Notes under the pieces: generated by a model
What the model saw: the letters and a program-made list of their open reading frames with translations, nothing else
Databases searched by the model: none
Told to the model about the DNA's origin: nothing
Part shown: positions 1 to 64,000 of the stretch, one piece after another
How the letters are laid out: each line of letters starts with the position of its first letter
Position numbering within the stretch: position 1 is the first letter of the stretch
From: an uncultured Nitrosomonas sp.
GTDB lineage: Bacteria; Pseudomonadota; Gammaproteobacteria; Burkholderiales; Nitrosomonadaceae
Assembly (NCBI GenBank): GCA_902826115.1
Contig: CADEDO010000001.1
Coordinates: 156,076-220,075, forward strand
DNA length: 64,000 nucleotides
Direction: 5' to 3'
Program-made: the position numbers and the translations under genes

Positions 1-227
1 TTTAGTAAAGTGTCTCTGTTAGTTTTTAATAAAAGCATTTATATATAAAGTAATAATAATTAGATAATGTCATGAATACTTCTGTATATTTTCTAACATT
101 CCATGAAGATCAACAAGATAGCACCAATTTTTCGTTTGTATGATCGCTGTATAGTTATGGGATAGTTTGTGGATAAAAATTAAGATATTTTTTAAAAGCC
201 AGTTATCCACAATGTATTAGACAGTTG
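1..227. other. candidate replication origin segment (3' of dnaA)
   Basis: This segment is non-coding and AT-rich, especially in its first 120 bases, and lies directly after the dnaA stop codon. It holds two perfect DnaA-box nonamers in opposite orientation (168-176 and 203-211). An AT-rich tract beside clustered DnaA boxes next to dnaA is the usual form of oriC, sometimes in the dnaA-dnaN gap. Only two boxes are visible and dnaN is not in the window, so the origin call is an inference; the element may continue past the left edge. Confidence 0.55.
168..211. promoter_or_regulatory. pair of inverted DnaA boxes
   Basis: TGTGGATAA at 168-176 is the reverse complement of TTATCCACA, and TTATCCACA itself lies at 203-211. 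Both match the strong DnaA-box consensus exactly. They are 35 bp apart start to start and lie 17-60 bp beyond the dnaA stop codon. DnaA binding here could act in initiation or in titration of DnaA. Confidence 0.75.
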
Positions 228-1601
228 TTAACCTCTTAAAATAAGAATCAGTGCATTGAAATCTCGGCTCACGACAGGATCAGAAATGCGTAATTCGTTA
301 ATTTTTCGATAGCCATGCAGCACGGTCGTATGATCCCTTCCACCAAACGCTTCACCTATATCCGGTAGACTCAGAGACGTCAGTTCTTTGGCAATCGCCA
401 TCGCCATCTGCCGCGGTCTTGCCACAATGCGGGTACGTTTTTTTGAATACATTTCAGAGACTTTGATTTTATAGTAATCAGCTACGGTTTTCTGAATATT
501 CTCAATGGAGATTTGGCGGCTCTGCACAGCGAGCAAATCTTTTAAGGCTTCTTTGGTCAAATCAAGCGAGATTTCCTGGCCAATAAAGCGCGAAAAAGCC
601 AGTACCCGTTTTAATGCACCCTCCAGTTCACGAACATTGGAGCGGATATGCTTGGCGATGAAGAAAGCGACATTTTCATCCAGCTTGATTCTTTCCAATT
701 CCGCTTTCTTCAACAGAATGGCAACGCGCATTTCCAATTCAGGCGGCTCTACGGCAACAGTTAATCCCCATCCAAAACGGGAAACGAGTCGTTCTTCCAA
801 TCCGGAAATTTCTTTGGGATATGAATCACAGGTGATGATGACTTGTTTATGCGTTTCAATCAGCGCGTTAAAAGCGTAGAAAAATTCTTCCTGAGTGCGG
901 TTTTTTCCACCAAAGAACTGCACATCATCCACCAGCAACAGATCAAGAGAGTGATAGTACAGTTTAAACTTATCAAAAGCCTTGTGTTGATAAGCACTGA
1001 CAACGTCGGAGACATATTTCTCAGCATGTACATAGCGAATTTTTGCTGATTTGTCATTTTCGTGCACATAGTTGCCTATCGCTTGAATCAGGTGTGTCTT
1101 GCCCAATCCGACACCGCCATAGATAAACAGCGGGTTATAGGCGGTTCCAGGCGATTCGGCAACTTGGATGGCGCCTGCACGTGCCAGTTGATTGGCTTTC
1201 CCCGTCACGAAATTGTCAAAAGTGAAATTGGGATTCAGGCGGCTGGGGTTTTTCTTGGTTGGTGCGTAGGAGGCATTGATTTCGGGTTTGGGTTCCTCCT
1301 GCACTTGCACGGGAGCAATGCTGGCCGATGGATTAGCCGTTTCGGTTTGCTCGGCCAGTTTTAAGTGGAACTGGATTTTCTTGGCGAAATAGCTTTGCGC
1401 CATGATTTCTATGTGGGTGATGAAATTATCTTTTACCCATTGTGAAACAAAACGATTGGGAGCGATGAGAGTGACTTCATTGTCATTGTTAATCTCCGGA
1501 TCAATTTGTAATGGCTTGATCCATGTATTAAATTGTTGAGCATTTAATTCTTTTCTAAAATGATCAAGGCAAGATAACCAGAAAGTGTTGAGTGATTGCA
1601 T
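228..1601 (-). CDS. dnaA: chromosomal replication initiator protein DnaA
   Basis: DnaA is the AAA+ ATPase that binds DnaA boxes and opens oriC. Counted from the ATG at 1601 the protein has 457 residues, normal for the family. The N-terminal DnaB-interaction domain ([22 protein letters not shown]) is followed by a variable linker (~85-125), the AAA+ core with Walker A GGVGLGKT (~162-169) and Walker B LLLVDD, and a C-terminal DNA-binding domain with the signature [19 protein letters not shown] at 1643 would add 14 residues but has no visible ribosome site; the ATG is preceded by an A-rich AAAGAAC and starts at the conserved MQSLNTFW. It sits 75 bp after panC on the same strand, so it may be co-transcribed with panBC, an unusual neighbour. 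DnaA boxes follow its stop. Confidence 0.97.
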
Positions 1602-1676
1602 AATTTTTTGTTCTTTATCTGTCTGGTTTTGAAAAGCAGTCACAGTGCAATGTTAATGTACAAAAAATATCTGGTC

Positions 1677-2501
1677 TTATAGTTCTAGGTTGTCTATCAA
1701 TCGTGTTTTATCTAACCATGCTGCAGCCAATATCACTAAATCATCATCGCCCGTTTGTGCTGGCATCAGTGAGCTGCGTTTTTGGATGCGGATATAATCA
1801 ACTTTCCAGCCACGCCCGGTCAGATGCTGAGTCGCGTTTTCTTGTAATGATAAAAAATCTTGATGGCCGGAAATGATTTCACGCTTGATCTGAAGCAGTA
1901 TCTGATAAAGCTGGCAAGCCTCACTGCGTTGCGCTGCATTCAAATATTGATTGCGCGAACTCAGTGCCAGCCCATCGTGTGCGCGAATCGTTTCACCCGC
2001 AATGATTTCAACAGGCAAATTGAGTTGTCGTACCATTTCTTGCACAATGTATAACTGCTGATAGTCCTTTTTACCGAAAACTGCAATATCAGGTTGAATA
2101 ATATTGAATAATTTCAGCACGATCGTTGCTACACCGCGAAAAAAACCTGGACGAAATTCCCCTTCCAAGGTATCCGCAACAGATGGTAATGCTAACAAGA
2201 ATTCTTGTTTCGTTGGGAAAAGAATTTCTTCATTAGGTGCAAAAACGATATTGACATTCAGTTCTGAAAGCAACCTGCAATCATCATCTAACGTGCGCGG
2301 ATACCGATTGAAATCCTCATGCGGTAAGAATTGAAGCCGATTGACAAAAATGCTGGCAACTACATTGTCTGTCAACTGTTTCGCTTGCTTGATCAAAGCA
2401 AGGTGTCCGGCATGCAAATTTCCCATGGTGGGAACAAAAGCAATCGGCTGCTTACGGCTAAGAATTTTACGTAAGCTGTTAATGTCGTTAAATATTTTCA
2501 T
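1677..2501 (-). CDS. panC: pantothenate synthetase
   Basis: PanC joins pantoate and beta-alanine using ATP, the last step of pantothenate (vitamin B5) synthesis, in the cytoplasm. The 274-residue length is typical. The nucleotidyltransferase HIGH-type motif is seen as [10 protein letters not shown] (residues 24-33), with the family blocks FGKKDYQQ and LSSRNQYL, the latter the KMSKS-like ATP-binding loop. It starts 14 bp after the panB stop, so the two form an operon and catalyse consecutive parts of one pathway. dnaA follows closely on the same strand. Confidence 0.97.
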
Positions 2502-2515
2502 GCCGATTTGGTCAA

Positions 2516-3307
2516 TCAGAATTCATGTTCTTGGCCAGGAAATTGACCCGTTTTGACGGCAGCAATATAGCTGCTGACCGCTGCCTGAATACTGTCGGCT
2601 CCTGACATGAAGTCTTTGACAAAGCGCGGTTTTTTACCCGAATACAGTCCCAGCATGTCATGCAACACTAAAACTTGAGCGGAGCAATGAGGGCCGGCGC
2701 CGATACCGATCGTAGGAATGGAAAGCGATTCGGTGATCTTGCTGGCCAGTGTTGCCGGAACCACTTCCATAACCAGTAACCCAGCACCTGCTTTCTCCAG
2801 TATTTGGGCATCCTCCAGGAGTTGTTGCGCAGATTGCTGCGAATTTCCTTGAAGTTTATAGCCACCCAACTGATGAATCGATTGAGGAGTCAAGCCAATG
2901 TGCGCACAAACGGGAATGCCGCGTTGAGTCAGAAATCGAATCGTATCCGCCATGATTTGACCACCTTCGATTTTGACCATATGCGCCCCTGCAGTCATAA
3001 TTCTGGCAGCATTCTCGAATGCTTGCTCAGGGGAGATCTGGTAGCTGCCAAACGGCATGTCGGCCATGATGAATGCCTTGCTGGAACCCTGCGCAACACA
3101 GCGCGTGTGATAAACCATGTCATCCAACGTCACCGCTAAGGTGGTGCTTTTTCCTTGCAATACATTGCCTAACGAATCACCGACCAGCAAAACTTCAACA
3201 CCCGCATTTTCCAATACCATTGCAAAAATAGCGTCATAACAAGTCAGAACCGTAAATCTCTCATGGCTCTCAGCCATTTTTTGCAGCGTGGTCTGGGTAA
3301 TTCTCAT
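2516..3307 (-). CDS. panB: 3-methyl-2-oxobutanoate hydroxymethyltransferase
   Basis: PanB transfers a hydroxymethyl group from methylene-tetrahydrofolate to 2-oxoisovalerate, making ketopantoate. The 263-residue protein is full length. Visible family features are the metal-binding aspartates in VGDSLGN (D44) and ADMPFG (D83), E114 in the KIEGG motif, and the catalytic-position glutamate in VMEVVP (E181). It is the first gene of the minus-strand panB-panC(-dnaA) group; the 448-bp gap before it separates it from the divergent peptide-export locus. Confidence 0.97.
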
Positions 3308-3755
3308 CGGGTATAAGGATATTTAATTAATTCTTTGCCATTATCAAAAACTTGCTTCACTTGAAACAAATTACCTAACACAAACAGGAATGTAAAGTGC
3401 TGTGCAATTATATCTCGGCAAGCTCATGAAAATGCACTGGGTATATTCAAAGGATATTTCAATATTCAGCACGGATGTCTATTAGGGTAGTGCTTATTAT
3501 TCTTCGGAATCGTTTTAAAGTATCTACATCCCAGCAATCACCAGACTGCTAAGCAAAGTTCAATCCAATGTGATTTATCACACAGCCAGCCTAAGCGGAT
3601 AGCGCTATTTTGAATACGCAGTTAATGCTTACATGCGGAGAAATCAGCATGAGGTTGAAAATCCTGACTGCCATGCATGTCTTGCTTGCAGATCATGGTG
3701 GCCATTCTGTATGCAAGGTTTTATTTTGGCCACAAACAAACTTAAGGAGTATGTC
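3308..3755. other. divergent intergenic region upstream of panB and the peptide locus
   Basis: No convincing gene is present. It must carry the panB promoter on one side and the promoter of the first double-glycine peptide on the other. The clearest element is the 17-bp operator-like motif at 3569-3585. An in-frame upstream ATG at 3633 could extend the peptide, but the good Shine-Dalgarno site AAGGAGT at 3744-3750 selects the ATG at 3756. Confidence 0.6.
3569..3585 (+). promoter_or_regulatory. palindromic operator-like motif, copy 1
   Basis: TGTGATTTATCACACAG. Its core TGTGAT-TT-ATCACA is a perfect palindrome of the CRP/FNR type in arm sequence, but the arms are four bases apart (TGTGA-N4-TCACA) rather than the six of a classical CRP site. 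Almost the same 17-mer recurs at 4471-4487 ahead of the second peptide gene. It lies 187 bp before the first peptide start codon. A regulator of the CRP/FNR family is a reasonable guess. Confidence 0.55.
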
Positions 3756-4010
3756 ATGAATACAAAGCAAAAGCCTGCCTGCATTCAGAGTGAAGAGATT
3801 GCAGCAGTCGCACAACAAGGCGTCAAACGTGCACTGGCGGCACGTAAACACATGGTTGAATTGTCTTCAGAACAGGCTGCAGATGTTGGTGGTGGACTAT
3901 ATGAATTGTATTTTCCAATTATTGCAGGAGGTATATGGGGTCCTATCGATATTTTCCAACCTTCTATTGAAGTTAATTCCTTCAATATTAATTTGCAACA
4001 ATATTCATAA
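3756..4010 (+). CDS. double-glycine leader peptide precursor, 84 aa (bacteriocin/microcin-like)
   Basis: An 84-residue precursor with a strong ribosome site AAGGAGT six bases before its ATG. The first 46 residues look like a long leader: a charged helical stretch (SEEIAAVAQQGVKRALAARK) ending in ELSSEQAADVGG, the classic double-glycine cleavage pattern with hydrophobic or acidic residues at the usual spacing. Cleavage after G46 would release a hydrophobic 38-residue core, aromatic and Ile-rich, containing a second GG (IIAGGIWGP) and no cysteine. An exporter with a C39 leader peptidase is encoded 2 kb downstream, so export with leader removal is the likely fate. I do not recognise the core; antibacterial activity or signalling are both possible. 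No immunity gene is evident. Confidence 0.8.
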   Translation: MNTKQKPACIQSEEIAAVAQQGVKRALAARKHMVELSSEQAADVGGGLYELYFPIIAGGIWGPIDIFQPSIEVNSFNINLQQYS

Positions 4011-4019
4011 GGATTCTTT

Positions 4020-4454
4020 ATGAAAACCGAACCCGAAACACTTTGCCCAAGCGCTCAGCCAAACTGGGAAGGCGCGCAGGTTTTCGCGGTCGTCGGTGGA
4101 ACGCCAGATAGGCCGGAAACGGCCTATCTGGATCAAGCCCAGCCGGTGACTGATGAATTGCTTGCTATGGCTGCACCTGTTGCACCGGCGGAAGTGTTCC
4201 GCTTTTCTGCACCTTGTGCCAAAGGCGCCTGTGCTCATTTTGATGAAGGTGGTCAAAGCTGCCGATTGGCTGAAAAAACGGTTCGTTTAGCACCGGTTGT
4301 ATTTGAAAAACTCCCCAAATGTGCCATTCGCAATGATTGTCGTTGGTGGAAACAGGAAGGCGTATCGGCTTGTAGGCGCTGTCCGCAGGTTGTAACGGTG
4401 AATTACGATCCTTCGCTTGAAATGCGGCAGGCGGCTGATCCTAAGGTTAAATAA
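4020..4454 (+). CDS. cysteine-rich protein of unknown function accompanying the leader peptide
   Basis: A 144-residue soluble protein starting nine bases after the 84-aa peptide gene, with AAGGATTC as a possible ribosome site, so almost certainly co-transcribed. There is no signal peptide or membrane segment. Eight cysteines are present (9, 66, 71, 81, 101, 107, 118, 121), seven of them in the C-terminal half with the spacing C-x4-C-x9-C-x19-C-x5-C-x10-C-x2-C, plus aromatic motifs CAHFDEG and CRWWKQEG and the end CRRCPQVV. This spacing suggests an iron-sulfur or zinc-binding fold. I do not recognise a named family. Its position suggests a role in peptide maturation, regulation or self-protection, but nothing in the sequence proves any of these. 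Confidence 0.85.
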   Translation: MKTEPETLCPSAQPNWEGAQVFAVVGGTPDRPETAYLDQAQPVTDELLAMAAPVAPAEVFRFSAPCAKGACAHFDEGGQSCRLAEKTVRLAPVVFEKLPKCAIRNDCRWWKQEGVSACRRCPQVVTVNYDPSLEMRQAADPKVK

Positions 4455-4470
4455 ATAACCTGCTGATTCA

Positions 4471-4487
4471 TGTGATTTTTCACACAG
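4471..4487 (+). promoter_or_regulatory. palindromic operator-like motif, copy 2
   Basis: TGTGATTTTTCACACAG differs by one base from the motif at 3569-3585, including the flanking CACAG. It lies 16 bp after the stop codon of the cysteine-rich protein and 173 bp before the 39-aa peptide gene, about the same distance from its gene as copy 1 (187 bp from its ATG to the motif start). The repetition argues for a shared regulator of both peptide transcripts. Confidence 0.55.
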
Positions 4488-4599
4488 AAAAATTTCTATA
4501 AATCAGTCATTCTGTACTTGGAAATTGATCATTACTTAAAAAATAGTGAAAGCTTTCCAAAGCTGTTGGAAGTTATTTAAACCTTATCTGCGGAAAATG

Positions 4600-4645
4600 G
4601 TAGTCGCACCGCAGGCAAGACTCAATTGAGCGACTACAAATTTTT
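4600..4645 (+). terminator. hairpin followed by T-rich tract ahead of the 39-aa peptide
   Basis: GTAGTCGC (4600-4607) pairs with GCGACTAC (4630-4637), and a smaller palindrome CTCAATTGAG fills part of the loop. A tract AAATTTTTATTTT follows immediately. It may be a terminator for the upstream peptide unit or an attenuator or stabilising structure in the leader of the 39-aa peptide mRNA, whose ribosome site begins at 4651. Confidence 0.45.
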
Positions 4646-4659
4646 ATTTTAAGGAGAAT

Positions 4660-4779
4660 ATGATGAGAGAACTAAATTCACAAGAAATTAATGAGATAGC
4701 TGGAGGTAATATTTTCCATGATATCGGTGATTGGTTTATCGGTGTCGGAAATTGGATCGATAGCTGGTGGCCATTCTAA
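4660..4779 (+). CDS. short double-glycine peptide precursor, 39 aa (microcin-like)
   Basis: A 39-codon gene with a strong ribosome site (AAGGAG, 4651-4656) and two adjacent ATGs at 4660 and 4663. The leader MMRELNSQEINEIAGG is a textbook short double-glycine leader. Cleavage after G16 leaves a 23-residue core starting NIFHDIGDW and ending WWPF, with four tryptophans, several glycines, three aspartates and no cysteine. The HlyD adaptor and C39-peptidase exporter genes follow on the same strand, matching the layout of class II microcin loci. Size, leader and context make this a real gene; the activity of the peptide (antibacterial or signal) is not known and I see no immunity gene beside it. 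Confidence 0.85.
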   Translation: MMRELNSQEINEIAGGNIFHDIGDWFIGVGNWIDSWWPF

Positions 4780-4810
4780 AAAGTAATAGCTTAAAAATTA
4801 CTTGCAGTTA

Positions 4811-4838
4811 CCTAATACCGCGCCGGCGCGGTATTAGG
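4811..4838. terminator. perfect 28-bp palindrome after the 39-aa peptide
   Basis: CCTAATACCGCGCC is followed at once by its exact reverse complement, giving 14 perfect base pairs with no loop (a 15th pair forms at 4810/4839). The downstream bases TTCAATCATT are only weakly T-rich. A structure between the peptide and exporter genes could end most transcripts or protect the peptide mRNA, so that peptide is made in excess over exporter. An operator role is also possible because the palindrome is symmetric in DNA. Confidence 0.5.
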
Positions 4839-4896
4839 TTCAATCATTGATCTACAGATATGAATGAGTTAAGTATGGAAAATATGATAAACAAAT

Positions 4897-4913
4897 ATTC
4901 ACTTAAAGTGAAT
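4897..4913. promoter_or_regulatory. palindrome immediately upstream of the HlyD-type gene
   Basis: ATTCACTTAAAGTGAAT has 8-bp perfect arms around a single central base and ends 16 bp before the adaptor start codon. It may be an operator for the exporter genes. There is no clear Shine-Dalgarno site in the same stretch. Its sequence differs from the TGTGA motifs upstream of the peptides. Confidence 0.35.
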
Positions 4914-4929
4914 TGATCGTTTGTAAATC

Positions 4930-6177
4930 ATGAGTACTCCATTATTTCGAACGAAAGCCCTAGCTCACCAACAAGATCGCCTGCATGGTGAAATATTGAT
5001 TGCTCGATCACCAACCATACGACTATTTGTTTCGGTTACTGCTTTATTTGCTATTGCTTTAGTGAGCTTTGCCTTCTGGGGTGAATACACGCGTAAGGAA
5101 CATGTTGCAGGCTATTTGTCCCCAACACAGGGCATGATCAAGATGTACTCTCCTCAAGTCGGTACTGTACTTATAAAACATGTGGATGAAGGGCAATTGG
5201 TCAAGCAGGGAGATGTACTGTTGACGATTTCCAGTGAACGAGCCACTTCTACAACACGAGAAACCCAAGCGGCTATGCTTGCGGAACTCAAGCAACGTCG
5301 TGATAGTTTGCGCTTGGAGCAAGGCAAGCAGCAAGAAATTGATGCGCTGACAGGCACCGGTATTGTTGGACGAATTCGTGGATTGGAAACTGAAATCCGT
5401 GAAGCGCAAGCACAAATGGCACTCCAATCCAGCCGCGTGACCAGTGCTGAACGTATGGTAGCTCGATATGAAAAATTACTTTTAGAACGTTTCGTTTCCG
5501 ATGTGGCATTGCAGGAAAAGCAGGATGAATTGATCAGCCAGCGTAATCAGCTTGCGCAATTAAAGCGTAGTATTACCAGTCTGAACCGTGAATTGAGTAG
5601 TTCACGAGTAGAGTTATCCACTTCTGGTTTAAAACGCGATAACAACACATCGGCAATCGAACGGCAGATTTCCGAGCTGGAGCAACAGTTAACCGAGACC
5701 GATGCGCGACGTAGTATTGTTTTGACGGCACCCGCAGATGGAACAGTAACTACTATATTGGTTGAACTTGGACAAACAGCCAATCCCAATACACCATTAC
5801 TTTCCATTTTACCTGCAGGTGCTGAATTACAAGCACAATTACTCGTGCCAACAAGAGCAGCAGGTTTTATCAAACCAACTCAGCAAGTTTCATTACGCTA
5901 TCAAGCCTTTCCTTATCAGCGCTTCGGGCATCATCTGGGAGAGGTCGTTGAAATTGGGCGCACGGTCATTCAGCCTAATGAATCGAGTTTGCCGCTATCC
6001 ATTCAGGAATCGGTATACCGCGTTACCGTTCGTTTGCCACAGCAAAAAGTTCATGCCTATGGACAGGCGATGCCTTTGCAGGCAGGCATGGTACTCGATG
6101 CTGATATTCATATGGATCGGCGCCGTCTGATTGAGTGGGTATTTGATCCTTTACTATCGATTACGGGCCGTATTTAA
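4930..6177 (+). CDS. HlyD-family periplasmic adaptor of a peptide exporter
   Basis: A 415-residue membrane fusion protein that would bridge the inner-membrane ABC exporter and an outer-membrane TolC-type channel. Layout: short cytoplasmic N-terminus, one transmembrane helix (~30-50, LFVSVTALFAIALVSFAFWG), first half of a lipoyl-like domain (GTVLIKHVDEGQLVKQGDVLLTI), a long coiled coil (~105-265, rich in E, Q, R and L), second lipoyl half (APADGTVTTILVELGQTANPN) and a beta-barrel domain. The length fits CvaA/LktD-like adaptors. It ends 12 bp before the ABC exporter gene, forming one operon with it. A TolC-like protein is encoded 10 kb away at 16642-17979. The start has no obvious ribosome site. 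Confidence 0.93.
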   Translation: MSTPLFRTKALAHQQDRLHGEILIARSPTIRLFVSVTALFAIALVSFAFWGEYTRKEHVAGYLSPTQGMIKMYSPQVGTVLIKHVDEGQLVKQGDVLLTISSERATSTTRETQAAMLAELKQRRDSLRLEQGKQQEIDALTGTGIVGRIRGLETEIREAQAQMALQSSRVTSAERMVARYEKLLLERFVSDVALQEKQDELISQRNQLAQLKRSITSLNRELSSSRVELSTSGLKRDNNTSAIERQISELEQQLTETDARRSIVLTAPADGTVTTILVELGQTANPNTPLLSILPAGAELQAQLLVPTRAAGFIKPTQQVSLRYQAFPYQRFGHHLGEVVEIGRTVIQPNESSLPLSIQESVYRVTVRLPQQKVHAYGQAMPLQAGMVLDADIHMDRRRLIEWVFDPLLSITGRI

Positions 6178-6189
6178 AAGGTTAAAAAT

Positions 6190-8367
6190 ATGCTTAATTT
6201 TTCCTTTAGCCATCGTGTGCCAGTGATCTTGCAAACAGAAGCTTCTGAGTGTGGGCTAGCTTGTATTGCCATGATCATTAGCTATCATGGTCACCGCATC
6301 GATTTGGCTTCGTTGCGAGCACGCCATGCCGTTTCACCGCGTGGCTCGACCTTGGCTGATTTAATGAAAGTTGCAGGCCAACTCAAATTTTCATCTCGTC
6401 CTTTACGGCTTGGTCTAGAAGATTTACCTGAGCTTAAGCTGCCTTGTATGCTGCATTGGGATTTCAATCATTTTGTGGTATTGACACAGGTCCAGGGTAA
6501 TCGGGTCATACTGCATGATCCCGCCGTCGGTGAGCGTGAAATGCCTTTAGCAGAATTTTCTAAACATTTCACCGGAGTGGCTTTAGAGCTAACCCCTACG
6601 AGTGAATTTAAGCCTCGTAACGATATTCGCAAGGTAAAATTGTCAACACTTATCGGTCGTTTGCAGGGATTAGGCGGAACGGTTACGCAGATCCTGATTC
6701 TGGCTTTGGTATTGCAGCTTTTCGCCATCCTGGCGCCCTTTTATATGCAATGGGTTGTGGATCAGGCATTGGTTGCACAAGATTATGATCTGGTTACCGT
6801 GCTGGGAATTGGGTTTCTACTACTTGCCGTGGTGCAGACCGGTGTGACGGTTTTGCGTGCATGGGTTTTAATGGTGCTGGGGACGACGCTAAATTTACAA
6901 ATGATCACGAATTTATTTTGTCATTTGATTCGCCTGCCCATGAGCTGGTTTGATAAACGCCATGTCGGCGATATTGTGTCACGTTTTGATTCACTCAATG
7001 CTATCCAACGCACCTTAACAACTGGATTTCTGGAAGCATTGATCGATGGTGTTATGGTTATTGTGACTCTTGGCATGATGCTGTTTTACAGTATCAAGCT
7101 AGCGCTGATCGCGATTGTTGCTGCTACGATTTATGCCTTGCTGCGTTTTGCCTTATACCGTCCGTTTCGACTTGCTACCGAAGATCAAATTGTTCGAGGT
7201 GCTAAACAACAAAGCCATTTCCTTGAAACCATCAGAGGTATGCAAAGCATCAAACTGTTTGCTCATGAATCTCCCCGCACGGCTACTTGGCAAAATCTGA
7301 CCGTCGATCAGTTCAATGCCGGTATTCGAACCCAGCGTATGGGCATTCTATATCAAGGATTGAATGGTCTTTTGTTTGGAGTGGAGAATATTATTACCAT
7401 TTGGTTAGGCGCAATGTTGGTTTTGGATACCGCGAACGGCAGTGGTTTTTCGATAGGAATGTTGTTCGCTTTCATTGCTTATAAAACTCAATTTGTACAG
7501 CGAGTGGCTGCATTGATTGAAAAAGGGCTGGAATTGCGTATGCTGGGATTGCATACAGAGCGGGTGGGTGATATTGCATTGACACCCGTAGAGCAGTTCG
7601 ATGAATCAGGTAGTGTCAGTGCGGTTCCCCTCGATGGTCGAATCGAAGTAAAGCAAGTCGCTTTTCGTCATGCAGAAACAGATCCTTTGGTGCTGCAAGA
7701 TGTCAGTTTCAGTATCCAGGCAGGTGAGTCAGTGGCTATCATAGGACCATCGGGTTGTGGTAAAACAACCCTGGTTAAACTCATGTTAGGGTTGTTACAG
7801 CCAACCGCGGGAAGTATTGAAGTCGATGGTGTTCCACTAGCGCGCCTGGGTATTACAAGATATCGCCAAGCAGTGGCTAGTGTCATGCAGGATGATCAGT
7901 TATTTGCCGGCTCAATTGCTGAAAATATTTGTTTTTTCGATTCTCAAGTGGATTACAAACGAATTGAGGCCAGTGCCCGGCTAGCAGCAATCCACGAAGA
8001 TATTGTCGCCATGTCAATGCAATATAATACGTTAGTGGGTGATATGGGAGCTGTTTTGTCAGGTGGTCAGAAGCAGCGCCTGTTACTTGCGCGTGCGCTG
8101 TACCGCCAACCCAGCATTCTTTTTCTGGATGAGGCCACCAGCCATTTGGATATTGCAAGAGAACGAAGTGTGAATGAAGCTATCAGTACACTTAAACTGA
8201 CTCGTATCATTGTGGCGCACCGTCCGGAAACGATAGCCAGCGCAGACAGGGTGATTGTGCTAAATGGTGGAAAAATTGTTAAAGATGCTCCCTCTGAATT
8301 ATTTGTTCGTCCCTTGGGGTCGATACAATCTTCCGAGAATGAGGAGTCGGTTGCGGTAGCTAGTTAA
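6190..8367 (+). CDS. peptidase-containing ABC exporter (C39 leader peptidase, CvaB-like)
   Basis: A 725-residue bifunctional exporter that cuts double-glycine leaders and pumps the core peptide across the inner membrane. The N-terminal C39 cysteine peptidase (~8-130) has an intact active site: Q15, C21 in SECGLAC, H94 in DFNHFVVL and D110 in LHDPAVG. A six-helix ABC transmembrane domain spans ~160-450. The nucleotide-binding domain has Walker A GPSGCGKTT (~519), signature LSGGQKQR (~624) and Walker B ILFLDEA (~645) with an H-loop VAHRPE. It is the last gene of the plus-strand locus and meets folK tail to tail 8 bp later. The two upstream GG peptides are the obvious substrates; the 443-aa RTX protein at 22169 has no GG leader and is a less likely one. 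Confidence 0.95.
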   Translation: MLNFSFSHRVPVILQTEASECGLACIAMIISYHGHRIDLASLRARHAVSPRGSTLADLMKVAGQLKFSSRPLRLGLEDLPELKLPCMLHWDFNHFVVLTQVQGNRVILHDPAVGEREMPLAEFSKHFTGVALELTPTSEFKPRNDIRKVKLSTLIGRLQGLGGTVTQILILALVLQLFAILAPFYMQWVVDQALVAQDYDLVTVLGIGFLLLAVVQTGVTVLRAWVLMVLGTTLNLQMITNLFCHLIRLPMSWFDKRHVGDIVSRFDSLNAIQRTLTTGFLEALIDGVMVIVTLGMMLFYSIKLALIAIVAATIYALLRFALYRPFRLATEDQIVRGAKQQSHFLETIRGMQSIKLFAHESPRTATWQNLTVDQFNAGIRTQRMGILYQGLNGLLFGVENIITIWLGAMLVLDTANGSGFSIGMLFAFIAYKTQFVQRVAALIEKGLELRMLGLHTERVGDIALTPVEQFDESGSVSAVPLDGRIEVKQVAFRHAETDPLVLQDVSFSIQAGESVAIIGPSGCGKTTLVKLMLGLLQPTAGSIEVDGVPLARLGITRYRQAVASVMQDDQLFAGSIAENICFFDSQVDYKRIEASARLAAIHEDIVAMSMQYNTLVGDMGAVLSGGQKQRLLLARALYRQPSILFLDEATSHLDIARERSVNEAISTLKLTRIIVAHRPETIASADRVIVLNGGKIVKDAPSELFVRPLGSIQSSENEESVAVAS

Positions 8368-8375
8368 GATGGATT

Positions 8376-8870
8376 TTAAGTATTAATTTGTTCCAGCTGT
8401 TGTTCATGGCACGCTACCAATAGAGGAGCGATATGACCCAAGCCGGGAATGTGGCAATCCGGTGCAATTTCGAATAGGGGTTTTAGCACGAATGCGCGTT
8501 GTGACATGCGCGGGTGCGGCAATGTTAATTTCTCATCATGGCATTGCAAATCATCGTACATCAGTATATCGAGATCCAGCGTACGCGGCGCGTTTAGAGA
8601 TTCACGCAAGCGTCCGTGCTGCTGTTCAATACTTAGCAACGCATTGAGCAAATCGTGGGGCGTAAGGCGGGTTTCGATCAGGGCTACCGCATTGATAAAA
8701 TCCGGCTGATCCAATCGGCCGACCGGCGCACTTTTATAAAGTGAAGATTGGCGCACCAAGTCGATGCCAGAAAGTTGCTTTAATTCATCGAATGCCTGCC
8801 GCACCTGGGAAATCGGATTTTCCAGATTGCTTCCCAATGCGATGTATGCCTGACTGGTTTGTTTATTCAT
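8376..8870 (-). CDS. folK: 2-amino-4-hydroxy-6-hydroxymethyldihydropteridine pyrophosphokinase
   Basis: FolK moves pyrophosphate from ATP onto hydroxymethyl-dihydropterin in folate synthesis. The start at 8870 (MNKQTSQAYIALGSNL) gives 164 residues, the family's usual size; a longer reading from 9002 would add an arginine-rich tail that is really the out-of-frame end of pcnB. Family signatures are YIALGSNLENP near the N-terminus, SSLYKSAPVG, and the metal and ATP motif PRTLDLDILMYDD. Its first codons overlap the last codons of pcnB by 8 bp, so translation is probably coupled; pcnB-folK is a common proteobacterial pair. Confidence 0.95.
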   Translation of the reverse strand: MNKQTSQAYIALGSNLENPISQVRQAFDELKQLSGIDLVRQSSLYKSAPVGRLDQPDFINAVALIETRLTPHDLLNALLSIEQQHGRLRESLNAPRTLDLDILMYDDLQCHDEKLTLPHPRMSQRAFVLKPLFEIAPDCHIPGLGHIAPLLVACHEQQLEQINT

Positions 8871-10272
8871 GGCCAGTAGCGATATTGCTGGATGAGTTTT
8901 CCAGATGGTGTGTTTGATCAGATGCAGGTTTTTTGCGCGTGCGTTTTCTCTTACCTTTTTTGGGCGATACTTGCTTGGGCAGCATCGCCTCGCGTTTTTC
9001 ATTATCTACGGCAAGAAATGTTTTCCACCATTCGCCCAATTCCATGCTTAGTTCACCGCTTTCACAACGCAACAACATGAAATCGTAAGCAGCACGAAAA
9101 CGCGGATGGGTTATCAAGCGGAATGGCTTGCGTCCGGTGCGGATCTCAAAACGCGGTTGCATGGCCCATATTTCTTGTATGACTGCATCAAAGCGGCGTG
9201 GAATAGCGAGTTTTTTGTGTTGTAACGCAAGAATTTCATCCATTGCTCTGAATAAAGCGAGCATTGGTTTCTCCCCGGAAGCCTGGAGGGAATGCCAGGT
9301 GGATAGCACTTCATGCCATAACAGGATGGCAAACAAAAACCCGGGCGAGACCGGTTTATTTTGTTTGATGCGCTCATCGGTGTTTCTGAGCGCAACCGTG
9401 ATGAAGCGTTCACCCAGAGGTTGTTCGAGGATGATATCGAGCATGGGCAAAAGGCCGTGATGCAGGCCTCGCGCTCGCAAATCAATCACGCAAGGTAATG
9501 AATGCCCGGACAATAACAGCTTCAACATTTCATCAAACAAGCGGGATGGCGGAACGTTTTGCAATAAAGGCGCCAGATCGCCAATAGGTTTGGCAGTTTC
9601 CGCTTCTATCTGCATGTTCAATTTCGAGGCCAATCGAACCGCACGCAACATGCGGATAGGGTCTTCGCGGAAACGTTGTATCGGCTCGCCAATGATGCGC
9701 AGCTTTTTCGCTTTGATATCTTCATAACCGTTCAGATAATCAAGAATCTCTTCCTTGGAAGGATCATAAAAAAGCGCATTAATCGTGAAATCGCGGCGCA
9801 CCGCATCCTCTTCCTGACTGCCAAAAACATTGTCGCGCAATAGGCGGCCGTGCTGGTCGGTCAGCGAGATCGATGCATCTTCATTTTCATCCACGGGTGA
9901 ATGGCCACGAAAAGTTGATACTTCCACAGTTTCTGAGCCACACATGACATGCACCAGACGGAAGCGTCGGCCAATGATGCGTGACCTGCGAAAAATATGA
10001 TGCACTTCTTCGGGAGTCGCGTTGGTTGCCACATCGAAATCTTTGGGGGTTAACCCCAGCAATAAATCACGCGCAGCACCTCCGACAATGTAAGCCGAAA
10101 ACCCCGCCTGTTGCAGGTTGGTCGTGATTTTTAACGCACAAGGACTAATCTGGTTGCGTCGGATGCCATGATGTTTGAACGGAATGATGCTTAGCTTTGC
10201 GATGGATTGAGAAACAGGGATCGCTACAGGGGCTTTGCGGCTGAATACTTTGCGAAGAAATTTACGGATCAT
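8863..10272 (-). CDS. pcnB: poly(A) polymerase I
   Basis: PcnB adds 3' A-tails to RNA and so marks it for decay. The 469-residue protein has the class II nucleotidyltransferase head with VGGAARDLLLG (~63-73) and metal-binding KDFDVAT (D78, D80), the GRRFRLVHV motif, the RNA- and tRNA-nucleotidyltransferase core DFTINALFYDP, and a very basic C-terminal tail (KKGKRKRTRKKPA). These features and the N-terminal extension fit PcnB rather than a CCA-adding enzyme. It overlaps folK at its 3' end and is preceded by the RNase P RNA gene on the same strand. Confidence 0.94.
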   Translation of the reverse strand: MIRKFLRKVFSRKAPVAIPVSQSIAKLSIIPFKHHGIRRNQISPCALKITTNLQQAGFSAYIVGGAARDLLLGLTPKDFDVATNATPEEVHHIFRRSRIIGRRFRLVHVMCGSETVEVSTFRGHSPVDENEDASISLTDQHGRLLRDNVFGSQEEDAVRRDFTINALFYDPSKEEILDYLNGYEDIKAKKLRIIGEPIQRFREDPIRMLRAVRLASKLNMQIEAETAKPIGDLAPLLQNVPPSRLFDEMLKLLLSGHSLPCVIDLRARGLHHGLLPMLDIILEQPLGERFITVALRNTDERIKQNKPVSPGFLFAILLWHEVLSTWHSLQASGEKPMLALFRAMDEILALQHKKLAIPRRFDAVIQEIWAMQPRFEIRTGRKPFRLITHPRFRAAYDFMLLRCESGELSMELGEWWKTFLAVDNEKREAMLPKQVSPKKGKRKRTRKKPASDQTHHLENSSSNIATGHE

Positions 10273-10367
10273 TGCGAATGGCTGAAGGTATCCAACGTTA
10301 GTTATACAACGGGTATCCGTTTTTCATGAGTGTTCAATAGATGATATTCAGTTAAATTATAAAAAAG

Positions 10368-10668
10368 ATGAAGCTAGCCGATAAGCCGGGTTCTGTCTTG
10401 GACAGTCATTCCTCTAGATGCACAGTTACCCGTACATTCAAGCAACCTACCCGCAGACTCTGCGAGCAACATCTTCGCCTGCCTATTTGGTCTTGCTCCG
10501 GATGGAGGTTACCGCGTTTCACCGTAACTGAATACGCTCGTCTCTGTGGCCCTGTTCCTCACCTCACGGTGGACGGTCGTTAGCCGTCATCCTGCTCTAT
10601 GGAGCCCGGACTTTCCTCCCCCGCTGTTCGATTGAACAGCAGCAGCGACTGTCTAGCCAGCTTCGTCG
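10368..10668 (-). ncRNA. rnpB: RNase P RNA (bacterial class A, compact)
   Basis: The minus strand has the universal RNase P blocks in order: GAAGCTGGCTAGACAGTC at the 5' end, GAGGAAAGTCCGGGCTCCAT, an ACAGAGA block, GGTGAAACGCGGTAACC, GGAGCAAGACCAAATAG, and the 3' block GACAGAACCCGGCTTATCGG. The ends CGGCTAGCTTCATC and GACGAAGCTGGCTAG form helix P1, and a run of T follows the 3' end as terminator. At about 300 nt it is shorter than the 377-nt E. coli RNA; the sequence between GTGAAA and CGGTAA that holds P13 and P14 in E. coli is missing. Ends are placed by P1 pairing and are good to a few bases. Confidence 0.93.
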
Positions 10669-10739
10669 GCTATTCTATCAACATATTTCATGACGGAACG
10701 GATAATTTGTGACGGGTGACAGATATTAATCTGATCAGA

Positions 10740-11162
10740 TCGACCATTTTCCCCTGCAATGGTGATCGTTTATGGACGGGAAGTTGTTTTTCCTGCGATG
10801 TCGACTGCATCGATATCAAGAACTTCTTCGTCCGGTACCACAATGGGTGTTTGTGCAGTTATTACGATTGTTTTCATCTCGGTCGCAGACCATAATCCGC
10901 CGATATTTGGCTATCGCCGATGAATGTGCTGACATCAATCTCTCACCAGGAAAAACCATTTTTCAACAACAGGATCTTGGAATGACCTTCCAGAGAAATG
11001 ATCACGATGATGATCGAGGATGATTTTGTCAAATCCACCGCGTAAGGGAGTCTGAGGAAAACAATATTCCGCAGGTGCTAAGAATTTCGTGATTTCTGTG
11101 CTGTCTGCTTGAGATAACGAGCTATTGAATAAAAAATACTGGTTAAAATATCTTAAAGGCAA
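10740..11162 (-). pseudogene. decayed paralogue of the exported protein at 11285-11986
   Basis: A 75-codon frame at 10935-11162 contains CFPQTPLRGGFDKIILDH, matching CFPQTALRAELERYNNVILDH in the intact neighbour. Farther down, in another frame, GDSQISADYGLRPR matches GDGEIWVGYGLNPS of the neighbour, followed by stops. The two matches occur in the same order but too close together, so the copy has lost internal sequence and its frame. It is a tandem duplicate in decay, located between rnpB and the terminator hairpins of the intact copy. No functional start is visible. Confidence 0.65.
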
Positions 11163-11207
11163 AGTTTTTTATGCTTGTATTCCTATACGACAATAGAAAG
11201 TAAATGT

Positions 11208-11276
11208 GCCATTACGCGTTATTCCGAAGTAATGGCTAAAATAGAATTCATCACGCAATAATTAATCGCGTGATGA
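11208..11276 (-). terminator. two hairpins after the exported protein gene
   Basis: TCATCACGC (11248-11256) pairs perfectly with GCGTGATGA (11268-11276), and in the minus direction the stem is followed by ATTCTATTTTA, so it is a good terminator for the gene ending at 11285. A second stem, GCCATTAC (11208-11215) with GTAATGGC (11229-11236), follows and may back it up. Confidence 0.6.
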
Positions 11277-11284
11277 GGTGAGAA

Positions 11285-11986
11285 TTATCGGTTGATGACT
11301 CCGCTGTTATCAATATCCGGGATTGATTCGATATCTGAGCCAGTTTCGTTGGGTATAGGTAGCGTTCCTACTAAATGATCGATTTCTGTCATTTCTGTAA
11401 TAGTAAGGCAAATATTTGAAGGAGAGAATTCTTCTGTGTTTAGTCTCTTGCCTACTTCCCAAATACGTTTAAATCTATTGTTCTGTATCATTTCATTAAA
11501 AATTTCGACCACACCACTTGTTGATGGGTTTAGCCCATATCCTACCCAAATTTCACCATCACCGACATAAGCACTGGTATCAATTGGTGCCGATGAAATG
11601 GTTGTTGGCATAATTGGATGGAGTTGTCCAGTCGGCAAAGTTTGTACTTGCGGAATAAAAGGTTCGGGGGAAGAATTAATGAGGTCATTTTGATATTTTA
11701 CCCAGTTTGTTCCACTAAATAGCCATAACTCATCTGGTTTGCTTTTAAGCCTGAATCCCACGAAAACAAGCCCTTCTTTGAAATGATGCTCCTTTGAAAT
11801 AACGACAAAATGATCTAGGATGACATTGTTATATCTTTCAAGTTCGGCACGCAAAGCAGTTTGTGGAAAACATAGCATTCCGGGAGATGTAAAAACTGTT
11901 TTTGTTTCTCCTGCCAGGGTTAATAATGATGCGGTGCACATTAAATAACTTCCGATCAGCAAAATTAATTTTTTTATATGTGTCAT
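11285..11986 (-). CDS. exported protein of unknown function
   Basis: A 233-residue protein with a clear signal peptide (MTHIKKLILLIGSYLMCTASLLTLAG), so periplasmic or secreted. The mature part starts with a CFPQTALRAELERYNN block, then short motifs EGLVFVGFRL and ELWLFSGTNWVKY, a proline- and threonine-rich linker, and GEIWVGYGLNP. I recognise no named domain. It lies 21 bp downstream of the broken subtilase on the same strand, so the two may once have formed an operon, the small protein perhaps acting with the protease; this is inference. A decayed copy of it lies just downstream. Confidence 0.75.
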   Translation of the reverse strand: MTHIKKLILLIGSYLMCTASLLTLAGETKTVFTSPGMLCFPQTALRAELERYNNVILDHFVVISKEHHFKEGLVFVGFRLKSKPDELWLFSGTNWVKYQNDLINSSPEPFIPQVQTLPTGQLHPIMPTTISSAPIDTSAYVGDGEIWVGYGLNPSTSGVVEIFNEMIQNNRFKRIWEVGKRLNTEEFSPSNICLTITEMTEIDHLVGTLPIPNETGSDIESIPDIDNSGVINR

Positions 11987-12007
11987 TTTAAACTCCTTAT
12001 CAATATG

Positions 12008-13003
12008 TTATGGGACTCGAATCCGGCGATAGGTTTGGGTATTTACAGGGGGTGGCAAAGCATAAGTCACTGAGATACTCCCTGTAGTCACTACCCAGGC
12101 AGTCACATCTGCAACAGAAACTCCACCAGGATTAGCTGCTTTGACGGCTGCGTACATACCTGCTACATGGGGTGAGGCTTGGGATGTACCTTTCATCGGT
12201 TTCGTAGCTGTAGTCGTAGCCCGATCAGAAGAACTAACCGTCGTCGAACTGCTGCCACCTGGAGCAAGGAGGATTGGACCTATAAAACTGGCAGGGTTGC
12301 CAATATTTGCTCGGAATATCGGTTTGATTGAAAAATCATACGGTTGATTCTTGATACCTTTAGCGTAATTCTGGCTAACGATATTAGCCAGAATAGCTTG
12401 TGCTTGAACAGACATATCAGATGATGGTTTAAATACGTATTACCAGCACTATCAATCTCATAATCGGTATTGTTGATGTTTAAAAATATTTCTACATCAA
12501 CTGATCCGTTTGCGAAAAGTGAATTTTCGATGACTTCAAGACTACCATCGGCATCAGCTGCCTTGATGCGATATGCATGCGTGACATCTCGGGTAAAAGC
12601 TATCGCATTTTTGCTACCTGTCAAAATATGAATTCCGGCTTCGTTCACATAAATACCCATTTGACCAAGGCCATTATTCCAATATCCCGACGATAATGCA
12701 TTTTGCCCCAATTCATTAAGAACATTCTGAGCTTTATCTTTCAGGGTAGACGTTAACGCTACCCGCTTGCTGGCCATGTCATCGAGTGTTAGCGTATCAT
12801 CCAAAGTAATGAGGACACGAACAAAGCCTTCGAATTGGCTTCGGAGATCAGGTTTTCATAATCACTGGCATCGTATTGTGCGGCCAGTGATATTGATGAA
12901 ATAAGAAGAAAAGACAGTAAGAGGAAGTTTCGTAAAATTAATGGATGCCTGATGCCTGATGCCTGATGCCTGATGGTTGTGACTTCGAATGCTTCATGAT
13001 CAT
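12008..13003 (-). pseudogene. broken subtilisin-like (S8) serine protease gene
   Basis: Three remnants in order. (1) From the ATG at 13003, after AAGGAA: a start, then a 4-copy 7-bp repeat, then a signal peptide (LRNFLLLSFLLISSISLAAQYDA) that is out of frame with the start. (2) After a frameshift near 12820, a propeptide-like stretch with GFVRVLITLDD and GIYVNEAGIHILTGSKNA. (3) After another shift near 12425, a C-terminal piece with the catalytic-serine motif GTSQASPHVAGMYAAV (in 12008-12415). The Asp and His blocks of the protease domain are missing between (2) and (3), so an internal deletion is likely. The original was an exported S8 protease. It cannot make an active enzyme now. Confidence 0.85.
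12946..12973. repeat. 7-bp tandem repeat, four copies, at the start of the subtilase pseudogene
   Basis: TGCCTGA is repeated four times without interruption (TCAGGCA on the coding strand). It lies 10 codons after the ATG at 13003. A unit of seven shifts the reading frame with each gain or loss. Two or five copies would join the ATG to the signal peptide in frame; four copies lead to a TAA stop two codons after the repeat. Confidence 0.85.
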
Positions 13004-13261
13004 TATTTCCTTAAGAAGTTAAATTTTATTGTTTCTTTTGTATGACTTTGTTTGAGGAAATCCTATGGTAATGGCGTATTTTCAAAAAAGATTACTGATG
13101 AAATGAGAACTTATTCTTCATGAAGACACGCTTATAGCCATTGCGTATTGTGTTTTAAAAACAATATAAATCAATGCGGCAAATTGTCGCATTAGGCTGA
13201 TCAGGTCAGCCTCGAGATTGACAAAAAGCGATACCTATTTTTTATCACACTGACTTATCCC

Positions 13262-16200
13262 ATGTTGCGTATGCTCTGGTTCAACGACAAACTATTGTTT
13301 CCTTTCTTATCGATCTGCTTTCTGACACTCATGCTGTTAGCGGGTAATGTGCATGCAAAAAAACCGGCATCGGTGTTTAAAGCCATCGATGCCGCGCGCG
13401 CGGCGGTTGAGCGCAGCAAAATGGATGCCACGCAGCGGCAGACGGCTATTGAATACCTGGATGCTGCCCGCGTCGATGAGCAGGAAGTGGAAGCGTTGAA
13501 TGAGCGATTGAGCGTGTTGCGCGCAGAATCCGCGGATCAGCCCAAGCGCATTGAGCAACTCCAAAAAGCGTTGGCGGCAAACTATGAGCAGGAATTGCTC
13601 GAATGGTCCAAACGCATACCGGTCAACGCCGATGGAGACACATTGGAGCAGATTCTGGAGCGGGAGCGAACGGTGGTTGCCGATTTACGCGCGCAAATCG
13701 AAACGGCAGGCGAAGAGTTGGCGATGATGCTGTCGCGACCAATGCACACAGAAGATGAAATCGCCTCGTTGCGTCGCCGCATCGAAGAATTATCCCCATC
13801 TTTGATCGTTTCCAAGGACGAACCGGCGGCATTGCAAGAAGCGCGGCGCTTGCGCCGGGGTAGCGAGCAACGCCGCTTGGAAGCGCTGCTGGAATTACGT
13901 CTGGCGGAGCAGGATACCGCTACGCAGCGTCAGAGCCTGAATGAATTGACCTTGCGCGAATTGCGCTATCGGCTGGGATTGCACGAAAAACGGGTGGCGC
14001 ACATACAACAGCGCATTACCAGCCGTGGCCGGCGTGAATTGGAGACGCTGGTCGAGCAATTGGAAAAGCGAGAACAGGAGCTGGCGGGCAGTCATCTCAT
14101 CCTTACCTCCGCTGCGGTGACGAATCGCGTCATTGGTGAAGAATTGGTGCGGCAAAATGAATATTTGTCGCGAGATCGAGCGGCTTTGGCTGATAATGAG
14201 CAGGCTCGTGAGCGTATTGCCGTGAATTTACAGGATAGTCGCGTCCGGCTGGATATGGGCAATGCAAATGAGCGCGTTGGCCGCTGGCTGTGGAGTGAGC
14301 GGCGGCGCTTGAAGCCATCGCAGAATTTTCAGCAGCGCTTGAAATCGATTCGCGATGATCTGGCCGATTTGCGGATGGAACGGGTGATGTTGAACGAGCA
14401 GCAGAGGGATCTGCTCGACATCAGCATGGTGGCGCGGACATTGATTGATGCCCACGTAGAGAAAAATCCGGAACAGATCAATGAAACCAATAAGAATCAA
14501 TTGCTCCCATTGTTGCAAAAACGGGTGGAGTTGTTGTTTTTGCTGGAATCGTTGCTGCAACGGCGTATTTCCGCGTTGGAACACAGCGAACAAGCCATGC
14601 AGGAACAGATCAAAATCAGCAGGGAATTGCAAAAGATGCTGGATCGCCGCCTGTTGTGGATTCCCGGCCATGGTACCGTCGGCAGCGAATGGCTGCAGCG
14701 GCTGCCTGAAGGTGTGTATGACTTGATCAAGCCTTCGCGCTACCTCACTGTGATGACGTTGAGCGCGCAGGACTTCCAGCAACGACCGGCGCCATGGATA
14801 GCAAGCTTGCTGTTGCTGTTGCTGTTGCTGGCGCTGCGGCGCCGTGCTCCGGGCCGGATTGAAGCAATGGCGACAGATACTTACCAGATTCGCAAGGATA
14901 GTTACCAGATTACCGTCAAGGTGCTGGGCTGGACTCTTCTGGCCGCTTTGCCCATACCCGTTGCATTTGCGCTGTCAGGACAATTGTTGCAGGATATCGG
15001 TAATCCTGGGCGTTTCAGTCATTCTTTAGGCCAGACCTGCATGTTGATGGTGTTGCCGGTATTGGCGCTGCAGTTGTTACGTTGGACCAGCATGGAACGC
15101 GGCCTTGGTCATGCGCATTTTCGTTGGACCAAGCAACGGCGTAGTGCGTTGCGGCGTTGGCTGTCTGTGGCAGTGATCGTGTTCCCGCTGTATTTTGTCA
15201 GCTCGCTGGCGTTCATTCGCAAACTTGATTTAGCCATCGATGTGCAGGCGCGGCTGGCAATCGTGCTCATTTGTGTGATACTTGCCTGGATTCTGTGGCG
15301 CTTGCTGGATGTTGGCCGGCTCTGGGTGATCCGGGGAGTCGTCAGCGAACCTTCCTCGTTGCGTCAATTCTTGCGCATCCTGCTGCCGCTATCGCTGCTC
15401 ACGGTTGCTGTGCTTGCACTGACCGGTTACGTCTTTTCAGCGGGTATGATAGTGCAGTCACTGCTGGCCAGCTTCAACGTGATCGTTGTCATTGCAATCG
15501 CGCTGGGTATGCTGGCGCGCTGGTTTCTGCTCGGCGAGCGGCGTCTGGCGTTGCGCAGGTTGGAGGAGCGGCGCCAGGCTGCAGTCCAGGCGGCTGAGGA
15601 ATCCAAGGAAGTCACGCCGGAACCGGACGAGAACATTACGTTGGAACAAGTCAACACCCAAACGCAACGGTTGTTGCGTGTGCTGAGGCTTAGCTTGCTG
15701 GCGCTGGGCCTGATCTGGGTATGGGTTGATCTGCTGCCGGCTATTACCCGGCTGGATGAAATCGTTTTATGGCATTTCAGCGAAACCGGTGCCGATGGCG
15801 CCACGATTCAGCAACCTGTTACGGTAATGGCGATGCTGCTGGGCATCGTCACCTTGGCGTTGACCACTGCCGGCGCTCGCAACCTGCCGGGATTGATCGA
15901 AATCAGCTTGTTATCGCATATCCGCATCGATGCCGCTTCGCGTTATGCCATTACCAGCGTGCTGCGTTACGTGATTGTCATTGGTGGTACGTTGGTGGGA
16001 CTGGGCTTTCTGGGCATGCGCTGGTCACAATTGCAGTGGATGGCGGCGGCGTTGACGGTCGGCCTTGGATTTGGCTTGCAGGAAATCTTCGCCAATTTTG
16101 TATCCGGTATTATTCTGCTGTTCGAGCGGCCATTCAGGGTCGGCGATGTGATTACGGTCGGCGGCTTTTCTGGCCGAGTTACGCGTATCCGTACCCGCGC

Positions 16201-16573
16201 CACGACCGTTCTTGATTTCGACAACAAGGAGACTGTGATTCCCAATAAAACCTTCATTACCGGCCAACTGACCAACTGGACATTGACCGATACGATCACT
16301 CGCGTCGTGATCAAGGTGGGAGTTGCCTATGGCAGTGATGTTGAGGCTGTGCGGTCGATACTGTTACAAGCCGCCATCAGGGATCAGCGGGTGCTGACCG
16401 AGCCCGAGCCATCGTGCTGGTTTGTGGGTTTTGGCGCTAACGCGCTCGAGTTTGAATTGCGCGTGTTTGTGAATGCCGTGGGTGATCGGATGGAAGTTCA
16501 GAATGCGATCAATACCCGGATTACGGTATCATTCGCCGAGCGAGGCATTGAATTTGCTCCATCGGCGGCTTGA
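13262..16573 (+). CDS. large MscS-family mechanosensitive channel (MscK/KefA-like)
   Basis: An 1103-residue inner-membrane channel thought to open under membrane tension and release solutes in osmotic downshock. It begins with a signal peptide (LSICFLTLMLLAGNVHA), followed by a long periplasmic coiled-coil region (~35-510, rich in R, E, L and Q), about ten transmembrane helices (~515-960) and a C-terminal MscS domain: pore helix GLGFGLQEIFANFVSGIILLFERPFRVGD and a beta domain with RIRTRATTVLDFDNKETVIPNK. Length and layout match MscK/KefA and related DUF3772-type proteins. The GC-rich, well-kept frame contrasts with the decayed DNA upstream. It stands alone; a short hairpin follows. Confidence 0.92.
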   Translation: MLRMLWFNDKLLFPFLSICFLTLMLLAGNVHAKKPASVFKAIDAARAAVERSKMDATQRQTAIEYLDAARVDEQEVEALNERLSVLRAESADQPKRIEQLQKALAANYEQELLEWSKRIPVNADGDTLEQILERERTVVADLRAQIETAGEELAMMLSRPMHTEDEIASLRRRIEELSPSLIVSKDEPAALQEARRLRRGSEQRRLEALLELRLAEQDTATQRQSLNELTLRELRYRLGLHEKRVAHIQQRITSRGRRELETLVEQLEKREQELAGSHLILTSAAVTNRVIGEELVRQNEYLSRDRAALADNEQARERIAVNLQDSRVRLDMGNANERVGRWLWSERRRLKPSQNFQQRLKSIRDDLADLRMERVMLNEQQRDLLDISMVARTLIDAHVEKNPEQINETNKNQLLPLLQKRVELLFLLESLLQRRISALEHSEQAMQEQIKISRELQKMLDRRLLWIPGHGTVGSEWLQRLPEGVYDLIKPSRYLTVMTLSAQDFQQRPAPWIASLLLLLLLLALRRRAPGRIEAMATDTYQIRKDSYQITVKVLGWTLLAALPIPVAFALSGQLLQDIGNPGRFSHSLGQTCMLMVLPVLALQLLRWTSMERGLGHAHFRWTKQRRSALRRWLSVAVIVFPLYFVSSLAFIRKLDLAIDVQARLAIVLICVILAWILWRLLDVGRLWVIRGVVSEPSSLRQFLRILLPLSLLTVAVLALTGYVFSAGMIVQSLLASFNVIVVIAIALGMLARWFLLGERRLALRRLEERRQAAVQAAEESKEVTPEPDENITLEQVNTQTQRLLRVLRLSLLALGLIWVWVDLLPAITRLDEIVLWHFSETGADGATIQQPVTVMAMLLGIVTLALTTAGARNLPGLIEISLLSHIRIDAASRYAITSVLRYVIVIGGTLVGLGFLGMRWSQLQWMAAALTVGLGFGLQEIFANFVSGIILLFERPFRVGDVITVGGFSGRVTRIRTRATTVLDFDNKETVIPNKTFITGQLTNWTLTDTITRVVIKVGVAYGSDVEAVRSILLQAAIRDQRVLTEPEPSCWFVGFGANALEFELRVFVNAVGDRMEVQNAINTRITVSFAERGIEFAPSAA

Positions 16574-16590
16574 TTGTCTGATTGATGTGT

Positions 16591-16606
16591 ACCAGTTTTT
16601 ACTGGT
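16591..16606 (+). terminator. short hairpin between the MscS-type channel and tolC-like gene
   Basis: ACCAGT-TTTT-ACTGGT forms a 6-bp stem in the 68-bp gap between two converging genes. There is no long T-run on either side, so it is a weak candidate for a shared terminator. Confidence 0.35.
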
Positions 16607-16641
16607 TGAGAGTATTGCTGTAAGAATATGAAGTTTTTCCG

Positions 16642-17979
16642 CTATTTGACAAGCATGGCGTTGATCTGGATTAAAGTATCCTCATCCAATTCGCCTGCTT
16701 CCGCGCTCAATCGCAATCTTGACATCAGGTAGCTGTGATAGGCCTTAGCCAGATCACGTTTTGCAGAATACATCTGTTGCTGCGCATTGAGGACATCGAC
16801 TTCCGTTCTGACACCGACTTCTTGCCCGAGAATGGTTGAATCTAATTGGCTTTGACTGGATATTAATGCTTGCTTGAGCGCCTTTACTTGCGCAATGCCA
16901 TTGGTGACATTGAGATATTGCTGGCGTATTTGCAGTGTGATATTGCGTCGGGCGCTTTCCAGGTCATGTAATGCTCTTTGCTCAAGAGCAAGCATTTCAC
17001 GGACGCGGGATTGGATAGAAAAGCCTTGAAACAGAGGGATGTTGAGTTGTAATCCGATTGATTTTGACGTGAGATCAATGCCGCGACCCGTGATGGCGCC
17101 ACCGACACCGGTTTGATCGCTATATTGTGCAACCAAATCCAGGGTCGGATAATGCTGTGCCCAGGCTTTTTTGACTTCCTGATGAGCAATATCATACGCA
17201 GCTTGCTGGATTTTTAGCGCAAAGTTTTTATCTTCAGCAACACGTACCCATTCATCCATGCTGCTGTACTGCAAACGAGTCAAATCGGATGCAATTTCCT
17301 TGGCACTGACAAGATTTTCAGGAAAGCGATCTATGATGCCTTGCAGAGTGCGCTTCTTGATTTCCAATGCATTACGCGCGGCAATTTCTTGTGAAGTAGT
17401 CAAATCATACCGCGCTTCCGCTTCTTTAGTGTCCACAATGGTTGAAACGCCGACTTCAAAATTGCGCTTGGCTTGTTGCAGTTGCCTGAAAATAGCTTGC
17501 TTTTGCGCTTCCGCCACTTCCACATCAACTTGTGCATCCAATACATCAAAATAAGCTTGCGATACACGTAGAATCAAATCTTGCGCAGCCACAACAAATT
17601 GTGCGTCTGCTTTGTTGACCTCTATTTTCGACTGCGCATAAATAATGAAATTTTCAACCCGGATCAGCGGTTGGGTCGCTGATAGCGTCACGCCCCGACT
17701 TTGAATGGTGACTTCCTGCGGATTAATGTTCCCCACGCCCACATTGCTTGCATCCACTTGCTGAACAGTGCGCGTTCCCGATAGCGTGATATTCGGCATC
17801 AGTTTGGCCCTGCCTTGCGGTAGCTTTTCCTGCGCAGCTTCATAGGCAGCGCGTGCGGATCGGTACTGAGCATCCTGCGCTAAAGCTTCTTGATAGACAC
17901 TCATCAAATCCGCAGCTTGTAGAGAAGAAGATCCTACAATGACTAAGAAGAGGATAAAAACCAATTGCGAGATTTTCAT
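16642..17979 (-). CDS. TolC-family outer membrane channel protein
   Basis: A 445-residue outer-membrane efflux protein forming the exit duct for type I secretion or RND/MFS efflux. A signal peptide (KISQLVFILFLVIVGSSSLQA) is followed by two repeated outer-membrane efflux domains rich in long amphipathic helices (for example VEVAEAQKQAIFRQLQQAKRNFEVG and its counterpart QALISSQSQLDSTILGQEVGVRTEVDVL). Length and repeats fit TolC itself. A Pcm-like methyltransferase gene lies 88 bp upstream on the same strand, a frequent arrangement for tolC in betaproteobacteria. It is a good candidate partner for the HlyD/ABC exporter at 4930-8367, which has no outer-membrane gene of its own. A CRP-like half palindrome TGTGATAAATAGCACA lies at 18035-18050. 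Confidence 0.92.
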   Translation of the reverse strand: MKISQLVFILFLVIVGSSSLQAADLMSVYQEALAQDAQYRSARAAYEAAQEKLPQGRAKLMPNITLSGTRTVQQVDASNVGVGNINPQEVTIQSRGVTLSATQPLIRVENFIIYAQSKIEVNKADAQFVVAAQDLILRVSQAYFDVLDAQVDVEVAEAQKQAIFRQLQQAKRNFEVGVSTIVDTKEAEARYDLTTSQEIAARNALEIKKRTLQGIIDRFPENLVSAKEIASDLTRLQYSSMDEWVRVAEDKNFALKIQQAAYDIAHQEVKKAWAQHYPTLDLVAQYSDQTGVGGAITGRGIDLTSKSIGLQLNIPLFQGFSIQSRVREMLALEQRALHDLESARRNITLQIRQQYLNVTNGIAQVKALKQALISSQSQLDSTILGQEVGVRTEVDVLNAQQQMYSAKRDLAKAYHSYLMSRLRLSAEAGELDEDTLIQINAMLVK

Positions 17980-18067
17980 TTGATTTTCCGATAGCAGTTC
18001 GGAGCTGATGATATTTCAACAATAGGTTGATCGCTGTGATAAATAGCACACACAATTTCTCTAATAC

Positions 18068-18721
18068 TCAAAAGGTAAACCTTGCTGGTTGCAATGCATT
18101 GATGAAAGGAGCCGTGCAGGTTTCAAACAACTGAGTGGTTTTGAATTCGCCAGGTGCTGTGCAAGTAATCAACAAAGCTTCCATCACGGGATCTTCACCG
18201 ACAATTGCAAATAATCGTCCGCCCGGATTGAGGCTTTTCAAAAAGGTTTCGGGTAAAACCGGGGTTGATGCGGTTAACACGATAACATCATATGGTTCAT
18301 GTTTAGACCAGCCTTGCGCAGCATCGCCTTGCTCGACCGTTACGTTAGTAATTCCGTGTGTTCTAAGATTATTTTCTGCCATGGCTTTTAGTTCAGGCAC
18401 GATTTCGACACTATAAACATGTGCGCCCTTTTCAGCCAACAGGGCCGTCAGATAGCCGCTGCCACTTCCAACTTCAAGAATTTTGTCTGTTTTCTGCACG
18501 TGGAGTTCCTGTAAAATGCGCGCTTCCATTTTGGGAGCCAGCATGACTTGACCATGACCCAAAGGAGTTTCCATGTCGACAAAAGCCATTGCACGATTGG
18601 CGGGCAGTACAAATTCTTCGCGCCGAATTTTGTACAATAAATCCAGGACACTATCGTCCAACACATTCCATGTGCGGATTTGTTGCACAACCATATTAAA
18701 TCGAGTTTCTTCAAGATTCAT
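18068..18721 (-). CDS. protein-L-isoaspartate O-methyltransferase family protein
   Basis: A 217-residue SAM-dependent methyltransferase related to Pcm, which starts repair of isomerised aspartyl residues. The SAM-binding motif is LEVGSGSGYLTALLAEKGAHVYSVE (~78-102), preceded by the Pcm-like MVQQIRTWNV(L) start and ETPLGHGQVMLAPKMEARIL, where canonical Pcm has the substrate-loop serine motif. The variant loop means it may have a different substrate. It is placed immediately upstream of the TolC-like gene and is probably co-transcribed; homologues in this position are common in betaproteobacteria, their true function being unclear. Confidence 0.88.
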   Translation of the reverse strand: MNLEETRFNMVVQQIRTWNVLDDSVLDLLYKIRREEFVLPANRAMAFVDMETPLGHGQVMLAPKMEARILQELHVQKTDKILEVGSGSGYLTALLAEKGAHVYSVEIVPELKAMAENNLRTHGITNVTVEQGDAAQGWSKHEPYDVIVLTASTPVLPETFLKSLNPGGRLFAIVGEDPVMEALLITCTAPGEFKTTQLFETCTAPFINALQPARFTF

Positions 18722-18790
18722 TTCTAGATCCGTATTCTTAATTGAGGTAAGACTTGCAATTATTTCACATTTCCATTAGCTTCACAGCAT

Positions 18791-20821
<2,031 letters not shown>

Positions 20822-20876
20822 TGCCGATGGTAGGATGCTAGTTAATTTCAACTTTATAAAAGCATAACAACAACGT

Positions 20877-21701
20877 ATGGATATCATTTTATTATTTAAA
20901 GCATTGATCCTGGGCGTTGTTGAAGGATTGACTGAATTCCTGCCCGTTTCTTCTACCGGTCATTTGATTCTGGTAGGCGATTTGCTCGATTTCAACGATG
21001 AACGTGCGATGGTTTTTACCATTGCGATTCAGCTGGGTGCCATATTGGCGGTTTGCTGGGAATATCGTAGCAAAATTGCCGAAGTTGTATTGGGTATTGG
21101 TTCAAGTAAAGCCGCCAATCGATTTGTGATCAACCTGCTAATCGCATTCATGCCGGCTGCCATTATGGGGCTGTTGTTCATCAAAACCATCAAGCTTTAT
21201 TTGTTTCATCCCGTGCCGGTTGCGCTGGCGTTGATTATCGGCGGCTTGCTGATTTTATGGGCGGAACGCAGAGAGCATGTCATCGAAGTAGAGCAAGTCG
21301 ATGACATGGATTGGAAGCACGCGTTAAAAGTTGGCTTGGCACAATGTCTGGCGCTGATACCTGGCACCTCCCGCTCGGGCGCTACGATTATTGGTGGCCT
21401 GTTTTTCGGCTTGTCGCGCAAGGCCTCGACGGAATTTTCATTTTTCCTGGCCATTCCTATCATGTTTGCGGCTACATTTTATGATGTTTACAAACACCGC
21501 GAGTTTCTGGAATGGAATGACCTGAGCATGTTTGCCGTGGGTTTTGTGGCTGCTTTTATCAGTGCGCTGTTGGCGGTGCGTGGTTTACTGCGCTTTATCA
21601 GCAATCACGATTTTACCGTGTTTGCTTGGTATCGCATCGTGTTTGGCATCATTATTCTGACAACCGCCTATACAGGCGTTATTGCCTGGTCAGAGGTGTA
21701 A
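20877..21701 (+). CDS. uppP: undecaprenyl-diphosphatase
   Basis: An inner-membrane enzyme that removes a phosphate from undecaprenyl diphosphate, recycling the lipid carrier for peptidoglycan and other polymers (also called BacA). The 274 residues contain about eight membrane segments, the signature [17 protein letters not shown] (~16-32) and the second active-site motif [14 protein letters not shown] (~162-175). It follows thiC by 55 bp and could share its transcript, though no functional link is expected. Confidence 0.97.
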
Positions 21702-21771
21702 AGCGGGATTCTTTCAATTTCCGTTCATAGTATCGAAATATTCTGCAAATTTGCTAAGCCGCTTCGGTCCG

Positions 21772-21950
21772 TTATCCGTTGATTTTTTCAAAATCAAAGG
21801 GAAAATGATAGTAATCAGCTTGGTCAAATTCCTTATTCTGTAACCATGGTAATTCCATTACCTTCCAACCAGAATTTTCCATGTTTCTGTTTTATCTCCA
21901 CCGTTATCTTGCGCTAAACCTTCAAGCAGGTTATGGCATTACGTAAAGTC
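21772..21950 (-). pseudogene. relic of a rhodanese gene
   Basis: On the minus strand the translation reads DFT-stop-CHNLLEG, then GDKTETWKILVG and, after a one-base shift, ELPWLQNKEFDQADYYHF before a stop at 21772. This matches the C-terminal half of the intact rhodanese at 25023-25475 (DFTDCYNILEGFEGDK...GWKAAGLPWVQS). An internal stop and a frameshift are present and the catalytic-cysteine region is absent, so it is a dead fragment. It sits in the 467-bp gap between uppP and the RTX gene; the rest of the gap shows nothing else. Confidence 0.65.
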
Positions 21951-22168
21951 ACAGCGGTCGTGCATTTTGCGAAACCTGATTCACTTTTTCCCGTAAGAAA
22001 AACGCTACAGTCCGCATGCTTAGGGATGCAAATACGCTGAATCTAAGTGATTCAGAGTCGTATTTCATATTATCCTACACTACTACTGGTTTTATTCTTA
22101 CATTTTCATTGACTGAGTTATTAAAAAATCACATAATATTTTTTAATAAACTATTCCAGGAACAGAAA

Positions 22169-23500
22169 ATGACAATCAATGCAAAAGCAACTACCTTTAC
22201 CTTCGGTACGACAGGCAATGACATTATTAACGCCCAATATCTATTGGGTGATCTGATTGACGGTTTGGCGGGCGATGATACGATCACGGGGCTTGATGGC
22301 AACGACACGCTGATCGGCGGTACAGGAAAAGATACGTTGAGCGGTCTTGGCGGTAATGATCTGCTCGATGGTGGTTCAGGCAACGACCGGTTGTTTGGAG
22401 GTAGCGGGGATGATCTCCTGCGTCCTGACAATGGATTGATCGGTGCCGATTATATTGATGGTGGCGATGGACTGGATACTGTCGATTATGGCTTATCAGG
22501 AGCCACTCGCGGCATACGCGTTGATTTGCGCATTGTTACCGCACAGGATACGCGTGGCGCAGGGAGGGATACGATCGTCAATATCGAGAATGTTACGGGT
22601 ACCAGGTTCAACGACACGCTTATCGGCTCAAGTGCCGCCAATATTCTTTCGGGCGGTGAAGGTAGCGACAATTTGGATGGCGGCGATGGTCATGACGTTA
22701 TTGAAGGTGGAAGTGGCAACGATAATCTGAAGGGTGGTATCGGAAATGACCGGATTGCTCCAGACAATGGAGGAACCGGAAATGATGTCGTGAATGGCGG
22801 AATTGGTATCGACACGGTTGATTATCGCAATTTAACGGGAACTCAAGGTGTTCAGCTCGATTTGCGCTTGACGGGAGCGCAAGACACGAAAGGCGCTGGA
22901 ATCGATACGATCCTCAATATCGAACAAATTTATGGTTCCAATTACAACGATACGATTATTGGCACAAATGGCGATAATTGGATGCATGCCAGTAAGGGCA
23001 GTGATAGCCTGTTTGGAAGCGACGGTAACGATTCGCTGTTCAGCGACCCGGTTGATAATGCCGGTGATAATTTAGATGGCGGGAGTGGTAATGATATTCT
23101 TCGGGGTGGTTTTGGTAATGACACGCTGAGTGGTGGGCTGGGAGATGACCGTCTAACAGGATCTTGGGGTAGCGACCAGTTGTCAGGTGGGGCTGGTGTA
23201 GATTTATTTACCTTCTCGGGCGAATACGATTCCTCGGTTGCGGCACCTGATGTCATTCTCGATTTCAATGGCGCAGAAGATACCATTAGTCTGCAATCAT
23301 GGAATATAACGGCGACACGCGCCTTCATTGGAACTAGCGCGTTTACAGGGACAGGCATCACGGAAATCCGCGTAACCAGCGATGGAGTAACTCAACTAGT
23401 CGAAGTTGATCACGATGGCAACGGCAGTGGCGATGTTGACATGGCGATCAAAGTTGTCGGCACAGCACTGACTCTGGAAGATTTTATCTTCGCTAACTAA
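22169..23500 (+). CDS. RTX-repeat calcium-binding protein (haemolysin-type)
   Basis: A 443-residue, acidic, glycine- and aspartate-rich protein built of nonapeptide GGxGxDxLx repeats in at least three blocks separated by segments such as RGIRVDLRIVTAQDT and VQLDLRLTGAQDT, an internal duplication. The C-terminal ~100 residues (VILDFNGAEDTISL ... ALTLEDFIFAN) resemble the secretion-signal region of RTX proteins. The repeats fold into calcium-filled beta rolls outside the cell. The ATG at 22169 follows an AGGAA ribosome site; an upstream in-frame ATG at 22016 adds an implausible 51 residues. There is no catalytic domain, so it may be an adhesin or surface-layer component. No dedicated type I secretion genes adjoin it. 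Confidence 0.9.
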   Translation: MTINAKATTFTFGTTGNDIINAQYLLGDLIDGLAGDDTITGLDGNDTLIGGTGKDTLSGLGGNDLLDGGSGNDRLFGGSGDDLLRPDNGLIGADYIDGGDGLDTVDYGLSGATRGIRVDLRIVTAQDTRGAGRDTIVNIENVTGTRFNDTLIGSSAANILSGGEGSDNLDGGDGHDVIEGGSGNDNLKGGIGNDRIAPDNGGTGNDVVNGGIGIDTVDYRNLTGTQGVQLDLRLTGAQDTKGAGIDTILNIEQIYGSNYNDTIIGTNGDNWMHASKGSDSLFGSDGNDSLFSDPVDNAGDNLDGGSGNDILRGGFGNDTLSGGLGDDRLTGSWGSDQLSGGAGVDLFTFSGEYDSSVAAPDVILDFNGAEDTISLQSWNITATRAFIGTSAFTGTGITEIRVTSDGVTQLVEVDHDGNGSGDVDMAIKVVGTALTLEDFIFAN

Positions 23501-23532
23501 TTAATTGGCGGAAAGGATTTGTTGATAAATTT

Positions 23533-24909
23533 CTATGGGACTAATAAATAACATACCGTCGAAATGACGGCGATCCCAATAAAATTAAGCGCAAGTCCTT
23601 CGCGTGCCATGCGCGCCATTGGAATCATGCCGGTCCCAAAAACAATGGCATTCGGTGGCGTTCCCACAGGCATCATGAATCCATAACTGGCACTGATGGT
23701 AGCCGGCACCATCAATAAAGCCGGATCAACACCCGCAGCCAGCCCGGCAGGGGCAAGAATCGGCATTAATAACAGGGCTGTCGCTGTATTGCTGGTCACT
23801 TCGGTCAGAAAAGTGACGGCCAGTGCAATCGTTGCAATAAGCACCAGCGGGTGCAATTCGGAAAGTACCGTTAACTGCTCACCGATGAATTTGGATAATC
23901 CGGATTCAACAAACGCCTGAGCTATGGCAATGCCACCCGCGAAGAGAATGAGGATGCCCCAAGGAACCTTCACGGCAGTCTCCCAATCGAGTAATTTTCC
24001 ACTTCTGCCATTAGGAATCAGAAACAGGGTGATCACGGCAAGCAGCGCAACGGTAGCATCCGTGGCTCCTTTCATGCCTAACCAAAGACTCCAGCCGCCA
24101 AATGGCTCGGTACGTGTGACCCAAGCCAGCACAGTGATGCCAAAAACCATCAATACGCGTTTTTCTTCCGTGCGCCACGAGCCTGTCGAGGGCATGGTCA
24201 ATTCACCGACGTAGTCCAGGTTGCGCGTCAGCCACAAGCCTGCCAGTGGAATCATCAACAGCACCACAGGGATTGCCCAGGCCATCCATTGAACAAAGCT
24301 GACCGTTGTACCGGTAAAGTTCTGGTATTCCTGCATGAAAACCAGATTGGGCGCTGTGCCAATCGGCGTGCCTACACCGCCTATGCTGCTTCCGTATGCG
24401 ATGGATAATAACAAGGGTAGCGCAAGCTTCTTATCTTCACTGCGATCGATCACAGCCAGTGCAAGCGGCAGCATCATCAAGGCGGTGGCGGTATTGGAAA
24501 TCCACATACTGAGCGCTGCGCATGCGCACATAAAACCCATTACGATGCGCCGACTGCTATTGCCGCCAACCAGCCTTATCAATCCCAGCGCAAGCCGATG
24601 ATGCGTCCCGGAATGCGCCATAGCCGCTGACAGCATAAATCCGCCCAGCATCAACAACACCAAATCGCTTCCATAGGCTTTGGCGATCTCTTCCTTGGGC
24701 AGTACTTCAGCCAATGGGAAAATCACCAATGGAATCAGCGAAGTCACCGGAATCGGGATCGGTTCGAAAATCCACCAAACAACACATAGCATCGCTACTC
24801 CACCCGTCCAGCAGGCTTTAGCATCCCAGCCGGATACGCTCATACCCCAGGCTAGCCCTGCGGCAAGCAGAGGTCCCGTAATTAATGCCCAATGACGTGA
24901 TGTATGCAT
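23533..24909 (-). CDS. DASS-family (SLC13) sodium/dicarboxylate or sulfate symporter
   Basis: A 458-residue inner-membrane transporter with about eleven hydrophobic segments. The two SNT signature loops that bind sodium and the carboxylate are present: SNTATALMMLPLAL in the first half and TSNTATALLLMPIL in the second, along with a conserved end PVGTPPNAIVFGTG. Family members import succinate and other C4-dicarboxylates, citrate or sulfate with sodium; substrate cannot be told from the sequence. It runs toward the RTX gene and is not in an operon. Confidence 0.92.
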   Translation of the reverse strand: MHTSRHWALITGPLLAAGLAWGMSVSGWDAKACWTGGVAMLCVVWWIFEPIPIPVTSLIPLVIFPLAEVLPKEEIAKAYGSDLVLLMLGGFMLSAAMAHSGTHHRLALGLIRLVGGNSSRRIVMGFMCACAALSMWISNTATALMMLPLALAVIDRSEDKKLALPLLLSIAYGSSIGGVGTPIGTAPNLVFMQEYQNFTGTTVSFVQWMAWAIPVVLLMIPLAGLWLTRNLDYVGELTMPSTGSWRTEEKRVLMVFGITVLAWVTRTEPFGGWSLWLGMKGATDATVALLAVITLFLIPNGRSGKLLDWETAVKVPWGILILFAGGIAIAQAFVESGLSKFIGEQLTVLSELHPLVLIATIALAVTFLTEVTSNTATALLLMPILAPAGLAAGVDPALLMVPATISASYGFMMPVGTPPNAIVFGTGMIPMARMAREGLALNFIGIAVISTVCYLLVP

Positions 24910-25022
24910 GACTATTATTTATTTTTTATCGATGTATGTGGTTAAAGTTGGTACTGGGCTGGTGATTGGCGCACGATGTAGAACGCTCTGGCATACCGCA
25001 TCACACAGCCTGATCGGCTACC

Positions 25023-25475
25023 CTAGCTTTGCACCCATGGTAATCCGGCCGCTTTCCAGCCGGAGTCTTTGCCTCTATGGCCGTTTTCGTCTTTATCACC
25101 CTCAAAGCCCTCAAGGATGTTGTAGCAATCGGTAAAATCGGCTTGGCTGGCGATCATTGCGGCTTGATTGGAGCGCGCGCCGCTGCGGCAGATAAACAAT
25201 ACCGGCAATGTTTTATCAACGGATTCTGTCAATTGATTCAGAAAATGGGGATTGGGCTGCATGTCGGGATAGGATCGTAACTCGATTTCGGTTGCGCCAG
25301 GAATGCGCCCGACCCAGTCCAATTCAGCACGGGAACGCACATCCACCAATTGAGCTTGCATAGATTCCTGCAACACTCGATAAGCTTCCATTGGCAACAA
25401 TGCCCCTTTGTAAGGAAGTCCCATTTCATTTGCGCGTTGTCGCGCTTTTTCCAGTATTTCTGCGGTCGTTTCCAT
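25023..25475 (-). CDS. rhodanese-like sulfurtransferase
   Basis: A single-domain rhodanese of 150 residues, likely a persulfide carrier in sulfur transfer or cyanide detoxification. The catalytic loop is CRSGARS with C96 as the persulfide site, preceded by LVDVRSRAELDWVGRIPGA. The start at 25475 follows a GAGGATAA ribosome site; a start at 25565 would add a poor 30-residue extension. The end WKAAGLPW is typical of the small proteobacterial rhodanese family. A decayed copy lies at 21772-21950. Confidence 0.92.
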   Translation of the reverse strand: METTAEILEKARQRANEMGLPYKGALLPMEAYRVLQESMQAQLVDVRSRAELDWVGRIPGATEIELRSYPDMQPNPHFLNQLTESVDKTLPVLFICRSGARSNQAAMIASQADFTDCYNILEGFEGDKDENGHRGKDSGWKAAGLPWVQS

Positions 25476-25579
25476 AATTATCCTCGTGATGATGTTAAGA
25501 ATGATCGGTGGATTCCCTTTATAATAGATAACACCGAGTGCCCATTCATCTTTTGCGTTGCCCATATTATAACCGCCTC

Positions 25580-26311
25580 ATGGAAAAAATTCGTTTATCC
25601 AAACTCATGTCCGAACAAGGCATCTGCTCGCGCCGGGAGGCGGACCGCTATATTGAACTGGGCTGGGTATTTGTCGATGGCGAGCAAATTTCTGAATTGG
25701 GCACTAAAATTTATCCCACGCAGAAAATCAAGCTGAATAAAGCGGCTCAGATGCAACAGACTCAATTGGTGACGCTATTGCTAAACAAGCCCATCGGCTA
25801 TGTTTCCGGGCAGCCAGAGCCCGGTTATCAGCCAGCCGTGGTGTTGATCAAGCCGGAAAATCAGTTTATCAGTCAACCATCCACCAAGCGCTTTCAACCC
25901 GCGCATTTAAGGAATCTGGCGCCGGCCGGTCGGCTGGACATCGATTCGCAAGGCTTGTTGGTGTTGACGCAGGATGGCCGCATTGCCAAGCAGCTGATCG
26001 GCGAAGATTCTCAGATTGAAAAAGAATATCTGGTGCGAGTCTCCGGCACTCTATCCAAGGAAAATCTGGCGCTGCTGAATTTCGGCTTGAGTCTGGATGG
26101 CAAAGCCCTCAAGCGTGCGCAGGTCACTTGGCAAAATCAGGATCAACTGCGTTTCATTCTGCACGAAGGTAAAAAGCGCCAAATTCGCCGCATGTGTGAG
26201 TTGGTGAATCTGAAAATTACCGGCTTGAAGCGCGTGCGCATTGGCAAAGTGAAATTAGGCAATTTGCCTGAAGGCCAGTGGCGCTACCTGGAGGATGGTG
26301 AGCACTTTTGA
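25580..26311 (+). CDS. rluF: 23S rRNA pseudouridine synthase, RluF-like
   Basis: An RsuA-family pseudouridine synthase of 243 residues. An N-terminal S4 RNA-binding domain (~1-60, [30 protein letters not shown]) precedes the catalytic domain with [11 protein letters not shown] (catalytic D120) and [10 protein letters not shown]. Overall it resembles RluF, which modifies U2604 of 23S rRNA and also tRNA-Tyr. The ATG at 25580 begins the S4 domain; 25538 is a less likely upstream start. DUF2835 and ettA genes follow on the same strand. Confidence 0.85.
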
Positions 26312-26350
26312 CGGCGCAAGGCCGGTCTAAGGAAACTGTGAGGTTGTCAG

Positions 26351-26581
26351 ATGCATCAGCGTTTGCGGGTTGTTCTCAAAATCTTTTCGCATGAACTCTT
26401 AGCCTATTACGAAGGAGCCGTGGAAGAGGTGGTGGCACAAGCCACCGATGGTCGCATCATAAGATTCCCAGCCAATATCCTGCGTTCCGTGGTGCGGAGC
26501 AATGGAGTGCATGGTACGTTTGAATTGGTTTTTGATGAAAATCATAAATTTGTGTCGATCACTCGCGTACCCGATGAATGA
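26351..26581 (+). CDS. DUF2835 family protein
   Basis: A 76-residue conserved small protein of unknown function found in many proteobacteria. The sequence MHQRLRVVLKIFSHELLAYYEG, the central GRIIRFPANILR and the end GTFELVFDENHKFVSI fit the family, which seems to be a small all-beta fold. There is no signal peptide or membrane segment. It lies between rluF (39 bp) and ettA (99 bp). Confidence 0.85.
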   Translation: MHQRLRVVLKIFSHELLAYYEGAVEEVVAQATDGRIIRFPANILRSVVRSNGVHGTFELVFDENHKFVSITRVPDE

Positions 26582-26680
26582 CCTCTGTGCAATCGCTTCT
26601 TTCATTGCCGGAAAACGTGCGCTAAACTCAGCCCTTATCGAAAACCTGTTATTTTTTCCCATTAAACAAAGATTAAACCC

Positions 26681-28345
26681 ATGGCTCAATATGTAATGTC
26701 GATGCTCCGCGTGAGCAAAATAGTTCCTCCCAAGCGTCAAATCATCAAAGATATTTCACTCAGCTTTTTTCCCGGCGCAAAGATTGGCTTGCTGGGCTTG
26801 AACGGTTCCGGTAAGTCCACCGTGTTGCGTATCATGGCGGGCGCGGACAAGGAATTTGACGGTGAAGTACAACGTCTACCCAACATTCGCATTGGTTATC
26901 TGCCACAGGAACCCCAACTGAACCCCGAGCATACTGTGCGCGAGGAGGTGGAAGAAGGTTTGGGTGAAGTGATGCAGGCACAGAAAAAACTGGATGAAGT
27001 GTATGCCGCTTATGCCGAAGAAGGCGCTGATTTTGATGCCCTGGCAGAAGAACAGGCGCGTCTGGAAGCGATCATCGCCACTGCTGGCAGCGATGCGTCA
27101 CATCAGATGGAAATTGCCGCCGATGCATTGCGCCTGCCGCCCTGGGATGCCGTGATCAAGCACCTCTCCGGCGGGGAAAAGCGCCGCGTTGCATTGTGTA
27201 AATTGTTACTGGAGAAACCGGACATGCTGCTGCTGGACGAGCCGACCAACCATCTGGATGCCGAATCCGTGGAATGGCTCGAGCAATTTCTGGTGCGCTT
27301 TCCCGGCACAGTCGTGGCGGTGACCCACGACCGCTACTTCCTCGATAACGCCGCCGAATGGATATTGGAACTCGACCGCGGTCATGGCATACCGTGGAAA
27401 GGTAATTACTCAAGCTGGTTGGAGCAGAAAGAAGCCCGGCTGGAGCAGGAAAACAAGCAGATCGATGCGCACATGAAGGCGATGAAACAAGAGCTGGAAT
27501 GGGTGCGGCAAAATCCGAAAGGCCGTCAGGCCAAATCCAAAGCGCGACTCGCCCGTTTTGAAGAACTCAATTCGCAGGAATACCAGAAGCGCAACGAAAC
27601 CCAGGAAATTTTCATCCCTGCCGGTGAGCGCCTGGGTAACGAAGTCATCGAATTTGACAATGTTTCCAAAGCCTACGGCGACCGGCTGTTGATCGATAAT
27701 CTCAGCTTCAAAGTGCCACCGGGCGCTATCGTCGGGATCATCGGCCCGAACGGCGCGGGTAAATCCACTCTGTTCAAGTTGATTACCGGCAAGGAACAAC
27801 CCGATTCCGGCGTCGTTAAAATCGGTCCCTCTGTCAAAATCGCACATGTCGATCAGGCACGCGATACGCTGGACAATGACAAAACTGTGTTCGATGCCAT
27901 TTCCGGCGGCAACGACATCCTCACGGTCGGCAAATACACCACCCCGGCACGCGCTTATCTTGGCCGCTTTAACTTCAAGGGCGGCGATCAGCAAAAAATC
28001 ATCGGCCAACTATCCGGCGGTGAGCGTGGACGCTTACATCTCGCACAAACACTGATTTCCGGTGGCAACGTGCTGCTGCTGGACGAACCTTCCAACGACC
28101 TCGACGTGGAAACCCTGCGCGCGCTGGAAGACGCGCTGCTCGAGTTTGCCGGTTGCGTACTGGTCATCTCGCACGACCGCTGGTTCCTCGACCGTATCGC
28201 TACCCACATCCTCGCCGCGGAAGGCGAATCGCAATGGACCTTCTTCAACGGCAACTACCAGGAATACGAAGCCGACAAGAAAAAACGCCTGGGTGAAGAA
28301 GGCGCGAAACCGAAACGGATTCGGTATAAGCCGATTAGTCGGTAA
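26681..28345 (+). CDS. ettA: energy-dependent translational throttle protein EttA (ABC-F)
   Basis: A 554-residue ABC-F ATPase that binds the ribosomal E site and gates early elongation according to the ATP/ADP level. Two ABC domains are present: Walker A GLNGSGKST (~39-47) with LSGGEKRR and LLLLDEPTNHLD, then GPNGAGKST with LSGGERGR and LLLDEPSNDLD. Between them lies the arm and a charged P-site linker (EARLEQENKQIDAHMKAMKQELEW). The length and MAQYVMSM start match EttA closely. Confidence 0.96.
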   Translation: MAQYVMSMLRVSKIVPPKRQIIKDISLSFFPGAKIGLLGLNGSGKSTVLRIMAGADKEFDGEVQRLPNIRIGYLPQEPQLNPEHTVREEVEEGLGEVMQAQKKLDEVYAAYAEEGADFDALAEEQARLEAIIATAGSDASHQMEIAADALRLPPWDAVIKHLSGGEKRRVALCKLLLEKPDMLLLDEPTNHLDAESVEWLEQFLVRFPGTVVAVTHDRYFLDNAAEWILELDRGHGIPWKGNYSSWLEQKEARLEQENKQIDAHMKAMKQELEWVRQNPKGRQAKSKARLARFEELNSQEYQKRNETQEIFIPAGERLGNEVIEFDNVSKAYGDRLLIDNLSFKVPPGAIVGIIGPNGAGKSTLFKLITGKEQPDSGVVKIGPSVKIAHVDQARDTLDNDKTVFDAISGGNDILTVGKYTTPARAYLGRFNFKGGDQQKIIGQLSGGERGRLHLAQTLISGGNVLLLDEPSNDLDVETLRALEDALLEFAGCVLVISHDRWFLDRIATHILAAEGESQWTFFNGNYQEYEADKKKRLGEEGAKPKRIRYKPISR

Positions 28346-28374
28346 CACATGGACATACGTAGCATCTGAATTAC

Positions 28375-28445
28375 TGTCATTTCGAGCATAGCGAGAAATC
28401 TGTACTGTTAATTACCAAAGATTCCTCACTATGTTCGGAATGACA
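28375..28445. repeat. imperfect inverted repeat of a dispersed type
   Basis: TGTCATTTCGAGCATAGCGA, then GAAATC, is mirrored by GATTCCTC and ATGTTCGGAATGACA about 20 bp later, giving a roughly 71-bp imperfect palindrome with TGTCATT...AATGACA ends. Sequences of this kind are dispersed through many bacterial genomes as small non-coding repeat units. It lies between ettA and the ribbon-helix-helix gene and is the only notable element in that 149-bp gap. Confidence 0.55.
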
Positions 28446-28494
28446 AATGAAGGTAAACCAGAAACTCAGTTAACTGACAAGCAAGATACGCAAA

Positions 28495-28680
28495 ATGTTA
28501 GCACTCAAACTACCTGAAGAAATTGAAAATCGTCTGGCTAAGCTAGCTGCCAAAACCGGGCGCACTAAAATCTATTACGTGCGCGAAGCGATTCTGGAAC
28601 ATTTCGATGAAATGGAAGAGAAATACTTGACTATGGAACATCTGGAAAAAGCGGACAAACCTGAAAGCTGGATCAAGTAG
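28495..28680 (+). CDS. small ribbon-helix-helix protein (RelB/DUF6290-like antitoxin)
   Basis: A 61-residue protein: a short beta strand (MLALKLPEEIENRLAKLA) then two helices (TGRTKIYYVREAILEHFDEMEEK), the MetJ/Arc ribbon-helix-helix fold seen in RelB-like antitoxins that bind DNA and neutralise a RelE toxin. No RelE toxin follows; the next gene, 24 bp on, is an ABC-type ATPase. It is either an orphan antitoxin or an autorepressor of the two genes downstream. Confidence 0.8.
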   Translation: MLALKLPEEIENRLAKLAAKTGRTKIYYVREAILEHFDEMEEKYLTMEHLEKADKPESWIK

Positions 28681-28704
28681 AATTGAAACGAAAAAAAGAA
28701 ACTT

Positions 28705-29808
28705 ATGCCAGAACTAAATACTATTAGCGTTAAAGGTTTTAAGAGTATTGCTTCCGTTGAGAAGTTGAAGCTAGGAGTTATCAATGTAGTTATCGGACCG
28801 AATGGTTCCGGTAAGTCTAACTTCATTGGTGTTTTTTCCTTTTTGCATGCAATCAGAGAAGGGCATCTACAAGATTATGTGATCAAGGCAGGTGGGGCTG
28901 ACAAAGTGTTGCATTTTGGTGCGAAAACAACAAAGCTTCTTCAGATCCGTATTTCATTCCAAGATGAAACTAATGAATACGAAATTAAGCTTGTGTCTAC
29001 TGATGCAGATGAACTGGTTCCACTCTCAGAATCAGTATACTACTGGAATCAATCGAAATACCCTGGTCCTATGGGCGAAGGTCTTCCCAGAATTGGAAAA
29101 GAAGCTGGTATCAGTGCACAAAAATCTACAAAGATAGCCAGCTATGTGCGCGATCATCTCGATCGCTGGCGACTTTATCATTTTCATGATACTAGCTCCA
29201 CATCACCGATGAAAATCACGGCGGATGTCAATGACAATCGCTATTTACGTCCAGATGGTTCTAATCTAGCAGCATTTCTTTATTTCTTGCGCGAAAAGCA
29301 CAACACTTCGTACAGTCTCATTCGTCGTACCGTACAGCGAGTAGCACCATTCTTTGACGATTTTCAATTGGAGCCGCAGCAACTGAATCCGGAAAAAATC
29401 AGATTGGAGTGGAAACACAAAGGTTCAGAAGCTTATTTCGATGTATCTGCACTTTCTGATGGGACATTACGATTTATTGCGTTGGGAACGCTATTTCTTC
29501 AACCAAAGGATTATCAACCATCGGTGATTTTGGTTGATGAACCTGAACTTGGACTGCATCCTTATGCCATTACTTTGCTGGCATCACTGATTAAGCAGGT
29601 TTCTGGCAAACAAGTAATCATATCTACACAGTCCCCATTTTTGCTTGACCATTTCCAACCGGAAGATGTGTTGGTGGCAGATCGAGTGGATGGAGGCACA
29701 CAATTCACTCGACTTGATCCAGTTAAACTAAAGGGATGGTTGCAAGATTATAGTCTGGGTCAGTTGTGGGAGAAAAATGAACTGGGCGGTCGCCCCGGAG
29801 CCGAGTGA
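28705..29808 (+). CDS. ABC-type AAA ATPase of a putative two-gene defence module
   Basis: A 367-residue ATPase of the RecF/SMC/OLD type (AAA_21-like). It begins ISVKGFKSIASVEKLKLG, typical of this class; Walker A is GPNGSGKSN (31-39), an ABC signature-like LSDGTLRFIAL lies at ~251, and Walker B VILVDEPELGLHP at ~275, followed by the H-loop region STQSPFLLD. No nuclease domain is fused. The DUF4276 gene begins four bases after its stop. Such ATPase plus Toprim-like pairs occur among phage-defence systems (AbiL and PARIS are relatives in design). The role here is inferred from the pairing. Confidence 0.88.
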   Translation: MPELNTISVKGFKSIASVEKLKLGVINVVIGPNGSGKSNFIGVFSFLHAIREGHLQDYVIKAGGADKVLHFGAKTTKLLQIRISFQDETNEYEIKLVSTDADELVPLSESVYYWNQSKYPGPMGEGLPRIGKEAGISAQKSTKIASYVRDHLDRWRLYHFHDTSSTSPMKITADVNDNRYLRPDGSNLAAFLYFLREKHNTSYSLIRRTVQRVAPFFDDFQLEPQQLNPEKIRLEWKHKGSEAYFDVSALSDGTLRFIALGTLFLQPKDYQPSVILVDEPELGLHPYAITLLASLIKQVSGKQVIISTQSPFLLDHFQPEDVLVADRVDGGTQFTRLDPVKLKGWLQDYSLGQLWEKNELGGRPGAE

Positions 29809-29812
29809 ATTC

Positions 29813-30505
29813 ATGTCTAGGCTGTTGATTCATGTCGAGGGTGAGACAGAAGAAACCTTTGTGAACGAAGTATTGGCCTCTTATCTTTACGGATATGGAT
29901 ACACGAAGATCAGCGCACGGCTTATCGGCAATGCACGCCAGCGTGATCGGCGAGGCGGTATTCGAGCCTGGAACACGGTACGCAAGGATATTCTGAACCA
30001 CCTTAAAGAAGATGCTGAGTGTTTTTCAACGATGATGGTAGATTTTTATGCGCTACCTCAAACAGGCGAAAGAGCGTGGCCGGGGCGCGCTGGCACAGCG
30101 CAACTGGCTTTCTCTGAAAAGGCAGCTTCAGTCGAACGCGCGTTGCTGGCAGATATTTGCAATGAGATGGGTAACGGATTTGAGCAAGCGCGTTTTGTAC
30201 CTTACGTCATGATGTATGAGTTTGAGGGATTATTATTCAGTGATACTGATAAACTTGGGTTAGGTATTGGGAAGCCTGAATTGTCGCCGAAATTTCAGGC
30301 TATCCGCAACCAGTTTGCAACTCCCGAGGAGATCAACGACTCTCCGCTAACAGCACCATCCAAGCGAATTATAAATTTGGTTCCAAACTATGAGAAACCG
30401 TTAATGGGAACTTTGGCAATACTTGAAATTGGACTCGATGCTATTCGTCAAGAGTGTCCACTTTTCCGGAAGTGGATAGAACAACTCGAACAGTGGCCAC
30501 GATAG
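29813..30505 (+). CDS. DUF4276 (Toprim-like) partner of the AAA ATPase
   Basis: A 230-residue protein starting at the ATG at 29813 (MSRLLIHVEGETEETFVNEV), four bases after the ATPase stop, so translation is coupled. An ATG at 29777 overlaps the ATPase gene and is less likely. The N-terminal HVEGETEETF (E9) and MMVDFYALP (D77) with later MYEFEGLLF are the acidic motifs of the Toprim-like DUF4276 fold, as in OLD nucleases. It probably acts as an effector nuclease or other effector gated by the ATPase, perhaps stopping infected cells; this is family-based inference. Confidence 0.85.
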   Translation: MSRLLIHVEGETEETFVNEVLASYLYGYGYTKISARLIGNARQRDRRGGIRAWNTVRKDILNHLKEDAECFSTMMVDFYALPQTGERAWPGRAGTAQLAFSEKAASVERALLADICNEMGNGFEQARFVPYVMMYEFEGLLFSDTDKLGLGIGKPELSPKFQAIRNQFATPEEINDSPLTAPSKRIINLVPNYEKPLMGTLAILEIGLDAIRQECPLFRKWIEQLEQWPR

Positions 30506-30681
30506 CTATTATCGTGAAAGAACACTTACAGTTCACAAAGTAAGAATAAAATACCCCCGAAGGGCGAGGAATTAAACCAGAAGAGATTCAAATTCTTTCG
30601 TACTTATGGCCTTTGTTTGATATTTTGATTATGTATGACTAATCTTGTTATGCTTTTTATGTACTTGTAAGTGAGTTTTCT

Positions 30682-30933
30682 ATGGACGCTATCAGCTATA
30701 CAGTCGCACGCGCCAATTTAGCCAAAACAATGGATCAGGTTTGCAATGATCATGTGCCCGTCATTATTACTCGAGCAAGAAAAGCTCCCGTAGTGATCAT
30801 TTCCTTGGAAGATTATCAAGCGATGGAAGGAACGACCTATTTACTTCGTTCACCTGCCAATGCACTGCATTTACTGGAATCTATTGCTGAGCTTGAAAAA
30901 CAAAAAAGTGTCGAGCAAAAAGTAATTGAATGA
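30682..30933 (+). CDS. Phd/YefM-family antitoxin, apparently orphan
   Basis: An 83-residue protein with the Phd/YefM fold: ISYTVARANLAKTMDQVCNDHVPVIITRARKAPVVIISLEDYQAMEGTTYLL, then a helical tail. Such antitoxins bind their own promoter and block RelE-type (YoeB) toxins. No toxin gene follows; the next gene is a MazG-like enzyme 24 bp on. Either the toxin has been lost or it pairs with a toxin elsewhere. Confidence 0.9.
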   Translation: MDAISYTVARANLAKTMDQVCNDHVPVIITRARKAPVVIISLEDYQAMEGTTYLLRSPANALHLLESIAELEKQKSVEQKVIE

Positions 30934-30957
30934 ATCAGCGCTTAGAATTCTCTTCAA

Positions 30958-31287
30958 ATGAACGACACCAAACAAATCACCGAAGCTTTACTTAAATTCC
31001 GCGATGAGCGCGATTGGGCGCAGTTTCACAATGCGAAGGATCTTGCGCTGGCGTTGAATATCGAGGCCGGGGAGTTGTTGGAGGCTTTTCTGTGGAAATC
31101 TTCCGAGCAAGCCGACATCGAAAAAGTAAAAGAAGAATTGGCCGATGTTCTGGCGTTTGCTTTTCTGTTGGCGGAAAAATACGATTGGGATGTCAAACAA
31201 ATCGTGTTGGATAAGATTGAAAAGAATGCGCTGAAGTATCCGGTTGCAAAATCCAAGGGCAGTGCAAAAAAATACACCGAGCTATAG
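30958..31287 (+). CDS. MazG-like nucleotide pyrophosphohydrolase
   Basis: A 109-residue all-helical NTP pyrophosphohydrolase of the RS21-C6/DCTPP type, likely removing non-canonical dNTPs. The metal-binding residues are in NIEAGELLEAFLW and EELADVLAFAFLLAEKYDWD (the ExxE...ExxD pattern). N-terminal KFRDERDWAQFHNAKDLALAL is typical of the family. It follows the Phd-type gene by 24 bp and converges on the methyltransferase gene. Confidence 0.92.
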   Translation: MNDTKQITEALLKFRDERDWAQFHNAKDLALALNIEAGELLEAFLWKSSEQADIEKVKEELADVLAFAFLLAEKYDWDVKQIVLDKIEKNALKYPVAKSKGSAKKYTEL

Positions 31288-31303
31288 CGGTTCCATCTCA
31301 TTG

Positions 31304-32452
31304 TCATTTGACTGTCAAGCGCCAAAGTGAAGTGAGTTCTGCTGCGCGAGCGGCGTGCAGCGGGTCGCTGGTATCCGAGACGCGAGGGTGATGTGGTTTG
31401 ATATCGCTTTTGCTCAATACTTTCAGCCCTGTCGCGTCAATGGCAGTCAGCAATTCTTCGCGGCTGCGCAACTCCAAATGTTCGGCAAAATCGGACAAGA
31501 TCAGCCAGCCTTCGCCTCCCGGCAGCAGATGATCGCGCAAACCGTGCAGAAATCCGCGCAGCATGCGGCTTTCCGGGTCGAAAATGGCATGTTCCAGTGG
31601 TGAGCTGGGTCGTGCGGGTAGCCATGGGGGATTGCATACGATCAACGCGGCTTGACCTTCCGGGAACAGATCGGCTTGCACGACATCAACCTGATGCGCC
31701 AGATTGAGGCGCGTCAAATTTTCGCGCGCGCAATGCAGTGCGCGCGCATCCAGGTCAGTGGCAACGATGCGCTGGATGCCGCGCCGCGCCAGTACAGCAG
31801 CCAATATGCCGGTTCCGGTTCCGATATCGAATGCGATGGATTGGGTTGTGATCAGCTTGGGCAGCGGTGTCTCAGCAACCAATTGAACATACTCGCTGCG
31901 GATGGGTGCGAAAACGCCGTAATGCGGATGAATCCGTCCTTCCAATGCGGGAATCTCGATGCCTTTTTTGCGCCACTCGTAAGCCCCGATCAATCCCTGC
32001 AATTCGCGCAGTGCAGCAATGTAAGCTTCTGTGCTGGGACCATATGCTTCCAGACAAGCTGATCGTACATCGGGTGCGCGGCGGAGCGGAATGCGGTGAT
32101 CCGTATCGAAGGGGATCAACAATTGACCCAGCGTGCGGGCGCGTTGCGATTGCGCCTGACGATGCAGATGAAAGGCTTCGGCGGGAGAGGCGGCTGTCAG
32201 CTTTGAGGTTTGCTCGAGGCGTTTTTTATCGATACGCCGCGCCAAAGCTTGCAGTAATTGGCGTGCGTTCTGGAAATCACCCCGCCACAGCAGTGCGGTG
32301 CCTTCGCAAGCCAAGCGGTAAGCGGCATCTGCGGTCATGCGGTCATCAATGACCAGTATGCGCTTGGGAACCGGGCTGTTTTTTTCAGAACGCCAGCGGG
32401 CGAATTTCTCTTCATTGGCCTCAGTCCAGCGTATGACGGGAGAATCACTCAT
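31304..32452 (-). CDS. class I SAM-dependent methyltransferase (PrmB/RsmC-like)
   Basis: A 382-residue protein. The C-terminal half holds the SAM site FDIGTGTGILAAVLARRG (~210-228) with the acidic turn VATDLDARAL and the NPPW catalytic motif (VCNPPWLPARP), typical of N-methyltransferases acting on glutamine or on purines or pyrimidines in RNA. The N-terminal ~150 residues are helical and of unknown role. The target, rRNA or ribosomal protein, cannot be told. It stands alone between converging mazG-like and divergent rhlE genes. Confidence 0.85.
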   Translation of the reverse strand: MSDSPVIRWTEANEEKFARWRSEKNSPVPKRILVIDDRMTADAAYRLACEGTALLWRGDFQNARQLLQALARRIDKKRLEQTSKLTAASPAEAFHLHRQAQSQRARTLGQLLIPFDTDHRIPLRRAPDVRSACLEAYGPSTEAYIAALRELQGLIGAYEWRKKGIEIPALEGRIHPHYGVFAPIRSEYVQLVAETPLPKLITTQSIAFDIGTGTGILAAVLARRGIQRIVATDLDARALHCARENLTRLNLAHQVDVVQADLFPEGQAALIVCNPPWLPARPSSPLEHAIFDPESRMLRGFLHGLRDHLLPGGEGWLILSDFAEHLELRSREELLTAIDATGLKVLSKSDIKPHHPRVSDTSDPLHAARAAELTSLWRLTVK

Positions 32453-32663
32453 CGCGATCGTTGCGACAAGCCGTTGTGGCTGCGAAATAGTGGTGTAAAT
32501 ACATGGTAAAATGGAAGAAATTTATCGATGATTGTTGAGATTTTAAGTTCTGCCCATATTATACTCCTCATAAGATTTGGATTTATGGCCTTACCCTTCA
32601 TTCGCTTTGCCTGACTGTCATGCCTAAACTGGACTGACAGACCGTTAACCCTCCTGGAGTTTT

Positions 32664-34001
32664 ATGTCTTTCTCTACTTTTGGCTTGTCTGAAGAGATTA
32701 TTCGAGCCGTCACTGAACGTGGTTACACAATTCCCACCCCGATTCAAACACAAGCCATCCCAGCCGTATTGGCGGGTGGCGATTTACTGGCTGGCGCCCA
32801 GACCGGCACAGGCAAGACCGCCGGTTTTACATTGCCTATTTTGCACCGCCTTGCGGATAAAAGTGTCAAAGGGCCATCCAGCGGGCGGCCACCCATACGG
32901 GCACTGATTCTGGTTCCGACGCGCGAATTGGCCATGCAAGTGGAAGAAAGCGTGCGCGATTACGGCAAATATTTGAAGCTGAGTTCGATGATGATGATCG
33001 GCGGCGTCAATATCAACCCGCAGATTACTCGTTTGAAGAGCCGTGTGGATATCTTGGTGGCAACGCCGGGGCGATTGCTGGATCATGTGCAGCAAAACAC
33101 GCTGAGTTTGTCGCAGATTGAAATTCTCGTGCTGGATGAGGCCGATCGCATGTTGGATATGGGCTTTATCCGGGATATCAAAAAGATACTCGCGCTACTG
33201 CCCAAGCAGCGGCAGAATTTATTGTTCTCGGCGACTTTCTCGAATGAAATTCAAGCATTAGCGGATAGTTTACTCAATAAGCCGGTATTGATCGAAGTGG
33301 CGCGTCGCAATGCGATTGCGGATAAGGTGACGCATGTGGTGCATCCGGTGGATCGGGATCGTAAACGCGAACTGCTTGCTCATTTGATCAAGCAGCACCA
33401 TTGGTCACAGGTGCTGGTATTTACTCGCACCAAACACGGCGCCAACAAATTGGCTGAATTTTTGACGGCGAATGACATTCCTGCGCTTGCCATTCATGGC
33501 AACAAAAGCCAATCTGCACGCACGCAGGCATTGGCCAAATTCAAAGCGGGCACGTTGCAAGTGCTGGTCGCCACTGATATCGCCGCGCGTGGCATTGACA
33601 TCAGTGAGTTGCCGCATGTCGTCAATTTTGAGTTGCCCAATGTGGCTGAAGATTATGTGCATCGCATTGGCCGCACAGGTCGTGCAGGGGCGGAAGGGGA
33701 TGCGGTTTCACTGGTGTGTGTCGACGAATATAAGTTGTTGACCGCGATAGAGAAACTGATCAAGCGCGAATTACCCAGTCGAGTGATTGCCGGTTTTGAG
33801 CCTGACCCACGCATTAAAGCCGAGCCGATAAAAAATGGTCGTGGCGGTGAACCGCGTGGTGCGGCGCCTTCACGTAACCCACCCAGAAACCAGGCGAGCA
33901 AAAAGCCGGGCATTAAAAAGCCTGCTGGTGCTGGTTTTGCACGTCCAACGATTAGCCGATCATCTGCGGCTATTCAGCGTTCCGGAGGCCGGGGACGCTG
34001 A
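32664..34001 (+). CDS. rhlE: DEAD-box ATP-dependent RNA helicase RhlE
   Basis: A 445-residue RNA helicase acting in ribosome assembly and RNA turnover. The Q motif ([27 protein letters not shown]), Walker A AQTGTGKT (45-52), [12 protein letters not shown] in [13 protein letters not shown] in LLFSATFS, and [10 protein letters not shown] are all present. A basic, Arg-Gly-rich tail (~375-445) is typical of RhlE and aids RNA binding. A GGAG ribosome site lies before the ATG. The 211-bp gap upstream holds nothing else I can name. Confidence 0.94.
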
Positions 34002-34046
34002 GGCGATGGTTGAATTCTTGTTGTGTGTTGGCACGCGATCACGAAT

Positions 34047-34538
34047 TTATCGCGCGCGTGTCGATGAAAATGGGGATCCGCGCAGTTTAAAGCCGGGCTT
34101 CAGGCCACGGTCATTGAACCAGCCCTGATTCATCTCCAGCGCATAACGTACTGGTTTGGCGGAGCAATGCGAATGTTCGGTTTTGGGCTGCATATCCTTG
34201 AGATTCACGATGCTGCCGTCGTCGGCAATAAAGGCGACGGTCAGTGGCAGCAGCGTGTTTCGCATCCAAAAGCAAAGAATCCTGGGGTTGTCGTAGATGA
34301 ACAGCATGCCCTCGTTGATTCTCATTGTCTGGCGGTGCATCAATCCCATGGTTTGCTCTTGCGGACCTTGAGCTACTTCGGCTTGAATCACGTGCATGCC
34401 AGCCGTCAATTCAATCGTCGGTAGGCGCGGTTGTGGATGCTGCTGGGCTGCGGCGCCGGTTGCTGTGAGTACGCCCAGCAAACTCATCAATAGGGCCATA
34501 CCACGCAGCAGCAGGGCATTTGTCTTGTGATCAATCAT
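34047..34538 (-). CDS. DUF192 family exported protein
   Basis: A 163-residue protein from the ATG at 34538, with an N-terminal hydrophobic signal (TNALLLRGMALLMSLLGVLTATGAAA) and the DUF192 domain: MGLMHRQTMRINEGMLFIYDNPRILCFWMRNTLLPL...IVNLKDMQP. The family is widespread and its function unknown. It starts 19 bp after the lytic transglycosylase stop and is likely co-transcribed with it. An earlier in-frame start at 34613 would overlap slt by 56 bp. Confidence 0.85.
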   Translation of the reverse strand: MIDHKTNALLLRGMALLMSLLGVLTATGAAAQQHPQPRLPTIELTAGMHVIQAEVAQGPQEQTMGLMHRQTMRINEGMLFIYDNPRILCFWMRNTLLPLTVAFIADDGSIVNLKDMQPKTEHSHCSAKPVRYALEMNQGWFNDRGLKPGFKLRGSPFSSTRAR

Positions 34539-34557
34539 ATCAAAAGCATCCTGTGGA

Positions 34558-36477
34558 TTATTTGGCTGCCACGACGCCCAGCCGTTCTTTGAGTGTGGGC
34601 GCATCGTGCCCATGGTCCAGCACTTTGGCGTAGTACATTGAATTTTTCAGGACTTTTTTGACATAGTCGCGGGTTTCATTAAAAGGAATTGTCTCCGCGT
34701 AGATGGCGCCTTCCAGGGGGCGGATACTGTCGCGCCAGCGTCTGGCTCGCCCCGGTCCGGCGTTATACGCAGCGGAAGCCAGCAAAGGCTGATTATTCAG
34801 TGTGCTCAGCACATGCTTAAGATAATAAGTGCCCAGTCTCAGATTGGTATTCACATCCACGATGATGCTCTGGCGAAAATCCTGTATTCCCAGTTGCTTG
34901 GCTACCCATTCCGCAGTGGCCGGCATCAATTGCATCAAACCGGCTGCGCCTGCGTGCGATTTGATATCTGCAATGAAACGGCTTTCCTGACGAATCAGGC
35001 CGTATACCCAAGCCTCATCCAGCTCGTGTTGTTGCAGAATTTTGCGGAGTTCATTGCGGTGGGGCGACAAAAAGCGCAAATTAAAATCGTGTTGCGCTAC
35101 GGTTCTGTTGGCCGTATTGATGGCCCGGTCATACAGGCCATGCCGACGGGCGACTTCTGCAGCAGCCAATAATTCCGCATCAGAAAAATTGCGAATGGTC
35201 CAACTCCATTCCCGATACGCTTCGGTGCGCAAATTCATGCGAGAAAAAGCCAAAGTACGCTGTACGCCGGGTTTCCGCTCCATTGCGCTGACTTCATCTT
35301 GATTGACTCGATAAGTTTTGTCAGCGATGGTCAGTATCGATCCCAGTTCTTCCCTGGCCAGCTGGCCATAAAAGCTATGCTCGTCACTGAGCGGGATCAA
35401 CAAGCTATTGGCATCCAGCGTATTGCCTTTGGCTTTTAAAGCACGGGCTTTCCAGTACCGCCAGGCATCAATCTGTTGTTCCTTTTCGGTCATTTTGTCG
35501 ATGGCCTTCAGAACGATATCCCAGTCTGCTGCGCGTAAAGCTGCGCGCACTTGCCAGGCGAGTACGATATCTGAGGGCGAATAGGGTTTGCCGGTATTCT
35601 GGGCTTCCTTGTACCAGCCCAATGCGCGTGGATCATGCCGCATGGCAGCTCGATATCCCAATCTACCAAGAAAATAGGAGCGATCCGATGCGGTCAGCTG
35701 GCCTTTTATTTTTTGCCATTGGGCGAAGGCTTGATCGGTATCATTGCGCAGCAGGCGCAGCAAGGCAAACAGGGCAATTTCGCGATCGCTGCGAGTGGTG
35801 ATTTTGTTTTTCTGCGCATCCAGATAACGCAATGGATTTTTGGCGGCGCTGTTCAAGTTGGGGTTATTCAGGGCTTCGTGGCTAGGCAGGTAGCGATTGA
35901 CGTGTACGGCTACACCGGTTTGTCCTTCTTCCAAAGCCATTCTAATGCGTGTCCAGATATCTTCCCGGGAAATCTTGCCATTGGCAATCAGGCTACTAAA
36001 AACCGGCGTGCAGCTATCGGGCATGCTGGATGACGTAAACCACATTGAACGCGCCTCGGTCAATGCCTCTTTATCCTGCCGATGCAAGCGCTGCTGCAAT
36101 GAATAACAGGTTAGTTCATTATCCTTATTGACCAGCAAGGGATATTCGGTTTCAAATAGGTGCCATTGCTGATTCTTGCCCAGTAGCTTGAGCCAATCAC
36201 CACGTAGTCGATCGGCAACCAGATTGCCATCATGGCGTGCAAGAAAATCTCGAACGGACGCCATATCGATGGTATTCAACACCATGCGAAATTGAAAATA
36301 ATCTACATAAGGCCGGAGTGGGTGGTCTTGCAGCCGCTGCGCATACTCTTCAAGCCGCTTAGCGTCGCCACTCTGGAATGCTTGCCGGGCGGCTAAGAAA
36401 TCACTGTCTTGATGAGCGAATAACGTTCCAGCATAAGCTAAAAGGATTAATCCAAACAGATAATTTCTCATAGCCAT
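34558..36477 (-). CDS. slt: soluble lytic murein transglycosylase
   Basis: A 639-residue periplasmic enzyme that cuts peptidoglycan glycan strands, leaving 1,6-anhydro ends. It has a signal peptide (RNYLFGLILLAYAGTLFA), a long alpha-superhelical region (~25-470) forming the U or ring domain of Slt70, and a C-terminal SLT domain with the catalytic glutamate in LIRQESRF (about residue 497) followed by SHAGAAGLMQLMPATA and the AYNAGPGRARRW motif. Size and layout match Slt70. It precedes the DUF192 gene on one transcript. Confidence 0.94.
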   Translation of the reverse strand: MAMRNYLFGLILLAYAGTLFAHQDSDFLAARQAFQSGDAKRLEEYAQRLQDHPLRPYVDYFQFRMVLNTIDMASVRDFLARHDGNLVADRLRGDWLKLLGKNQQWHLFETEYPLLVNKDNELTCYSLQQRLHRQDKEALTEARSMWFTSSSMPDSCTPVFSSLIANGKISREDIWTRIRMALEEGQTGVAVHVNRYLPSHEALNNPNLNSAAKNPLRYLDAQKNKITTRSDREIALFALLRLLRNDTDQAFAQWQKIKGQLTASDRSYFLGRLGYRAAMRHDPRALGWYKEAQNTGKPYSPSDIVLAWQVRAALRAADWDIVLKAIDKMTEKEQQIDAWRYWKARALKAKGNTLDANSLLIPLSDEHSFYGQLAREELGSILTIADKTYRVNQDEVSAMERKPGVQRTLAFSRMNLRTEAYREWSWTIRNFSDAELLAAAEVARRHGLYDRAINTANRTVAQHDFNLRFLSPHRNELRKILQQHELDEAWVYGLIRQESRFIADIKSHAGAAGLMQLMPATAEWVAKQLGIQDFRQSIIVDVNTNLRLGTYYLKHVLSTLNNQPLLASAAYNAGPGRARRWRDSIRPLEGAIYAETIPFNETRDYVKKVLKNSMYYAKVLDHGHDAPTLKERLGVVAAK

Positions 36478-36535
36478 TCAGCGTGCAAACCCAAAGGAGA
36501 TTCAATAAAGGGACAGGAATGCGTATTTTACAACT

Positions 36536-36574
36536 AAACTGGGCTCTTACAGTAATCCTGTAAGAGCCCAGTTT
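36536..36574 (-). terminator. strong hairpin terminator of gdhA
   Basis: AAACTGGGCTCTTACAG pairs perfectly over 17 bp with CTGTAAGAGCCCAGTTT across a 5-base loop. It lies 53 bp after the gdhA stop (minus strand) and upstream of slt, both of which are read leftward, so it should end gdhA transcripts before slt. The outer A/T pairs supply the T-rich trailing part. Confidence 0.8.
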
Positions 36575-36627
36575 ATGCTTCTAATCGGTGTGATTGCTAT
36601 CGCCAGTCTATTCAATTACTAGACAAT

Positions 36628-37977
36628 CTAGATGACGCCTTGCCCTAACATGGCATCAGCCACTTTGACGAAACCGGCAATATTCGCGCCATCTACATAA
36701 TTGACGCTGCCATCTTCCTTCGTGCCGTATTTCAAACAGGATTTATGTATAGCCTGCATAATGGCTTTCAAGCGCGCATCGACTTCTTCGTTCGTCCAGG
36801 ACAGGCGCATGGCATTCTGGCTCATTTCCAAGCCTGAAGTTGCCACACCACCCGCATTACTGGCTTTACCGGGTGCATACAGTACTTTATTGTGCAGGAA
36901 ACATTCTACCGCTTCGGCGGTAGAAGGCATATTTGCGCCTTCGGCCACGCAAATGACGCCATTGTTGACCAAAGCCCGGGCATCTTCTCCGGTAAGTTCA
37001 TTCTGTGTCGCGCAGGGTAATGCCACTTGCACCGGCACGTGCCAAGGCTTGGCGCCCGGCAGGAAGGTAACATTGGTTCTTCTGGCATATTCATCTAAAC
37101 GCGCATACAGGTGATTTTTTACTTCCGCCAATATCGCCAGTTTTTCCGGCGTAAAGCCAGCTTCATCGACGATAGTGCCGCTGGAATCAGAAACGGTCAC
37201 CACTTTAGCGCCCTGTGACATGGCTTTTTCAACCGCAAATTGCGCCACATTGCCGGAGCCGGATACGGAAACACGCATTCCATCCAGCGAACGCCCTGCA
37301 TGTTTTAATACTTCCTGGGCGAAATATACCGTGCCATAACCAGTTGCTTCCGGGCGCATCAGCGATCCGCCAAAACTCAATCCTTTGCCGGTAAACACAC
37401 AATCAGCGCGATTGGATAATTTTTTCATCATGCCCGCCATGAATCCCACTTCGCGGCCCCCGACACCGATATCTCCGGCTGGAACGTCGGTATCAGAACC
37501 AATATGCCGGAATAATTCACTGATAAAAGCCTGACAAAAACGCATGACTTCACCGGGGCTTTTTCCTTTAGGATCAAAATCGGATCCCCCTTTACCGCCG
37601 CCCATCGGCAGGGTCGTCAATGCATTTTTGAATGTTTGCTCAAAGGCAAGGAATTTAAGGATGGATAGATTTACTGAAGGATGAAATCGAATGCCGCCTT
37701 TGTATGGTCCAATGGAAGAGCTGTGCTGTATCCGATAGCCCCGATTAACCCGCACTTCGCCATGATCATCGACCCAGGATACACGGAATATGATCACTCG
37801 TTCCGGTTCCACCAGTCGGTCCAGCAGACCATGTTCAGCGTAGCGCTGGTGTTGTGTAATGAACGGCCACAAACTCTCCACGACTTCAGTGACTGCCTGC
37901 ATATATTCTGGTTGATTAGGATTGCGCTCAGCCACATAGGCACTGAACTCCTGAAGACTCTTATATTTCATTTTCAT
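36628..37977 (-). CDS. gdhA: NADP-specific glutamate dehydrogenase
   Basis: A 449-residue hexameric enzyme joining ammonium to 2-oxoglutarate with NADPH, a direct route of ammonia assimilation. The catalytic-lysine motif is LPMGGGKGGSDFDPKGKS (~121-138), with PAGDIGVGGREVGFM, the Rossmann loop VSGSGNVAQFAVEKA, and ANMPSTAEAVECF. Length and the YKGGIRFHPSVNLSILKFLAFEQTFKNALT block fit the NADP-dependent class. It is monocistronic with a strong terminator. Confidence 0.97.
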   Translation of the reverse strand: MKMKYKSLQEFSAYVAERNPNQPEYMQAVTEVVESLWPFITQHQRYAEHGLLDRLVEPERVIIFRVSWVDDHGEVRVNRGYRIQHSSSIGPYKGGIRFHPSVNLSILKFLAFEQTFKNALTTLPMGGGKGGSDFDPKGKSPGEVMRFCQAFISELFRHIGSDTDVPAGDIGVGGREVGFMAGMMKKLSNRADCVFTGKGLSFGGSLMRPEATGYGTVYFAQEVLKHAGRSLDGMRVSVSGSGNVAQFAVEKAMSQGAKVVTVSDSSGTIVDEAGFTPEKLAILAEVKNHLYARLDEYARRTNVTFLPGAKPWHVPVQVALPCATQNELTGEDARALVNNGVICVAEGANMPSTAEAVECFLHNKVLYAPGKASNAGGVATSGLEMSQNAMRLSWTNEEVDARLKAIMQAIHKSCLKYGTKEDGSVNYVDGANIAGFVKVADAMLGQGVI

Positions 37978-38403
37978 TTCCCCGGTTAATGAAAGGTTAT
38001 TCCCGAATAATCCAATTCTGCCAAATTAATGCACAGGCTGCACTGTATTTTTATTAATAATTAGAATTATCACGAAAGATCTGGGTTTTTTCTTTATTCA
38101 ACCAGTAAATTCTTTTCGACGGATGATACTGATGAACTAATTCTGTATTAATCCGGGTTGTAAACAATCCAATCGATAAGGATATAAGAAATATCCATGT
38201 AATTTACCTGCTTATGTTTTAATGACTTTTAATCCGTCTGTTGAATAATTTCAATCTTGAGAGGACACGATGGGAAATGCAACTGTAGCAGGTGCGTCAT
38301 GTCCAATAAATTAGTAATTGATTTGAGAATCAGGTTCCTGATATCACCCATGAAGGGATCAGGATGGCAACTAAACAGAGTGTTACGGAGAGCTGGACGC
38401 TAA
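37978..38403. other. intergenic region between gdhA and the GH38-like gene
   Basis: 426 bases, AT-rich, separating two divergent genes; it must hold the gdhA promoter. I see a small hairpin GGATAT-AAGAA-ATATCC near 38178 and a possible 14-codon frame starting after GAGAGGACACG near 38270, too short to call a gene. No RNA gene or repeat is recognised. Confidence 0.5.
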
Positions 38404-41073
38404 GTGATGACAAATTTTATCAATCGATTGAGAACATATCGCAAGGATTCGCTTAATCAAAGCCGCAAGATAATGATGCGGGGATTAAGAAAACTGAGAA
38501 GAAAATTACCCATCGCCTTCAGTCGTTTGAATTATAGAAATCTGATGTCAAAAAGTTTTGCTTGCTTATTGATTCTGTTGATTGCTCCAGCAGGCTTTGC
38601 ACAAAAGCGGATTTATCTGGCACCTGATGATCACACGGATTATATGTGGACGGCCGATGAGGCTGAGTATGCAGATACTTTTCTGACCATGACCGACTAT
38701 TATCTCGATCAGATGGATGCAACCGAGGGAAGTCCTCCACCATACCAGGCACGGTGGAATGCGGATGGTAGTTTCTGGATGTGGATTTATCAGAAGAATC
38801 GCTCCAAAACGCAGTTTCAGCGATTGATTGCGCGCATGAAAGACGGTCATTTCAGCATGCCGCTCAACGCGCTGGTTCTGTCCAATGGCGGCACGCCGGC
38901 TGAAGCGGTTTTGCGGGGTATGTATTATCCGGGCTTGATTCAGCGCGCGCATGATGTTGATTTTCCGATGGCGATCTCGATGGAAAATCAAACCTTGCCG
39001 TATGGCTTATCGTCTTTGTGGGCGGGTTCAGGGGCAAAATATTCTTGGAAAGGCGTGTGCGGATGTGCTTCGCATGTGCCTCACCTGAGCAACCGCGAGC
39101 GAGAGATTTATTATATCGGTGGACGCGATGATAGCCGTATTCTGATGAAATGGAATTCGCTGCAACTGCACAATGGCGACAATACTTCTCTCGGCAGTTA
39201 CGCTGAAGGCCGACATCCCTTTGCAGCCGTCGATTTTGTGGATACCAACCCTTTATTCACAGCGCGCTATCCTTTTCCAATTATTGGCGTATTCGGCAAA
39301 GGGGAAGATGATTTAATCACGACTGATGATGAATTTATCACCGCTGCAAAGGCATTGACCACTCCCAATCGTCAGGTCATCGTATCCAATCAGGTTGATT
39401 TCTTTCAAGACTTTGAAACTAATCACGGTTCGCAGTTGGAAACTTTTGCGGCCAGTTACGGCAATGAATGGGAGCTCTATTCGGCTTCGATGGCGGAAGT
39501 GTCTGCGCAGGTTAAGCGTGCGGTAGAAAAACTGCGCAACGCCGATGCGCTAGCAACTCTGGTTTCCTTGCAAGATCCTTCATTCATGAGCAATCGCATC
39601 GAGGCACGCGATAAGGCCATGCTGAATTTTGGCTTGTATTATGAACATAACTGGACTGCGGATGGTCCGGTTACGCGCACCGCCAGAGCCAATTGGCAGC
39701 GCAAAATCGCCGATGAAATTTCCGCTTATGTGGACAAGTTACACGATGATGCGAGCAATCAACTTGGCAAGCTGATTGCTCGCAATGGTTCAAACCCGCG
39801 ATTTTATGTATTTAATAGCTTGAACTGGGCACGTACCGATTATGTCGATTTGCCCTTTAATGACAGAAAATTGGTACATGTAGTTGATGTGTCATCCGGG
39901 CAGGAAATGCCGTCGCAGTATGTGATGGTCGATGGAAAAGCGCGTCTGAGAATTCTGGCGCGGGATATTCCTTCGGTCGGTTATAAAGTGTTTGAAATCA
40001 GAAACGGTGCAGGCAGTTATTTTTCCAAGGCGGCATTCGTCAGTAATCATGTCATTGAAAACAATTTTTACCGCATTACCGTGTCAAGCACAGGCGCTAT
40101 TACGAGTTTGATTGATAAACAACGTGGGAATCGTGAATTTGTGCGCACGATTAATGATCGGCTGATGAACGATTTGGGCGGAAAAGGCGGAAGTGTGGCG
40201 GTCGAGAATATCGGCGCGGTCAGTGTTACTTTGCGCGTCATTTCCGTGAGTCCGTATTTGCATACGACGCGCATCACACTGATTCGTGACCTCAATCGCA
40301 TCGAGATTGAGAACAAAATTTTGCAAAATTTTGGCGAAATGCTGACTTGGGGTTATTCATTCGATATTAATTCGCCTGATATCTGGCATGAGGAAGTGGG
40401 CGCGGTCATTCGCGCGAAATTGCTGAATGACGGCGGACATTATTCACCGAGAAATGCTCGTTATGACTGGCTAACCATTAATCACTTTGCTGATGTGTCC
40501 GGTGATGGGGTCGGCGTCACACTGTCAAATGCCGATGCCTATTACATGCAGCTGGGCAACAGCACTCGCTCCGAGTTTGATACTCGCACGCCGCAACTGA
40601 AGATTCTGGCAGGTGGGCAGGTGGACGGTGAGGGGTTGGGGATTCCAGATCAAGCTGGCGATGAGCAGTTTTTGCAGCGATTTGCTTTGCAAACCCATGC
40701 GGAATTTAATCAAACAGCGGCGATGAAATTCTCGCTGGAGCATCAAAATCCGCTCGTAACCGGTGCAGTGACCGGAACGACGCCATTTTATAGTGAAAAG
40801 GATTATTCATTGCTAACCATTTCCGATCCTGATGTTTTGCTATGGGCCGTGAAACCAGCCGAAGATGGTATTGGTCAGGGTATCGTCACGCGCGTTTGGA
40901 ATCAGGCAAATTCTGAACGAAATTACACTTTGTCGCTTACGCCGGGAATTTCGTCGGGGAAAAGGACAACGCATATCGAGACCGATATTGCGGACGCCAG
41001 CATTGACCATGGAAAATTGTCAACCTCGCTGGGCGCCAATCAAATGCAAACGCATCGCTTGCTGCCGCGTTAG
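38404..41073 (+). CDS. exported GH38-like glycoside hydrolase
   Basis: An 889-residue protein, 842 residues from the internal ATG at 38545, which begins a clean signal peptide (MSKSFACLLILLIAPAGFA). The upstream ATG at 38404 has no better ribosome site, so 38545 may be the true start. The mature part opens with YLAPDDHTDYMWTADEAEYADTF, resembling the alpha-mannosidase GH38 N-terminal domain and its metal-binding H-x-D start, and is followed by two beta-rich domains like those of GH38 C-terminal regions. Substrate is unknown. It is 26 bp from the dioxygenase gene on the same strand. GH38-like proteins are uncommon in autotrophic betaproteobacteria. Confidence 0.7.
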   Translation: MMTNFINRLRTYRKDSLNQSRKIMMRGLRKLRRKLPIAFSRLNYRNLMSKSFACLLILLIAPAGFAQKRIYLAPDDHTDYMWTADEAEYADTFLTMTDYYLDQMDATEGSPPPYQARWNADGSFWMWIYQKNRSKTQFQRLIARMKDGHFSMPLNALVLSNGGTPAEAVLRGMYYPGLIQRAHDVDFPMAISMENQTLPYGLSSLWAGSGAKYSWKGVCGCASHVPHLSNREREIYYIGGRDDSRILMKWNSLQLHNGDNTSLGSYAEGRHPFAAVDFVDTNPLFTARYPFPIIGVFGKGEDDLITTDDEFITAAKALTTPNRQVIVSNQVDFFQDFETNHGSQLETFAASYGNEWELYSASMAEVSAQVKRAVEKLRNADALATLVSLQDPSFMSNRIEARDKAMLNFGLYYEHNWTADGPVTRTARANWQRKIADEISAYVDKLHDDASNQLGKLIARNGSNPRFYVFNSLNWARTDYVDLPFNDRKLVHVVDVSSGQEMPSQYVMVDGKARLRILARDIPSVGYKVFEIRNGAGSYFSKAAFVSNHVIENNFYRITVSSTGAITSLIDKQRGNREFVRTINDRLMNDLGGKGGSVAVENIGAVSVTLRVISVSPYLHTTRITLIRDLNRIEIENKILQNFGEMLTWGYSFDINSPDIWHEEVGAVIRAKLLNDGGHYSPRNARYDWLTINHFADVSGDGVGVTLSNADAYYMQLGNSTRSEFDTRTPQLKILAGGQVDGEGLGIPDQAGDEQFLQRFALQTHAEFNQTAAMKFSLEHQNPLVTGAVTGTTPFYSEKDYSLLTISDPDVLLWAVKPAEDGIGQGIVTRVWNQANSERNYTLSLTPGISSGKRTTHIETDIADASIDHGKLSTSLGANQMQTHRLLPR

Positions 41074-41099
41074 TAGCCAGGCTAAGCGCATCTAACGAT

Positions 41100-41759
41100 A
41101 TGCGGATTATTTCCAGAAGATGCCTGATTAAGCTTGGCTTGTTAGGGGGCTTGGCGAGTGGATTGGGCTGCGGCGGCCGATTCGGTAACGCATTGGCTTT
41201 GCCCACGCCGGCTGAAACTGAGGGGCCATTTTATCCGGTCAACGATCAGGCTGATAAAGATGCCGATTTAACCCATATCGATGGACATGGCGATAGTGCG
41301 CTGGGGCAGTACATTCTGATTAGCGGTCGAATAACGGATGTCGCCGGACATCCGCTGGCCGAAGCAATGATTGCTATTTGGCAAGCCGATGCCAATGGCC
41401 GTTACCATCATCCGCTGGACTCCAATCCGGCTCCTGCGGATGCTAACTTCCAGGGATGGGCCATTATCAGTAGTGATGACGACGGCTTTTTCCGCTTTAA
41501 AACCGTGATGCCAGGCGCCTATCCAGCGACCCAAACCTGGACCCGGCCACCACATATTCACTTCAAGATCGCTAAACAAGGCTATGCCACATTGATCACA
41601 CAAATGTATTTTCCAGATCAGGAATTGAACACAACCGACTTATTATTAAACAGGAAATCACCAACCGAGCGATCAGCAATGATTGCCAAGAATGCGGGCC
41701 AGCAAGGCAATTGGGTCATTTACGAGTACAATGTCATTCTTGATTTACTTCATCAATAA
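41100..41759 (+). CDS. intradiol ring-cleavage dioxygenase (protocatechuate dioxygenase-like)
   Basis: A 219-residue non-haem iron(III) dioxygenase. The family metal ligands are visible as tyrosines in NGRYHHP and GAYPAT and histidines in RPPHIHFK; AEAMIAIWQADANGRY and the entry TPAETEGPFYPV are typical. The N-terminus MRIISRRCLIKLGLLGGLASGLGCG carries a twin-arginine-like, hydrophobic signal, so export by Tat is plausible. Many such exported intradiol proteins act on unknown substrates. It lies between the GH38-like gene and trxB (3 bp before it). Confidence 0.88.
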   Translation: MRIISRRCLIKLGLLGGLASGLGCGGRFGNALALPTPAETEGPFYPVNDQADKDADLTHIDGHGDSALGQYILISGRITDVAGHPLAEAMIAIWQADANGRYHHPLDSNPAPADANFQGWAIISSDDDGFFRFKTVMPGAYPATQTWTRPPHIHFKIAKQGYATLITQMYFPDQELNTTDLLLNRKSPTERSAMIAKNAGQQGNWVIYEYNVILDLLHQ

Positions 41760-42713
<954 letters not shown>

Positions 42714-42766
42714 ACTGAAGAGTAAGTGTCGGAAATCAAGCCCAGCTTGATGTTCGGTATCATTGA

Positions 42767-43312
42767 ATGACTGACGATTCTAATCAAGACAAAGACGAGA
42801 TGGCGTTGTTTCATGCTGCGATGCGCGATGTAGCGCCATTACCCAACGTTGATAGAGTATTTCATCGAGATTCGCACATTACTCCGATTCCGCGCAAAAA
42901 AAGCGCGCAAGAACGGACATTGACCCAGGATACGCTTTCCGATCATATTTCACTGGAAATTGCAGCGGGTGATGAATGGTCTTATGCGCGTCCCGGTTTG
43001 TCGCGTCAAACCTTACGCCGATTACGGCGTGGTTACTGGGGCATTCAGGATGATTTGGATTTGCATGGCTATACGCGTGACGAAGCCCGGCAGGAATTGA
43101 CTGTTTTTCTGGATGAGAGTGTTCAAAACAAATTTCGCTGCGTGCGTATCATTCATGGCAAAGGATTGAGTTCGAAGAATCGTGAACCCGTGTTGAAAAC
43201 GCGCATTGGTAATTGGCTGATGCAGCGCCCGGATGTGCTGGCTTTCTGTCAGGCCAGGCCAGAAGATGGCGGTGGCGGCGCTATTTTGATTTTACTCAAA
43301 GCTAACGCATAA
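42767..43312 (+). CDS. Smr-domain protein
   Basis: A 181-residue protein with an N-terminal unstructured charged region and a C-terminal Smr domain marked by DLDLHGYTRDEARQEL (LDLHG 97-101) and RIIHGKGLSSKN (HGKG 130-133). Stand-alone Smr proteins such as SmrB are endonucleases; SmrB cuts mRNA at collided ribosomes. The layout matches SmrA/SmrB-like proteins. It starts 53 bp after trxB. Confidence 0.9.
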   Translation: MTDDSNQDKDEMALFHAAMRDVAPLPNVDRVFHRDSHITPIPRKKSAQERTLTQDTLSDHISLEIAAGDEWSYARPGLSRQTLRRLRRGYWGIQDDLDLHGYTRDEARQELTVFLDESVQNKFRCVRIIHGKGLSSKNREPVLKTRIGNWLMQRPDVLAFCQARPEDGGGGAILILLKANA

Positions 43313-43329
43313 GCCAGAAAGCACTGTGT

Positions 43330-43701
43330 TCATAACGACGAGCCGGAATCCTGCGGGAAAGATCTTTCGTATTCACTTTGGCAATGAATACAGCGTTGCG
43401 CGGAAGGATAAGCAAGCAATCGATCAAAGCCGATTTCATTTTCGCAATCAATGCAATCGCCGAATTCCAGTTCCCTTAAATACTTCATCGACATTTCCAG
43501 TTCACGCATTTCGTTGATCTGCCGATCAACCAGCGCCGTATCGATGTCATCCGGTATAGTGTTCAAATACTCGGTTAAATCCGCATTGCGTGGATCATTC
43601 GCATGTCCCAGCTCATTGCGGATTTCTTCCTGTAATTCCAAATAACGTTTTTGTAATGCTGCTTTCAGTTGCAATAACTGCGTTTCGGTAAAATTAGCCA
43701 T
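43330..43701 (-). CDS. TraR/DksA-type zinc-finger protein
   Basis: A 123-residue protein: an N-terminal coiled coil (~5-75) and a C-terminal four-cysteine zinc finger C83-x2-C86-x17-C104-x2-C107 (CIDCENEIGFDRLLAYPSAQRCIHCQ). DksA-family proteins reach into the RNA polymerase secondary channel. The acidic coiled-coil tip pair (D-D in IPDDIDTALVD) is present, though the protein is shorter than DksA (about 150 residues), so it is a DksA paralogue. It converges with the Smr gene. Confidence 0.9.
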   Translation of the reverse strand: MANFTETQLLQLKAALQKRYLELQEEIRNELGHANDPRNADLTEYLNTIPDDIDTALVDRQINEMRELEMSMKYLRELEFGDCIDCENEIGFDRLLAYPSAQRCIHCQSEYERSFPQDSGSSL

Positions 43702-43803
43702 CTTGCACCTTCTATGATAATGATCTCGCTATATTTTGTAAGGGAATCCATGTTGAGTCATTGATTGGCATCAAACGAGCATAAACCAATTGGACCAATC
43801 TGT

Positions 43804-44340
43804 TCACTCAGTGGCTTGTATGTGTTTTAAATCGGTAATGACTTCATTGGCATTACGTCTTGCGTTCGCTGATAGATAAATCTTGGCAATATTCCCCTGC
43901 GGATCGATCAGAAAAGTATTGCGACGGGCGAATTTAAACATTCCCAGATCGATGAGAGAATGGTAGCGCAACGCCACTTCAGCCTGATGATCCGCCAGCA
44001 ACGGAAATTGCAGATGGTATTTCCTGGCGAAATCAGCGTGACTGCTGGCGTTATCCACACTCACACCCACCACTTCCGCACCCAAGTCTGTCAGCTGATG
44101 CAGGTCATCGCGAAATGTGCAGGCCTGCTTGGTGCATCCGGGCGTGTCGTCTTTCGGATAAAAATACAGCGCCAGCCATTTGCCACGGAAATCCGTCAAC
44201 GTGCGCATATTCCCATGCTGATCCGGTAATTTAAAATCCGGGGCTGGCTGGCCTGGTTGGAGGGATGCTTTTTGTCTGATCAGCAACCAGAAAATAATGC
44301 CTAGCGCCGTGATTGATAGAGCAAGTACTAACCATTCCAT
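43804..44340 (-). CDS. membrane-anchored peroxiredoxin (BCP/PrxQ type)
   Basis: A 178-residue thiol peroxidase. Residues 3-22 form an N-terminal membrane helix, leaving the enzyme domain on one face of the membrane. The peroxidatic cysteine is C69 in PKDDTPGCTKQACTF with the second cysteine at C74, the spacing (C-x4-C) of the bacterioferritin comigratory protein group. The rest (GVSVDNASSHADFARKYHLQFPLLAD) is typical. It is 15 bp downstream of the MFS gene on the same strand. Confidence 0.92.
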   Translation of the reverse strand: MEWLVLALSITALGIIFWLLIRQKASLQPGQPAPDFKLPDQHGNMRTLTDFRGKWLALYFYPKDDTPGCTKQACTFRDDLHQLTDLGAEVVGVSVDNASSHADFARKYHLQFPLLADHQAEVALRYHSLIDLGMFKFARRNTFLIDPQGNIAKIYLSANARRNANEVITDLKHIQATE

Positions 44341-44355
44341 ATTGTTTCTCCGTCT

Positions 44356-45588
44356 TTATGGGTTATTGGGGTATTGCTTTGGCCAAGCCCATAATCTTAA
44401 TAATAAGGTTGCTGCTATTGCCAACAGGCCAGCGAGCAAGAACGCCGTTGCAGCACCGAAATAATGCCAGACGATCCCAAACAGTAAACCCGCAGGGATG
44501 GCTGCGATACCGCTGACCAAATGATACCAACCAAAAGCCGTGCCGCGTTCATTGACATGCGCATAGTCACTGATCAGCGCGCGCTCGGCACCTTCGCTCA
44601 TCCCGATCAGCAGGCCGTAGCCAATGCTCACCAGCCACAATTCAGAACTACCGGTCACTTGGCTCAACGCTAAAAATGCTAATGCCAACGACGACCAGCC
44701 GATCACAATCAAACTGCCATGCCCAAAACGGTCTGCCAATTGCCCGCCTTGCGTGGAGGTAAGCGCTTTGGCAAGATTCAGCGCCGACCAAAGCAACAGT
44801 AATTCAACCACGCCAATACCTAATTGATGACCCAGCAATAGTATAAAAGTTTCAGATGCGCGCGCAAACGTAAACAGCATCAATACCCACAAGTAGTGTT
44901 GCATCGGTAAAGAAAGCGCTGACCAGCGCAGTGGCGGCAACGTTCGCGCTGGTTTTGGTGCTGATTCGATGCTGTTTGGCTCTACTTTGACACCCGCGCC
45001 CAAAAGTAACACCGCAACAAAGCCGGGAACGGCTGACCACATAATTACCTCGCTCAGACTTAGGTCAGACCACGCCAGTATAGCCGCTGCGGTCAATCCG
45101 CCGGCAACGGCGCCGGCATTGTCCAGTGCCCGGTGAAAACCAAAGGCAAAGCCGCGCATATGTGACGGCGTTGCATCCGCAACCATCGCATCGCGCGGAG
45201 CGCTGCGCAATCCTTTGCCGATACGGTCAACGCTGCGCAGCAGCAAAACCGTCACCCATGAGCCCGCTAATCCGAGCAGAGGGCGTGCCAGATTGGAAAG
45301 CGTGTAACCCGCGAGCGCCAAACCCTTGCGGCGCCCACTCATGACATCAGAATGCCGCCCTGCCCATAATTTAAGAAAACAGGCCAATGCATCAGCCACG
45401 CCCTCAATCAATCCCAATGCAATCGGACCCGCCGATAGCACAGTCGCCAACAGGATAGGGATCAAAGGCACCACGATATCTGAAGCAAAGTCATTGAAAA
45501 AACTGACCAATCCGAGAACAATCACAGTTCGGGGTAGTTTCCCGGAAACAACAGGAATGACAGGATTTGGTTGATCAGGTTTATTCAT
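44356..45588 (-). CDS. MFS transporter
   Basis: A 410-residue major facilitator protein with twelve hydrophobic segments. The loop motif GRHSDVMSGRRKGLALAG between helices 2 and 3 and RIGKGLRSAPRDAMVAD between 4 and 5 define a subfamily common in proteobacteria whose substrate is unknown. It appears to form an operon with the peroxiredoxin gene. The window's tRNA-Arg gene lies 30 bp before its start codon, on the other strand. Confidence 0.9.
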   Translation of the reverse strand: MNKPDQPNPVIPVVSGKLPRTVIVLGLVSFFNDFASDIVVPLIPILLATVLSAGPIALGLIEGVADALACFLKLWAGRHSDVMSGRRKGLALAGYTLSNLARPLLGLAGSWVTVLLLRSVDRIGKGLRSAPRDAMVADATPSHMRGFAFGFHRALDNAGAVAGGLTAAAILAWSDLSLSEVIMWSAVPGFVAVLLLGAGVKVEPNSIESAPKPARTLPPLRWSALSLPMQHYLWVLMLFTFARASETFILLLGHQLGIGVVELLLLWSALNLAKALTSTQGGQLADRFGHGSLIVIGWSSLALAFLALSQVTGSSELWLVSIGYGLLIGMSEGAERALISDYAHVNERGTAFGWYHLVSGIAAIPAGLLFGIVWHYFGAATAFLLAGLLAIAATLLLRLWAWPKQYPNNP

Positions 45589-45618
45589 CGTGTGATATTA
45601 GCGTAAAATGCCAAGCTT

Positions 45619-45694
45619 GCCCTGGTAGCTCAGTGGATAGAGCAACCCCCTCCTAAGGGGTAGGTCGCACGTTCGATTCGTGTTCAGGGCGCCA
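45619..45694 (+). tRNA. tRNA-Arg (anticodon CCU)
   Basis: A 76-nt gene with encoded CCA end. The acceptor stem GCCCTGG pairs with TCAGGGC (one G-T pair), the D arm is GCTCAGTGGATAGAGC, the anticodon stem ACCCC/GGGGT frames the loop CTCCTAA with anticodon CCT, and the T arm is GCACGTTCGATTCGTGT. It reads AGG arginine codons. It stands exactly where housekeeping genes end and the restriction-modification block begins, a usual site for island insertion. Confidence 0.95.
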
Positions 45695-45806
45695 ATAAAA
45701 ACAGAGTCTTATAAAAAAATGAAAATACAAATAATATCTGATGGTTACTATATTGCTACCTCAAGACAGAACTGATATTAAATTTGTTGCATTTTTTACA
45801 AGGGTT

Positions 45807-47285
45807 TTATTCCAATCTCGCTGCAATTTCCCTAAAACTATTCAGTCCCGCTTCAAGATTGTCAATAATCTCAAGGGCCAGCTCATCCGGTTCGGGCAAA
45901 TTATCCAGATCGGCCAGGCTCTTATCCTTCAACCAAAAAATATCCAGACTGGTTTTGTCGCGTGCCATGATTTGATCAAAGCTGTATTTACGCCAGCGGC
46001 CTTCAGGATTGCTCTGTTCGTTCCAAGTTTCCTTACGCTGATAGCGATTGAGCGGGTTATAGCAGGTAATGAATTCCTGCAAATCCTCAAAGCGTAATGG
46101 TTTTTTCTTTAATGTGTGATGAATGTTAGTACGATAATCGTAATACCAGACTTCCTTTGTCCACGGTTCTTTACTGGCTTCATGGTTATCGAAGAAGAGC
46201 ACATTCGCTTTCACTCCATTGGCGTAAAAAATGCCAGTAGGCAAACGCAATATCGTATGCAAATCGGTGGTTTCGAGTAATTTTCTGCGCACGGTTTCGC
46301 CCGCCCCGCCTTCGAACAACACATTATCCGGCACCACCACGGCAGCTTTTCCGGTCGTTTTCAGCATCGTGCGGATATGCTGCACGAAATTGAGCTGTTT
46401 GTTGGATGTCGTTGCCCAGAAGTCCTGTCGGTTATACGTCAGATCGTCTTTTTCCTGTTCGCCTTCCTCGTTGGTAAAGCTCATCGCGCTTTTCTTGCCA
46501 AACGGCGGGTTCGCCAGCACGTAATCGAAGCGGCGTCCGGAATCCGCCACCAGCGCATCGTTAGGGGAAATCATGCTGTCGCCGTCGATCTCGCCAATAT
46601 TGTGCAAAAACATATTCATCAAGGCGAGGCGGCGTGTACTCGCGACAATTTCATTGCCGTGAAACGTTTCGTGTTTCAGAAATGCTTTGTGTGTTTTGTC
46701 CAACGGGTGCTCAGCGACCAGAAAATCATAGGCCGCCAGAAAGAAGCCGCCCGTGCCGCAGGCTGGGTCAGCGATGGTTTTTCCCGGTTCTGGTCGTACA
46801 CATGCCACCATCGCGCGAATCAGTGCGCGCGGCGTGAAGTACTGTCCCGCGCCGGACTTGGTATCTTCCGCGTTGCGCTCCAGCAAACCCTCGTAGATGT
46901 CGCCCTTCACATCCGCGCCCATCGTCACCCACTGGGTTTCGTTCACCATATCGATCAGACGGTACAACTTGGCCGGGTCTTGGATTTTGTTCTGCGCCTT
47001 GGTGAAAATCTGCCCCAGCATTCCGGATTTATTGCCCAACTCGCGCAGCAGCGTCACATAATGCACTTCCAGCTCAGCGCCACGCTTGGCTTTCAGGCTC
47101 TGCCAGTTGTATTCCTCGGGAATGCCCACCTTGCGGTTATACGGCGGCTGGCTGTATTCGTCCGCCATTTTCAGAAAGATCAGATAAGTAAGCTGCTCCA
47201 GATAATCGCCATAACCCACCCCGTCATCGCGCAACGTGGTGCAGAAACTCCAGACTTTGGAAATGATGGTTGCGGTTGCGTTCAT
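45807..47285 (-). CDS. hsdM: type I restriction-modification methyltransferase subunit HsdM
   Basis: A 492-residue adenine-N6 DNA methyltransferase. The N-terminal helical domain (SKVWSFCTTLRDDGVGYGDYLEQLTYLIFLKMADE) is followed by SAM motif I DPACGTGGFFLAAYDFL and catalytic motif IV NPPFGKK. It modifies the host target site together with HsdS. On the minus strand it comes last, after hsdR, hsdS and the DUF1016 gene, with a 290-bp gap before it that holds direct repeats and palindromes, so it may have its own regulated promoter. Confidence 0.96.
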   Translation of the reverse strand: MNATATIISKVWSFCTTLRDDGVGYGDYLEQLTYLIFLKMADEYSQPPYNRKVGIPEEYNWQSLKAKRGAELEVHYVTLLRELGNKSGMLGQIFTKAQNKIQDPAKLYRLIDMVNETQWVTMGADVKGDIYEGLLERNAEDTKSGAGQYFTPRALIRAMVACVRPEPGKTIADPACGTGGFFLAAYDFLVAEHPLDKTHKAFLKHETFHGNEIVASTRRLALMNMFLHNIGEIDGDSMISPNDALVADSGRRFDYVLANPPFGKKSAMSFTNEEGEQEKDDLTYNRQDFWATTSNKQLNFVQHIRTMLKTTGKAAVVVPDNVLFEGGAGETVRRKLLETTDLHTILRLPTGIFYANGVKANVLFFDNHEASKEPWTKEVWYYDYRTNIHHTLKKKPLRFEDLQEFITCYNPLNRYQRKETWNEQSNPEGRWRKYSFDQIMARDKTSLDIFWLKDKSLADLDNLPEPDELALEIIDNLEAGLNSFREIAARLE

Positions 47286-47320
47286 ATGGTTAATTGTTTA
47301 ATCAGTTAAATTCCTATCCG

Positions 47321-47398
47321 AGCTCTGGAGGTATAGCCCTGAGCTCTGGTGGTTTCGGGATAAGCTATGGAGGTATTGGCGCCAAGGTCTGGAGGTAT
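47321..47398. repeat. four direct repeats with 21-22 bp period upstream of hsdM
   Basis: AGCTCTGGAGGTAT (47321), AGCTCTGGTGGTTT (47342), AGCTATGGAGGTAT (47363) and AGGTCTGGAGGTAT (47385) are four near-copies, spaced 21, 21 and 22 bp, with unrelated bases between. The spacing is two helical turns, so a protein bound to each would sit on one face of the DNA. The array lies 36 bp before the hsdM start codon. Confidence 0.75.
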
Positions 47399-47410
47399 GG
47401 GGGAGTTAAA

Positions 47411-47428
47411 GCGCATAAATTTATACGC
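47411..47428. promoter_or_regulatory. near-palindrome and half-sites upstream of hsdM
   Basis: GCGCATAAATTTATACGC is a palindrome with one mismatched pair. Similar half-sites recur as GACGCATAAATTAT at about 47432 and ATAATTTATACGCC at about 47516 in the same gap. They look like operator sites for a dimeric regulator, in addition to the 21-bp repeats nearby. The rest of the 290-bp gap shows no gene. Confidence 0.45.
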
Positions 47429-47575
47429 CATGACGCATAAATTATCGCTCAACATAGATCGAATCCTCTCTAAGCCATTGTTTTTGTGGAACTCGCTCTC
47501 TACAGAGATGCTTCAATAATTTATACGCCTGATCTGGCGTTAAGTGACAAAGCTCGATAGTTACTTTTGAAAGTT

Positions 47576-48595
47576 TCATTCATCCGCCTTGCCCAGCATT
47601 CGCTGCCTTGCCAATGCAATGGACTGATGCAACTTGGCTTCCAGTGTTTCGCGCGGAGGTAACACAGTCAAATAATCTGCCACGCGGATATTGCTCTGAT
47701 CTAACCTCATCAACTCAACGTGTTCATCGTTCTTGCCAGTACACAGAATCAAGCCAATAGGCGAATTCTCACCGTCCATTTGCTCATATTTTTCCAAATA
47801 TCGCAGGTACAGTTCCATCTGCCCTTTGTAGGCGGCCTCAAACTCGCCGATCTTCAGGTCGATTGCGACCAGACACTTCAGTCGTCGATGGAAAAACAAC
47901 AGATCAATGCGGTAATCCCGATTGTCGATAGTGATGCGCTTCTGCCTCGCCATAAAAGCAAAGTCATTGCCCAACTCAATGATGAAGTGCTGTAGCTCGG
48001 CAAGAATGGCTGATTCCAGGTCTTTTTCAGAATAGCTATCCGCAAGCCCGAGAAAATTCAGCAAATACGGATCGCGAAAAGCCATGTCCGGTGACAGATG
48101 TCCTTCCTGCCGCATCAGTTGCAGCTCCTGCGCGATGGTCTCTTCCGGCTTTTTCGAGATTGCCGTGCGCTCAAACAACATTGATCCTATCCGCTCCTGC
48201 AATTGGCGCACGCTCCAATGCTCTTGCCGCCCCATCTCAATATAGAAATCGCGCTTGAGTGGATCATCAATCCCAAGCAACAGCCGTAAATGCGACCAGC
48301 TCAATTGTGCACACAGTGTGTGCACAATTTTTTCATCGGGAAATACTTCCGCAATACGCAGGCAATCACGCAACTGTCGCGAGCCCCAGCCCTTGCCGTA
48401 TTCATCGGTCAATTGTTGCGCCAAAGCCGTAATAACCTGCTTGCCATATTCCGCGCGCTGACCTTGCAGAATTTCCGCATTGATGCACTTGCCAATCTGC
48501 CAATAGAGCAGCGTCAACTCCGCATTGACCGTGGTTGCCACGCGTGTGCGGGCATCGGCGATGAGCGTTCGTATCTCGATGAGCAAGGGTGTCAT
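47576..48595 (-). CDS. PDDEXK nuclease of the DUF1016/YhcG family
   Basis: A 339-residue protein. The N-terminal helical domain (LLYWQIGKCI...GWGSRQLRDCLRIAEVFP...LSWSHLRLLLGI) and the C-terminal nuclease core DYRIDLLFFHRRLKCLVAIDLKIGEFEAAYKGQMELYL, with the D-x-K pair, fit DUF1016. These genes are often found inside type I restriction loci and are thought to act in DNA binding, cleavage or complex assembly. Its ATG overlaps the hsdS stop (ATGA), so it is translated coupled to hsdS. Confidence 0.92.
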   Translation of the reverse strand: MTPLLIEIRTLIADARTRVATTVNAELTLLYWQIGKCINAEILQGQRAEYGKQVITALAQQLTDEYGKGWGSRQLRDCLRIAEVFPDEKIVHTLCAQLSWSHLRLLLGIDDPLKRDFYIEMGRQEHWSVRQLQERIGSMLFERTAISKKPEETIAQELQLMRQEGHLSPDMAFRDPYLLNFLGLADSYSEKDLESAILAELQHFIIELGNDFAFMARQKRITIDNRDYRIDLLFFHRRLKCLVAIDLKIGEFEAAYKGQMELYLRYLEKYEQMDGENSPIGLILCTGKNDEHVELMRLDQSNIRVADYLTVLPPRETLEAKLHQSIALARQRMLGKADE

Positions 48596-50151
48596 AGACT
48601 CTTCCTTGTCGTGTTGGTTAATTTGGGCTTGGCGGATGGTGCATCCCTTTCCGCCCGGATACGCGCCAGCAATTCCGAGGCAGGTTCGTCGTTCGGGTCT
48701 TGCGGCACCAACTGGCCGGAAAAGGCTTTTTTCAGGATGGATTGGCGGAGAGCTTCGGCTTGTTGAAGTGCGGTGGTGATGGTTTGGTCGAGTTGATCAA
48801 TAACCGAAAAACGTTCTTCAAGAATATTCAAAATTTGTTTTTGCTCTGCCAAGTAGCAATAAGGAACCACAAGATTTTCTAAGGTTTCAAGGTTGATATT
48901 TTTCTGAGCGGTTGCTGGCGCATACGCCTCAATTCTCATGCGTGCTGCCTGAATGAAAAAATCGACATACTCGGGGAGAATAATTTTCTTGAACGCTGAA
49001 AACCCGACAACACTATCTGGGAAACATCCGTTAAAACCGAGAAACGCAGTTTCAGCGATGTTAGCCGCGATCGTTATGCAAAGTGTCCCAGTTGGCCACA
49101 ACTTGCTTTGCTGCAATCCAAAATCACTATAGGTTTGTGAATACTGTCTAATGATTCTGTTTGCCGATTTAACCTCGCCTGTTTGTATGAACGGATAAAC
49201 TCCACCAAAGAGGCGTGGATCATTTCTTGGCCGATGCTTTGACTTACCACGACCAAGATCACCCAAGTCCGCCAAATAAGAATAAACCCACCCTTCTGGC
49301 AATTCAGGCAATTCGGCCAGTTCTTCGGCGGAAAGTGGAGGTAGGGTTTTCGGGGGTTTGGGTTTGCTGCCTTGTTTTCCGGAGAATTCCCAGTCGGCGA
49401 GTTGTTGCTGGTAGCGTTGCGCGCGCTCTTGCTGGATGCGCTTCAGCAAGGTGTCGGCGGTTTCGAGGGGTTTGTCATTCCCTGTCACCCTCGCGAAGGC
49501 GGGGGGCAGGCGGGAATCCATGTCGTTCAAAGGCTGGGCCCCCGCCTTCGCGGGGGCGACGGATTGTTTGGCATGACGCTCCGCGCGCCACTGCGCAGTG
49601 AGTTTGCCTTCGAAAGCGTGTTTCAGCAGCGCTTGGCGATACACCTTGAGCTGCGACTGGGCGGTTTTCAGGTTTTCGATGCCCTTGTCCAGCTCGGAAA
49701 ATAGTTCTTCGATTTTGGTGACGATGCGGTGTTGTTCATTCAGAGGAGGCAGCAAAACAGTTTCATCATAAGCATGATTCCTGTTCAAGCCCGGTATAGC
49801 AGTTGATGTTTCTAGTTTCGCCAAATTTAGCGATCTGAACAAATAGCAAGAAAACTTCAAGTAAAGGTTTTTGTCATCCTGTACATAATAGGTGGTATCA
49901 ATCGGCCAGGGATTGTCTGTCGAGTAATGTACTGAACCCGCCGCTCCTTTTCGCCCAATGATTATCGCCGGACCTTCAATCAGGTATTGATCGTGCATTC
50001 CTACAATGCCGCTGGAACCGTAAACAGGGTATATCCCATCAGCAGCCCTTGCACCTTTGATCAGGGATTTCCCATATTCAAAAGTATACAAATCACCAAG
50101 TCGTGTCGAAACCCAACCAGCTGGTAAATTAGTTGCAGAACTATTCATCAC
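48592..50151 (-). CDS. hsdS: type I restriction specificity subunit HsdS
   Basis: A 519-residue DNA-recognition subunit with two target-recognition domains (~10-160 and ~290-440), each followed by a conserved coiled-coil spacer (LNEQHRIVTKIEELFSELDKGIENLKTAQ and LAEQKQILNILEERFSVIDQLDQTI). It directs both HsdM and HsdR to one bipartite site. At ~193-225, between the domains, the protein contains VAPAKAGAQPLNDMDSRL and further residues encoded by an inserted dispersed repeat that keeps the frame. It is slightly longer than usual for that reason. It overlaps the DUF1016 gene by four bases. Confidence 0.95.
   Translation of the reverse strand: MMNSSATNLPAGWVSTRLGDLYTFEYGKSLIKGARAADGIYPVYGSSGIVGMHDQYLIEGPAIIIGRKGAAGSVHYSTDNPWPIDTTYYVQDDKNLYLKFSCYLFRSLNLAKLETSTAIPGLNRNHAYDETVLLPPLNEQHRIVTKIEELFSELDKGIENLKTAQSQLKVYRQALLKHAFEGKLTAQWRAERHAKQSVAPAKAGAQPLNDMDSRLPPAFARVTGNDKPLETADTLLKRIQQERAQRYQQQLADWEFSGKQGSKPKPPKTLPPLSAEELAELPELPEGWVYSYLADLGDLGRGKSKHRPRNDPRLFGGVYPFIQTGEVKSANRIIRQYSQTYSDFGLQQSKLWPTGTLCITIAANIAETAFLGFNGCFPDSVVGFSAFKKIILPEYVDFFIQAARMRIEAYAPATAQKNINLETLENLVVPYCYLAEQKQILNILEERFSVIDQLDQTITTALQQAEALRQSILKKAFSGQLVPQDPNDEPASELLARIRAERDAPSAKPKLTNTTRKSL
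49476..49570. repeat. dispersed palindromic repeat inserted in frame within hsdS
   Basis: The segment starts CATTCCCTGTCACCCTCGCG, runs through GGCGGGAATCCATG and ends with CCCCGCCTTCGCGGGGGCGA, with strong internal stems around CGCCTTCGCG/CGCGAAGGCG. Its first 44 bases are found in exact reverse complement in hsdR at 51075-51118. Repeats with GCGGGAATCCA and CGCCTTCGCG are common in proteobacterial genomes. Here it adds about 32 residues to HsdS between its two recognition domains without a stop. Confidence 0.8.
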
Positions 50152-50195
50152 ACCACCAAAACATCATTCAATGAACACAAAACTACGCGACGGCA

Positions 50196-50284
50196 AATCC
50201 CCCCTTGCCCCCCTTTTTCAAAGGGGGGAACTGGCGCGTTGGTTTGTAGCTTCCCCCTTTGAAAAAGGGGGATCGAGGGGGATT
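50196..50284. repeat. left inverted copy flanking the DUF559 gene
   Basis: 89 bases made of two hairpins, CCCCCCTTTTTCAAAGGGGGG and CCCCCTTTGAAAAAGGGGG, with ACTGGCGCGTTGGTTTGTAG between. The reverse complement of nearly the same sequence lies at 50658-50744. The DUF559 stop codon (50285-50287) abuts this copy. Confidence 0.85.
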
Positions 50285-50644
50285 TCATAGTCTTTCCTTC
50301 ACCATTCCGTCTATCACATTCAATACCGCATCCATTTCCAGTAACACTTGGCGGTTATTAAATCGCAGCACATGTAAACCCAAGCCCGCCAGTGCCTCGT
50401 CGCGTTCTTGGTCTTTGGCCTGATGCTCTGTTTCAAAATGCTGACTACCGTCGAGTTCGATCACCAGTTTTGCCGCTGGGCAATAAAAATCAACGATGAA
50501 CGAGAGCAGCGGTTTTTGTCGGTAGAATTGCACGCCTCGAATTTGTTTGCGGCGCACGCGATGCCAGAGTGCCTGCTCAGCATCAGTCATGTTGGTTCTG
50601 AGCGTTCGGGAGTGTTCCTTTAGTTTCGGATTATAGCGTTCCAT
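50285..50644 (-). CDS. DUF559 endonuclease-like protein carried between inverted repeats
   Basis: A 119-residue PDDEXK-type protein related to very-short-patch repair (Vsr) endonucleases. MERYNPKLKEHSRTLRTNMTDAEQALWHRVRRKQIRGVQF is the usual DUF559 start, followed by the nuclease core FIVDFYCPAAKLVIELDGSQH, with the acidic residues D-x(n)-E-x-D. An earlier reading from 50698 begins inside the flanking repeat (PPLKKGDRGG) and is unlikely. The gene is bounded at both ends by ~88-bp inverted repeats and sits between hsdS and hsdR, so it appears to be one mobile cassette. Function unknown; DNA nicking for its own spread is possible. Confidence 0.88.
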   Translation of the reverse strand: MERYNPKLKEHSRTLRTNMTDAEQALWHRVRRKQIRGVQFYRQKPLLSFIVDFYCPAAKLVIELDGSQHFETEHQAKDQERDEALAGLGLHVLRFNNRQVLLEMDAVLNVIDGMVKERL

Positions 50645-50657
50645 GAATTTCCCTTTT

Positions 50658-50744
50658 AATCCCCCTCGATCCCCCTTTTTCAAAGGGGGAAGCCACAAAC
50701 CAACGCGCCAGTTCCCCCCTTTGAAAAAGGGGGCAGGGGGGATT
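50658..50744. repeat. right inverted copy flanking the DUF559 gene
   Basis: 87 bases that match the left copy (50196-50284) in reverse complement with only a few differences. It begins 13 bp before the DUF559 start codon and ends two bases from the hsdR stop codon (50747-50749), suggesting insertion exactly at the end of hsdR. Confidence 0.85.
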
Positions 50745-50746
50745 CA

Positions 50747-53560
50747 TCACCCCACCAACACTTCATTCAATTCATCCAACAACGGTTCCATCCTTGCCCC
50801 AAACAACTGATACATCCTGCCCAATCCGCCTTGCGCGTCGAACGGCGACATTTCCAGATCATCGCGTTCAATGTGAAAGGAGTTAGCCACATGGTCGCGG
50901 ATCATGTGCAACCAGTGCATTTGTTCTTCGTTGAACTTCTCGCCGCTGCCAGCGTGGTGTTGCATGATCCAACTTTGGAAGTTGCGGCGCACGGTGTCGT
51001 CGAAGGGTGTTAGGGTTTTATCCCAACCGCATACACGACGAATCAGTGCAACCAGTGTAGTCAGCTCATTGACTGGATTCCCGCCTGCCCCCCGCCTTCG
51101 CGAGGGTGACAGGGAATGCCGGGATTCCAGTTGTTGATACGCTTGCCACACGCGCAGTGGCGCGAGTTTGGGTTTGTCGGTTTTGAGTTTATCCAGCACT
51201 TGGCGGATCAGGGCATAGCTGAGTTCACGCCTGCGATACGGTTGGCTGAAAAAGATGGTCAATGCGGCAATACTGTCTTGATTCGCTGTCAGGTAATCGG
51301 AAAATTCACCGGTTAAGGCTTGCGCGTTGCTGGCAGCGTCTTTGTTCCATTCGGCGCGTACCAGTTCGTCCAGGTTGTCGTGATCGATGGTTTGTTCCTT
51401 GTCGCGGCGGATGGATTCGATGAGTTCGATCAGTTCGCCGTTCAATACTTTCGCGGCTTTGCTCACTAATTGCTGTTGCGCCTGCTGACGGTTGTCGTCG
51501 CCGGGATCTGAGCCGACCGGGAGCCTTGCCAGTTCCAGCGCCCGGGCTTCGATGTTGTCGGCATCGATTGCGCTGAATAATTTGCCGACCAACTGGGTGA
51601 GTTCCATGCCGCCAGCAAGTTCGCGGATGCGGCGCTGGTCATCGGTGTCCAGTTGTTTGTTGAGCCGCGCCAGGCGACCGGCAAGCGAGCTGACGGTGTC
51701 TTCATCGGTTGCGCCCATCATCACGCTCATCGCCAAGTCCTTGAGCGGCACGCTGGGTTTGGTGATGAGCGGCTGGCTGGCGGTCTTGAGCGATTGGGTG
51801 ACGCCGATGGCATCCACGATGACATAGTGGGTCTTGGCGCTGACGGCGGAGGGCGTGACTTTTTTCAGGTCGTCCCTATCCAGCGTGCGCGTGCCACGGC
51901 CTTTCATCTGCTCGAAATAGTTGCGGCTTTTCACGTCACGCATGAACAGCAGGCATTCCAGCGGCTTGACGTCGGTGCCGGTGGCGATCATGTCCACGGT
52001 GACGGTAATGCGCGGGTAATACTCATTGCGGAATTGCTGCAACACGGACTTGGGGTCTTCCTCGGTTTTGTAGGTGAGTTTTTTGCAAAAGGCGTTGCCC
52101 TCGTCAAATTCCTCGCGCACGGTCTGGATGATGTCGTCAGCGTGACTGTCTGTTTTGGCGAAGATCAGGGTCTTGGGCACTTCGCGGCGGCCGGGAAAAA
52201 TCTCCGGCAGCTTGTCGTGAAAAGTACGAATGACGGTGCGGATCTGGTCAAGGTTTACGATGTTGCGGTCCAGTTGCGTGGCGGAATAGGCTTCGTCTTC
52301 GTCCTGCTGTTCCCAGCGCTTCCTGCGCGTGAGTTTTTCGCGTTTCTCCACCTGTTGCCTGGCGGCGATCTGCGCGCCTTGCCGGGTGATCTGCGTTTCG
52401 ATCACGTAGACTTCATTGCCGACATTGACACCATCGGCCACGGCTTTCTCGTGGCTGTAATCGCTGACTACGTTTTTCTTGAAAAAACCGTAAGTGCGAT
52501 TGTCGGGCGTGGCGGTTAAGCCGATCAGGCTGGCATCGAAATATTCCGGCACTTGTCGCCATAAGTTGTAGATGGATTCATGGCATTCATCAATAAAGAT
52601 GAAGTCGAAAAATTCCGGCGGGATTTTTTCGTTGTACACCACGGGCATCGGTTCTTTAGGCAACTTAAGTTCAGCCGGGTTGACCTCTTCGGCGGCTTCC
52701 TCCAGCTCGCTGCTCTTGAGGATGGAATACAGGCGCTGGATAGTGCTGATGCACACTTGGCTATCCTTGGCGACAAATGAGGATTTGAGTCGCTGCACGT
52801 TGTACAGCTCGGTAAACTTGCGATTATCGTCCAGCGGTACATAGGACATCATTTCCTGTTCGGCTTGCTCGCCGAGGTTTTTAGTATTGACAAGGAAAAG
52901 AATGCGCTTGGCATCCGCATATTTGAGCAGGCGGTAAATAGAAGTGATGGCGGTGTAAGTCTTGCCCGAGCCGGTCGCCATCTGAATCAAAGCGCGTGGA
53001 CGATCTGCCTTAAACGAGGCTTCCAGATGGGTAATGGCGGCTTCCTGGCAATCGCGCAGATGCAATTCCCTGGCACGCAAATGATTGGGGTTGAGCGGTG
53101 GAATGTGGTGCAAACGTTCGCGCAGACTAATCCCTTGTGCAATCCATTCCTTCAGCGTCTCCGGGCGATGAAAGCAGAATACTTCACGTGAGCGCGGTTT
53201 GGGGTCACGGCCATCGGTAAACCGGGTAATGATGCCGGTACTCTGGTAGAGAAAAGGCAATGGTTCTTTGTTTTTAATCCACTTAAGCGTAGCTGCTGCG
53301 TAGCTTTCAGTCTGTGCTTCATGGGCAGTCAGTCGTTGCCCTTCTTCCACACGTTTGGCTTCGATTACGCCGATTGCTTTTTTATCAACGAACAGTACGT
53401 AATCCGCCGGGCCGATATCCGTCTGATACTCACGTACCGCCTGACCTAATCCGGCATTCAGGTCGATCTTTTTGGCCGACTGGATAACCCACCCTGCTTG
53501 CCTGAGCAGTGCGTCAATGTTGTCGCGGGCTTTTTGTTCAGGATTCTGGTTTTCAGTCAT
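50747..53560 (-). CDS. hsdR: type I restriction endonuclease subunit HsdR
   Basis: A 937-residue translocase-nuclease that reels in DNA and cuts it when the target is unmethylated. The N-terminal nuclease has D53 and E67-A-K69 in DYVLFVDKKAIGVIEAKR; the helicase motor has Walker A MATGSGKTYTA (~194), DECHESI, SLIGLTATP and QMKGRGTRT. At ~812-830 the sequence SRHSLSPSRRRGAGGNPVN is encoded by an inserted dispersed repeat that keeps the frame. The C-terminus is the HsdM/S-binding helical domain. It is transcribed first in the locus. Confidence 0.96.
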   Translation of the reverse strand: MTENQNPEQKARDNIDALLRQAGWVIQSAKKIDLNAGLGQAVREYQTDIGPADYVLFVDKKAIGVIEAKRVEEGQRLTAHEAQTESYAAATLKWIKNKEPLPFLYQSTGIITRFTDGRDPKPRSREVFCFHRPETLKEWIAQGISLRERLHHIPPLNPNHLRARELHLRDCQEAAITHLEASFKADRPRALIQMATGSGKTYTAITSIYRLLKYADAKRILFLVNTKNLGEQAEQEMMSYVPLDDNRKFTELYNVQRLKSSFVAKDSQVCISTIQRLYSILKSSELEEAAEEVNPAELKLPKEPMPVVYNEKIPPEFFDFIFIDECHESIYNLWRQVPEYFDASLIGLTATPDNRTYGFFKKNVVSDYSHEKAVADGVNVGNEVYVIETQITRQGAQIAARQQVEKREKLTRRKRWEQQDEDEAYSATQLDRNIVNLDQIRTVIRTFHDKLPEIFPGRREVPKTLIFAKTDSHADDIIQTVREEFDEGNAFCKKLTYKTEEDPKSVLQQFRNEYYPRITVTVDMIATGTDVKPLECLLFMRDVKSRNYFEQMKGRGTRTLDRDDLKKVTPSAVSAKTHYVIVDAIGVTQSLKTASQPLITKPSVPLKDLAMSVMMGATDEDTVSSLAGRLARLNKQLDTDDQRRIRELAGGMELTQLVGKLFSAIDADNIEARALELARLPVGSDPGDDNRQQAQQQLVSKAAKVLNGELIELIESIRRDKEQTIDHDNLDELVRAEWNKDAASNAQALTGEFSDYLTANQDSIAALTIFFSQPYRRRELSYALIRQVLDKLKTDKPKLAPLRVWQAYQQLESRHSLSPSRRRGAGGNPVNELTTLVALIRRVCGWDKTLTPFDDTVRRNFQSWIMQHHAGSGEKFNEEQMHWLHMIRDHVANSFHIERDDLEMSPFDAQGGLGRMYQLFGARMEPLLDELNEVLVG
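51075..51118. repeat. dispersed repeat inserted in frame within hsdR
   Basis: GGATTCCCGCCTGCC to TGACAGGGAATG, 44 bases, is the exact reverse complement of 49476-49519 in hsdS. It codes in a different reading frame here (arginine-, serine- and glycine-rich) and does not break HsdR. Confidence 0.85.
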
Positions 53561-53832
53561 GATGAAAGCATCTTATTTCATGCAATGATAAGCTGGCAAA
53601 TGAAATAGTATGGAAACAAGCGAGAATGACCGCCAATGAACTGGTAGCCTAAACACTGACCAATTGCCAGTCTTGGCGCGGAGGGGGAGTTCGTTACCCA
53701 TAATCACTTACGCTCTCAGTACGCTAAGTAATGGTTTCCTTTAGTAAAAAACCAGAGTTTCCCCAATATACGTTCCGTGTTGCGATCGTTAAGATAGCAA
53801 CATCTGAATATTTTTATGAGTGGGAGCTTAAT

Positions 53833-54225
53833 ATGAACAGACTGAAAGTAACTGCAATCGCTTCATTAGTAGCGTTTAGTTTTGCTGCAACCTCAGCATT
53901 TGCCGAAGTGCCAGCGGCGCCGAGCAGTATTAATCCGAACGATCACGTTGCTTTGGCAAATTACTATGAAGGTTTGGTCAAAGAAGTTTCTGCAAAATTG
54001 GAAACCAATCAGCAAAAACTGAACGATTATGAAGATCATCCCTACTACTATGGCAGGCAAGGGCAGGATCTCAGATCACATTTGCAAGCCAATATTCGTG
54101 AATATAAAAAGGAATTGGCCGAAGATTTGCAGGAAGCCAATTTGCATAGAAAAATTGCAGCATCAGAGCAAGGCAGGCAATTTAGCAAAGCAGGGACTAA
54201 TGTCGGCGACGTGACCGTACAATAA
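53833..54225 (+). CDS. small exported protein of unknown function
   Basis: A 130-residue protein with a good signal peptide (MNRLKVTAIASLVAFSFAATSAFAEVP) and a GGGAG ribosome site before the ATG at 53833; an earlier ATG at 53731 is less likely. The mature part is helical and hydrophilic (HVALANYYEGLVKEVSAKLETNQQKLNDYEDHPYYYGRQGQDLRSHLQANIREYKKELAEDL), with no cysteine. Such small periplasmic helical proteins are common in betaproteobacteria and unnamed. It is followed by a strong terminator, so it is its own unit. The 272-bp gap upstream, after hsdR, has no recognised feature. Confidence 0.8.
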   Translation: MNRLKVTAIASLVAFSFAATSAFAEVPAAPSSINPNDHVALANYYEGLVKEVSAKLETNQQKLNDYEDHPYYYGRQGQDLRSHLQANIREYKKELAEDLQEANLHRKIAASEQGRQFSKAGTNVGDVTVQ

Positions 54226-54269
54226 CACTGTAGTGTCTTTAATCCCTTCTTTGTAGTTTCGGTTTAAAA

Positions 54270-54316
54270 GTAGTCGTTCAGATTCGATTGCATGGTTATC
54301 AAATCTGAACGACTAC
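54270..54316 (+). terminator. hairpin after the small exported protein
   Basis: GTAGTCGTTCAGATT (54270-54284) pairs perfectly with AATCTGAACGACTAC (54302-54316). The stem is long and stable; the following bases ACATCAACAATT are not a T-run. Its outer GTAGTCG is the same as in the hairpin at 4600-4637. Confidence 0.6.
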
Positions 54317-54492
54317 ACATCAACAATTATCAGTTCCTGACGCGCGTTGGCATTCAAGGGAGCACTACACAATACCGAAGCCGGGGCAATTGCCGGCTTG
54401 ATCGATATGGAACACCCGCTGCTCGACACTACGCTTGTATTGAAGGGCAGTGGCAACCCAATTCCCTCGATAGCTGTTTGTTTGGAATAGCT

Positions 54493-54564
54493 GCCTAATG
54501 CAACCAATTCCGTCATCTGATGGCGAAACTCTGCCGGGTAGGCAGGTTTATAGTTTTGTGTCAT
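54493..54564 (-). pseudogene. N-terminal scrap of an IS3-type transposase (OrfA)
   Basis: The minus-strand frame from 54564 reads MTQNYKPAYPAEFRHQMTEL, the usual start of IS3-family OrfA, with a GGAGAAGCG ribosome site. The similarity stops after about 24 codons and unrelated sequence follows, though the frame stays open to 54313. It is a broken insertion sequence; the remaining DNA up to 54681 shows nothing I can name. Confidence 0.6.
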
Positions 54565-54681
54565 CTCGCTTCTCCTTTAAACAGAACATAATGTGCCCGT
54601 TCAAAGGGGACAGCTTCCATCAGTATCCACGTGCGAGGGTGCTGGCATTTAGCAGGCTGTTAGAGAATATGCGTTCCCAGG

Positions 54682-55854
54682 TTAAATGTAGTAATCCTTC
54701 AACGGCGGAAAGCCGTTGAACTCCACCGAGCTGTATGTCGTCGTGTAGGCGCCAGTCGATAACCAATACAGTCGATCGCCGGTTGCGAGATTCAACGGTA
54801 ATCCGTACTTATAGTTCTCGTACATGATATCTGCGCTGTCGCACGTCGGCCCGGCGATGATCGCGTTCTCGAGCTCGCCGTTCTTCTCGGTGTAGATCGG
54901 ATACTTGATCGATTCGTCAAGCGTCTCGATCAATCCGGTGAACTTTCCGACATCGGTGTACACCCATCGATGCAGCGCCGTGCGTGATTTACGCGAGATA
55001 AGCACGACTTCACTTACTAGTACGCCAGCATTCGAGACCATTGAGCGGCCCGGCTCGATGATGATCTCGGGCATGTCATCCAGGAAATCTTCGTGCAGGA
55101 ATCGCGCAATCTCCTCAGCGTAGATCGAAAGTTCGTTCGTGCGTTGCAAATAGTTGGCTGGAAATCCGCCGCCCATGTTGATCATCTTCAGTTTGATGCG
55201 GTCTTCTTCCCACAAACGATTGAAGATCACTTTCACCTTACCGAGCGCCGCATCCCAAGCACCGATTTCACGCTGTTGCGAACCGACGTGGAACGATACG
55301 CCATATGGCTCGAGGCCGAGATCGCGCGCGAGGATCAACAGATCCATAGCCATGTCACTCTCGCAGCCAAATTTGCGTGACAGTGGCCAATCGGCGGTCA
55401 ATGTGCCTTCTGTTAGGATGCGGGTGTAGATGCGCGCACCGGGTGCAGCTTTCGCAATGTTGCGCAGATCTGCCTCGGAATCGGTTGCGAACATTCGTAC
55501 GCCCTTCTGGTAGAAGGTGCGAATGTCCTTGGCTTTCTTGATCGTATTGCCGAAGCTGAGTCGATCGGGTGTCACGCCGAGTGCGAGCACCTTGTCAAGT
55601 TCATACGTCGACGCGATGTCAAAGCAAGCGCCTTTGTCTCTGAGCAGTGTCAGGATTTCCGGTGCCGGATTGGCTTTGACCGCATAGTAAGTGCGCGCGT
55701 ATGGAAAATGCTGCAACATATCATCGTATTGGCGATCAATCGTCGCGAGATCGACAACCAGGAATGGCGTTTCGTGTGTGTCGGAGAAGGCTTTGATCCG
55801 CCCCCAGGTGTTCTCATCAAAATAATCGTAAACTGTAACTGCTGTGTCGGACAT
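54682..55854 (-). CDS. PLP-dependent ornithine/lysine decarboxylase (alanine racemase fold)
   Basis: A 390-residue group IV decarboxylase making putrescine or cadaverine. The PLP lysine is K60 in YYAVKANP; HVGSQQ, the phosphate-binding MGGGFP, the EPGRSM motif and the active-site GPTCDSADIMY (with the catalytic cysteine) are typical of bacterial bifunctional ODC/LDC enzymes. The ATG at 55854 begins MSDTAVTVYDYFDENTW; 55896 would add 14 residues. By eye its codons are richer in G and C than neighbouring genes, so it may have been acquired by transfer. It stands alone within the island. Confidence 0.9.
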   Translation of the reverse strand: MSDTAVTVYDYFDENTWGRIKAFSDTHETPFLVVDLATIDRQYDDMLQHFPYARTYYAVKANPAPEILTLLRDKGACFDIASTYELDKVLALGVTPDRLSFGNTIKKAKDIRTFYQKGVRMFATDSEADLRNIAKAAPGARIYTRILTEGTLTADWPLSRKFGCESDMAMDLLILARDLGLEPYGVSFHVGSQQREIGAWDAALGKVKVIFNRLWEEDRIKLKMINMGGGFPANYLQRTNELSIYAEEIARFLHEDFLDDMPEIIIEPGRSMVSNAGVLVSEVVLISRKSRTALHRWVYTDVGKFTGLIETLDESIKYPIYTEKNGELENAIIAGPTCDSADIMYENYKYGLPLNLATGDRLYWLSTGAYTTTYSSVEFNGFPPLKDYYI

Positions 55855-55947
55855 TGGCTGATGGATTCTCCAAATAGGATGTGCGGGGGGTATCATGGGG
55901 TTCAGTGCGAATGATCCTACAGGGTTTCTGGCTGTTATTGCAATCGA

Positions 55948-56281
55948 AAATTCCGATTATTTTTAGGATATTTGATGAAAAGCCACTTTCAGCTCGGCAC
56001 CGCGGCGCTTGAGTTCGATCTGCACCAGAGGCAAGCCATTGATCAGGATGGTCACGTCATAGCGGTTGTTGCGCTTGGCCGACATGCTGACTTGATTGGT
56101 TACCTGAACACATTCCTGCACCAGTCATTACAATTGAGGAAACTGAGATAAAGCGTTTCAGCGGGCTTAATTTCAGCGCAAACTTGTCGCGCAATATGCG
56201 GGTGCGTTCCACGATGGTGCCAGTGTTGAGGTGGTTCAGCACCTGGTCAACTCGGACTGTGTGGCGGTGTGAGGTGTTCAT
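55948..56281 (-). pseudogene. N-terminal relic of a second type I restriction subunit (HsdR)
   Basis: In order on the minus strand: VDQVLNHLNTGTIVERTRILRDKFALKLS in one frame, [18 protein letters not shown] in another, then [20 protein letters not shown] and [24 protein letters not shown] in a third. Together they match the start of the EcoR124-type HsdR, including its PDDEXK motif. The gene has at least two frameshifts and nothing after the nuclease motif. It is a different HsdR from the intact one, so another restriction system was once here. Confidence 0.8.
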
Positions 56282-56303
56282 TTAACCAGGATGGTCACAG
56301 GCG

Positions 56304-56636
56304 TTATTTGTGCCGGACTAAACGATCAAGCAATATGTCTTCGATATTGCGCCGGGCATCAATGACAGACAGGATATAAACTTGATGTTGCGCGAGTCTA
56401 TAAATCACGCGCCAAGGTGGAATGATTAATTCGCGATAGTGCAGTATGCCTTGTTGTTTCAGCTCGGGTACAATACGCCCTTGTTGCGGAAAAAGCGTTA
56501 GTTCGGAAACCCTGTCCTTAATCTTCTTGAGGCTATCTGTTGCGGCTGATGGATTATCAGCACGGATATATTGAATTATCTCCACTAAATCCGCATGGGC
56601 GACATTTGCCCAAATAATTTCATGCTTTGGGGACAT
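56304..56636 (-). CDS. RelE/ParE-family toxin
   Basis: A 110-residue protein of the RelE/ParE superfamily: HEIIWANVAHADLVEIIQYIRADNPSAATDSLKKIKDRVSEL, then GRIVPELKQQGILHYRELIIPPWRVIYRLAQHQVYILSVIDARRNIED. The pattern EL-x(n)-YRE...WRVIYR...V-x-VIDARRN fits ParE-like gyrase poisons or mRNA-cutting RelE toxins; which one cannot be told. It follows the Phd antitoxin with a 17-bp overlap, forming a normal antitoxin-toxin operon. Confidence 0.93.
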   Translation of the reverse strand: MSPKHEIIWANVAHADLVEIIQYIRADNPSAATDSLKKIKDRVSELTLFPQQGRIVPELKQQGILHYRELIIPPWRVIYRLAQHQVYILSVIDARRNIEDILLDRLVRHK

Positions 56637-56916
56637 GCGACGAATCGATTAATTTTTCCAGACCGGCAAAAACTTCATCATGCGAAACAACATACCCTTG
56701 ATGAATATCTTCTTCCCCTTGAGAAATCAGTTTTAATAATCCAATGGCATTGCGCATATTCTCAAAACTCTCGGGGTCTTGCAGCACAGCCCTGGGTTCA
56801 CCATTCTGGGTGATGACGATAGGGCGATGAGTTTCATTCACCTGTTTTAACAAATCAGCCGCACGGGCTTTCAATTGGGTAACCGGTTTGATGTCAGTCG
56901 ATATTTTCATGGTCAT
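56620..56916 (-). CDS. Phd/YefM-family antitoxin
   Basis: A 98-residue antitoxin: ISTDIKPVTQLKARAADLLKQVNETHRPIVITQNGEPRAVLQDPESFENM is the Phd-type DNA-binding and dimer domain, and the C-terminal helix would wrap the toxin. It is the first gene of the pair and probably represses the operon with the toxin. It has a good AAGGAAAT ribosome site. Such pairs often stabilise islands. Confidence 0.93.
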   Translation of the reverse strand: MTMKISTDIKPVTQLKARAADLLKQVNETHRPIVITQNGEPRAVLQDPESFENMRNAIGLLKLISQGEEDIHQGYVVSHDEVFAGLEKLIDSSHVPKA

Positions 56917-57107
56917 TTCCTTTAATGCTTTATTCGGTCCGTTTATAGTGCCTTATTATTCCCTTTTATGCGTCCAAAGGATAGTGCTTTTTACTGACTC
57001 AACAATATTCAGGCTAAACGAACATCTGTAAGATTCCTGCACAACTTCGTCTGCCAGTGCAATAACCAACTAAAATAGAGATAGTTAAAAGACGATTGGA
57101 GCAAAAG

Positions 57108-57514
57108 ATGCAGATGAGTTTTGGAACACTGGAATTGGCAAAGCGATTGAAGCGAGAAATGTTCTGATGAAGATTGATGCCCTGATGACGTTCAAAGCGA
57201 TTCTGCTGGGACAGTGGCATAGTTTGTCGGATGCAGCATTGGAGCAATCGCTGTGTGTGCGGATTGATTTTCTACAATTTTGTGGATTGTTCTTGTCAGA
57301 CGCGATACCGGACGAAATCACTTTGTGCCGGTTCCGTAACCGGCTAGATGATCTGCTGGCCTCTATTATTAATGAACAGCTTCAATCACACGGATTGATG
57401 ATCAAGGGTGCGACGGGAGCGGTAATTGATGCCAGGCTGATTGAGTCAGCGGCACGCCCTAAAGCTCGCGATTGCAGAAAGCTACAGCCCCAACGCTTAG
57501 GCTTTTGTTTGTAA
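57108..57514 (+). pseudogene. truncated IS5-family transposase
   Basis: MQMSFGTLELAKRLKREMF (from 57108, stopping at once) is the usual start of IS5-group transposases. The frame 57167-57514 continues with FKAILLGQWHSLSDAALEQSL, IDFLQFCGLFLSDAIPDEITLCRFRNRL and VIDARLIESAARPK, the first part of the DDE domain with its first aspartate. The later D and E blocks are missing. So there is a frameshift near 57165 and loss of the second half. It marks the right part of the island-like block. Confidence 0.85.
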
Positions 57515-57596
57515 ACCTTGCGTTGAGACATGTTCGTCCGTCAGGAAGAATGCTTGAATGGGGGATATGAAATACTGCATTGACTGCATTTGGCAT

Positions 57597-57953
57597 TTAA
57601 TCGTTGGATTCCAAATCCATGTCTTCCAATATTTTGCCAGATTGTTCTTTTTCGATATCAATGAGCTGGCCGCTTTTATCGACGGATATCCAAAATTTAT
57701 TAGTATTGGATTTTTTGATTTTTGCTATATAAATTACTGTTTTCTTTACTTTTTCTTTGTCTTTTATAATATTTAATTTTTCCTTCTTAATCTTTACGAT
57801 TTGCCCCCCTTGTGCGTGCTTGTTGATCGTTTGCTGAACTTTGGCGGGTACTTGCGACCATTCGACTTTTCCTTCTTTGGGGTCAGCATAGCTTGAAGTG
57901 GAAAATGCCAAGGTTATCAGCAAAAGAAATGCGAGTACTTTAATTTTCATCAT
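57597..57953 (-). CDS. small exported protein, PepSY-like
   Basis: A 118-residue protein with a signal peptide (KIKVLAFLLLITLAFSTSSYA) and a lysine-rich mature part: EWSQVPAKVQQTINKHAQGGQIVKIKKEKL, then a beta-rich stretch (TVIYIAKIKKSNTNKFWISVDKSGQLID). The pattern of a short helix then strands ending in a G-x-L-x turn resembles PepSY-like domains that may inhibit peptidases, but I am not certain. Two adjacent ATGs are possible. It is a stand-alone unit. Confidence 0.72.
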   Translation of the reverse strand: MMKIKVLAFLLLITLAFSTSSYADPKEGKVEWSQVPAKVQQTINKHAQGGQIVKIKKEKLNIIKDKEKVKKTVIYIAKIKKSNTNKFWISVDKSGQLIDIEKEQSGKILEDMDLESND

Positions 57954-58256
57954 GATTCTCCTATTAATTTATATTCATCTGACTAGCTAAAATTCAAATT
58001 GCCAGATCAAAACTAAATCCCAGTACTGGATCAGTGAATTGAGCTGTTATTGCTGACACAATGTAGACTTAAATCTATATCCTATTCGTTACAATGCTAC
58101 GCAAGACATCAGGATAATGCAACGTTAGATATTGATGAAGCAGTGGTTTCTTTGCGTTGAAGAGCGATGGCTGAAAGTTTTTTTGCTTTCCTGGAGTGCA
58201 ACGATTGGCGGGTTGTGCTCGCCCCAACTTGCAGGCATTCCGGGTTGGGATATTGA
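57954..58256. other. intergenic region upstream of the small exported protein
   Basis: 303 bases between the small exported protein and the hybrid kinase. I see no convincing gene, RNA or repeat; the short open frames here lack ribosome sites and family likeness. Confidence 0.5.
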
Positions 58257-61200
58257 TCACCCAGCAATTTTGAAAATGAAACGATGAAGAATTTGGTAGA
58301 GTTGATCGGGATCAAAGGGTTTGGGCAAGAAAGCGTCCATTCCGGCTTGTATGTATTGCTGTTGATCTTCGTCCATGATGTTGGCAGTCAAAGCAATAAT
58401 GGGTATGTTGAGGTGAAGGTCGTGACGAATGCGTCGAGTCGCTTCCAAACCGTCCATTTCCGGCATCTGGATATCCATAAAAATCAAATTGAACGAAGGC
58501 TCGGTTTGTTTGAGGAGGTCCAGGCACTCAATGCCATTGCTTGCTAAGCTGACGGTTATTCCCCAATTGCTTAACAGTTCGGATATCAGCATTTGATTGA
58601 ATTCATTGTCTTCGACAACCAGGATATGAGTGCCGATAAATTGTTTTTTTGCATCCTCAATCGCTGGTTTTTGATCAATCTGATCGATTTCGTTGACATT
58701 GAATAGTGTTGCAACAGCATCAAACAGATCCACTGGTGTGAAAGGCCTGTCCAGAATACCGATCGTGATTTGAGGCTCGATTTCTTTTGAAAGCCGGGGA
58801 TCAAAATGGCTGGTGATCAGTATCGTTTTGAGTGGATGGTGAGCAGGCAGGTGCTTTTCTATGGCATGAATCGTCCCGAGATACTCGGTATCGGGCAAAC
58901 GCATCATCAGCAAGAGTAAATCTATGGTAGTCGTATTGGAAGTAGGAGCCGTCATGTGCTGGATGGCTTGAGCGCTATTCTCGACGGCAACGGTCAACCA
59001 GCCCAGAGCTTGGATCGTTTCTGCAATGACCGTGCGCGTAACCGCATGATCGTCAATGATCAGCACTCTCAGGGATTGCAGTGTGCTGGGAATGATCACC
59101 CAGGGATCGTGTTGATGGCTGAGCCGCTGGAGCTTGACGGTGCAATGAAACTCACTGCCTTTGCCGTGCATGCTTTCAACCTTGATATCGCCATTCATTT
59201 GTTGAGCTAGTCGATGTGAGATGGACAAACCCAAGCCGGTGCCGCCGAATCGCCTTGTAATGGAAGTATCAGCTTGTGAGAAAGCCTGGAAAAGGCTCTC
59301 CATCTGCTCGGTTGTGATGCCAATGCCACTATCGATCACACTGAAGGTCAATGTGGCGATTCCAGAGGCATCGGCGGTGTCGATAGCGATGCGAATGATG
59401 ACTTCGCCCTGGTCAGTAAATTTAATGGCATTGTTGGTGAGGTTGACGAAAATCTGACTTAGCCTTAACGGGTCGCCAATAAAATGCCTGGGTACATCCG
59501 GCTCGACATAGAAAAGTACGTCTATGGTTTTGTCTTTTGCGGCGATTGAGGCCAATGCAGCCAGGTTTTCCAGAATGATATTCAAGTCGAATGGAATGCT
59601 ATCCAGTTCGATTTTATTGGCCTCGATCTTGGAATAATCAAGAATGTCATTGATGACCCCCAACAAAATATGCGAAGAGCCTTCGATATTGCGAAGATAT
59701 GTGCTCTGACGAGAATCCAGTGATGTTTTGCTCAATAAATAAGCCATGCCCAGAACAACATTCATCGGTGTGCGAATTTCGTGCGACATCATGGCCAGGA
59801 AGCGAGTTTTGGCAATACTGGCCGCTTCTGCTTGTTGCCGCGCTTCTATGAGCATGGCTTCACGTTCTTTGATGTCCGTGATGTCTTGGTGGGTTCCAAA
59901 CATCATGAAGGGCTTGCCCTCCTCTGTCCAGCTCAATACTTTACCGCGATCGAGCACCCAAACCCAATGACCTGTCTTGTGAAGCATGCGCGCAGAACAC
60001 TCGTAATAGGGGATTTTTCCGGAGAAATGATCCTCGAGTAATGCTTTGGATTGTTCTAAATCATCGGGATGAGCGTATTTAAGCCAGGTCTCAATAGTGA
60101 TTGGAGCAAGTTCATCCAGGGTATAACCGATGATTTCTGCCCATCGTTGATTGAAAATGACGGTCCCCGTTTGAATATTCCATTCCCAGGTACCAATGTT
60201 AGTTCCTTCAATGATATTGGATAAGCGCAAGCGCTGGTATTCCAGTTCCTTATCACGTTGTTTTCTGACCGTGATGTCGCGTGAAGAGGCATAAATAAAT
60301 TTCTTGCCTGAAATATCTATGCCTCTGGCATTAATCTCTACATCAAATATGCTGCCATCCTTGCGCCGATGTAGTGTTTCAAAAACGCGCGGAGTGGTGA
60401 TGATTTCGCGCGCGACATTGATGAGCTCCTCTTTAGGAATCTTGGCATCCCAGTCCATTACGTTGAGTCGCGCCGTTTCTTCATAGCTATAACCGAGCAT
60501 TTTTGCAAACGAGCGGCTATAGTGAACAACGTTGCCATCTTCATCCAGAATATGGATGCCATCACTGGCTGAATCCAATAGCGCTTCAAATCTCAGCGAT
60601 GCATTCTTTAGTTCCGTGATATCGGTGGCATATCCATTCCAAATGATACTGCCGTCATGTTGCTTTTCCGGTTTTGATTGCGCATGGATCCAGCGGATTT
60701 CTTTTTGTGCAACGATGATGCGATACTCAATGCGCCATTCCGCTAATGTTTTTGCTGATTCCTGAATCGATGTGTGAAAAATGGCCATATCCTCCGGGTG
60801 GACAAGAGAAAATAGCAAGGAAGCATTCGTAGTCACCTGTTCGGGTGAGATGCCCATCAACTTGATCATGCCTTTGCTGGCAAAAGGAACGCAGCTTCGT
60901 CCATCAGGAAACAGTTGATACTGATAAATAAAGCCGGGAATATTGTTCGATAAATCTTCGAGAAATTGATGGCTCTTGATGAGCTGCGTTTCCAGATTTT
61001 TGCGTAAAGTAATATCTACAAATGTGACTAAATGGTTTTTTCTGAACGCGGGAGATTCAAGCGCAGAGGCTGTCGCAATGACGCTGCGCTGGGAACCATC
61101 CTTGCATCGAATGATAATGTCCAACGGTTCAAATTCAGTTTTCTCCTTTAAGGCTTTTTTCAGATTCCTGGTCCACGCTGTTTTCACATATTGGCGGTAT

Positions 61201-62288
61201 TGCCGGTCAGGATAAGCCTTTGGCCACCAATCAGCCAATGTGGGTATGTCTTCTAGGGTATAGCCAAATAACTGAATGAAGGCTTTGTTTAGGAAAATAA
61301 TATTTTGATGCTCATCATTCACAGCCTTGGGGATGGAAGATGAATCAATGATCGAATAAAGCTTGGCTTCATTGTTGCGCAATGCTGATTCGATTTGATC
61401 CCGCTCGGCGAATAGCGTGCTGACAAATTGTGCCGTGAGAGAAATACCCAGAATAAAGATATTCATATCGAAGATACTTGGGGTCTCATTTAATACAAAG
61501 GGACCGAAGCCATGTGAGGTTTCGTACAGAGACAGCAAAGTGATTCCGCTACAAATGAGGGATACCACGGCGAGTCCGCTGCTGATTGCAATCCATATCA
61601 GAAGAGGAACATAGATCACCAGTGCTAGTGCAATACCACCGCCACCCAGATCAAGGTCGCCGAAAATCAGCCAGGTTGCCGGTAACATGAGTGCAATAGG
61701 TATGATGGCTCGATGAATCGATTGCTGGATGTTTTTAAGGTAATGAGGTCTCGAACATAAAACCAGCAGAAACGGCGTGATCAGAAATTGCCCCATGCAG
61801 TTGCCGAACCACCAGTAGGCCCAAGCCTGAAATTGACTTTGAGATTCTTGAATGACATCAAAAGTGAGTAGTGTTGTAATGCCTAATGTTGCGCTAAATG
61901 GCTGTAGAATTAAAAAAATCATTAACATCAAGCGACTCAGATCACGTACGCTGTTGATTGCGAGGCTCAGCTTCCAGCGTCTAAACAGAGTGGCTCCAAT
62001 CAATGCTTCCACGCTGTTGATAAGCGCTATGATGAGCGATGGCAGAAACTCAAGTCCGGTGCTCATGGCTAGCGCCAATTGCCCGAGAAGTATGCCAGGC
62101 CAGACTCTGCGACCCAATACAATCACCGCGGCCAGTGCGATGCCTTCAGGCACAAAGAAAACGGGTGTTACGATGTAATGTGAAACGGTGGTTAAAAAGC
62201 TGATGTGGCCAAAAATAAAATATAAAGCAGCTAATCCCAGTACCTGAAATAGATAACGACTATAGGCAGCTTGCTTATCGTTAGTCAT
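58257..62288 (-). CDS. MASE1-PAS hybrid sensor histidine kinase
   Basis: A 1343-residue membrane sensor kinase. N-terminal MASE1 domain with about eight helices (~15-290), then four PAS/PAC units (~305-430, 440-555, 565-680, 690-805), a HisKA domain with MSHEIRTPMN (histidine at about 836), an ATPase domain (NLTNNAIKFTDQGEV, DSGIGI, GTGLGLSIS), and two receiver domains. The first receiver (~1070-1190) has IDLLLLMMRLPD where the phospho-aspartate should be, so it is probably dead; the second (~1218-1340) has the normal FMDIQMPEMDG. There is no Hpt domain or output partner next to it. Signal unknown. It is transcribed alone. Confidence 0.93.
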   Translation of the reverse strand: MTNDKQAAYSRYLFQVLGLAALYFIFGHISFLTTVSHYIVTPVFFVPEGIALAAVIVLGRRVWPGILLGQLALAMSTGLEFLPSLIIALINSVEALIGATLFRRWKLSLAINSVRDLSRLMLMIFLILQPFSATLGITTLLTFDVIQESQSQFQAWAYWWFGNCMGQFLITPFLLVLCSRPHYLKNIQQSIHRAIIPIALMLPATWLIFGDLDLGGGGIALALVIYVPLLIWIAISSGLAVVSLICSGITLLSLYETSHGFGPFVLNETPSIFDMNIFILGISLTAQFVSTLFAERDQIESALRNNEAKLYSIIDSSSIPKAVNDEHQNIIFLNKAFIQLFGYTLEDIPTLADWWPKAYPDRQYRQYVKTAWTRNLKKALKEKTEFEPLDIIIRCKDGSQRSVIATASALESPAFRKNHLVTFVDITLRKNLETQLIKSHQFLEDLSNNIPGFIYQYQLFPDGRSCVPFASKGMIKLMGISPEQVTTNASLLFSLVHPEDMAIFHTSIQESAKTLAEWRIEYRIIVAQKEIRWIHAQSKPEKQHDGSIIWNGYATDITELKNASLRFEALLDSASDGIHILDEDGNVVHYSRSFAKMLGYSYEETARLNVMDWDAKIPKEELINVAREIITTPRVFETLHRRKDGSIFDVEINARGIDISGKKFIYASSRDITVRKQRDKELEYQRLRLSNIIEGTNIGTWEWNIQTGTVIFNQRWAEIIGYTLDELAPITIETWLKYAHPDDLEQSKALLEDHFSGKIPYYECSARMLHKTGHWVWVLDRGKVLSWTEEGKPFMMFGTHQDITDIKEREAMLIEARQQAEAASIAKTRFLAMMSHEIRTPMNVVLGMAYLLSKTSLDSRQSTYLRNIEGSSHILLGVINDILDYSKIEANKIELDSIPFDLNIILENLAALASIAAKDKTIDVLFYVEPDVPRHFIGDPLRLSQIFVNLTNNAIKFTDQGEVIIRIAIDTADASGIATLTFSVIDSGIGITTEQMESLFQAFSQADTSITRRFGGTGLGLSISHRLAQQMNGDIKVESMHGKGSEFHCTVKLQRLSHQHDPWVIIPSTLQSLRVLIIDDHAVTRTVIAETIQALGWLTVAVENSAQAIQHMTAPTSNTTTIDLLLLMMRLPDTEYLGTIHAIEKHLPAHHPLKTILITSHFDPRLSKEIEPQITIGILDRPFTPVDLFDAVATLFNVNEIDQIDQKPAIEDAKKQFIGTHILVVEDNEFNQMLISELLSNWGITVSLASNGIECLDLLKQTEPSFNLIFMDIQMPEMDGLEATRRIRHDLHLNIPIIALTANIMDEDQQQYIQAGMDAFLPKPFDPDQLYQILHRFIFKIAG

Positions 62289-62600
62289 GTAATAACTAAA
62301 ATTTTAGATTGAAAGGAATTCGAGGAAGGTTAAGATATAATATTTTGTGCATGATATAAAAGGCATTATAACCATAACGCACAATCATTAGGCCAAATCG
62401 AGTTTCTTTTGCGCATAAATCCGACCGTGTTGGTAAGCCCCATCGTTTATGGGCGCATGCTTCCAAAATAACTATTGGGGTCCGAATGCAGGTTTTAACG
62501 GAACCTATGATGCATATTGATATCTGAATGAAAAATAAGATTGTCAGAAGATTCTTATAATGAACGACGGCTTTGCCGTGCAGGGATATTCAGGTGGAAT
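62289..62600. other. intergenic region upstream of the metallopeptidase
   Basis: 312 bases with the divergent promoters of the kinase and peptidase genes. An open frame ending with NYWGPNAGFNGTYDAY near 62465-62525 has no start or ribosome site and looks like a leftover of an exported-protein tail. No RNA gene recognised. Confidence 0.45.
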
Positions 62601-63284
62601 ATGTTTTATATATTAGGGATGATTGCGATTGCAATACTCATTTTTGGTCCTTCTTACTGGGTCAAATATACGCTTGAGAAGTATAGCCAGCCTGATGATC
62701 GTTATCCCGGCACAGGCGGCGAGCTGGCGCGTATTTTATTGGATTGGGCGCAATTGCAAGCTGTCAGGGTTGAGGTAACAGAGCAAGGCGATCACTACGA
62801 TCCGATAGAAAAAGTGGTGCGTCTGACAGCAGATAAATTTAACGGTAAATCGTTGACCGCAATTACGGTGGCTGCTCATGAAGTAGGGCACGCCATACAA
62901 GATCGGGATGGCTACTTGCCGCTAAAGTTGCGCACGAGATTAGTGCAAATTGCTGCTCCAGCCGAGAAATTGGGCGCAGCGATTTTGATGATTGCCCCCG
63001 TTATTGCAGTGATTACTCGTGCGCCGGTGACGGGTGCTTTATTTTTCGTGGGCGGCTTATTGACGCTGGGGGCGGCGATATTGGTTCATTTAGTGACGCT
63101 ACCGATGGAAATGCACGCCAGTTTTGCACGCGCGCTACCGATGCTGGAGCAGGGAAAATATCTGATTCAAGGAGATGAGCGGCATGCGCGCAGGATTCTG
63201 CGTGCAGCAGCCTGGACTTATGTATCAGCTTCGCTGATGACCCTGCTCAATATGGGGCGGTGGTGGGCAATCATTCGGCGCTAG
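62601..63284 (+). CDS. membrane zinc metallopeptidase (YugP-like)
   Basis: A 227-residue membrane protein of the neutral zinc metallopeptidase family. The zinc site is H93-E-V-G-H97 (AAHEVGHAIQ), preceded by PTGG-like GTGGELARILLD and the VRLTADKFNGKSLTAITV block. One helix lies before and two after the zinc site (ILMIAPVIAVIT and GALFFVGGLLTLGAAILVHLVTLP), with a final one near the end. The start at 62601 (MFYILGMIAIAIL) follows CAGGTGGA; 62541 is less likely. Function unknown. Confidence 0.88.
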   Translation: MFYILGMIAIAILIFGPSYWVKYTLEKYSQPDDRYPGTGGELARILLDWAQLQAVRVEVTEQGDHYDPIEKVVRLTADKFNGKSLTAITVAAHEVGHAIQDRDGYLPLKLRTRLVQIAAPAEKLGAAILMIAPVIAVITRAPVTGALFFVGGLLTLGAAILVHLVTLPMEMHASFARALPMLEQGKYLIQGDERHARRILRAAAWTYVSASLMTLLNMGRWWAIIRR

Positions 63285-63459
63285 TCGATTTGAGTGGCCA
63301 GATTAAGCATATTTGTGATCTTCATAGTCTTGACCCTGTAATATAAGCCACTTACCATGTGCATATTGATGGTAACTGCCTATATACTTACATGTAAAAT
63401 GCCCAGATGGATGTCCATAGATTTTTCAAAATTCAGCAATTTATTAGTAAAGGATAATT

Positions 63460-63891
63460 ATGATGCGTTTGTATAGGCAACAAAAAACAAAAGTTGGTGG
63501 ATTTACACTGCTTGAGTTGCTCGTTGTGATGGTTATTATTGGCTTGTTGGCAGCATATGTCGGACCTAAATACTTTTCACAAGTAGGCAAGTCAGAAGTT
63601 AAAATGGCACAGGCGCAAATCGATGCACTAGAAAAAGCATTGCATCAATACCGTTTGGATGTTGGCAGTTATCCATCGACTGAGAATGGATTGGCTGCGT
63701 TGGTGACACGTCCCAGTAATGAAGCGAGATGGCAGGGACCCTATCTTTCAAAAATGCCCCCAAGCGATCCTTGGGGACGTCCTTATGTTTATAAATATCC
63801 TGGGGAACGGACGGAATTCGATTTACTTTCTTATGGTAAAGATGGACAACCGGGTGGTGAAGGTGAAGCCGCCGATATAACGAACTGGTAA
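63460..63891 (+). CDS. gspG: type II secretion major pseudopilin GspG
   Basis: A 143-residue pseudopilin that assembles the piston of the type II secretion system. The prepilin signal ends KVGG-FTLLELLVVMVIIGLLAAYVGP, cut by a prepilin peptidase before F15. The C-terminal domain has SYPSTENGLAALVTRP, GPYLSKMPPSDPWGRPYVY and DLLSYGKDGQPGGEGEAADI, the GspG-specific calcium site and family signature. A GspF-like gene follows nine bases later. Confidence 0.95.
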   Translation: MMRLYRQQKTKVGGFTLLELLVVMVIIGLLAAYVGPKYFSQVGKSEVKMAQAQIDALEKALHQYRLDVGSYPSTENGLAALVTRPSNEARWQGPYLSKMPPSDPWGRPYVYKYPGERTEFDLLSYGKDGQPGGEGEAADITNW

Positions 63892-63900
63892 GTATTAACA

Positions 63901-64000
63901 ATGCGTTATGAGGTGAAAGCAGTTTTGTCCGGACAAGGTACGGTACACCTTGAACTTGAAGCAAACAGCGAAGAGGAAGCCCGTCTTCAGGTGATAGAGC
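63901..64000 (+). CDS. GspF-like inner-membrane protein, cut by the window end
   Basis: The last 100 bases encode MRYEVKAVLSGQGTVHLELE and further residues in an open frame that runs off the edge. This start resembles type II secretion F proteins (MRYEVKAL...), and the position straight after gspG supports it. Too short for a firm call. Confidence 0.6.
   Translation, partial: MRYEVKAVLSGQGTVHLELEANSEEEARLQVIE

Follow-up and report, generated by a model that had tools for sequence, protein, structure and literature searches.

A double-glycine peptide export locus in an uncultured Nitrosomonas carries a conserved precursor–partner cassette with a putative leader-guided maturase or chaperone

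In an uncultured Nitrosomonas sp., the first of two precursor genes in a double-glycine (GG) peptide export locus (precursor A) and the gene for a small eight-cysteine protein (ORF144) form, as judged from sequence comparisons, a conserved two-gene cassette. We propose that ORF144 binds a metal and, guided by the leader, matures or chaperones a RiPP-like peptide. The best explanation of the locus as a whole, to which we give about an even chance, is that two ribosomal peptides are exported and that ORF144 acts on precursor A. The locus lies in a stretch of 64,000 nucleotides, the window analysed here, and comprises two GG precursors, a HlyD-type adaptor and a C39-ABC exporter, with coordinates confirmed as follows:

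3569..3584, unstranded: CRP-type operator TGTGATTTATCACACA, 187 bp 5' of the precursor A ATG
3756..4010, + strand: precursor A, 84 aa, GG(G) site, core LYELYFPIIAGGIWGPIDIFQPSIEVNSFNINLQQYS
4020..4454, + strand: ORF144, 144 aa, eight-Cys partner of precursor A, proposed to bind metal and to act as its maturase or chaperone
4471..4486, unstranded: second CRP-type operator TGTGATTTTTCACACA, 189 bp 5' of the precursor B ATG
4660..4779, + strand: precursor B, 39 aa, 16-aa GG leader MMRELNSQEINEIAGG, Trp-rich core NIFHDIGDWFIGVGNWIDSWWPF
4930..6177, + strand: HlyD-type periplasmic adaptor, 415 aa, PF13437 (E 2.2e-18)
6190..8367, + strand: peptidase C39-ABC exporter, 725 aa, PF03412, PF00664 and PF00005

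The original prediction described GG-leader precursors of 84 and 39 aa with cores unlike each other, a HlyD-type adaptor and an ABC exporter with C21, H94 and D110, and all of these are borne out in position and residues. The precursor A leader ends in ...SSEQAADVGGG. In the exporter, Q15 is present alongside the three predicted residues and the C39 peptidase site is intact; its PF03412 match is the only one in the 3.09 Mb genome. The structure 4ry2, an 'ABC-type bacteriocin transporter' that we take to be PCAT1, aligns with exporter residues 5-701. In the NCBIfam search, the adaptor scores 146.9 bits against TIGR01843, under the cut-off of 208.65. Export of GG peptides through a C39-ABC and HlyD pair, as proposed earlier, is supported by the family matches. 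Of 598 ORFs of 30-130 aa in the window, a GG-leader pattern written after both precursors had been seen picks out two, precursors A and B, against a mean of 0.05 in residue-shuffled ORFs (20 shuffles). The operon holds no outer-membrane channel gene. Nor, in agreement with the prediction, is an immunity gene recognised beside the precursors from panB to folK, where the ORF list was inspected by eye with ORF144 set apart; this check covered the operon region, and an immunity gene may lie at a distance.

ORF144, which lies between the two precursors and went unmentioned in the prediction, is the most interesting part of the locus. It starts 9 bases 3' of the precursor A stop, has 251 homologues and is marked by eight conserved Cys plus an invariant His; C66, C71, H73, C81, C101, R104, C107, C118 and C121 are identical in all 83 ORF144 sequences compared. 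ORF144 has no convincing Pfam or NCBIfam match, and the 83 members gave no NCBIfam match at E ≤ 0.01 and a single Pfam match (E 0.0051), to a family of unknown function. The AlphaFold model is confident and matches no PDB chain at E ≤ 0.001; its longest helix has 9 residues, and no membrane helix is predicted. Relatives occur at 170 places in a genome-contig collection, and 80 loci were examined. Close to the window the gene is rare (2 of 81 genomes, own included), and in the class sample its own genome is the only carrier among 369. One Opitutaceae and one acidobacterial record also contain it, and the leader HMM found no precursor there. An N-terminal extension of ORF144 in genome G499 was considered as a leader–partner fusion and rejected, the leader HMM giving 5.8 bits vs 3.1 for the reverse.

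The case for a cassette is carried by the linkage of ORF144 to one leader family. Counted with a leader HMM that was iterated on these very loci, in sampled genomes that are related, a leader-family ORF lies upstream on the same strand in 68 of the 80 loci, with a median gap of 55 bp; every one of the 86 hits to the leader with E<1e-5 is on the ORF144 strand, and the 12 loci lacking a leader-family ORF at that threshold include at least 2 at contig edges. The leader–partner linkage across genomes that is looked for in RiPPs is found. Across 118 Nostoc-family genomes, 36 have full-length ORF144 together with the leader, one has ORF144 only, one the leader only and 80 neither, the last group including six with a partial or broken ORF144, none of which has the leader. 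Fifteen whole ORF144-bearing genomes hold 17 leader places, in 14 of the genomes, and every one of the 17 sits 122-294 bp 5' of an ORF144 match. Two to five leader-family precursors share one ORF144 at 14 of the 80 loci. At 24 of the 80, HlyD, C39, radical SAM, Nif11, HopA1 and LxmK-like genes are all absent within 7 kb of available sequence. Three loci in Thiolinea and Thiothrix (L068, L071, L093) keep the leader–ORF144 pair with no GG site in the usual place and no C39 gene within 7 kb. We did not find the cassette described in the literature searched, mainly the main text of openly accessible papers.

The precursor A leader is helical and contains QGVKRALAAR. A protein search returned 18 proteins at E ≤ 0.01; no Pfam or NCBIfam family matched at E ≤ 1, and a Nif11 or NHLP leader domain is therefore not indicated. 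Ile, Pro and Gly abound in the leader-family cores, and Cys is present in 22 of 60. The motif P[IVLT][IVT].G, a pattern selected after looking at the cores, occurs in 34 of 60 distinct cores (mean 2.1 and maximum 7 in shuffles) and is missing from the other 26. The significance of both linkage and motif counts is inflated, since the HMM was refined on the loci being counted, the motif is post hoc and the genomes are related. Comparison across loci shows ORF144 constant while the cores change: DNA identity between the window and genome G027 is 40% in core A, 84% in the leader, 96% in ORF144 and 97% in precursor B. Precursor A is thus a ribosomal precursor with a conserved leader and a variable core, as sought in a RiPP.

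Exchange also affects the second slot. Precursor B, 97% identical in G027, has good matches among 81 genomes only in its own and in G027; the 11 others with E ≤ 1 are weak and are led by one of 0.0034 in G076, which has an internal stop. In L052 its slot is taken by an unlike 47-aa GG peptide. Joint inheritance, as of a two-peptide (class IIb) bacteriocin, is not seen: G027 differs in core A and keeps B, and L052 differs in slot B and keeps A. On these alignments, precursor slots vary between close relatives. Loss of the precursors from every relative that keeps the exporter, which would have spoken against the prediction, is not seen: the exporter is accompanied by GG precursors in G027, L052, G046, G028, G041, G031 and G009, several of them with exchanged cores; G019 also keeps the exporter and yielded no precursor from an upstream stretch limited by its contig, and in G006 the sole candidate was picked by the GG pattern alone. 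Five sister genomes (L033-L036, L039) carry a radical SAM gene at the ORF144 position. They share the exporter and a GG precursor ahead of a maturase-like gene, and L033-L036 also share the genomic place (panB/folK) and the operator; they differ in that the leader is without the ALAAR helix and a radical SAM protein of 345-352 aa replaces ORF144. Two members of this protein stay under the NCBIfam cut-off among the best 25 of 73 and the best 25 of 80 families.

Each precursor gene follows a CRP-type site. The two exact copies of TGTGATTTNTCACA that the 3.09 Mb genome contains both lie at this locus, and near copies of the operator precede the first precursor in sister loci; cAMP/CRP-type control of the locus is likely. 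CRP-type sites as a general part of the cassette were rejected: a scan 5' of the precursor in 25 loci, using a 14-base form, exceeded shuffles only in some proteobacterial loci (L051, L052 and L072 clearly, L056 and L076 less so) and in none of the cyanobacterial loci tested. A trio of CHASE2-cyclase, FecR-TPR and Crp-type genes is close to the cassette in four loci of Methylomonas (L059, L062, L064, L066); here it lies some 36 kb away, together with a perfect CRP-type site. It was dismissed as a dedicated regulatory module, FecR-TPR (E ≤ 1e-40) being present in 42 of 49 genus genomes vs 9 of 49 for the exporter.

Colicin V-type export uses CvaA-CvaB-TolC. With class II microcins, colicin V-type systems and C39 exporters (4ry2, ComA) the locus shares the GG leader, the Cys-His-Asp C39-ABC protein and the HlyD-type adaptor. 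Unlike class II microcins, it has no recognised immunity gene and no outer-membrane channel gene in the operon, and its precursor A combines a long leader with a dedicated partner gene, which to our knowledge is not found in microcins. The class II microcin label given originally thus fits the leaders and export proteins; precursor A falls outside it, its leader family being linked with ORF144 in several phyla and the ORF144 position being held by a radical SAM gene in sister genomes, an organisation that is RiPP-like. A second comparison is with the cyanobacterial Nif11-type and PlpXY-type splicease clusters, in which, as in ORF144 loci, GG-leader precursors have RiPP maturases and C39 export genes as neighbours. 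Of 48 cyanobacterial loci, 18 have the TIGR04103 radical SAM and 19 have Nif11 precursors within 7 kb of ORF144; judged by its name and gene context, this maturase is presumably of the PlpX type. In contrast to these clusters, no family matches precursor A at E ≤ 1, and ORF144 is not a radical SAM protein and has a model that matched no PDB chain at E ≤ 0.001. The frequent neighbourhood of TIGR04103 in cyanobacteria led us to consider ORF144 as PlpY, which is not supported: PlpY is described as a truncated RRE (PMC11002830), and TIGR04103 lies within 7 kb in 0 of 32 non-cyanobacterial ORF144 loci. Wang et al. 2011 (PMC3140520) sort cyanobacterial bacteriocin clusters into groups I-VII, with 150 of 290 precursors 'other'; those clusters share C39-ABC, HlyD, a SurA-type rotamase and GG precursors, and the results section has no description of an eight-Cys partner protein.

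In the mechanism we favour, the locus would produce and export two ribosomal peptides. ORF144 would hold a metal or Fe-S site in the cytosol through its conserved Cys and His, would recognise the precursor A leader by its helical section ([GA]V.[RN]A.[AR]R), and would modify, or fold and protect, the core around a P-I-I-x-G-G motif. Cleavage behind GG would then fall to the C39 domain, and export of the product to the ABC/HlyD pair together with an outer-membrane channel whose gene lies elsewhere. Precursor B would be a separate, probably unmodified, class II-type peptide sharing the exporter. ORF144 is the only candidate for cluster-encoded modification in this operon, its chemistry being putative; given its small size and the lack of a recognised catalytic motif, a chaperone role would be just as plausible.

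ORF144 may instead be a leader-binding chaperone, export adaptor or metal carrier of an unmodified exported peptide, an unlikely but serious option favoured by its small size (144 aa), by the lack of a catalytic function from family models or PDB fold and by Ile/Pro/Gly-rich cores with Cys in just 22 of 60. The recurrent core motif is easier to explain, however, if something acts on the core, and the persistence of the pair in L068, L071 and L093 without the usual GG site or a C39 gene within 7 kb makes it unlikely that ORF144 is only an export accessory. Immunity genes often directly follow the precursor on the same strand, as ORF144 does, and no other immunity candidate is recognised in the operon; precursor A could then be an ordinary antibacterial and ORF144 its immunity protein. 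We consider this highly improbable, as the core is 40% identical in DNA to that of G027 and ORF144 96%, one ORF144 stands with up to five different precursors and the model predicts no membrane helix.

A plain class II microcin or colicin V-type locus, with two unmodified bacteriocins and an incidental ORF144, would account for the GG leaders, C39-ABC and HlyD, and for a precursor B slot that differs between strains, as is common for bacteriocin genes; it is very improbable, given a cross-phylum ORF144–leader linkage that is not incidental and an immunity gene that is not recognised. A doubtful yet possible reading, compatible with the main mechanism and using the same export route, concerns function: the peptides may be secreted signals or surface/biofilm factors and not weapons. 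The absence of a recognised immunity gene and the presence of CRP-type sites are consistent with such a role, and GG proteins in Synechococcus biofilm development are on record (PMC4997328). Core exchange among close strains, on the other hand, resembles weapons under diversifying selection.

As for ORF144 as a maturase, its pairing with peptide genes of one kind even in distantly related bacteria suggests that it may stand for a class of modified peptides that has so far escaped recognition. Tentatively, and at slightly less than even confidence, we suggest that precursor A and ORF144 are the first case of a new RiPP class, with an eight-Cys, probably metal-binding, leader-guided maturase and P-[IV]-[IV]-x-G cores, in proteobacteria and cyanobacteria, with or without GG export. 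Genome mining for RiPPs relies on known maturase families, and rules built from Pfam and NCBIfam models would miss this cassette because of the near absence of matches among the 83 members. In a literature search, Nitrosomonas is not mentioned among the matches listed. Should ORF144 carry out chemistry, its small size would allow direct co-expression with the precursor in E. coli, and the cassette would provide an ammonia oxidiser with an exported peptide open to testing.

Five genes on the forward strand sit between panB and folK in the window, and the original prediction that two of them encode precursors with double-glycine (GG) leaders holds; the GG-leader pattern, written with the precursors in view, fits 2 of the 598 small ORFs of the window, exactly these two, with a mean of 0.05 for shuffled ORFs. 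The C39 peptidase site ascribed to the exporter is also intact, with C21, H94 and D110 all present, plus Q15, and this exporter alone matches PF03412 in its own genome. The gene 3′ of precursor A, overlooked earlier, encodes a 144-aa protein with eight cysteines (ORF144). Features of the locus and three RNA features of the window are as follows.

2516-3307, complement, panB (PF02548)
3756-4010, +, precursor A
4020-4454, +, ORF144
4660-4779, +, precursor B
4930-6177, +, HlyD-type adaptor
6190-8367, +, C39-ABC exporter (PF03412, PF00664, PF00005; Q15, C21, H94, D110)
8376-9002, complement, folK (PF01288)
10366-10664, -, RNase P RNA class A
18786-18890, +, TPP riboswitch
45619-45691, +, tRNA

Precursor A and ORF144 almost certainly form a real conserved unit, and no description of such a cassette was found in the literature searched. 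Scanning a 21-sequence alignment against the genome_contigs collection gave 170 ORF144 relatives, and the analysis went on with the top 80 loci (48 cyanobacterial and 32 non-cyanobacterial by record title); a 99% match lies in record JAGOKN010000029.1 of the Nitrosomonas MAG Go_SlAct_bin_519. A leader HMM was built from 11 seed leaders in three iterations on 9,977 small ORFs, taken from the window, the 80 loci and another 17 stretches. It detects a leader-family ORF in 69 of the 80 loci at E<0.01 and, at E<1e-5, upstream of ORF144 in 68. All 86 matches at E<1e-5 share the strand of ORF144, the nearest upstream leader-family ORF lies at a median gap of 55 bp, and the best E-value among reversed ORFs is 1.2. 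There is no leader HMM match in 11 of the 80 loci (L059, L066, L070, L084, L085, L086, L088, L096, L114, L122 and L130); for L070 and L088 the stretch starts no more than a few hundred bases from the ORF144 match, and L085 and L096 each contain an ORF carrying an ALGAR/ALHAR helix, without a GG site at the usual place.

Because these 80 neighbourhoods had been picked via ORF144, the linkage was also tested in whole genomes. Against 15 ORF144-bearing genomes, the leader alignment finds 17 places in 14 genomes, all 17 of them 122-294 bp upstream of an ORF144 match. Among 118 genomes evenly drawn from the family of G448 (Nostoc-type cyanobacteria), ORF144 occurs in 43 and the leader in 37. Full-length ORF144 is present in 37 of the 118, 36 of which have the leader; in another 6 genomes ORF144 is only partial or broken, and none of these has the leader. 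The exceptions are G509 (leader without ORF144) and G499 (ORF144 without leader). Of the 46 leader places in these genomes, 42 are within 2.5 kb of a same-strand ORF144, 37 of them upstream. Fisher's test for co-occurrence gives 5e-28, a figure to be read as a description and not as a probability because the sampled genomes are related.

Within 7 kb of ORF144, 56 of the 80 loci contain at least one of HlyD, C39-ABC, TIGR04103-type radical SAM, Nif11 precursor, HopA1 and LxmK-like genes; the last four, clusters whose names rest on one scanned representative each, lie near ORF144 in cyanobacterial loci only. In L106 a single ORF144 stands in a row with five leader-family precursors, seven Nif11-type precursors and one radical SAM gene. 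The motif P[IVLT][IVT].G, picked after inspection of the cores, occurs in 34 of 60 distinct cores (mean 2.1 and maximum 7 in shuffles), the set being drawn from 61 precursors parsed by cleavage pattern, with unparsed ones left out. P0124 is a precursor A variant with its core after the GG site in a shifted frame, an NPQPLPP phrase lies at the end of or inside small ORFs of L041, L057, L085 and L096, some without a leader GG, and L078 carries three identical tandem copies of a 52-aa GG ORF (4574-5299 relative to the match, spacing about 284 bases).

ORF144 is a candidate metal-binding, leader-guided maturase, a reading we hold at an even balance; that it acts as a chaperone or carrier is a more doubtful proposal. 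In 14 of the 80 loci, a single ORF144 accompanies 2 to 5 leader-family precursors. Compared at the DNA level with the close relative G027, the window shows 97% identity in precursor B, 96% in ORF144 and 94% upstream, against 84% for the leader and 40% for the core. An immunity protein, or any other protein tailored to a single core, should co-vary with that core, and the constancy of ORF144 makes it, on this comparison, probably not an immunity protein. In three Thiolinea and Thiothrix loci (L068, L071, L093), [IV]-AGG stretches come after the leader helix, the GG site is missing at the usual place, and no C39 gene was found within 7 kb. A leader-ORF144 pair lacking both the usual GG site and a nearby C39 gene argues that ORF144 is probably not merely an export accessory.

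An exporter at 78% identity or more is found in 9 of 49 genus genomes, own counted, 6 of which share the panB/folK setting; G006 and G009 have neither flank in the stretch examined, and the contig of G019 is short. More distant second exporter relatives lie at G006:C1:1900704-1902782 (51% identity) and G069:C1:1966125-1968170 (49%). G027, whose exporter is 99% identical to that of the window, carries ORF144. Nitrosomonas NEU_AOB_2 (L052) also has the locus in the panB/folK place, with protein identities of 92% for precursor A, 95% for ORF144, 88% for the adaptor and 95% for the exporter; in place of precursor B (slot B) it has an unlike 47-residue GG peptide, and its DNA divergence is wider than this slot (spacer 50%, slot 44%, adaptor gene start 66%). 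In G046, G028, G041 and G031, at the panB/folK place, and in G009, outside it, the gene after a GG precursor is a radical SAM gene of 345-352 aa, which has matches at E<=1e-30 in 6 of 81 genomes. This gene occupies the ORF144 position, and alternative maturase-like genes thus stand between the first precursor and the exporter. Two members of the radical SAM protein scored below cut-off in all 25 NCBIfam families listed for each, and the family (about 350 aa; L033-L036, L039, L159) has no equivalog among those listed. In L033-L036 and L039 it pairs with GG precursors whose cores have W-[LW]-IRGIP-[VA]-DIY and whose leader HMM scores are only 9e-5 to 1.5e-4; the two may be another undescribed RiPP pair.

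Exact TGTGATTTNTCACA has two copies in the own genome, at 3569 and 4471, 187 bp before the ATG of precursor A and 189 bp before that of precursor B. Both CRP-type sites recur in G027 and L052 with at most one mismatch, the second in L052 lying 190 bp before the unlike slot-B peptide, and the first in L051 and L052 is exactly TGTGAN6TCACA, the CRP consensus. L033-L036 each have one site, 172 bp before the precursor (at most one mismatch); none was found in L037, L038 and L045, nor near the precursor in L039. A CHASE2-cyclase, a FecR-TPR protein and a Crp-type regulator are encoded in a row some 36 kb to the left of the peptide locus (G000:C1:118781-125865, L165), and a perfect CRP-type site lies between the cyclase and FecR-TPR genes; the FecR-TPR protein has 1114 aa and a C-terminal part that is barrel-like by eye, with a weak OMP match. 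Four Methylomonas loci have the same trio close to their ORF144 cassette, judging by a scan of one member each for CHASE2 and Crp. We infer that the Crp-type regulator of L165 would bind the CRP-type sites. FecR-TPR matches occur in 42 of 49 genus genomes, which argues that the regulator circuit is probably general, with the peptide locus among its targets.
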